IMG/VR virus record: IMGVR_UViG_3300008050_000259
Location: 1-26,664 of that record
Source of the DNA: a virus
Reading direction: 5' to 3' (one strand)
DNA length: 26,664 nt
Below are positions 1 to 26,664 of this stretch, in pieces. The notes below the pieces were generated by a model. The model was not told the DNA's origin, did not search any database, and worked only from the letters and a program-made list of their open reading frames with translations. The translations under genes were made by a program, and so were the position numbers. Positions within the stretch are counted from its first letter, which is position 1; the number at the start of each line of letters is the position of its first letter.

Positions 1-243
1 GAACCTGATTGGGATAGTGTTACTTCAGATGGTAGTACAATAACAGATGGGACTATAACTTGGACAAGGAGAAGTCCAAGTTATATCAGTGATAACAATC
101 CACCTAAAATTTCTATGACAACGGTTCCTGGAATAAAAACTTATACATATAATGGATTGGATGGAGTTTACTATCCACGTTTCATTATAAAGACAAATGA
201 TTACCAACTTGAATGGGTAAATAAATTTACTAAAACATCATAG
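1..243 (+). CDS. C-terminal end of a large virion structural protein (partial)
   Basis: The frame is open from the first base of the window to the TAG at 241-243, giving the last 80 residues of a protein whose start lies outside. Residues 1-26 end a Trp-rich module (EPDW, then DGTITWTR) seen six times in the next gene and twice in the gene at 17728, so this is another decorated virion protein. The remaining ~50 residues are Tyr/Pro-rich with no recognised motif. The next gene starts nine bases after the stop in the same frame. By T4 gene order the protein could belong to the baseplate wedge, but the visible part does not show this. Confidence 0.75.
   Translation, partial: EPDWDSVTSDGSTITDGTITWTRRSPSYISDNNPPKISMTTVPGIKTYTYNGLDGVYYPRFIIKTNDYQLEWVNKFTKTS
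54..85 (+). other. Perfect 12-bp inverted repeat inside coding sequence
   Basis: Arms 54-65 and 74-85 are exact reverse complements around an 8-base loop, AAGGAGAA. The hairpin lies within the codons of the partial gene. The loop is a Shine-Dalgarno-like purine run but no start codon follows it at a usable distance. It is seen directly; any function is unknown. Confidence 0.5.
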
Positions 244-252
244 GGCAACATA

Positions 253-3200
253 ATGGCAAACACATTCGTTTCAATTGATCCTGAAATAACTTCAAGGGTT
301 TCCACTGATTCATCTATTACTATCACATACTCTTTTGATTCTGGGGCGTCTGGTTTTGACACTGATACGATTATAACAAACAATATCATCTTCGAAGAAA
401 CATCACTCACTGAGGATGAAGAACCAGTTAGTTTCAGCGTAACCACAGCAACGAGTGATACTCAAATAGTTATTAATCCATCTTCATCTCTCAGTAATAA
501 TGTTGTATATGAAATAATTCTTTCGTCTAATATTACCGATGATAATGCGGTTGCTATCACTGAAAAAACATTCAGGTTTATTACAGAAATAGAAGATGAA
601 ACACCAACAGTATCACTCAGTACAGATGGTAACGCAAATAAGGCATTTAGAACATCACAACAAATCTCTGAATTGCTTGATATCCGCAAGATAGTAAAAG
701 AAGGTAGTAAATTCAACTATGATTTTATACCCACTACATATGACCCTTCTGATAAGACATATTCAAAAGAAGGATATCAAAAACTGAGTATTGACAATCA
801 AACACATATTAAACAATTATTCCAACAACAACACCTCCATGAGTTTGATACCTTTCTTACTAATATAAAATCTTTTAAGACTGTTACGGATGATGAATTT
901 CTTGATGTTGAAAATTCAATATATCCTAACGCATATGATATAAATATTTCTTCTGGTCTGAAAAAGAAAATTGAATTCCTTGTCAAGATATACGCAAATG
1001 CTCTTGAAAAATTCTTTATAGCAGTCACAGAAGACCCTGTTCAAAAATTCAAATATCATATATCAACCGATTTAGGAAAAGAACACTGGATAAGAACTAT
1101 CAAGGAAATGGTACACCCGATAGGATGGAGAGACGTATATACAGAAATTGATGCTCTGATCGTTGATACCGTTAATGAAGTTATTCCAATAATCCAATCT
1201 AATCAACATCAATGGGATGATGAATATTTGATCGGTACAGTGCCAGCAAATACATTGACTGGATCTGATGGTTCTTATACAAGACATACCAATGAATTTA
1301 TAACAAAGACAGATTTATCTGGATATACGATAGATGAATTCATTGGAAAAATGCTTATCATCACTGATGGTGTTAATCCTGGAGTTTATACAATAACAGG
1401 AAATACAAACAGTTCAATAAAAAATACGATTGAAGTAGCAGAAACCTTTGATAAACAAATAGATGGGAGTGATTCAACAACAGAAGAACGAGATATCAAC
1501 TTCATTATTAGAGAGGAAATGGAGGGATTTAGATCATTATTTTCAGTTTCTGATTTTAAATTCCTTGATTGGGTGGCAGATACTCATTTTCATCATATGT
1601 CAAAGATTTTTATAAATCATACTATATGGGAGGTAACATCATCCTCTGAAGGCAATTCAGGTTCTACAATACCTGATTTTTCAGCAAAATCTTTGATACC
1701 AGTTACTTGGGTATCTGAATTAGATGTTTCAGTTGGTGATGTTATCCATAAAAATAATTCAGAATTTATTGCGACAACAGCAGGAACAACAGACACTTCA
1801 GAAATTAATTGGACTCTTATTGATACTAAAAGTGCTGATACTGATACATGGTCTGCTGATACTGAGTATAAAGAAAATAAAGTAATCTACGATTCAGTTG
1901 ATTCTTTTTGGATTGTTCAAACAGCAGGAACATCACAAGCATTGAGTGCCAATGAACCAAATTGGTCTAGCAAAACGATAGGAAATACAATAGTTGATAA
2001 TACCGTTACCTGGAAAAAAATAGTAACTGGTAATATCATTGCTGATGGGACAGTCCAATGGACAAAACAAAGACTCACTGATAATGAACTGACGTGGACT
2101 AAACGGGTATATGAACCAAGAGCAAAATATGTAACAACATCATATTTTCATCCTAAACCACCTCTAAAAACTTGGGCGTCTATTACTGAGTATAATAAAA
2201 ATTATAGAATTTCAGAGACAACCACAAATTATACATGGGTAGTATCTACATCAGGAACGAGTGATTCATCAGAACCGACATGGGCAGATGTTGACACAAT
2301 AACCGATGGGACTGTTGTATGGAGAAGAGAATTATGGACAAGCAATACTGATTATGCTCTTAATGATATCATCACAGAAGACGGGTCAGACTGGATTTGT
2401 ATAGATTCAGGAACGAGTGATGTATCAATTGAACCGACATGGACCGGAAAAACAGTCACTGATAATACGGTAATATGGAAAAATCTATCTTGGTCTTCAG
2501 AGATTGTTTATACAATAGGAGATCAAATTGAAGGCGGTGATAGTAGTTGGGAGGTAGTAACAAGAGGCAAATCAGGAACATCAGAACCGACATGGACTGG
2601 CAACACAGTCACTGAAAATAGTATTGTTTGGAGACGGATTGAATCCAAACGTATGACTGATGGTAACTATCCTGGTTCTCTATACTATCACAATTGGTTG
2701 GCGAGTACGATATATACCACAGGTGATGTGGTATTTGAAGATGGCTCAATGTGGGAAGTAGTAACACCAGGTATCTCTAGTTCTACTGAACCTTCTTGGG
2801 CAGGTTCAGTATCTATCGGAGGAAGCATCAGTGATAATACAGTCGTCTGGAAAAGATTGGATGTGTTGAAAGGAACGACATTCAATGATCTACTGGGGGT
2901 TTTCAATGATGTACTAAAATTCAAAACGCAAAACAATCTTGGTATAAATTATGCTACCAACTATCAATTAGGGGCAGTTGATGAATCAATATCAAGGTTG
3001 GTATATGATTCTTATAATGATCTTGAAATACTCGTGGTTCGAGGTTCATCTACCTTATCGTTCACAGAAGGTGATACTACCTTTCTTTATGTTGATGATA
3101 ACAATCCATTGATGTATGTAGAATCAGATACATATTTAACAACATCATTTGTTTTCGGAAATACTGAAATGGCAAATCAGGTTACTGAAGATGAAGCAGT

Positions 3201-5358
3201 GGCTGGTAGTATATCTTATGATATTGCTACACTCAGTGCTGTTGAATTGGAGAGTGGGACAACTACTGGAAGTACCACAGATGCTACTCTTGTAGACACT
3301 TCAGCAACATTTATCACTAATGGGGTAAAAATAGGTGATACAGTAAATAACACCAGTGATTCTACTTCTTCGACGGTTATGAGTGTTACTAACGAAACAA
3401 CACTCACAGTATCAGCAGATATATTTCCAACGGTATATGCTTCAAAAAATTATAATATAAAACGGAAAAATAATCTCCAAGATGTTACATTTGATTTAGG
3501 CACAGTACCAACTGAAATATTTGTTGGGAGTGTGGTAGTCCCTACTGGTACTAATCCCAACAACGATGATGGAGATGGATATGAAGTATGGAGTTATACC
3601 AAAGATACTATAAGGATTCAGAATGAATTAGGAGTCGCAGAAACATCATCCGGTTCAATAAAAATAAACACACCAGCAAGATTCAATGTAGTAACATTTG
3701 TAATACCACAGACATTTTCATATGAAGAGGCATGGTGGTATGGTTCTAGGTTATTCTTTGATTTAGGTTATATCGATGATATAGATTTTCATTCTACTGA
3801 TAGATGGTCATACAATTATTCTGAATATTCCGCTGAAGTTGGATATACCACAACATTAACCGATTCATTCGTAACATCAGATATGACAGTAGATGATAGG
3901 TTTTCTATAACCACCGAAGGATTAACAAACCCGACAAGGTTATTCAAAAAATATAATATACTCGATGACAATGTTAATCAGGACTGGGTTGAAGGTAACA
4001 GGATATATGAATTTGAACCCAAATCCTCTGGAGATTATGCGTATGAAATTATTGAATCTGGATCTTCTGACGGTTCTTCTTCATATAAATTAGAAGATAG
4101 TTCAGCAACATTCACAACCAATGGAGTATTAGTAGGTGATCTGGTTACTAATACTGTTGATTCTACTACAGCCACCGTAACTTCAGTTGATAGTGAAACG
4201 GTATTGTCTATAGATGTTGATATATTTGATGGAGGTATTGAAGGGTACAAAGTTGAAAAACTCAATGATGTAACTGATTATATGCTATGTGTTAACAGCA
4301 CTGATACGTTTATTACGGATGGTGTTGTTCCTGGTGATATAGTAACGAATACAGATACTAGCACATCAGCAATTGTTGAGCATGTGATTAGTGAAATAAG
4401 ACTCCAACTTGATACTGCCATATTCCCTAGCAAAAATGAATCTTATATAATTGATAGTCCAACTACCCAAGTCGGTTCTTTGATTGGGATAGTATCTAAG
4501 AATGAAAAAGCACAGACAAAAGAAATGGTTATTGGTACTGATGCTTCTAGTGTTACTCTTGATTATGATATACTGGGTTATGAATATGTCCAATTCTATA
4601 ATACGAATAATGAGTCTTCCACCTGGTACAAAAATAATCAAGCAAGCACTATTTCAGCAGGAAGTGTTGATTTAACATCAGGTTCTTGGAGATCATCGAC
4701 ATCTCAAGATACATTAATGATTGCTGAATTCTTTGACTCTAATGAATTCAGCAATAGCAAATATTATAGTAACACCAAAACGATATACAATAAACAAACA
4801 TCATCTGGTTTAGAATCACTATCTTCTAAGGGTGATAACTTCAATGAAGAACGAGATTATAACAGAAAGGTAACAGTCACCTATGAATATCCAAATTATG
4901 GTGTATACGATTGGACGTTAGTGTCAACATCTACTCTGACTTTGGATACAATAAATAAGAATACAATGTTTATATTCTATGGTGATTCAACTGATACTAC
5001 GGTGGATGTTAATCTTACATTAGCATGGGGTCAGGTAACAATATCGACCACTGGAGATTTATCTTTTGGTTCTGTAGCAAATACGATAACAAGAACTGAA
5101 GGTAGTTGGATTACAGATGGTGTTACTCAGGGTGATTATATTACTATAAGTGGTTCCGTTATAAACGATGGAACATATATAATTTCATCTGGAGGAGTGG
5201 CGGCAACAGTCCTCACAGTAGAGGAAAAAACAAATACTGAATTGATAGTAGGTGGTTTATCAATAAACAGTATTGAAAATGGTATATCAATTTATGGAAC
5301 ACAATATGATGTTTCTGCGAATTTATCAGAAACAACCACATTATTAGATGGATTATAA
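253..5358 (+). CDS. Giant modular virion protein, candidate gp7-like baseplate wedge subunit
   Basis: This encodes 1701 aa. The ATG follows a GGG-containing ribosome site ten bases after the previous stop. Three parts are visible. Residues ~1-480 include a segment around 280-295 ending in VHPIGW, which resembles the Trp...VHP-hydrophobic-G motif near the C-terminus of T4 gp7. Residues ~485-870 hold six Trp-rich modules. The rest is beta-rich and contains three copies of a second module (TDGV..GD.V.NT, ending DIF). Position directly before a gp8-like gene matches T4 order 7-8. T4 gp7 is 1032 aa, so the extra length is mainly repeats. The motif match is from memory and sits in a different part of the chain than in T4, so the gp7 assignment is tentative. 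A host-contacting fibre-like protein is the alternative. Confidence 0.45.
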   Translation: MANTFVSIDPEITSRVSTDSSITITYSFDSGASGFDTDTIITNNIIFEETSLTEDEEPVSFSVTTATSDTQIVINPSSSLSNNVVYEIILSSNITDDNAVAITEKTFRFITEIEDETPTVSLSTDGNANKAFRTSQQISELLDIRKIVKEGSKFNYDFIPTTYDPSDKTYSKEGYQKLSIDNQTHIKQLFQQQHLHEFDTFLTNIKSFKTVTDDEFLDVENSIYPNAYDINISSGLKKKIEFLVKIYANALEKFFIAVTEDPVQKFKYHISTDLGKEHWIRTIKEMVHPIGWRDVYTEIDALIVDTVNEVIPIIQSNQHQWDDEYLIGTVPANTLTGSDGSYTRHTNEFITKTDLSGYTIDEFIGKMLIITDGVNPGVYTITGNTNSSIKNTIEVAETFDKQIDGSDSTTEERDINFIIREEMEGFRSLFSVSDFKFLDWVADTHFHHMSKIFINHTIWEVTSSSEGNSGSTIPDFSAKSLIPVTWVSELDVSVGDVIHKNNSEFIATTAGTTDTSEINWTLIDTKSADTDTWSADTEYKENKVIYDSVDSFWIVQTAGTSQALSANEPNWSSKTIGNTIVDNTVTWKKIVTGNIIADGTVQWTKQRLTDNELTWTKRVYEPRAKYVTTSYFHPKPPLKTWASITEYNKNYRISETTTNYTWVVSTSGTSDSSEPTWADVDTITDGTVVWRRELWTSNTDYALNDIITEDGSDWICIDSGTSDVSIEPTWTGKTVTDNTVIWKNLSWSSEIVYTIGDQIEGGDSSWEVVTRGKSGTSEPTWTGNTVTENSIVWRRIESKRMTDGNYPGSLYYHNWLASTIYTTGDVVFEDGSMWEVVTPGISSSTEPSWAGSVSIGGSISDNTVVWKRLDVLKGTTFNDLLGVFNDVLKFKTQNNLGINYATNYQLGAVDESISRLVYDSYNDLEILVVRGSSTLSFTEGDTTFLYVDDNNPLMYVESDTYLTTSFVFGNTEMANQVTEDEAVAGSISYDIATLSAVELESGTTTGSTTDATLVDTSATFITNGVKIGDTVNNTSDSTSSTVMSVTNETTLTVSADIFPTVYASKNYNIKRKNNLQDVTFDLGTVPTEIFVGSVVVPTGTNPNNDDGDGYEVWSYTKDTIRIQNELGVAETSSGSIKINTPARFNVVTFVIPQTFSYEEAWWYGSRLFFDLGYIDDIDFHSTDRWSYNYSEYSAEVGYTTTLTDSFVTSDMTVDDRFSITTEGLTNPTRLFKKYNILDDNVNQDWVEGNRIYEFEPKSSGDYAYEIIESGSSDGSSSYKLEDSSATFTTNGVLVGDLVTNTVDSTTATVTSVDSETVLSIDVDIFDGGIEGYKVEKLNDVTDYMLCVNSTDTFITDGVVPGDIVTNTDTSTSAIVEHVISEIRLQLDTAIFPSKNESYIIDSPTTQVGSLIGIVSKNEKAQTKEMVIGTDASSVTLDYDILGYEYVQFYNTNNESSTWYKNNQASTISAGSVDLTSGSWRSSTSQDTLMIAEFFDSNEFSNSKYYSNTKTIYNKQTSSGLESLSSKGDNFNEERDYNRKVTVTYEYPNYGVYDWTLVSTSTLTLDTINKNTMFIFYGDSTDTTVDVNLTLAWGQVTISTTGDLSFGSVANTITRTEGSWITDGVTQGDYITISGSVINDGTYIISSGGVAATVLTVEEKTNTELIVGGLSINSIENGISIYGTQYDVSANLSETTTLLDGL
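1705..2865 (+). repeat. Six tandem Trp-rich modules (CBM5/12-like pattern)
   Basis: Six consecutive protein modules of about 40-60 residues each follow the plan W..-T.Y..GD.I, then W.V...GTS..EPTW, then DNTVIWK. They start near nt 1708, 1849, 2173, 2335, 2491 and 2693. The plan resembles small chitin/cellulose-binding domains (W...T.Y..GD.V). The copies differ at many positions, so they are old duplications, not a recent DNA expansion. Carbohydrate binding is inference. Confidence 0.65.
3256..4455 (+). repeat. Three copies of a beta-rich module (ITDGV..GD.V.NT..ST..V...DIF)
   Basis: Copies lie near 3256-3465, 4069-4260 and 4279-4455. Each has Asp/Ser-Ala-Thr-Phe, then (T/N)(D/N)GV..GD.V.NT.D.T, then a Val-rich strand and an (D/A)IF ending. 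A fourth copy lies in the next gene at about 5717-5911. Sharing across two adjacent genes points to duplication and shuffling of a surface domain. Confidence 0.65.
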
Positions 5359-5360
5359 AA

Positions 5361-7100
5361 ATGGCAGTAACGGAAGAATTTCTTGGAGGTAGTTCAGTAG
5401 AATATGATAAATCATTATTCTATAATTTACTCACTGACGGCAAAGCATATATGGGTTTTGCTAGGGAATCTCCAATCTGGGGATTTTCTACACTCATAAA
5501 ACTTACACAACGCAGTGGTAGTATTTGGCCATCTGATGTAATGGGTGAGTCTGGTGATGGAGATGGGGACACTGGTAAATATTATGATACCAATTCTTTG
5601 AGAATATTGGATTCTGGTGATGAACCTGCCTCTGGTACTGATGTATTTATTAGGAGAATATTAAAATCTGATAATACTAAAATCATCAGAGATTCAGGAA
5701 CAACAGCAGGTACAGCAGTCACTAATAAATTAGTAAACACAGGAATTGATTTCTCAGCAGTCGTCCCAGCAATATCAGTTGGTGATACGGTTTTGAATAC
5801 AACTGATAATACAACTGCGTTAGTAACAACAATCGGAACGACTTCATTGACATTGAATGATGATATATTTATTGAAGGAGAATCTTATCAAGTATATACA
5901 GTTGATGATACTAAATTCATAACCGTTGGAACAGATGATATTGGATCTCTAACTCTTGATTATATAAATGAAGAATGGGCTAGAATTTCTGGGTTTGATT
6001 ATGATTCATTTACAGTAATTCTTGATACATACACACCAGACCTGTATGATTATTATCTCTTCAATTATGAGCAGACAAATGTCCAAACTAGACTAAAGAT
6101 TGAGACAGTAGAGAAAATGTCAAGGTCGAGGATCCAGTCTAATGTAAGACTTATGTATTCCACAACCACTAACGCAACAGTACCAACATCAGACTTCAGT
6201 AATGAGATGATCGGTGATTTGCGGAAAAATGTGAATGTGCTTGGTGAGGTTGAGATCACTGGTTTAAACCCAACATTTATAACTGATGGTAATGGATACA
6301 TAGTTGACAAGGGTTTATCAGCAGCCACTTTTTTCCTTGCCACTTCTGATGGGACAGTAATTCAAGATAATATCAATTATGTATCTTTGGTGAATACTGA
6401 TGATGAACTTAGTCTTGTCCTCAGTTATCCTCTAGTAGATGAAGCAATTCAAAACTCTGGAAGGATGAAAATTAGCGTAACAAGAAACTCAGATAAATTA
6501 GGGATTTTTAATGAAAGGTTTTCCACTGGACAATCGGTATCTGATAATAGTCCTCCACCTCTACAATTAAATTATATCAAACAAGGTTCAGTTCATGATA
6601 GTCTTCTTGATGTTCTTGGTCTTGTGAGAATAGATAGTTCTGAAGTTTCCTTCGCAAAACGCATTGATAACTCAGAGACAGAGAAAAAAATATTTGGAGA
6701 TATTGATGACCCAGAATCTTATCCAGTAATAATTGTTGATAGTGCTGATAATAAAGATACTATTATGATGAATGAGAATGCTGAGACTACCACAATGTTT
6801 GCCCATACAACAGATCAAGATATAGCAAGAAAACATTATTTTGATTTAATAAGAATAAACAAGACAGTTTCAAGTTCAGTAGGTACGACAAAAATTTATA
6901 GGCAAATGTTCATTTGCTATAACCCATATGTCTCAGGAGTGGAGGCGACGGATGCTAACTACACCAACGATTCAACTGATACTATTTTTAATTCTTCTGA
7001 ACATCGTTATAATCTTGGGACTGTCCTATATATTGCTAATAAGAAACCAGTATTTAGAAACCACCTTAGTAACCCTGAATCATTCAAAATATTTATTTAG
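5361..7100 (+). CDS. gp8-like baseplate wedge subunit with inserted module (candidate)
   Basis: This encodes 579 aa, starting three bases after the previous stop with only a weak GGAT upstream, so translation is probably coupled. The N-terminus (FYNLL...YMGFARESPIWG) resembles the FYN...FITFGRSEPW start of T4 gp8. The C-terminus (GTVLYIANKKPVFRN) resembles the G.(L/V)Y..NR.P..R end of that family. T4 gp8 is 334 aa. Much of the extra length comes from an insert around residues 115-190 that copies the GD.V.NT module of the upstream gene. gp8 is a dimeric wedge protein joining gp7, gp10 and gp6. The match is from remembered family patterns, not an alignment; order after the gp7 candidate supports it. 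Confidence 0.5.
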   Translation: MAVTEEFLGGSSVEYDKSLFYNLLTDGKAYMGFARESPIWGFSTLIKLTQRSGSIWPSDVMGESGDGDGDTGKYYDTNSLRILDSGDEPASGTDVFIRRILKSDNTKIIRDSGTTAGTAVTNKLVNTGIDFSAVVPAISVGDTVLNTTDNTTALVTTIGTTSLTLNDDIFIEGESYQVYTVDDTKFITVGTDDIGSLTLDYINEEWARISGFDYDSFTVILDTYTPDLYDYYLFNYEQTNVQTRLKIETVEKMSRSRIQSNVRLMYSTTTNATVPTSDFSNEMIGDLRKNVNVLGEVEITGLNPTFITDGNGYIVDKGLSAATFFLATSDGTVIQDNINYVSLVNTDDELSLVLSYPLVDEAIQNSGRMKISVTRNSDKLGIFNERFSTGQSVSDNSPPPLQLNYIKQGSVHDSLLDVLGLVRIDSSEVSFAKRIDNSETEKKIFGDIDDPESYPVIIVDSADNKDTIMMNENAETTTMFAHTTDQDIARKHYFDLIRINKTVSSSVGTTKIYRQMFICYNPYVSGVEATDANYTNDSTDTIFNSSEHRYNLGTVLYIANKKPVFRNHLSNPESFKIFI

Positions 7101-7102
7101 TC

Positions 7103-7672
7103 ATGTCAATAATCGGAGCAGATAAAAGTGGGGCCACCCTTGCTAAGTTTTCATCACAGATAAAAGGACTGGCGAGACCAAACAGATTCGCCTTTTCATA
7201 TGGCACTTCTCAAACAGATAATTTTTTAACCTTCCAATGTACAAAGGTCAGTATTCCTAAGATTAATATCAAAGGACCAGAAATTAAATGGAGAGGAACT
7301 TCAATGACATTACAAGGTGATCCTAAAAAGGAACCACTGACAGTAACCTTTCTGAATGATAGTGGGTGGGAAGCAAGAAAATATTTTGAAAAGAAATCAA
7401 ATGAAATAAGAGAGAGTGGATCGAAAGGCAATTCTGCTCATTCCTTTTCAAATGTTGGTATTCCATTCAATGAAATTGAAATGAATAATTTAACTGCTAG
7501 AATAGAACATTACGGTGATAATAATGAAATAATAGCATCATATGAATTTTTACATTGTTTACCTCTTGAAATATCTGGCATTGATCTCAACATGGAAACT
7601 AATGGGCAAGTGGAGACTTTTGATGTTACCTTCTATTACACAAAATACGCACAAACATTTCCAACATATTAA
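7103..7672 (+). CDS. Tail-tube-fold protein 1 (gp19-like)
   Basis: This encodes 189 aa, close to T4 gp19 (163 aa). It has the family layout: an N-terminal ARPNRFAF strand followed by LTFQC and a Pro loop (VSIPK), as in gp19 ARPNLF...FTFQC..ALP; a central PLTVTFLND; and a C-terminal VETFDVTFYYTKY matching gp19 QTFEVTLALDYW. Such proteins form hexameric rings of the inner tube or its baseplate adapter. No ribosome site is visible two bases after the previous stop, so it is probably coupled to the gp8-like gene. It is the first of three tube-like genes in a row. Which one builds the tube and which are adapters (gp54-like initiator or terminator rings) cannot be decided here. Confidence 0.7.
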   Translation: MSIIGADKSGATLAKFSSQIKGLARPNRFAFSYGTSQTDNFLTFQCTKVSIPKINIKGPEIKWRGTSMTLQGDPKKEPLTVTFLNDSGWEARKYFEKKSNEIRESGSKGNSAHSFSNVGIPFNEIEMNNLTARIEHYGDNNEIIASYEFLHCLPLEISGIDLNMETNGQVETFDVTFYYTKYAQTFPTY

Positions 7673-7674
7673 TT

Positions 7675-8250
7675 ATGGCATTACCTTTCAACACGATAGC
7701 AAAAAATACAGTTCAAGAAGGGAAAAAACATATTGTTGATTTCCTTGGTGGTGGTTATTCTGATATTCACAGAAGTAATTTATTTGCTGTTAGATTTCAA
7801 TTTGGACCAATAACATTTACTGATATTGAACAGGATATTTTGGCTGTATCAGTAACATACCCAAGAGTAACAACACCAGCAACAGAAATAAGAAGGATGG
7901 GTAGAAAAATAGATATACCTACTGGTATTGAATTTGAACCAACCACAATAACATTCTATGATGATATGGATGGGAAAATTAGAAATAAAATGTGGGAATG
8001 GATGCAGATATATTCTTCAAATACTCCAGAGGATGGGATCAAAAACGAATCTTATGAAAATATGTTTGCTACAATGGGAATATACCAGTTAAATCAAAGA
8101 CATGAAATAACGAGTGGTGTATTACTTGAAAAAGTATGGCCAACAGCAATAGGTGATGTTTCATTGGATGCGTCAACTGAAGATGCTGTGGTAACCTTTG
8201 CTGTTACATTCAAATTCTCATATGCCAAATTTACTAATAAGGGGAAATAA
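7675..8250 (+). CDS. 19: Tail tube protein, best gp19 match
   Basis: This encodes 191 aa. It is the closest of the three tube-like proteins to T4 gp19: RSNLFAVRF near residue 32, a Pro turn after the second strand (YPRVTTPA), a basic loop (RMGRKIDIP) like gp19 MNRKINVAG, a TITFYDD strand like TVTVMNDE, then EKVWPTAIGDVSLD matching gp19 KGLWPTNVGELQLD and a closing beta strand. It should form the hexameric inner tube around the tape measure. Two bases separate it from the upstream stop and no Shine-Dalgarno is seen, which suggests translational coupling. The sheath gene, next to gene 19 in T4, is not in this window, so the main tube gene could lie elsewhere and this be a baseplate-proximal ring. 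Confidence 0.7.
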   Translation: MALPFNTIAKNTVQEGKKHIVDFLGGGYSDIHRSNLFAVRFQFGPITFTDIEQDILAVSVTYPRVTTPATEIRRMGRKIDIPTGIEFEPTTITFYDDMDGKIRNKMWEWMQIYSSNTPEDGIKNESYENMFATMGIYQLNQRHEITSGVLLEKVWPTAIGDVSLDASTEDAVVTFAVTFKFSYAKFTNKGK

Positions 8251-8795
8251 TGTCAAAAGAATTTATCTCAATAGACAATTTTCAGAAAAATAGTTTTTTT
8301 AGAAAGGGGTTCATCACAGACAGTAGATTTGAAGTAACCTTTATAAAACAGTCAGAGTCAAAAGTTGAAAATCTAAATGAGAAAGATTTGAAATGGAATG
8401 TTAAGAGTGTTGAAATGCCTTCCTTTGCTTTAGGTGGTGGTGATAATGATAGACTCCATCAAAAAATTAGTGGTAGAGCATATGGAGATTTATCAATTAC
8501 ATTCTTTGAAAGTATCGATCAAGATATTAGAGGATTCTTCTATGGGTGGATTGAGAATCTATCTTCCTGGAATAGTTCTGATATTAATTTTGGAGAAGTA
8601 CAAGGATATCTTGATTATTATGTTTGTGATATACAAATAACCAACCTGAAGGGTAAAGGGGAAGATGCTAAAACTGATTTATTTTCAAAGGCATTTCCAA
8701 AAACTATCAGTTCGAGATCATACAATATTGAATCTGAAGCAGAAGTAGGAACAACAACAGTAACATTTGGGTATAAATTCCATGATTTTAAATAA
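8250..8795 (+). CDS. Tail-tube-fold protein 3 (diverged gp19-like)
   Basis: This encodes 181 aa. The start overlaps the previous stop (TAATG) behind a strong AAGGGG site. The tube-fold outline is kept but weaker: FITDSRFEVTF strand, VEMPSFALGG turn in place of the usual Pro loop, DLSITFFES, a helix (IRGFFYGWIENLSSW) matching the gp19 segment after the central strand, KAFPKTIS in place of LWPTNVG, and a TTTVTFGYKFHD closing strand. It probably forms another hexameric ring in the tail tube or at the baseplate junction. T4 has gp19-fold domains in gp48 and gp54 as tube initiators, and this could play a similar part. The assignment to the fold is reasonable; the exact role is inferred. Confidence 0.6.
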   Translation: MSKEFISIDNFQKNSFFRKGFITDSRFEVTFIKQSESKVENLNEKDLKWNVKSVEMPSFALGGGDNDRLHQKISGRAYGDLSITFFESIDQDIRGFFYGWIENLSSWNSSDINFGEVQGYLDYYVCDIQITNLKGKGEDAKTDLFSKAFPKTISSRSYNIESEAEVGTTTVTFGYKFHDFK

Positions 8796-8807
8796 ACGGA
8801 GTAACTA

Positions 8808-9608
8808 ATGAGTAAAATAACAGAATATACAAAAAACAAACGAAACTTTCAAAAAATCAAATTATTAAGTGGTAGATCAATAGGTATTACCCATTGGCTT
8901 GTCAAAGAAGAAAAAGAATTGCTTTTCAATGTTGAGATGCAACCAGATAACAAAGAATTATTGATTAACGAGAGTATCAACCTGATAAAAAATTGTGTTG
9001 ATAAGAAACAGATGATTGATAAATTATCTAAGAATGATATTATCTTTATCTTAGTCCAACTCAGAAAGATATCTAATAGTAAACAGGTTGATTTTAAATT
9101 TACTTGTCAGAATACTAAATGCCCATCCTTCATCACTTTCAGTCCTGAAAAACAACAAGAGACTGGTGTAACAGGTAGAGGCACTGAAGAAATAGTTGAT
9201 AATGTTGATCTAAAAGAAGATATCGTTTCATCACCTTTCAAATCTGATAATATTGCCATTGGAAATATTGTATTTACCCCAAAAGAGTTGTCATACAAAA
9301 CACAACGAGAATTGGAAACATTATACATCAATGAAGATAAATTACAATTGAACAAATTCAATTATAATGTCATTCTAAATTCCATCGCATCAGTAACAAT
9401 TGGTGATGATAAAATGAGTGATTTTTCTAAAGGAGAATTATCGGACTTCATTGATAATAATTTGAAAATGGAAGATTTCAAGAGATTATCAGAACAACTT
9501 AATGAGCAAATGAGTACTTTCAAAATAGAGAAGAAAGTGAGTTGCCCAGTTTGTAAGAATGAAACTAAGGTAGTATATGATGAATTGTTTAGTTTATTCC
9601 TTTTCTAA
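8808..9608 (+). CDS. gp26/gp51-like baseplate hub assembly protein (T4_baseplate family)
   Basis: This encodes 266 aa behind a good GGAGTAACTA site. It looks like the T4 baseplate-hub family of gp26 (208 aa) and gp51: N-terminal LLSGRSIGITHW beta segment, a helical LSKNDIIFILVQLR region, then two Cys pairs (C100/C105 and C246/C249, the last as CPVC) that could bind a metal. It ends abruptly at DELFSLFLF. Directly after the stop, the -1 frame carries a 62-residue stretch with the LPDYY...FSIEEIENL.PFE plan I associate with the C-terminal domain of this family. A frameshift product of 328 aa is therefore likely. In T4, gp26 and gp51 help build the hub and are linked with the tape-measure-hub complex. 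The next large gene is a tape-measure candidate, as expected. Confidence 0.6.
   Translation: MSKITEYTKNKRNFQKIKLLSGRSIGITHWLVKEEKELLFNVEMQPDNKELLINESINLIKNCVDKKQMIDKLSKNDIIFILVQLRKISNSKQVDFKFTCQNTKCPSFITFSPEKQQETGVTGRGTEEIVDNVDLKEDIVSSPFKSDNIAIGNIVFTPKELSYKTQRELETLYINEDKLQLNKFNYNVILNSIASVTIGDDKMSDFSKGELSDFIDNNLKMEDFKRLSEQLNEQMSTFKIEKKVSCPVCKNETKVVYDELFSLFLF
9593..9608 (+). promoter_or_regulatory. Possible programmed -1 frameshift window
   Basis: The -1 frame opens after its TAG at 9590-9592 and the zero frame stops at 9606-9608, so a shift must occur between them. The best slip is at the zero-frame Phe codon TTC (9603-9605) in front of TAA: moving back one base gives TTT, which the same tRNA reads. 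There is no classic X-XXY-YYZ heptamer, so this is inference. It is supported by homology-like sequence that starts upstream of any ATG. Confidence 0.4.
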
Positions 9609-9640
9609 TTCGTTCTATATCACTACCTGATTATTACAAT

Positions 9641-9793
9641 ATGTTATGGTTTATGAAACAACATTGTAGGTTTTCAATTGAAGAAATTGAAAACCTCACT
9701 CCTTTTGAGTTTGATTTGTTCTATCATATGGGTGTTAAGGATATGAAAGAACGGAATGAGCAGATAGAAAAGCAGAGACAACAACTTGGTTAA
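9641..9793 (+). CDS. Short ORF in -1 frame, likely C-terminal extension of the gp26-like protein
   Basis: From the ATG this would be a 50-aa protein; the open frame itself begins at 9593. No Shine-Dalgarno precedes the ATG. The recognisable part starts before it, at LPDYYNMLWFMKQ, and continues FSIEEIENLTPFEFDLFYHM then a Lys/Glu/Gln-rich helix. Small helical domains with I/LPDYY and L.PFE motifs occur at the end of tail or hub assembly chaperones. In lambda the analogous gpG-gpGT extension is made by -1 frameshifting. I read this as the extension of the upstream protein, made in a minority of translation events. A free-standing small protein, or a remnant of an ancient frameshift mutation, are alternatives. 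Confidence 0.5.
   Translation: MLWFMKQHCRFSIEEIENLTPFEFDLFYHMGVKDMKERNEQIEKQRQQLG
9668..9696 (+). other. Perfect 12-bp hairpin with 5-base loop
   Basis: Arms 9668-9679 and 9685-9696 are exact reverse complements (AGGTTTTCAATT and its complement) around GAAGA. It lies inside the short -1-frame ORF, about 60 bases past the proposed slip site. No U-run follows immediately, so it is not a standard terminator. It may influence frameshifting or mRNA stability. Confidence 0.5.
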
Positions 9794-9817
9794 TAATTGT
9801 TATAGGACGTAAAGGTA

Positions 9818-12316
9818 ATGGCTGAATTAGATGATGTAAAGAAAATATCAGAAGCAATAGAAAAACTAGACACTGATATTGATATCTCACGTATCACACA
9901 TAATATCAAGAAATTCAAAAAAGTGCTTGGAGGTTCAGCACTTCATCAAATCAGAGAAAGTATTACATTGGTTGACGATGTTGCTTCAAAGATAAAAATT
10001 TTTAGTGAAGCAGGAGATGGGTTACGAGATTTTTCAAGTTCATTGGAGACTTTCACAAAAATAGATACTAAAACGGTTTCCAGTAAAATAAAGTTATTAT
10101 CAGGAGAAAACAAATCAATAAAAATATTAGCAGAGACAGGAAAAGGGTTTTCAAAGGTTGCTAATTCTCTTTCAACTTTTGAAACTATAAATCCTGAACT
10201 AGTCAAAAATAATATCACGAAGATTTCATCAGTCTCTGATGAAATATTCAGTCTTTCGAGTAGCGTAGATGAACATTTTTCTCATCTCACAAAATCGTTT
10301 GAAACATTCCAAAATTTAGGAGTATTTGGCCCATTAAAGATAAAATATGGTATAAAGGCAATCGCAAAGGTAATACCAGAAATTTCTAAATTGAAAGGCA
10401 ATATTGATGAAGATATAGTACCATTGGCAGAAGCAGTCAAAACCTTTTCGGAAATAGGTTTTGAAGGTAGGCTGAAAATGGGATTTACAATAAAATTTCT
10501 TCAGAAAAAACATAAAGAAATATTATCACTTTCAGAAAACTATAATGAAGATTTAGAACCATTAACCCAGGCAATTGATGTTTTGAGTAAGATAGACCTG
10601 AAGAAAAGAATCGCATTATCAGGAGTATTAGAAAGACTTGCTTCAGGATTTGAAAGAATAAAAAAGGTTGGTATAAAGAAAGGAGACATTGAAAGTATTA
10701 CGTCAGATGTCAATCTTCTTGGTAAGACCGATAAAAATATCAGTATACAAAAAGATATTCCAACAATATCTGAAGTAATAGGTAAGGAAAAATTGGATAG
10801 TTTCATCCCTGAAGGGACTGTTCAACCCAATGCCACTGTTCAACCTGAAGGGACTGTTCAACCTGAAGGGACTGTTCAACCCAATGCCACTGTTCAACCC
10901 AATGCCACTGTTCAACCTGAAGGGACTGTTCAACCTGAAGGGACTGTTCAACCCAATGCCACTGTTCAACCTGAAGGGACTGTTCAACCCAATGCCACTG
11001 TTCAACCTGAAGGGACTGTTCAACCCAAAAATATTAAAACATCAAAGATAACATCAAAGATATTATCTGGTATTAAAACCATTCTCAAAAAGGAAGACAG
11101 ACAAGATGATAGAAAAGATGAACAAACAAGAAATGAAATAAATGCCAACGAAACAAAAATGTCTGATCTTGATATAGATCAGGATGCCCAGACTTCAAAG
11201 ATTGAAATAATAGACAACAAGATAGAATCAATGTTTATAAAGGTTTCCTCTAATAATGATATGCTCAGACAGGTTCTTGGGAAACCAATGGAAAAGAAGA
11301 CTGAAGAAACTCCATCCGAAACAAAAATTGATCAAAAAGAAGATGGGTTGGGTGGTTTATTGAATATGGGATTATTAGCAACCGCTGGGGCAGCAATGTT
11401 TGGCGCTTGGTTAGGAAAAGAATATCCATGGTTAGGTCAGGGATTCAAATATCTCGGAGCATTCAAAGATGAAATTTTCTCAGTGATTAAAAACATTGGA
11501 GGTACTATATGGAAAGGTATCACTAAGGTTGCTTCTAATATACCATTTCTTGGAGATTTTTTCAAGGGCAGTGCTATGAAGGGTGGTAAGGTATTAGCAA
11601 AAGGAGCAGCAAAAGGTGGGGTCAAACCAATGGTGAAAATGTTTGGTAAGATTCTGGGAGGAAAGGCATTTGCTAAAATACCAATTATTGGTCTTGGTGC
11701 TGCTGCCATGTTTGCTTATGATAGATGGATGAGTGGTGATAAATTAGGAGCATTTATAGAAGCAACTTCAGGTATCGCAGCACAGGTTCCAGTGGTAGGT
11801 ACTGGTATTGCTTTGATGCTGGATGCTTTCCTAATGGGGAGAGATGCGGTGAAGGCCAACGAAGCAAGCAAAGCAGAAAGGAAGAAAAAAGGACTTCCAA
11901 TGACAAAAACTCGCATTGATAAAATGTTAGGGATGCCAATAGAAACTGGTAATGAATGGATAGATGATGCTATTGAAGGTGTTTTACCAACGGTTGATGC
12001 TGGGTCTCTCATTTCTAAAGGGTTTGAATATCTTGGTTTTGGATCTCCAGATATAGGAGATGATGCCCAACAAACCAAGACCCCCACATCATCTCCTACA
12101 CCACCTGCGAAAGAAACTCCAAAAGGTGTTGATGAAATAAAACAAGAAACAAATGATATATCAGATGTTACAAGAGAAGCATTGGTATCAAATACAACGA
12201 CTAATAATACAACCACTATTATAAAACCAGAATATGTTGATAGATGGCATAAAGAAATTATACGAGAATCAATCCCACAAGAATCTTCAACTCCAGATTC
12301 ACCAATACACCAATAA
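9818..12316 (+). CDS. Putative tail tape measure protein (gp29-equivalent)
   Basis: This encodes 832 aa behind AAAGG. Residues 1-285 are helical, with about five degenerate repeats of 43-46 residues, each marked by a (S/A)-x3-F/L-x-x-I/L motif such as SLETFTKI. Residues 331-402 are twelve hexapeptides (PEGTVQ or PNATVQ). A charged linker follows, then hydrophobic segments near 510-532, 619-635 and 653-672, and a Pro/Thr-rich tail. Long helices plus hydrophobic stretches in a tail operon fit a tape measure, which sets tail length and may enter the host membrane. Its place between the gp26-like gene and the gp48/54-like gene mirrors T4 gene 29. T4 gp29 is 590 aa, so a longer tail is expected. 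No sequence match to gp29 is visible; the call is from architecture and position. Confidence 0.6.
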   Translation: MAELDDVKKISEAIEKLDTDIDISRITHNIKKFKKVLGGSALHQIRESITLVDDVASKIKIFSEAGDGLRDFSSSLETFTKIDTKTVSSKIKLLSGENKSIKILAETGKGFSKVANSLSTFETINPELVKNNITKISSVSDEIFSLSSSVDEHFSHLTKSFETFQNLGVFGPLKIKYGIKAIAKVIPEISKLKGNIDEDIVPLAEAVKTFSEIGFEGRLKMGFTIKFLQKKHKEILSLSENYNEDLEPLTQAIDVLSKIDLKKRIALSGVLERLASGFERIKKVGIKKGDIESITSDVNLLGKTDKNISIQKDIPTISEVIGKEKLDSFIPEGTVQPNATVQPEGTVQPEGTVQPNATVQPNATVQPEGTVQPEGTVQPNATVQPEGTVQPNATVQPEGTVQPKNIKTSKITSKILSGIKTILKKEDRQDDRKDEQTRNEINANETKMSDLDIDQDAQTSKIEIIDNKIESMFIKVSSNNDMLRQVLGKPMEKKTEETPSETKIDQKEDGLGGLLNMGLLATAGAAMFGAWLGKEYPWLGQGFKYLGAFKDEIFSVIKNIGGTIWKGITKVASNIPFLGDFFKGSAMKGGKVLAKGAAKGGVKPMVKMFGKILGGKAFAKIPIIGLGAAAMFAYDRWMSGDKLGAFIEATSGIAAQVPVVGTGIALMLDAFLMGRDAVKANEASKAERKKKGLPMTKTRIDKMLGMPIETGNEWIDDAIEGVLPTVDAGSLISKGFEYLGFGSPDIGDDAQQTKTPTSSPTPPAKETPKGVDEIKQETNDISDVTREALVSNTTTNNTTTIIKPEYVDRWHKEIIRESIPQESSTPDSPIHQ
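10808..11023 (+). repeat. 18-nt minisatellite, 12 units in two alternating types
   Basis: Twelve head-to-tail 18-base units are present. Type A is CCTGAAGGGACTGTTCAA (PEGTVQ) and type B is CCCAATGCCACTGTTCAA (PNATVQ). Their order is A B A A B B A A B A B A. Copies of each type are identical base for base, with no silent differences, which points to recent expansion or ongoing exchange. Confidence 0.95.
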
Positions 12317-12324
12317 AGGATATA

Positions 12325-13191
12325 ATGACAACTTATTCATACCCTAAAGATATAGAAAAGACAACCCATGTACAATTCAAATTTTGGGATCACGAATTAA
12401 AACCACCTTCACAACAGACCGTTTCAAAAACTGGCACGGGAACAAAAAAAGTTGAATTTGTTAAAAGTAAAGAGGCAAAAAGTGAATCTTCTTCCCGAAA
12501 AACAAGTGTTGGTGATATAGTCAATTTATATGTTCAAGGTGGTATTGGGACTGATATCGATTCTACATGGAGTATGAAAGAAGTCCCAATAGTTGGTAGT
12601 GTTGATGCTGGTCAAGGTTTAGAGACAATAAAACAGTCTCTCAGCAACACTCTTGAACTGGGTACTCAAGTGGCTACAAAGGTGGTTGCTTCAAAGATAA
12701 TGAAATCAGAAGCAGTTACTTCAATAATGGATGGAATAAATGCTAATACTGGATATTCTATATTACCAAATACTGCTATGGTGTTTGGTGGTGCTTCTCC
12801 CGAAACAGCACCATTTTCCTTCTCATTTACCCCAAGAAATCAAGATGAAGCAAAACAAACTCTTGGAATAATAAATGCCTTCAAGAAAGCATCAACATCA
12901 CAAACTATTGATACAGGCATACTTTCAGGTTCTTATAGAATAGCAAAAGCACCACCTATATTTTCTATAGCAATATTGCCTGGAGGTGGTGATGACACTG
13001 TAAAAGGCAATTCATTCTATAAATTTCCTGATATGGTGTTAACAAAATTTGATGTAAAATTTAGTGAGGGTGAAGCATTTTTTCAGATGTTTTCTGATAA
13101 TAGACCAGTCAGTGCTACTTTGTCATTATCGTTTGCCTCATTATACTCTTCCCAACAACAAGATGGTGAATATCGATTATTTGGAGAATAG
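12325..13191 (+). CDS. gp48/gp54-like baseplate tube cap/initiator
   Basis: This encodes 288 aa behind AAAGGATATA. The second half follows T4 gp48/gp54: a Tyr/Phe-Gly-Gly-Ala motif (VFGGASPE, cf. MYGGAEN in gp48), then SFSFTPRNQDEAKQTLGIINAFK (cf. TWDLTPRSTEDLMAIINIYQYF), a P-hydrophobic strand (PPIFSIAIL), a FPDMVLTKFDVKF strand like the gp48 segment before its closing strands, and PVSATLSLSFASL. The N-terminal ~110 residues are polar and unlike gp48. In T4 these two proteins cap the hub and start tube polymerisation around the tape measure. Only one such gene is seen, while three tube-like genes stand upstream, so one of those may do the other's job. Confidence 0.65.
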   Translation: MTTYSYPKDIEKTTHVQFKFWDHELKPPSQQTVSKTGTGTKKVEFVKSKEAKSESSSRKTSVGDIVNLYVQGGIGTDIDSTWSMKEVPIVGSVDAGQGLETIKQSLSNTLELGTQVATKVVASKIMKSEAVTSIMDGINANTGYSILPNTAMVFGGASPETAPFSFSFTPRNQDEAKQTLGIINAFKKASTSQTIDTGILSGSYRIAKAPPIFSIAILPGGGDDTVKGNSFYKFPDMVLTKFDVKFSEGEAFFQMFSDNRPVSATLSLSFASLYSSQQQDGEYRLFGE

Positions 13192-13194
13192 ACT

Positions 13195-13731
13195 ATGACG
13201 TATGCGAATTATAATTTTTTAGATCAACTAACTGATGTTGAAATAGATTTAAGTAGTTATCTGACATTATTCTCAGATGATAATTATACTCTTAAATTTT
13301 CAAACATACAACCAGTAGTCACAAATGTAAAAAATCTATTTTCATTTACTAATATTATCAAGAATTTTAAAAACCAAGCAGGGGCATTCCAACGATATAA
13401 TATTGAAGAGAATGAATTACCTGAAGATGTTTCTATAAAATTCTATGGAACTGAAGATTTGTGGTGGGTGATTACTCTCTACAATGATATCACCAATCCG
13501 TTTATCCAATGGCCTCTTTCAAATGATCAAATTGATTATCTATCAGGTTTGTACTCAGAAAAAGAAAATAAATATACTAAAGAAGGGTATAAACAATTAT
13601 TTACCGAATCGAGTCTCAGCAGATTAACAATTGATGTATTAAAGCAGGATCAAGTAATTGATCTTGTTTATCAATTACAAAATGCTGTATTAACCGTGAA
13701 AGATGACAACTCAGCATTTGAATTTGTATAA
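13195..13731 (+). CDS. 53: gp53-like baseplate wedge protein
   Basis: This encodes 178 aa behind GGAGAATAG. The centre matches T4 gp53 (196 aa): LPEDVSIKFYGTEDLWWVI then NDITNPFIQWPLS, compared with ELANAIYGNPQLYWVL and ND.YDPYYGW in gp53. The N-terminus (YANYNFLDQLTDVEI, then a FTNIIKNFK segment) also fits the family, where the protein clamps neighbouring wedges and contacts the hub. Small Trp-rich gp53-type proteins occur in many myoviruses, which supports the call. The stop overlaps the next start (TAATG), so translation of the hub gene is probably coupled. Confidence 0.75.
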   Translation: MTYANYNFLDQLTDVEIDLSSYLTLFSDDNYTLKFSNIQPVVTNVKNLFSFTNIIKNFKNQAGAFQRYNIEENELPEDVSIKFYGTEDLWWVITLYNDITNPFIQWPLSNDQIDYLSGLYSEKENKYTKEGYKQLFTESSLSRLTIDVLKQDQVIDLVYQLQNAVLTVKDDNSAFEFV

Positions 13732-15365
13732 TGAGTAATTATGATGGTGGTGCTAATATAGGTCAATTAACAAAACCTAGACCAGCAATCAATGAAATTA
13801 TTATAGGCAACACAAAGATTGATCCTGTCAACCTTATAACTCTTGATATATTTGAATCTCTTTTTAAACCTGAGATTACTGGAGTAATAATTTTCAATGA
13901 TTATTCAAATATAGTTTCAAAATTTGGAATAGGTCTTGAATCGCCTGTTGAAATAACATTCAAACAATACGGAAGCACCTCAAGTCCATTAACAGTAAAG
14001 ATGGAAGTTGAGAAAATGTCCTCAACAATTCAACTTTCAAAAATGAATGATGTTATTACTCTCACGTTAATTGATAGATGGACTGCTCAGGCAAAGAAAA
14101 CTTTTATTCTCCCAAAAAATATCACGTCTAATAATATCTCCAAAGAATGGAAAATTACTAAAGAAGATTTTAACACCAATAAGAAAAAAGTACGGATTGA
14201 TCAAATAATCAAAGCATTGGTTTATCAAGCATTATTAAAACTTAATAATACAGAGTATACTATTGATGAAGATAATTGGACAGAAACACAACAAGCATTA
14301 GACATTTATTCTCCACCTCAAGATAAAAATATTCTTGAAAATATCGAATATCTTCTTAATTATGCCACTAACATTCCAGAAAAATTAGATCAAAAAGAAC
14401 CACTTACTGATAGTTGGGGGATGACATTATTTACTAATATTGAGACTAAAAAAATAGCATTATTGAGTATTGCTGATCTTATCCACCCCAAGAAAAATTA
14501 TGGAGATGCTGGATTTGAAATAATCCCAAACTATATAGGTAATGAGCATTCACCTTCAAACATAAAGAAGATGAGTAATCAATCTAATATTGATAATAAT
14601 AAATTTATAGAATTTGGATTTGGTAAAATAAAATATACAATTTATGAAAAGAAACTCAACAAGGTTCTCACTGAAAAGGATATAATAGCACTACCATCTT
14701 GGTATATCGGGCAGGACACCATAAAGTATGCTAAATTTGGAAACACTCTACCAATCAAAAAAACATTCTATAACCTTGATTATGGACGAGAAGAATCGCA
14801 AATAAATTTATCATTTTCTCAGGATTCAGTATTTGATAGTACTTCAAGTGATCTTGAATATTTCGCAAAAAGTTTTATAGCAGCAAAACTATCAAGAAAT
14901 TTAATCAAACTCATTGCGTATAATGTAGAGACACCAGGAGAACAAGGTCAGAAAAGAGTAGGAAAACAAATCCACGCAAAGGTACTTCAGACTGGCGGTT
15001 TCTTTGATAAAATAAACGAGATGGTGAGTGGGATGTTTATTATAACAAATATCCGTCATAGAATATCACATTTTGTTTATACAAATTCATTTACCATTGC
15101 GAAGATTGGATACAATAAAGATAAAGTCGCCCAAGAAGGTTTGATAAATGCCAAAGATAATGAAGAAGTTGAATTGCTAGAAAAATTATCAAACCCTAAA
15201 AATAATTACAATTTTTCTGATTTTGAAAATATTGTTGATAAAACCAAAGCATTTATAGCATCATTGAAATCCATTGGAACATCTGAAATGATAGATAATG
15301 GTAAGGATTTAACAAAAACAACCAATGCTTTGAAACTTTCAGGTTACGAAAAGAAAATACCATGA
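13731..15365 (+). CDS. 27: gp27-like baseplate hub protein
   Basis: This encodes 544 aa. The ATG overlaps the upstream TAA and lacks a clear ribosome site, so it is likely coupled. Position just before an OB-fold spike gene and overall plan fit the hub family of T4 gp27 (391 aa), phage gpD and VgrG N-terminus: an opening FESLFKPEITGVIIFND domain, a PVEITFKQ and MNDVITLTLIDR tube-like domain, a mid part with NILENIEYLLNYAT (cf. gp27 FENYLSYV), and a late GMFIITNIRHRISHF..YTNSFTIAK stretch like gp27 EFYVDEVIHELS......YMFTNATK. As a trimer it would join the sixfold tube to the threefold spike. The C-terminal ~70 residues are charged and probably flexible. The identity is inferred from pattern and order. 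Confidence 0.65.
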   Translation: MSNYDGGANIGQLTKPRPAINEIIIGNTKIDPVNLITLDIFESLFKPEITGVIIFNDYSNIVSKFGIGLESPVEITFKQYGSTSSPLTVKMEVEKMSSTIQLSKMNDVITLTLIDRWTAQAKKTFILPKNITSNNISKEWKITKEDFNTNKKKVRIDQIIKALVYQALLKLNNTEYTIDEDNWTETQQALDIYSPPQDKNILENIEYLLNYATNIPEKLDQKEPLTDSWGMTLFTNIETKKIALLSIADLIHPKKNYGDAGFEIIPNYIGNEHSPSNIKKMSNQSNIDNNKFIEFGFGKIKYTIYEKKLNKVLTEKDIIALPSWYIGQDTIKYAKFGNTLPIKKTFYNLDYGREESQINLSFSQDSVFDSTSSDLEYFAKSFIAAKLSRNLIKLIAYNVETPGEQGQKRVGKQIHAKVLQTGGFFDKINEMVSGMFIITNIRHRISHFVYTNSFTIAKIGYNKDKVAQEGLINAKDNEEVELLEKLSNPKNNYNFSDFENIVDKTKAFIASLKSIGTSEMIDNGKDLTKTTNALKLSGYEKKIP

Positions 15366-15685
15366 TAAGAATAGCAAAGGTTTTGAGTAATAAAGATCCA
15401 TTAGCACAAGAACGATTGAAAGTCAATGTTATGGGTGTTCATAACATATATCTCACTGATGATAACGATACTGGAATATGGGCACATCATTGTTCTCCAA
15501 TAAAATATTCTTCTGGATCTTTACCAATCTATGGTGATATGGTATATGTATGGTTTGATGAAAAAATGCCAAATGATGCTATTTGGATGGGTCATGTTAT
15601 TTCCAGCAATTCAGTTGAAACTGATAATACCAAAGAAACGATAAAGACAAATTCAGAAATATTAGACAACCACAAAGAAATATAG
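15362..15685 (+). CDS. Spike OB-fold protein (gp5 N-terminal-domain equivalent)
   Basis: This encodes 107 aa; its ATG overlaps the hub stop as ATGA. The first 83 residues follow the gp5/gpV OB-fold plan: IAKVLSNKDPLAQERLKVNVMGVH at the start (the usual D..GR.KV.V.G), IWAHHCSPI, then a Gly-x-hydrophobic-V.V.F core (GDMVYVWFDEK) and AIWMGHV. The last ~25 residues are a charged linker. This domain plugs the hub trimer above the beta-helical spike. There is no lysozyme domain after it, unlike T4 gp5. The TAG at 15683-15685 is followed at once by the ATG of the beta-helix gene in the same reading frame, so the two look like one ancestral gene split by a stop. Confidence 0.7.
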   Translation: MIRIAKVLSNKDPLAQERLKVNVMGVHNIYLTDDNDTGIWAHHCSPIKYSSGSLPIYGDMVYVWFDEKMPNDAIWMGHVISSNSVETDNTKETIKTNSEILDNHKEI

Positions 15686-17089
15686 ATGGGAAATATACTA
15701 GACAGAGAATCATCAATCTCAAGATTCTTACAAATCCGCGTCCCTAGTGTGAATAGTGATGGGACAGTATCAAGTGGTTACACAACAGAATCAGAAAGTG
15801 CCGTGTCAAGAATGGATACTACTGATAAGGATATTATTGATAATCTTACCAAGGCCACTATCACCAAAAATTATCTCTACAATCAAAATTATGATGTCTT
15901 TGATTTCTTGAATAATAGTAAGGAAGGTATAGAGATAAAAGAAGATTTACCAGCATCTGATAAGACCTTATACAATAAAGCATTTGCTGTTTTTGATAAA
16001 GACAAAATGTCAATGTTGTTTGATTATTCAGGTGATGCTGAGAGCAAGAGAATCCATCTACATCACCCTAAAGGTTCATATTGGACTATAAATGGAGATG
16101 GTTCTTATATAGAAAAATATGTTGGAGGATTCAAGTCATTTATTTTAAATGATATGTCTCAAATGGTAAGAGGCAAATATAATCTATTATCAAGAAGTGA
16201 TATAAATATTGAGACTAGAAAAAATCTTTCAACAACAGCAATAGAAAGTTTCACAGTATTAGCAGGAAGTGATTATAAACTGATAGGTGGAGGAAGTTTT
16301 GAAGATATCACCGGAACAAAAAATATAGCAAGTAAAGGATTTTATGTTGATTCTAAATCATTAATCACATTGAAATCTGGAGATGTAATTCTTGATGCTA
16401 AAGATGGTGTGCGAATACGAGGTGGGAACATTTCATTTGAAGCAGGACTAATTGATTTTGATATAGGTTCCAATCTTACACAAACAGTAGCAGGATCATT
16501 TGAATTAGGCGGTGGTTCTTTGATATTAGCAGGTTCAGACAATCTAAGTATTTCATCTGGAGGCAATGCCACTTTTACTACTATCGGATATAGCAAAGAA
16601 ATAATCAACAATTCCCCTCCATATACATCACTTGATACATACGGAAAAGAAATAAAGGTTACTCTTGGAGGATATAAAGTTGATGTAAATCTAGGTAATA
16701 TCACAATGAATACACTTGCTGGAAATGTTGATGTCTCCACTATTTTAGGAAATGTTGATGTAGGGACCAAGGCAGGAAATGTTTCAATAAGTACATTGTT
16801 AGGGAATGTTGAAACAACCACATTGCTTGGGAGTGCTAAGATGGGCAATGCTATTGGATCTGTCACAGTAAATCCTATCGGTCTAGGAAATATAAAATCA
16901 GCAACAGGTGATTTGAAAGGGTTTCTAATGGACTTGATGTTAAAAATTGATACTTTTATTACCACATTTGATTCCCATAACCATATAGCACCATTAGGAC
17001 CAACATCACCACCAGTATTACCAGCGATAGCAGATCATCTAGCATTTAATATTGAAATGAAAGCAAAATTATTGCTTTTATTAGGATAA
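15686..17089 (+). CDS. Beta-helical central spike protein (gp5 C-terminal/gpV-like)
   Basis: This encodes 467 aa. After a polar ~100-residue linker comes HLHHPKGSYWTINGDGSY and then short strands alternating with Gly/Asp/Asn turns (GDVILDAKDGVRIRGGNISF; later GNVDVSTILGNVDVGTKAGN), typical of a trimeric beta-helix. Near the end, H431-N432-H433 is followed by PLGPTSPP. An HxH motif binds iron at the tip of the P2 gpV and phi92 spikes, and HxH plus a Gly/Pro tail is common in this family. The last ~30 residues are again helical. The protein should form the membrane-piercing needle under the hub. It starts directly after the TAG of the OB-fold gene with only a weak AAAG upstream, so coupled translation or readthrough is possible. 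Confidence 0.7.
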   Translation: MGNILDRESSISRFLQIRVPSVNSDGTVSSGYTTESESAVSRMDTTDKDIIDNLTKATITKNYLYNQNYDVFDFLNNSKEGIEIKEDLPASDKTLYNKAFAVFDKDKMSMLFDYSGDAESKRIHLHHPKGSYWTINGDGSYIEKYVGGFKSFILNDMSQMVRGKYNLLSRSDINIETRKNLSTTAIESFTVLAGSDYKLIGGGSFEDITGTKNIASKGFYVDSKSLITLKSGDVILDAKDGVRIRGGNISFEAGLIDFDIGSNLTQTVAGSFELGGGSLILAGSDNLSISSGGNATFTTIGYSKEIINNSPPYTSLDTYGKEIKVTLGGYKVDVNLGNITMNTLAGNVDVSTILGNVDVGTKAGNVSISTLLGNVETTTLLGSAKMGNAIGSVTVNPIGLGNIKSATGDLKGFLMDLMLKIDTFITTFDSHNHIAPLGPTSPPVLPAIADHLAFNIEMKAKLLLLLG

Positions 17090-17092
17090 TCT

Positions 17093-17731
17093 ATGCCACT
17101 AGGACCATCGTTCATGCCTGACGTTCAAAAGGCATTTGAAGATTGCTGGACTGATATAACAACTCCAATAAAGAAACCACGAGCCATAAAATTAGCACAG
17201 GCATTATCAAAAGCATTTTTAGATTCAACCACAGCAATAACAGCACCATTAGTGATTACTGGTATGACTCCTCCACCCCCACCTCCAACACCTTTACCAT
17301 ATTTTGGTGCTGAAGTAGCAAAATTAAAATTCCCAATGGACACTTTTCCATTAATGAATAATTTTGATACTGGATGGGGCAATACTATGATGGCACCACA
17401 AACAGCAAAATCAGATAGTGATTTTTTCGCTAAAGGATTTATTGGTTTGTTACAATCAGGTACAGCAACAATTTCATTACATACTGGTGTATTGGCATTA
17501 ACTGTTCCACCTGCTTCGGTATTAGCAGCAACATTAATGCCAATGTTTTTAAGTGTTTATTCAACGCCAGGATTTGTTGGTGCTCAGAAGGCAAAATCTA
17601 TTCAACTTGCTTCAAGTATAACTCCATTATGTGCCGCTGTTATACCAACAATAACAGTGACAGGACCAGTAACGATGAACCCGATCAAACAACCACTGAT
17701 AGGTGGGATAGCAATAGGAAATTGTATATGA
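17093..17731 (+). CDS. Conserved-looking virion or tail-tip protein of unknown function
   Basis: This encodes 212 aa behind TAGGATAA. I do not recognise it. Residues 1-50 are helical (FMPDVQKAFEDCW), followed by a Pro run (TPPPPPPTPLP) near 60. The second half is rich in Ala, Thr, Met and Pro, with hydrophobic helices around residues 120-165 (PPASVLAATLMPMFLSVY) and a Gly/Ile-rich end. It stands directly after the spike gene, where T4-like and P2-like phages often carry a tip or PAAR protein. No PAAR repeat (Pro-Ala-Ala-Arg, His/Cys ligands) is seen. A role in spike tip or hub assembly is inference from position only. Its stop overlaps the next start as ATGA. Confidence 0.7.
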   Translation: MPLGPSFMPDVQKAFEDCWTDITTPIKKPRAIKLAQALSKAFLDSTTAITAPLVITGMTPPPPPPTPLPYFGAEVAKLKFPMDTFPLMNNFDTGWGNTMMAPQTAKSDSDFFAKGFIGLLQSGTATISLHTGVLALTVPPASVLAATLMPMFLSVYSTPGFVGAQKAKSIQLASSITPLCAAVIPTITVTGPVTMNPIKQPLIGGIAIGNCI

Positions 17732-20700
17732 GTGAATTAACAGACAAACTTTCAGAACTGGAGGCATCACTAGAATCCAGTCAATCTAATTTACGAAGCA
17801 CCACAGAAATATTCATCAAAAAATGTATATTAATGGATGAGTATTTTGCTACCAAAGAAACATTCACTACCCAATATGAACAAGACCTTTATCATAGTCT
17901 TGGTATGATAAGGAATTTTTTAAGAGGGAAAAACGAAAACGAAGCATTGAAGTTCCATTTCCAAGATGCTGACACATATAGTAATGGAATATCTTTCACA
18001 AAACCAACACTAACTTCATTTGCTTATGAAGCAAAGGATTTGAATGGAGATGAAATAACCATTGATAATGGTGGTGGTACTTGGGACAAAGATAATTTTT
18101 ATTTAGTTAAAAATATATCAACTGATAAATTAGTGAATATTTCTGATGATTATACAGCATATTCAACACCAAATTTAATAGAGGGTATCAAGGAAAATAT
18201 CTTCACTGATCTGCCCACTGCCAGTGATACAATAACATACACATTATCAGCAACACCAGAATATCAAGCATTAGGTTCACCTACCATTTCAATATTAGTT
18301 GATGGCACTCAAGTTGGGTATGTAGATAAATTAGGAGCATTTTTTGAAACATTCAACACTGAAGGTTATACAGTCGATACAATTAACTCAACATTTGCTT
18401 TTGGTAATAATGAACTCAATCTTATATTCACCACCAAAGGTTCTACAGAAAAACCAATAACAGTCAGTTATACAAAAAAGAACACTGATGTTGATGTATC
18501 AGATGAATCATGTGACGGATTTGATAGATTAAGTGCTACATTTGTTCATACATTAGCAAATACACCAATTTATAATACAATCATTATTTATTTTGATGGA
18601 GAACAAATTGGTATTCTTGATGAACGTGGAGATATAGTTGGAACTGAAATAGACAACGCAACTTCATCATATAATAGAGAAACTAACACTCTCAGACTAT
18701 CAATATTTGGAGTCACCAAAGATTGTGATGGTGCCGTTACATTAGATTATACAATAAGAGATGAAACAACTCAGGTTGATCCTATTTATACTGATAATGA
18801 TGCTTCTTTCACAAAAACAACCAATCTGAGTATAGGTTCAGAGACTGATAATGATATTGTAACAACAGGTGTTGAATTATACATTGATAATAAATTAATA
18901 TCAACTTCATCTTCAGGTTCTTGGAGTGCTTCATATGATATAGACGGTGATGATTTTAGTGACAATAATGGAACTATAACAGGAACCATTAATGCTGTTG
19001 GGGCAGTAAGTTTGACTTTCAGTGGTTCACCAGCGTATCTTAGAAGTGCTGAAGACGATCAATGGGTAGCAAGTACAAATTATTCCATCAATCAAAAGAT
19101 TTATGAAAATAATTATTATTTTGAAGTAACTGTTGATGCTGGTTCTTCAGATACTTCTGAACCTGATTGGGATAGCATATTACCAGGAGATACTATTGTT
19201 GACGGTGGAATTACCTGGACTAAACTCAATGATGAGAATATCATCAGTGTAAAATATAATTATGTTGACGGTCAAGATACTTGGGATTCTTCATACGAAC
19301 AAGTTGATATTACTTCAGTTACTCCTTCTGGTTCTGACGAATTAGCAAAAAATGTAATAGAATTTGATGCTATTACCATTCTTCCAGTTATTGGAGAGAA
19401 TTTTCCACTTGTGAGTAGGACTACTTTTGAACGTGTTGCTGATTTGAATGTTATAACTGAAGGATTAGAATATAATAATGATTGGGTACCATTTCTTGTA
19501 AGAAGAGATGGGAATATTTCAAGCAATGTTATTACTACATCAACACTACCATATGATGCTGATAGTCTTATTGGTTTTGAAGTCATACAATACGAATCAG
19601 ATGGAATTACCGTTCACTCAACTCAGGAAATATCTGATAATACAACCACTACGATAACGGTTGATTCAGGACTAACAGATGGAACAAGTCAAAAATTTGA
19701 AATAGTCGCTCAACCTGAAAAGGCACTCATCGCAGGAAACGACACTATCAAAACATTAATGGCGTATCTCAATCCAGACAATGGAGATAAGACTGATAGT
19801 TGGGATGGATGGGCAGAAAGTACAACATATTCAATAGGCGATAGGATTCTTGAAAATGGTTATATCTGGACTTGTGTAACAGGCGATACTACTGGACTGA
19901 TAGGCACAAAACCAGACTTCACAATAGAAAAACCATTTGGAGAGTATCTTCCAGGTGATGCTTCATTTGCTGCGATAACTATCAGTGATACTGGAAATTT
20001 AAAATGGGTAAAATCTGATATCGCATACGCAAATGATAGTCTTATCGAATCAGCACAAGGTAATACATCATTATCAACATCAACAGAAAAAATTGTTGAT
20101 GGAGATTTTTCTGGAACTGCTATCGGATCAGGATGGGATGCTAATAGTGGTTCTATAACTATTTCCAATGGTGTTTGTACTATTGGACTAGCAGGGTATA
20201 TCGGTCAGAGTTTTACTACCAAGAGAAATCAAAGATATCTGTTTTCATTTACTTGTGTTGATGTTGATACCGATGGATATGTTCAGGTTGGAAATAGTGC
20301 TGGAGGGAATGAATGTTTTGATATACTCGCATTAACTGGATCCACCAGATATACCATAGATTTTATTTCATCAGCAGAAACAACACACATCAAGATTGGT
20401 TGTGATACCGGAACAGATATTGATATCTCAAACGTCAGTATTCAAATATGGGAGAGTTTAAATGATAGCCCATTCTTCCCCTCCACTGAAGGGACATATA
20501 CAGATGATGCTCTTTATAAATCCAGTTATCACACAAATGATTCTTTGGATAGTACACAAGAGCAATGGTCTGTGAATACAGATGATAGATGGAATTATGA
20601 TATTCAACCTGAAATTGGAACGGATACTTATAGTGGTTCTAAATCAGATTTTTATGATGCTCTGAGAGTAATTGCTTTTGGTTCTATTGACAACCAAAAC

Positions 20701-21174
20701 AAAAATACAGTAGCATTTTCAATGGCAGGTCTGAAAACTCTTCAAAATAGTTTGAGTGCCGAAACAAAAGCAGATATTTCACAATCTGCTTTTTGGACTG
20801 CGTTTGATGATTATTATAATGATTTAGAAACATCGTCACCGTTTGATACATGGACTGCTGGAGATGCTGAAAATTTCTTAGATGATGTTGCGGTATTTGA
20901 TGATAGTAATAATCCAACCCCTAATGTTTATAATGAATCAAAAGGTATGTTTGCTACCATTTCCGGTGATAATGGATTGGGAGATATAAATACTTCAGAT
21001 GACTTCGGCAAAACAATTCACAAAGTGTACAATCAATGTAATTCTCTTGAAGATAAAGGTATTCAATTACTTTCTGAGTTATATAATTCATACAATGCTA
21101 TTATAAGTACACAAGAGAACATAACAACGAACCGAAAGAAATGGAGGACAATTGACACAGCAATCAACGGATGA
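17728..21174 (+). CDS. Large modular virion protein, candidate adhesin
   Basis: This encodes 1148 aa. The ATG at 17728 is chosen because AGGAA lies seven bases upstream and it overlaps the previous stop as ATGA; the longer open frame upstream lies inside the previous gene. Residues 1-80 are helical (coiled-coil-like). Residues ~168-434 hold three diverged copies of a beta domain (I.V/YFDG.Q.G..D..G.). Two Trp-rich modules like those at 1705-2865 lie near 445-500 and 690-760. Residues ~789-910 (DGDFSG....GW, Q.....RYLFSF, ISNVSIQIWE) have the plan of a CBM4/9 jelly roll. The C-terminus is helical and acidic. Several sugar-binding-like modules suggest a receptor-binding or fibre-like role. No trimeric fibre tip, chaperone or enzyme motif is visible, and no T4 homologue is recognised. 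Confidence 0.55.
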   Translation: MSELTDKLSELEASLESSQSNLRSTTEIFIKKCILMDEYFATKETFTTQYEQDLYHSLGMIRNFLRGKNENEALKFHFQDADTYSNGISFTKPTLTSFAYEAKDLNGDEITIDNGGGTWDKDNFYLVKNISTDKLVNISDDYTAYSTPNLIEGIKENIFTDLPTASDTITYTLSATPEYQALGSPTISILVDGTQVGYVDKLGAFFETFNTEGYTVDTINSTFAFGNNELNLIFTTKGSTEKPITVSYTKKNTDVDVSDESCDGFDRLSATFVHTLANTPIYNTIIIYFDGEQIGILDERGDIVGTEIDNATSSYNRETNTLRLSIFGVTKDCDGAVTLDYTIRDETTQVDPIYTDNDASFTKTTNLSIGSETDNDIVTTGVELYIDNKLISTSSSGSWSASYDIDGDDFSDNNGTITGTINAVGAVSLTFSGSPAYLRSAEDDQWVASTNYSINQKIYENNYYFEVTVDAGSSDTSEPDWDSILPGDTIVDGGITWTKLNDENIISVKYNYVDGQDTWDSSYEQVDITSVTPSGSDELAKNVIEFDAITILPVIGENFPLVSRTTFERVADLNVITEGLEYNNDWVPFLVRRDGNISSNVITTSTLPYDADSLIGFEVIQYESDGITVHSTQEISDNTTTTITVDSGLTDGTSQKFEIVAQPEKALIAGNDTIKTLMAYLNPDNGDKTDSWDGWAESTTYSIGDRILENGYIWTCVTGDTTGLIGTKPDFTIEKPFGEYLPGDASFAAITISDTGNLKWVKSDIAYANDSLIESAQGNTSLSTSTEKIVDGDFSGTAIGSGWDANSGSITISNGVCTIGLAGYIGQSFTTKRNQRYLFSFTCVDVDTDGYVQVGNSAGGNECFDILALTGSTRYTIDFISSAETTHIKIGCDTGTDIDISNVSIQIWESLNDSPFFPSTEGTYTDDALYKSSYHTNDSLDSTQEQWSVNTDDRWNYDIQPEIGTDTYSGSKSDFYDALRVIAFGSIDNQNKNTVAFSMAGLKTLQNSLSAETKADISQSAFWTAFDDYYNDLETSSPFDTWTAGDAENFLDDVAVFDDSNNPTPNVYNESKGMFATISGDNGLGDINTSDDFGKTIHKVYNQCNSLEDKGIQLLSELYNSYNAIISTQENITTNRKKWRTIDTAING

Positions 21175-21331
21175 TATACCAGATGAATTAAAACCTTTTA
21201 TAGACAGTCTTGATTTATCAAGACTAAAAAGTAATGTTGAGCAAATACAAAAATTACTTGAACTTATGATTACAAAAGATAATAATAAAATGGAAGATTT
21301 AATCAGACATCAAAATGCTAGGAAAAAATGA
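21152..21331 (+). CDS. Small helical protein with TTG start
   Basis: This encodes 59 aa beginning MTQQSTDDIPDELKPF. The TTG start is supported by GGAGG four bases upstream. No ATG or GTG lies between the upstream in-frame TAA (21122) and it, and the only internal ATGs would leave fragments of 21 residues or fewer. It overlaps the previous gene's end by 23 bases and shares ATGA with the next start. The composition is Asp, Glu, Lys, Leu and Ile: a single long helix likely, ending in basic RHQNARKK. Its setting between two large structural genes suggests a small tail component or chaperone. I do not recognise it. Confidence 0.7.
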   Translation: MTQQSTDDIPDELKPFIDSLDLSRLKSNVEQIQKLLELMITKDNNKMEDLIRHQNARKK

Positions 21332-23721
21332 GTTGCGAAGATAGAAAAGTACCATCACCATCAAGTATAGAAACTGGTCTTGAAGATTTAGACAGATTAA
21401 AAATTAGTGATCTAGGGAAAGATATTGATGCTCTCCAGAAACTCATTAATAGTTCCACAACATTTTCATTAGATGATTTAGATGAAAATTCTGGAGGTAA
21501 ACGGGTAGGAGTATCTGATACTTCAGGGACTGGTACGGGAACTTCAGGGACTGGTACGGGAACTTCAGGGACTGGTACGGGAACTTCAGGGACTGGGACA
21601 TCAACAAGTTCTTCAAGCACGTCAGATTCTACTGATGATGTCAATATAAATGATATAATCAATCTTCTTTCAGTAAATCTTGGGTTTGAAGAATGGTTAT
21701 TGTTGAACAAATTAACAGGCGTTACTGATCCAGATGATATTAAAAAACTCAAAGAAGAATTTATAAAAGCAACAAGAGGAAAAGGCAGTAATTCAATAAC
21801 ACTTTCATCTGGAGTTACTTATACTGGAGATGATGGAGAGACAACCACAACATCAAGTACAATAGGTTTAATCACTGGAGATGATGATTCTACTGGCACA
21901 ACATCAACTGATACTAATAATGACGATGTTGTTGATGATGAAGATACCTATGATACTGCTACAGAATCAAAGTATAAAAATAAAACTCTCCCAGTAGAAG
22001 TTCAGAATAAAATGAACGGTATGTGGAAACTTGTGAAATGGGGAATAGACCTCAATCCAGCAATCAAAAGCAATCTTGAAACATTTGCTAAAGGAGCAGC
22101 AAAAGTTCAATTATTGTTAGCATTGGGTATTATTCTTCTTGAATTGTACAAATTTCTAATAGTCTCGTTTGCTGATCCTTTAAAAACTGCTATAATATTT
22201 GTATTAGATCAAGTTATAGATTTCATTAATGGATTGAGAAAAATTGGGGTTTATACTTTTTTCATATATCCAGGAAAATTAAATTCTGTTCCAGAATCTG
22301 AAACCAGTGGATTAGGTTTAGATTTCAATCCTATTGATAATTATTCAGGTGACAGTAAGACTCTTATCTCCTTACGGGAATTAATACCAACAGGTGTAGC
22401 AATTCTTGAAAATCAGATTGATCAACACAAAGAAGAAAAAGCAGCCATTGAAGAAATGATTTCAAAAGGACCAGATGAATATATTAATTATGTTATTCGT
22501 AATGAAGATCAACTGGTAGATAACGCAAAGAAAATCAAGAATCTCTCAGAACTTTCAAAAACAGTTGAAGCAAAAGCAAGAGCGCAACTCAAAATTAAGA
22601 AGATTGATGAAAATATAAAACTGAAAACTAAAGAGTTGGAGAAATTTGATAAGAGTATACCAAAACTATCAGTTAAACAAGCAATTAGTGTTTACCTTAC
22701 CTCATTAAAAAGTAACCATCCTGATGTCCCCCAGTTCAACTCCAATCAAGAGGCTGGAGGTATCGTAATAGTGGCGAGTGCTAAGACAAAAAATATCATT
22801 AATCTAATCACTGCTTTATCAAATCTCACAAGTCTATTTGCTATATTCATGTCAGACCCCAGAGACTTCATGAAGGCATGGAAGACAATGAAAGAAGCAC
22901 TAGATGATATTCAAAATATTGAAGAGGTTAAGAATCCAGATAATAGATCCAAATATGACGATTTATGGGAAAGTGCTAGACTATTTGATTTGTTACCGGA
23001 AATAGAAGCATATCTTTCAGATGATAAAAAAGCAACAAAAACTGTTGGGTTAGATAAATCATTACTTGATCTTGAATTATTATTACGAGGTTTTAAATCA
23101 TCTTTCGAGGATGGATCCCAAAAAGCATTAGACGCAAACATTAAAGTTATAACCCAAAGAGTCAAAAAACTTACAGAAATATCAAAAGCAATAACAGGAG
23201 TAATAAAAGCAATTGAATTAATAAATAACAATAGTAAGGATATTGTTGATATGCGTGGTTTGATTGTCCCTCCACAACCTGGGGGACTTGAGTTGTTACA
23301 GAAAAACTTGAAAGACAAATCATTATTAAACAGACCTGATGAAGAAGAACCATTCTGTATGCTTCTATCATTTGTTGGAGGTGGTCCAGGTATAGCAACT
23401 ATTTACAATTTATTATTTGCTGGGAATGGTAAATCTCCAAAAATGAATGGAGATGTATTCTCAAAAGATTCTGTAAGTGCCATTCGTACATTGGCTGGTT
23501 TAGAGACGGATGGGACTGATAAAAAGACTAGAATGAATAAACATTTTGGTTATGATTCGGATTTAATTGATAAGAAGAAAAGAGAAGCAACAACACAAAT
23601 TACCACTATATTACATATACTATCAGGTAATATGGCTATTGTAGAAAAAGACCCAGAGATGAAAAAATTTGCTACAAATTTATTAAGTAACACTGATACA
23701 GGCAAATCGCTTTATGACTAA
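21328..23721 (+). CDS. Unrecognised 797-aa structural protein with Thr/Ser/Gly linker and hydrophobic segment
   Basis: The ATG sits behind AGGA and overlaps the previous stop. Residues ~65-90 are a low-complexity TSGTGTG linker. Residues 170-215 are Asp/Thr-rich. Residues ~258-303 are strongly hydrophobic (QLLLALGIILLELYKFLIV, then AIIFVLDQVIDFI). Residues ~370-450 are a charged coiled coil. The remainder is helical with a Pro/Gly turn (VPPQPGGL). A hydrophobic segment inside a long helical protein would also suit a tape measure, so it is a second candidate for that role, but the gene at 9818 has better gene order. It lies before the gp14-like neck gene, with 8 bases of overlap. Its role is unknown; virion membership is inferred from context. 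Confidence 0.6.
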   Translation: MSCEDRKVPSPSSIETGLEDLDRLKISDLGKDIDALQKLINSSTTFSLDDLDENSGGKRVGVSDTSGTGTGTSGTGTGTSGTGTGTSGTGTSTSSSSTSDSTDDVNINDIINLLSVNLGFEEWLLLNKLTGVTDPDDIKKLKEEFIKATRGKGSNSITLSSGVTYTGDDGETTTTSSTIGLITGDDDSTGTTSTDTNNDDVVDDEDTYDTATESKYKNKTLPVEVQNKMNGMWKLVKWGIDLNPAIKSNLETFAKGAAKVQLLLALGIILLELYKFLIVSFADPLKTAIIFVLDQVIDFINGLRKIGVYTFFIYPGKLNSVPESETSGLGLDFNPIDNYSGDSKTLISLRELIPTGVAILENQIDQHKEEKAAIEEMISKGPDEYINYVIRNEDQLVDNAKKIKNLSELSKTVEAKARAQLKIKKIDENIKLKTKELEKFDKSIPKLSVKQAISVYLTSLKSNHPDVPQFNSNQEAGGIVIVASAKTKNIINLITALSNLTSLFAIFMSDPRDFMKAWKTMKEALDDIQNIEEVKNPDNRSKYDDLWESARLFDLLPEIEAYLSDDKKATKTVGLDKSLLDLELLLRGFKSSFEDGSQKALDANIKVITQRVKKLTEISKAITGVIKAIELINNNSKDIVDMRGLIVPPQPGGLELLQKNLKDKSLLNRPDEEEPFCMLLSFVGGGPGIATIYNLLFAGNGKSPKMNGDVFSKDSVSAIRTLAGLETDGTDKKTRMNKHFGYDSDLIDKKKREATTQITTILHILSGNMAIVEKDPEMKKFATNLLSNTDTGKSLYD
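21520..21597 (+). repeat. 21-nt tandem repeat encoding TSGTGTG
   Basis: There are three exact copies of a 21-base unit starting ACTTCAGGGACTGGTACGGG (21520-21582) and a partial fourth. The unit encodes a Thr-Ser-Gly linker and is more G-rich than its surroundings. Exact identity suggests recent slippage. Confidence 0.9.
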
Positions 23722-24304
23722 ACCTTTCAGTTTCAACACAGATTATGAAGGTGAAGAATTTGCCACATTCTTAAATATCAGCGATGATGCTATTGCCCTT
23801 CATGGTGAGCAACTTGTATACATTCAACAAACACTCGCACAGTCAGAACCAATCTTTGGAGAATATCTTGGCAAGGTAATCAATGAAGGTGCTGATGTGA
23901 TTCTGTATGTTGAAGAAGCACACACCTTTTCAGATGATATGGCAGGAATGTATAGTAAGTTTGGATTCTCACCTAATCTTGGGGAGGCAACATTCCATGG
24001 TACTATACAATATTTTGATACATTTAATATTGTCCCACATGCTCAAGACCTTATATGGTGGCCAAAGACTAAGAAGATTTATGAAGTTACACACGTCACT
24101 GAGGAGAAAAAACAATATAAATTAACTGCTGAGTTGTATAATTATTCACATGATAAAATTGCTGATGATGTTACAGATACAGAAATAAATAGTCTGACAG
24201 ATATCAACGATGATGAAGTCATTAATTATAACGATGAAATTGAACAAGCAGTTGATGATGATGAAATAATTCCCGACGATGATCTAGGAGATGGTTTATT
24301 CTAA
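23714..24304 (+). CDS. 14: gp14-like neck (head completion) protein
   Basis: This encodes 196 aa against 256 in T4 gp14. Family features are in order: GEQLVYIQQ.LAQSEPIFGE (cf. gp14 [21 protein letters not shown]), then F..MYSKFGFSPNLGEATFHG (cf. FFSNFGMQVQDEVTLSI), then DLIWWPKTKKIYEVTHVTEE (cf. DLIYFPMDNSLFEINWVEP) and YKLTAELYNYSHDKI (cf. KITAGKFIYSGEEI). gp14 joins gp13 under the portal and closes the filled head for tail attachment. The tail is acidic (DDDEIIPDDD). The gene overlaps the previous stop by 8 bases and is followed by a gp15-like gene, keeping the T4 order 14-15; gene 13 is not seen next to it. Confidence 0.8.
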   Translation: MTKPFSFNTDYEGEEFATFLNISDDAIALHGEQLVYIQQTLAQSEPIFGEYLGKVINEGADVILYVEEAHTFSDDMAGMYSKFGFSPNLGEATFHGTIQYFDTFNIVPHAQDLIWWPKTKKIYEVTHVTEEKKQYKLTAELYNYSHDKIADDVTDTEINSLTDINDDEVINYNDEIEQAVDDDEIIPDDDLGDGLF

Positions 24305-25116
24305 TGGCTATTACTACAGCACCCAGTGCCTTTTATGGGCACCAAAACATTACCCGTAAAGTATTACTTGGTTTTTTAGATTTTTTAAATGGTAGAATAT
24401 TTGTTGAACGATTTGATGATACTGGAGCAATCTATAGATATATAAAAGTCCCATTACATTCATCCTCAAGAGAGAGATTTTTCCACATAGTAAAATCAAG
24501 TACAGTGGTTAATAATTCAACATCAAATGAAATTGAGTTGAATAATATCCTTCCAAGAATTGCTGTCAACATATCAGGAATGACTTATGATAGCACAAGG
24601 AAAGTACCAAAACATAATAAGATAAAAGGAAGCGCAGGCGTAGTTGGGGATGGAAGTGTTCGTTCAGTTATGGCACCAGTCCCTTATAAATTAGACCTTG
24701 AACTTTCAATCCTCACAAAAACTATAGATGATAACTTCCAAATTATTGAACAAATCGTTCCCTATTTTGCGCCAAGTTTCTCTATGGATATCCAATTATT
24801 AAGTGACTTTGACCCTCTGAGTGTCCAATATACATTGATTTCAGTAACACCAGATAGTACGGATGAATATGCTATAACAGATGAACGATTGTTTCTTTCA
24901 ACGATGTCATTCACTGTGAATGTGATGTATTATTATAACAGGGCCAGCGTTGGTACTATAAAGGAAATGATCGCAAATTTTCATATTGGAAAGGAAGGTT
25001 CAGAAGACTACAAGAAAATCAAAAAATATGAATTGGTAGCACAAAACATATCACCCATCACATCTATAGAGAATAGAGGAGATGAGCCAATGACATTATC
25101 ACAAACGGAGTATTAG
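24304..25116 (+). CDS. 15: gp15-like tail terminator (sheath stabiliser)
   Basis: This encodes 270 aa against 272 in T4 gp15. The ATG overlaps the gp14-like stop. Aligning features are FYGHQNITRKVLLGFLDFLNGRIFVER at the start (cf. FYNSSFRRYATLMGDLFSNIQIKR), a IKVPLHSSSRERFF turn (cf. IRVPITYASKEHFM), ILPRIAVNISGMTYD (cf. ILPRINLHLVDFSYN), PYKLDLELSILTKTIDDNFQIIEQIVPYF (cf. PIKMIYELSIFTRYEDDMFQIVEQILPYF), and a C-terminal LSTMSFTVNVMYYYN. The match is strong. gp15 forms a hexameric ring that ends the tube and sheath and binds the neck. Confidence 0.88.
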   Translation: MAITTAPSAFYGHQNITRKVLLGFLDFLNGRIFVERFDDTGAIYRYIKVPLHSSSRERFFHIVKSSTVVNNSTSNEIELNNILPRIAVNISGMTYDSTRKVPKHNKIKGSAGVVGDGSVRSVMAPVPYKLDLELSILTKTIDDNFQIIEQIVPYFAPSFSMDIQLLSDFDPLSVQYTLISVTPDSTDEYAITDERLFLSTMSFTVNVMYYYNRASVGTIKEMIANFHIGKEGSEDYKKIKKYELVAQNISPITSIENRGDEPMTLSQTEY

Positions 25117-25124
25117 GAGAAAAA

Positions 25125-25559
25125 ATGGCTAGCATAAAATTTTCAACAGAAATCACAATCACAGATAGTAATACAGGGTCATTGACCTTCAGTACAGCAA
25201 ACACTACTACATTCACAGCAAAATCAGATATGGAGTATGCTATCACTGCTGATACTGAACAGATTATTTTCAATCCTACGTCTGATACATCAGAACCTTC
25301 ATCAGACTTTGATTTTCTATATATCACATCATCTGCTGAGTGTGAATTGGAGATTGAGACTGATACGGGCGCTGATGTTGGACGAGAAATGATTGTTGTA
25401 ACATTGGCAGCAAATACACCATTCGTATTAGGTTCAGACGCAAGCAAGGCAAATATCACTGCTTTTGATGGATTTGGTGGTACTGCTGATGTGATAGATA
25501 AGATAACAGCAAAGGCTGGAAGTGCTGATGCCACACTAAGAGCAATCATAGTAACATAG
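25125..25559 (+). CDS. Small beta-rich virion protein, unknown
   Basis: This encodes 144 aa behind a strong TAGGAGA site nine bases past the previous stop. It is rich in Thr, Ser, Ala, Asp and Ile, has no Trp, and shows alternating strands: ITITDSNTGSLTF, EYAITADTEQIIF, FDFLYITSSAECELEIE. PFVLGSDAS and a Gly-rich GFGG turn follow. This fits a small surface or decoration protein, but I do not recognise a family. It lies between the tail terminator and the leader-bearing small genes, so a head or neck location is possible. There is no signal peptide. Confidence 0.65.
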   Translation: MASIKFSTEITITDSNTGSLTFSTANTTTFTAKSDMEYAITADTEQIIFNPTSDTSEPSSDFDFLYITSSAECELEIETDTGADVGREMIVVTLAANTPFVLGSDASKANITAFDGFGGTADVIDKITAKAGSADATLRAIIVT

Positions 25560-25569
25560 AGGAAATAAT

Positions 25570-25773
25570 ATGAACAATTTCAAAAAAATGATTAGAGAAG
25601 CATATTCAAAAGAATTAGATGATGCTTCAATGGAATTAGAAAGAGCATTCAATAAATATACCGAAATCATAAAAGATGAATTTGTTGACACAAAGGATGG
25701 TAAAAAGAAAGTTCTTAGTATTTCAAAATTCAGAAAAACATTATATTCTTTCATGAAGGAGAATAAATTTTGA
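25570..25773 (+). CDS. Small putative internal head protein with capsid-targeting leader (NNF type)
   Basis: This encodes 67 aa behind GAGGAAATAAT. The N-terminus MNNFKKMIRE places F at 4, hydrophobic residues at 7-8 and E at 10. This is the same spacing as the T4 capsid targeting sequence MKTYQEFIAE, after whose Glu the gp21 protease cuts ((I/L)-x-E). Here I-R-E is at 8-10. The mature part would be 57 residues, helical and mixed charge, ending SFMKENKF. It could be an injected internal protein or a scaffold-core component. The leader nearly repeats at 26543. The stop overlaps the next gene's TTG start. Confidence 0.65.
   Translation: MNNFKKMIREAYSKELDDASMELERAFNKYTEIIKDEFVDTKDGKKKVLSISKFRKTLYSFMKENKF
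25756..25772 (+). promoter_or_regulatory. Ribosome site supporting the TTG start at 25770
   Basis: AAGGAGA (25756-25762) lies seven bases before TTG (25770-25772). The encoded leader equals that of the ATG-started gene at 26236, which confirms this start. Confidence 0.8.
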
Positions 25774-26225
25774 AATCATTCAAGGAACTGCTTGCTGAAG
25801 AGATTTTACTCGAACTATTTGATAAACCACTTCCATTCTCTTGGGAAGAAATAACACCAAATTCTTGGTATGCTAGTTTCAAAATTGATAAACAGCATTA
25901 TGGAGTTGATATTTATATAACGAATGATTCTCCAGACCCTGATATTGAACAGGGTTGGGAGATTGTTTTTGGTGTAGGGAAAGATAGAATGGGTTTAGAT
26001 ATTGGTATTCTCAATACTGGTAATGAAATTAAAGTGTTTTCCACCGTCGTGGCAGCAATTAAAGAATGGTACAAATTAAATAAAAACCATCCGTTTTGGT
26101 TTTCTGCTAAAGAACCAAGTAGGGTAAAATTATACAAAGCATTCGCCAGATTAATAAAAAAGGAAATTGGAAGAAGTCATAAATTAATTAAGAAGAAAGA
26201 GACATATTTTGTATTTAACACATAG
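25770..26225 (+). CDS. Putative internal head protein with capsid-targeting leader (KSF type)
   Basis: This encodes 151 aa from a TTG overlapping the previous TGA. The first ten residues, MKSFKELLAE, line up with the T4 leader MKTYQEFIAE, and L-A-E at 8-10 fits the prohead protease rule, so cleavage after E10 would leave ~141 residues. The body is a compact alpha/beta protein: PFSWEEI....WYASF, GVDIYITNDSP, GWEIVFGVG, VFSTVVAAIKEWYK, then HPFWFSAKEPSRVKLYKAFARLIKK and YFVFNT. I recall this SAKE..SR..LY end from small proteins of other large myoviruses, function unknown. It may be packaged and injected to act on the host early. The first 31 bases after the first T are repeated exactly at 26237. 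Confidence 0.65.
   Translation: MKSFKELLAEEILLELFDKPLPFSWEEITPNSWYASFKIDKQHYGVDIYITNDSPDPDIEQGWEIVFGVGKDRMGLDIGILNTGNEIKVFSTVVAAIKEWYKLNKNHPFWFSAKEPSRVKLYKAFARLIKKEIGRSHKLIKKKETYFVFNT
25771..25801 (+). repeat. 31-bp exact direct repeat, copy 1 (leader sequence)
   Basis: The bases are identical to 26237-26267 and cover codons 1-10 of both KSF-type leaders. The sequences after the repeat are unrelated. Confidence 0.95.
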
Positions 26226-26235
26226 AGGAAAATTT

Positions 26236-26472
26236 ATGAAATCATTCAAGGAACTGCTTGCTGAAGATATAGAACCACCCATCAAGAGAACAGAAAAACG
26301 AGTATGTGAGATGTGTTCAAAAGATATAGTTCATAATGTTGATAAACACAAACACACAAAAAAGGCAATGAAGAATAATGGAAAAGCCATTCTTATAGAT
26401 GGTAAAACCTATTGTCTTGAATGCCTTGCTGGAACGATCAAGAGAAATAAAGTAAAAAATATTGATATTTAA
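26236..26472 (+). CDS. Small zinc-ribbon protein with capsid-targeting leader (KSF type)
   Basis: This encodes 78 aa from the ATG at 26236 (GAGGAAAATTT upstream); the open frame extends back to 26209, but this ATG has the ribosome site and the shared leader. Residues 1-10 are MKSFKELLAE, as in the previous gene, with predicted prohead-protease cleavage after E10. The mature part has C24-x2-C27 and C60-x2-C63 with a His/Lys-rich loop (H33, H38, H40) between, giving a likely four-Cys zinc site, and a basic end (KRNKVKN). Such a small basic zinc protein could bind nucleic acid or a host factor after injection; that is inference. Alternatively it is a cytoplasmic protein and the leader match is an accident, which the exact DNA repeat makes unlikely. 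Confidence 0.7.
   Translation: MKSFKELLAEDIEPPIKRTEKRVCEMCSKDIVHNVDKHKHTKKAMKNNGKAILIDGKTYCLECLAGTIKRNKVKNIDI
26237..26267 (+). repeat. 31-bp exact direct repeat, copy 2 (leader sequence)
   Basis: This is the second copy of 25771-25801, coding the same ten-residue leader. Confidence 0.95.
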
Positions 26473-26510
26473 CACATTTTACTTGACATATAATATTTAT
26501 TATGCTCTAC

Positions 26511-26518
26511 TATAAATA
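26511..26518 (+). promoter_or_regulatory. T4-type late promoter core TATAAATA
   Basis: This is an exact match to the T4 late consensus in the only intergenic gap after 9817 longer than a few bases (26473-26542), 24 bases before the ATG at 26543. Transcription would start a few bases downstream. T4 late promoters need the gp55 sigma and no -35 box. The octamer also occurs by chance in coding DNA (939, 16201), so position is the main support. Confidence 0.55.
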
Positions 26519-26542
26519 TAACAACACACAAGAGCAAATATT

Positions 26543-26664
26543 ATGAACAATTTTAATAGAATGATTAAAGAAGACATAAACGAGAGTTTTTCATCCTCTA
26601 TCAGTTCTTGGGTTAATAAGATAAAAGAACCAATAGTCAAAAGGAATTTGGTAAAAATGTATGC
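26543..26664 (+). CDS. Start of a further leader-bearing putative internal protein (partial)
   Basis: Only the first 40 residues are in the window. The leader MNNFNRMIKE closely repeats MNNFKKMIRE of the gene at 25570, in DNA as well as protein, again with E at position 10 and I-K-E fitting the prohead protease site. The sequence then runs Ser-rich (SFSSSISSW) into a basic helix (NKIKEPIVKRNLVKMY). It has its own late-type promoter upstream. The upstream bases AAGAGCAAATATT give only a weak ribosome site. Confidence 0.65.
   Translation, partial: MNNFNRMIKEDINESFSSSISSWVNKIKEPIVKRNLVKMY

Follow-up and report, generated by a model that had tools for sequence, protein, structure and literature searches.

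The window, that is, the whole stretch of DNA analyzed here, is a 26,664-base virus fragment from IMG/VR, in which a gene of the T4 gp26 family is overlapped at its 3' end by an open reading frame in the -1 frame. The features relevant to the discussion are as follows:

8808 to 9608, plus strand: gp26-family ORF, short form (TAC-N, gpG-like); PF12322 6.9e-23, phrog_150 1.3e-23
9590 to 9592, plus strand: TAG stop of the -1 frame, which from the sequence confines a slip to 9593 to 9608
9593 to 9599, plus strand: T_TTA_TTC, at the position of the relatives' canonical T_TTT_TTY in a gapless -1-frame alignment to the YY residues
9593 to 9793, plus strand: -1 frame with the gp51 C-terminal domain (TAC-C, T-like), 66 codons and a stop; phrog_634 6.4e-11
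9599 to 9608, plus strand: proposed slip site C_CTT_TTC followed by TAA, at which tRNA-Phe would move from UUC to UUU
9641 to 9643, plus strand: earliest ATG in the -1 frame; falls within the conserved domain and has no Shine-Dalgarno (SD)-like match
9668 to 9696, plus strand: perfect hairpin of 12 bp, some 60 nt downstream of the slip site; 115-nt fold z of -1.1
9818 to 12316, plus strand: 832-aa ORF at the tape measure location (T4 gp29), judged by its position between gp51 and the gp48-like gene; contains an 18-nt repeat array
12325 to 13191, plus strand: gp48-like tail tube cap; phrog_230 3.9e-18

The product of ORF 8808-9608 is a 266-aa protein of the T4 gp26 family. PF12322 covers its residues 17 to 264 with 81.9 bits, above the curated cut-off of 24.5; a model built from gp26 relatives gives 5.8e-41, a value that is not independent, since this model contained the window protein. 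Profile searches found no second gp26-type match elsewhere within the 26.7-kb record. The ORF ends in AGT TTA TTC CTT TTC TAA, and the -1 frame is open over the 16 nt up to the end of this stop codon, forming an overlapping shifted-frame ORF. The part of this frame that would follow the slip comprises 62 codons (9605 to 9790), with its stop codon at 9791 to 9793.

In profile searches, no tape-measure model matched ORF 9818-12316, whose tandem array of 18-nt repeats (10808 to 11029) encodes VQPNAT/VQPEGT units; a near-identical contig, IMGVR_UViG_3300025133_001269 (L001), ends inside this array. Upstream, three consecutive ORFs (7103 to 8795) belong to the tail-tube family, with phrog_45 in each. 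Further downstream, a gp5-like spike protein is split by an in-frame TAG with an ATG directly after it (15362 to 15685 and 15686 to 17089): the N-terminal part of phrog_430 matches the first ORF and a later part the second, the stretch between being left uncovered. A perfect 21-nt repeat in 3.7 copies (21520 to 21596) lies within a 797-aa ORF, and two neighboring ORFs (25770 to 26225 and 26236 to 26472) both start with an MKSFKELLAE leader, which we take to be reminiscent of the capsid-targeting leaders of T4.

The preliminary description of this locus had assigned the 62-residue extension to the C-terminal domain of the gp26 family. The similarity that it noticed is real, but the domain is that of another protein. 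Indeed, phrog_634 (gp51, "baseplate hub assembly catalyst") aligns its columns 60 to 118 of 121 to the 66 residues of the -1 frame, and a gp51 model built from the relatives with the window excluded recognizes this frame at 1.3e-14. On the strength of these two matches, the extension is, by sequence similarity, the C-terminal domain of T4 gp51 and not gp26's own. As had been claimed, the similarity begins upstream of the ATG at 9641: tblastn matches with the -1 residues span query residues 1 to 66, and the alignment with the relatives runs without gaps from 9593 through to the family's YY. Readthrough of the gp26 stop codon in frame 0 was rejected: the gp51 similarity is confined to the -1 frame, and nothing like it is encoded in the remaining frames of the window.

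To place the locus in its family, we assembled loci from IMG/VR scans with the window gp26, with gp26 and gp51 alignments, and with T4 gp51, together with GenBank records (ten of the frameshift type, and T4). This yielded 340 loci besides the window, and 284 with both proteins after identical cores were collapsed. Loci with a single protein did not enter the counts. By coordinates, five of them are at contig ends (gp26 alone in L018, L185, and L323; gp51 alone in L135 and L140), and the T4-type loci L179 (gp26 only) and L173 to L177, L181, and L182 (gp51 only) were handled separately. In 281 of the 284 distinct loci, gp26 and gp51 are encoded in different frames, the other 3 being of the T4 type with one ORF. 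All of these 281 loci encode gp51 in the -1 frame, in overlap with the 3' end of gp26. Furthermore, an in-frame T_TTT_TT[C/T/A] heptamer is found in the overlap near the gp26 stop in 280 of them, the exception being the window with the near-identical L001. Since the surveyed sequences are related, these counts do not represent independent events, and clusters are a fairer measure: at 40% gp26 identity there are 39, and 38 have the canonical heptamer. The preliminary proposal of a -1 frameshift producing a longer gp26-type protein is thus supported, as is its parallel with lambda gpG/gpGT.

The heptamer is T_TTT_TTC in 171 loci, T_TTT_TTT in 91, and T_TTT_TTA in 18, and the gap between its end and the gp26 stop ranges from 0 to 24 nt (3 nt in 205 loci). 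By comparison, T_TTT_TTN occurs within the last 33 nt of only 2 of 589 other ORFs of the same loci, which are mechanical ORFs of at least 150 aa, a few of them perhaps not true genes. Codon usage at the site is strongly skewed: T is the last base of the codon preceding TTT in 280/280 loci, compared with 63% expected from the residues used, and the pair TTT-TTC occupies 171 slip sites versus 27 of 283 Phe-Phe pairs elsewhere in gp26. From the slip onward, the relatives show conserved residues in the -1 frame. Upstream, GGAG or GAGG is present in 73 of 142 representatives (60% identity), nearly always 14 to 15 nt before the heptamer, and Glu at this SD-like position is encoded by GAG in 55 of 84 cases, compared with 820 of 3,240 elsewhere. 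The 60 nt downstream of the heptamer fold better than their shuffles (mean z of -1.80, versus -0.43 for a control region); a helix common to the family was not found in this region, column covariation reaching 0.25 against a permutation null maximum of 0.26. Taken as sequence signatures, the codon bias, the SD-like GGAG, and the downstream folding support programmed -1 frameshifting across the family.

These data also bear on whether gp51 might be a separate small protein, translated either by coupling at TAATT, with an AUU start at 9608, or from the ATG at 9641. Databases often annotate gp51 as a gene of its own, and in several relatives (P-SSM2, Marzo, RL38J1, and Ds20CZ) an ATG coincides with the gp26 stop or follows it closely. 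However, AUU is a rare start codon and has no SD-like match in the window, while initiation at 9641 would remove the conserved beginning of the gp51 domain. No SD-like match of at least 3 bases precedes that ATG, as the preliminary description had stated; its further remark that most genes here have a ribosome site holds only moderately, 9 of 12 other starts checked in the window showing a match of at least 3 bases and 6 of 12 one of at least 4. Moreover, all relatives keep the -1 frame, although 101 of 280 loci have no ATG, GTG, or TTG before residue 16 of that frame. In 173 of the 280, the first -1-frame ATG, if any, lies at least 16 residues past the slip. Separate translation of gp51 in the window phage is therefore unlikely.

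The window departs from its family in the slip site itself. At the position of the canonical heptamer it carries T_TTA_TTC (9593 to 9599), on which a tandem slip is impossible, and no canonical in-frame X_XXY_YYZ heptamer is present in the overlap. Within these 16 nt, perfect re-pairing is possible at one point only, for tRNA-Phe moving from UUC to UUU at 9603 to 9605, just before TAA; the CTT of C_CTT_TTC can re-pair on CCT only with a mismatch at the middle base. What sets the window apart is its slip sequence: C_CTT_TTC abuts TAA and leaves re-pairing to tRNA-Phe alone. In dnaX-type frameshifting, an SD-like element upstream and a structure downstream assist the slip site. Many relatives of the window resemble this arrangement in having both, whereas inspection of the sequence and folding revealed neither an SD-like element upstream of the window site nor a strong structure close downstream. 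These absences, like the CTT mismatch, speak against slippage at the window site, and a role in slipping for the hairpin at 9668 to 9696 is doubtful. Transcriptional slippage was rejected for the window as improbable on general grounds, its T run comprising only four residues.

Because the window is the sole locus of 281 that lacks the canonical heptamer, we infer slippage at TTC 9603 from homology. The arithmetic by which the preliminary description arrived at a 328-aa fusion is correct; for the slip itself, the intact -1 domain, the lack of a usable start, and a parallel in the Ackermannviridae described below also point to frameshifting in the window phage, as far as sequence can indicate. 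Closer relatives were sought by gp26, gp51, a tube protein, and genome contigs, and only the near-identical L001 was found.

An exceptional site could arise from an error of sequencing or assembly, in which case one T would be missing and the true gene would be a continuous 328-aa frame. One extra T in the T run would indeed join the two frames, the window is the only exception to the canonical site among the 281 loci, and a continuous fusion is what T4-type gp51 represents. We nevertheless consider such an error very improbable: the second contig, whose virus may not be independent of the window's, shows no mismatch across 8808 to 9793, the window fragment holds no second gp26-type gene, and the one-frame arrangement is found in 0 of 281 loci outside the T4 type. 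Alternatively, the site may have decayed, the window phage having lost the long form or, like T4, producing it from another part of the genome. The lack of a canonical signal would fit this explanation, as would the limited extent of the known sequence, 26.7 kb. The -1 domain, however, is intact and still recognized by the relatives-only gp51 model, and its reading frame meets the gp26 stop without interruption. We accordingly give decay of the site very little weight.

Sites that allow only the Phe step exist elsewhere. We inspected 15 further named records, in all of which the -1 frame after gp26 is open; the gp51 model matches this frame in 14, and in Vibrio 207E48.1 the similarity is recognizable only by eye. 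Twelve carry T_TTT_TT[C/T/G] (Atu_ph04, AS-zj, Vibrio D479, Melnitz-2, P-SSM2, P-SSM3, Aeh1, VH7D, pf16, RL38J1, Marzo, and Ci1). The three Ackermannviridae records are non-canonical, with A_ATT_TTC in Vi01 and Ds20CZ and G_CTT_TTT in 207E48.1. A further scan, with Vi01 as its starting point, found 42 loci, of which 2 cut by contig ends were dropped, leaving 40, or 29 distinct, with gp51 in the -1 frame in 29/29. The Ackermannviridae-type loci among them have ATT_TTC in 14 of 14, preceded by A in seven and by G in seven, which establishes that the window site is not alone in offering only this step; the remaining 15 have T_TTT_TTC. The Vi01 site is immediately preceded by a -1 stop, and no ATG, GTG, or TTG occurs in the 14 codons that come next. 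The gp26 locus of these phages (Vi01, Limestone-type) resembles that of the window in pairing a non-canonical NTT_TTC with a -1-frame gp51 domain, but it reads ATT_TTC then AT[T/C] TAA in place of CTT_TTC TAA, and the proteins are distant. We consider it an even chance that a single-tRNA-Phe NTT_TTC site replaced the tandem-slip heptamer in the window lineage and, independently, in the Ackermannviridae, leaving the conserved frameshift to run on slippage of one tRNA, and that in the window the stop codon in the A site sets the ratio of the two chaperone forms.

The T4 arrangement offers a further comparison. T4 genes 26 and 51 are divergent neighbors: gp26 consists of the family domain alone (PF12322 8.8e-64) and corresponds to the short form, while gp51 combines a gp26-like domain (PF12322 3.9e-52, residues 1 to 201) with the extension in frame. 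What T4 encodes in two divergent genes, the window thus encodes in one gene with a change of frame. Ten T4-type relatives share this plan of gp51, among them L182, in which the gene is split into two overlapping ORFs, possibly by a sequencing error. The homology of the gp51 N-terminal part rests on Pfam, PHROGs, and the relatives' models, because a profile comparison of the gp26 alignment with the single T4 gp51 sequence aligned only 31 columns, at 12.8% probability. A model of a T4-type gp51 (pLDDT 82.9; not the window protein) had no PDB match below an E value of 1. The preliminary description had counted one continuous frame against a frameshift; T4-type phages do have such a frame, yet it belongs to an additional gene, gp51, that accompanies a short gp26, which supports the reading of two forms. 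Since Aeh1, AS-zj, VH7D, and Ci1, listed like T4 in the Straboviridae, nevertheless have the -1 arrangement, the two-gene state of T4 looks derived, a suggestion based on taxonomy rather than on a tree.

The lambda gpG/gpGT pair shares with the window a short chaperone, a -1 shift near its end, and an extension, and it acts on the tape measure protein. The lambda slip site is G_GGA_AAG, whereas that of the window is of the single-tRNA type, and the likeness drawn here is one of gene plan. We think it probable that the window gene produces two forms of a T4-type tail assembly chaperone by a -1 slip at CTT TTC TAA. Most ribosomes would stop at the TAA at 9606, giving the 266-aa gp26-like short form. 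In a minority, with the stop codon in the A site, the peptidyl-tRNA-Phe would slip from UUC (9603 to 9605) to UUU (9602 to 9604), and translation would continue in the -1 frame to add the 62-residue gp51 domain, giving 328 aa. If the two forms act as gpG and gpGT do, the part common to both would coat the putative tape measure protein from the next ORF (9818 to 12316), and the rare extension would recruit the tail tube protein. The label "hub protein" used in the preliminary description fits the product less well than that of a tail assembly chaperone in its long form.

Parts of this scheme have precedents. According to passages of PMC5009743 (2016), gpG and its frameshift product gpGT bind the tape measure protein of lambda, the T part binds the tube protein, and G-T frameshifting is widely conserved "except T4." An excerpt of PMC3004832 lists T4 gp26 and gp51 as hub assembly chaperones. 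The chaperones of T4-like phages described by Vladimirov et al. (2022, Virology 566:9-15), represented here by the title of that article and by passages citing it, appear from these passages to be of the same protein families and occur in short and long forms. The citing passages state that some T4-like phages have one short gene and one long fusion gene (PMC10274946, 2023) and that poly-T slippery sequences are known in T4-like TAC-N genes (PMC12846349, 2025), a heptamer that the window phage lacks. On the basis of these passages, the identity as chaperones has already been published, as has the frameshift across the family, at least in part. A description of the window or Ackermannviridae sites was not found in the literature searched, which covered Vladimirov et al. 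through those citing passages.

Outside T4-type phages, our comparison corrects a common annotation, in which gp51 is shown as a separate small gene or omitted. In the fetched stretches of Atu_ph04, AS-zj, Vi01, Aeh1, and VH7D (L341, L342, L347, L348, and L349), gp51 is unannotated and the -1 frame is present. At least 101 of 280 loci offer no usual start codon within reach, and gp51 outside the T4 type is most plausibly taken as the C-terminal end of a frameshift product. The frameshift appears to be common to hundreds of related viruses and partly known, and the window's signal appears unusual among them. Together with the Ackermannviridae sites, it provides natural test cases for the minimal sequence needed for a programmed -1 shift.

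Follow-up and report, generated by a model that had tools for sequence, protein, structure and literature searches.

The locus analyzed here raises the question whether a run of small phage genes, the products of which resemble each other only in their first ten residues, encodes proteins addressed to the virus head. The source is a stretch of 26,664 nt (IMG/VR record IMGVR_UViG_3300008050_000259; hereafter, the window) that represents a fragment of the genome of an uncultured T4-like phage.

The four genes and their neighborhood

Four consecutive ORFs, located at positions 25570-26664, start with MNNFKKMIRE, MKSFKELLAE, MKSFKELLAE and MNNFNRMIKE, respectively. The shared start noted in the preliminary description was confirmed, with Glu as residue 10 in all four. 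The relevant features are the following (the arrow marks a cleavage-type site).

23714..24304, + strand: gp14-like neck protein (head closure Hc2); PHROG E-value 7.7e-16, Pfam slightly under its cut-off
24304..25116, + strand: gp15 (tail sheath stabiliser); Pfam E-value 3.7e-48, PHROG tail sheath stabilizer
25570..25773, + strand: gene 1, 67 aa, ATG start, AGGA upstream; MNNFKKMIRE and a short, probably helical body
25770..26225, + strand: gene 2, 151 aa, TTG start, AGGAG; MKSFKELLAE, a second site LLE↓LFDKP at residue 15, then a stand-alone domain
25771..25801, + strand: 31-base leader DNA repeat in gene 2, identical to 26237-26267 in gene 3
26236..26472, + strand: gene 3, 78 aa, ATG start, AGGA; MKSFKELLAE and a CxxC...CxxC zinc-ribbon-like body
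26511..26518, + strand: T4-type late-promoter core TATAAATA, 24 bases 5' of the gene 4 start
26543..26664, + strand: gene 4, at least 40 aa, ATG start, cut by the window end; MNNFNRMIKE

The T4 order of neck and tail genes, gp14-like followed by gp15, is kept in the window, and the position of gp15 places the leader genes in a T4-type structural operon, with a 144-aa protein encoded between gp15 and the four genes. The cluster reaches the end of the window. No head genes, gp21 included, were detected in the 26.7-kb window, which is a fragment, and no nucleotide relatives of the window were found among named phages. Two large window proteins contain low-complexity repeats (9818-12316, NATVQPEGTVQP; 21328-23721, GTGTSGTGTGTSG).

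The start of gene 2 overlaps the stop of gene 1; for gene 3, the start was taken at the ATG instead of the upstream TTG in the program-made ORF list. No relative of gene 1 was found among named phages, and a search for relatives of gene 3, the single-sequence structure model of which is of low confidence, retrieved none. The characterization of the gene 3 and gene 2 bodies as a zinc ribbon and an alpha/beta protein, respectively, is fair, and the bodies indeed appear unrelated, given that the identity ends at the leader and that no BLASTP match was found among them. The late-promoter octamer shows no enrichment in the window (6 occurrences vs 4.6 expected) and TATAAATA precedes gene 4 only, so that its presence there lends weak support; a scan for sigma-70 promoters yielded background level only.

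For the narrow leader pattern, M..[FY]..[FLMIY][LI].E, the probability calculated from the window's own composition is about 2e-4 per start, and the pattern is found at none of the 133 Met residues in the other tested proteins of the window, which implies that the run of four is not due to chance. The leaders are related at the DNA level as well. The 31-base identity between genes 2 and 3 stops right past the leader, which supports the TTG start of gene 2 and suggests that the leader alone was recently duplicated or converted, and the leader DNAs of genes 1 and 4 are identical at 26 of 30 bases. Thus, the leaders form two DNA-related pairs and should be counted as about two independent cases rather than four. 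The two pairs differ in sequence, yet both keep positions 4, 7, 8 and 10.

The leader in T4 and in other viral contigs

In the T4 internal protein IPIII, the first ten residues are sufficient for import into the head, with targeting controlled by positions 4 and 7 and processing by positions 8 and 10 (PMC9026906). The prohead protease gp21 recognizes the motif L/I-X-E and cuts after the Glu; such sites are cleaved in core proteins and in gp21 itself as well. All four leaders fit the T4 sequence at both the targeting and the cleavage positions and contain L/I-X-E. The annotated T4-like internal protein Ip7 of Enterobacter phage EnA02 starts with MKTYQEFINE, and Pectobacterium phage PM2 encodes a MKTFKEFLAE leader in a contig that also carries a gp21-type (S77) protease.

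Viral contigs were searched with a degenerate DNA pattern and then with a second pattern that recovered more loci. The degenerate pattern retrieved MKTFKE(F/L)(L/F)AE on many unrelated bodies. Across 49 loci, leader starts are present in 43 of 519 non-seed genes vs 7 of 2152 internal Met residues, an approximately 25-fold enrichment, for which the p-value of 1.5e-24 is too optimistic because overlapping loci were counted. The 76 distinct leader proteins fall into about 62 unrelated body families, and 69 of the 76 have Glu10. Pfam matches among the bodies include DUF6267, DnaJ, ADP-ribosyltransferase exoenzyme, GNAT, Zeta toxin and cytidylyltransferase, among others. Some of the families resemble ordinary enzymes (glycosyltransferase, cytidylyltransferase, endolysin-like); packaging is less expected for these, which counts against the interpretation of the leader genes as a cassette of packaged proteins.

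The closest relative of the window, locus L003 (gp15 42% identical), shows a series of leader-like starts around gp15 and downstream to gp17, including MKTFKQFLKE (a DnaJ-like protein), MILTFKQFLVE (a protein with an HEFIH motif) and MILTFKQYLNE. None of these proteins is related to the four bodies of the window, and the number and identity of leader genes differ between relatives. The terminase gene gp17 in this locus (L003:16336-20071) is split: the first part has an intein-like N-part at its end and is followed by an endonuclease-like ORF, and the next ORF opens with an intein-like C-part (ending HNS) that precedes the remainder of gp17. This arrangement has the appearance of a fractured gene bearing a split intein.

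Several contigs link the leader to an S77 protease. In contig G017, three leader genes are located between the portal and protease genes, and the gene right after the protease also bears a leader; one of these G017 proteins has a further leader within its chain. Three other contigs (G030, G048 and G053) each contain S77 and leader genes, and S77 matches and leader genes are also present in the complete genomes of Desulfovibrio phage 7757, in which the S77 match consists of two pieces of a single 583-aa frame, and Melnitz. In another locus (L029), a leader protein of 82 aa, which is very basic, is encoded next to the S77 gene. An LTE site is kept in the N-terminal region of gp23 from both G048 and cyanophage S-SM1. 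For the closest relative, G001, there is no S77 match; gp23 is missing there too, so this absence is uninformative. Among other arrangements, G053 starts with five contiguous leader genes (L140:398-3180), two of which are tandem genes of the gene 2 type, in a contig that contains S77, and a 444-aa leader protein (L068:15084-16418) contains a second, internal leader (MKSFKEFVSEGKE), resembling two fused cargo proteins.

Evidence from virions is available for two other phages. In purified S-SM1 virions, 41 proteins were detected, with the cytidylyltransferase cluster T4-GC190 named among them (Sullivan et al., PMC3037559). In the S-SM1 record, SSM1_190 is listed under this cluster; the protein begins with MKKFSAFLNE↓AER, and no other of the 225 S-SM1 ORFs matches the leader. 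This is a single case rather than a statistical test, given that about a sixth of the S-SM1 proteins were detected. In phage PA5oct, virion proteins homologous to gene 2 and to the leader family L023 were detected by mass spectrometry; the canonical leader is absent from these homologues, which therefore support the families as virion proteins and not the leader. The L023 homologue (EST35_0202, L149:6001-6603), detected by ESI-MS/MS, starts with MKSFRDYYDASK and lacks the Glu10 site.

Gene 2 and the N-terminal domain of T4 Alt

A search with gene 2 alone retrieved nothing from the viral contigs; with an alignment as the query, 24 loci were identified. The family is represented in T4-like as well as jumbo phages, some members with the leader and some without it. 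Most members have an (L/I)xE start, continued by a hydrophobic residue and then FD, corresponding to LLE↓LFDKP in gene 2, and in two G053 members (MISFKQYVVELFEKP and MISFKQYITELFDNP) and one in L100 (MKSFKEYITEVFDNP), the leader is joined directly to this site. T4 Alt begins with MELITELFDE, and a GenBank record notes that six residues are removed, that is, MELITE↓LFDE.

The AlphaFold model of gene 2 (mean pLDDT 85.7) matches viral models including Alt-type ADP-ribosyltransferases, with E-values of 0.0026-0.012. Comparison of the gene 2 family profile with that of the Alt N-domain yielded a score of 25.9 (maximum of 18.1 in 60 column shuffles) and, when aligned end to end, 22.9 vs 11.4 in the shuffles; the hhalign probability is just 14-20%, indicative of a distant link. 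No match to an ADP-ribosyltransferase domain was found in gene 2, and the 151-aa protein stops after the N-domain. Judged by sequence profiles and a predicted structure, gene 2 probably encodes, behind its leader, a free-standing domain that is remotely related to the T4 Alt N-terminal domain. The matches among PDB folds consist largely of GNAT enzymes and RNase E, with Z-scores up to 8.3, which the search tool rates as middling; we make no claim of enzymatic activity for gene 2.

In T4, alt.-1 and alt.-2 are duplications of the first part of alt, and Alt itself is injected into the host. In L089, L090 and L091, an ORF of 1814 aa opens with repeated gene-2-type domains, each beginning with an (L/I)xELF(D/N)KP site, an organization like that of a polyprotein consisting of Alt-N-like modules.

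A cassette of putative internal proteins

The proposal that the shared start is a leader of the T4 capsid-targeting and gp21-cleavage type is supported by its agreement with positions defined by mutagenesis, its recurrence on unrelated bodies, the location of leader genes next to a gp21-type protease, the leaders in S77 contigs, the report of one leader family from virions, and the resemblance of gene 2 to the N-domain of T4 Alt. We consider it likely that the four genes form a cassette in a T4-like virus, and that their products are internal proteins packaged into the head by means of a capsid-targeting sequence. Judging by their predicted sequences, the four proteins are likely packaged and cleaved. 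During prohead assembly, leader residues 4 and 7 would dock each protein in the scaffold core; a gp21-type protease would then cut after (L/I)xE at residue 10, freeing the body inside the head alongside the DNA; ejection of the body into the host would follow. On this reading, bodies are exchanged behind the conserved leader, and the 31-base repeat of genes 2 and 3 is a trace of such exchange. From the analogy with the T4 proteins, we infer that the four proteins are injected; Ip1-3, which block GmrSD enzymes, suggest an anti-defence role for cassette proteins, and Alt suggests one in host takeover.

It is less plausible, in our estimate improbable, that the leader serves for the docking or assembly of scaffold, core or minor structural components of the head, which would be cleaved and retained rather than injected. 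The cleavage of gp21 and core proteins at the same motif fits such a role, as do the very basic protein encoded next to S77 and the placement of one leader family in a PHROG annotated as virion structural protein; the great diversity of the bodies, enzyme families among them, argues against it, and the variable number and identity of leader genes among relatives fit accessory cargo better than core parts. We dropped, as very improbable, the reading that the shared start reflects chance or mere recent duplication of look-alike amphipathic N-terminal helices with no packaging role: the origin of leaders 2/3 and 1/4 as DNA paralogues does mean that a count of four overstates the evidence, yet the key positions are retained in two pairs that are unlike in DNA and residues, and the internal-Met controls oppose this reading, with a fixed Glu10 found on many contigs and dozens of body families.

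Beyond the cassette, we lean, by a modest degree, towards the view that the F4/E10 leader serves aquatic T4-like viruses in general (Kyanoviridae, the Desulfovibrio phage and others) as a portable tag for import into the capsid, is found on dozens of unrelated families (ADP-ribosyltransferases, acetyltransferases, Zeta-toxin-type kinases, DnaJ, possible metallopeptidases) and reveals an undescribed delivered proteome, with stand-alone Alt-N-like domains and their own LxE↓LFD site as a second, parallel tag. The suggestion that such proteins had not been described before is only partly right, since T-even phages are already known to have internal proteins that carry a common tag on exchangeable bodies. 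The wide occurrence of the tag beyond T-even phages, the most interesting part, exceeds the descriptions in the open papers that we searched, which treat T-even relatives. Phage proteins that enter the cell together with the DNA are the first to act and are able to disarm host defences; few are known outside T-even phages, and their sequences give no clue. If the leader does predict packaging, it would be a search signal for listing delivered phage proteins from metagenomes. This prediction can be tested directly against virion proteomes, given the S-SM1 virion report and the leader genes that flank the protease.

Among known systems, the closest parallel is provided by T4 IPI, IPII and IPIII and the T-even Ip proteins, which likewise have a ten-residue leader with an aromatic residue at position 4, a hydrophobic one at 7, L/I at 8 and Glu10, and are small accessory genes with unrelated bodies behind a common leader. 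Unlike in that system, the bodies here are unrelated to the Ip sequences seen, one of them is Alt-N-like, the genes follow gp15 in the tail/neck operon, and packaging is predicted. SSM1_190 of S-SM1 shares with the window genes the leader start, in a genome that has gp21, and its cluster is reported from purified virions; it differs in its unrelated body, its genome position and its status as a cyanophage core gene. T4 Alt shares with gene 2 the (L/I)xE↓LFD cleavage site and, probably, a distantly related N-terminal domain, whereas gene 2 lacks the ADP-ribosyltransferase domain and carries the additional ten-residue leader in front.
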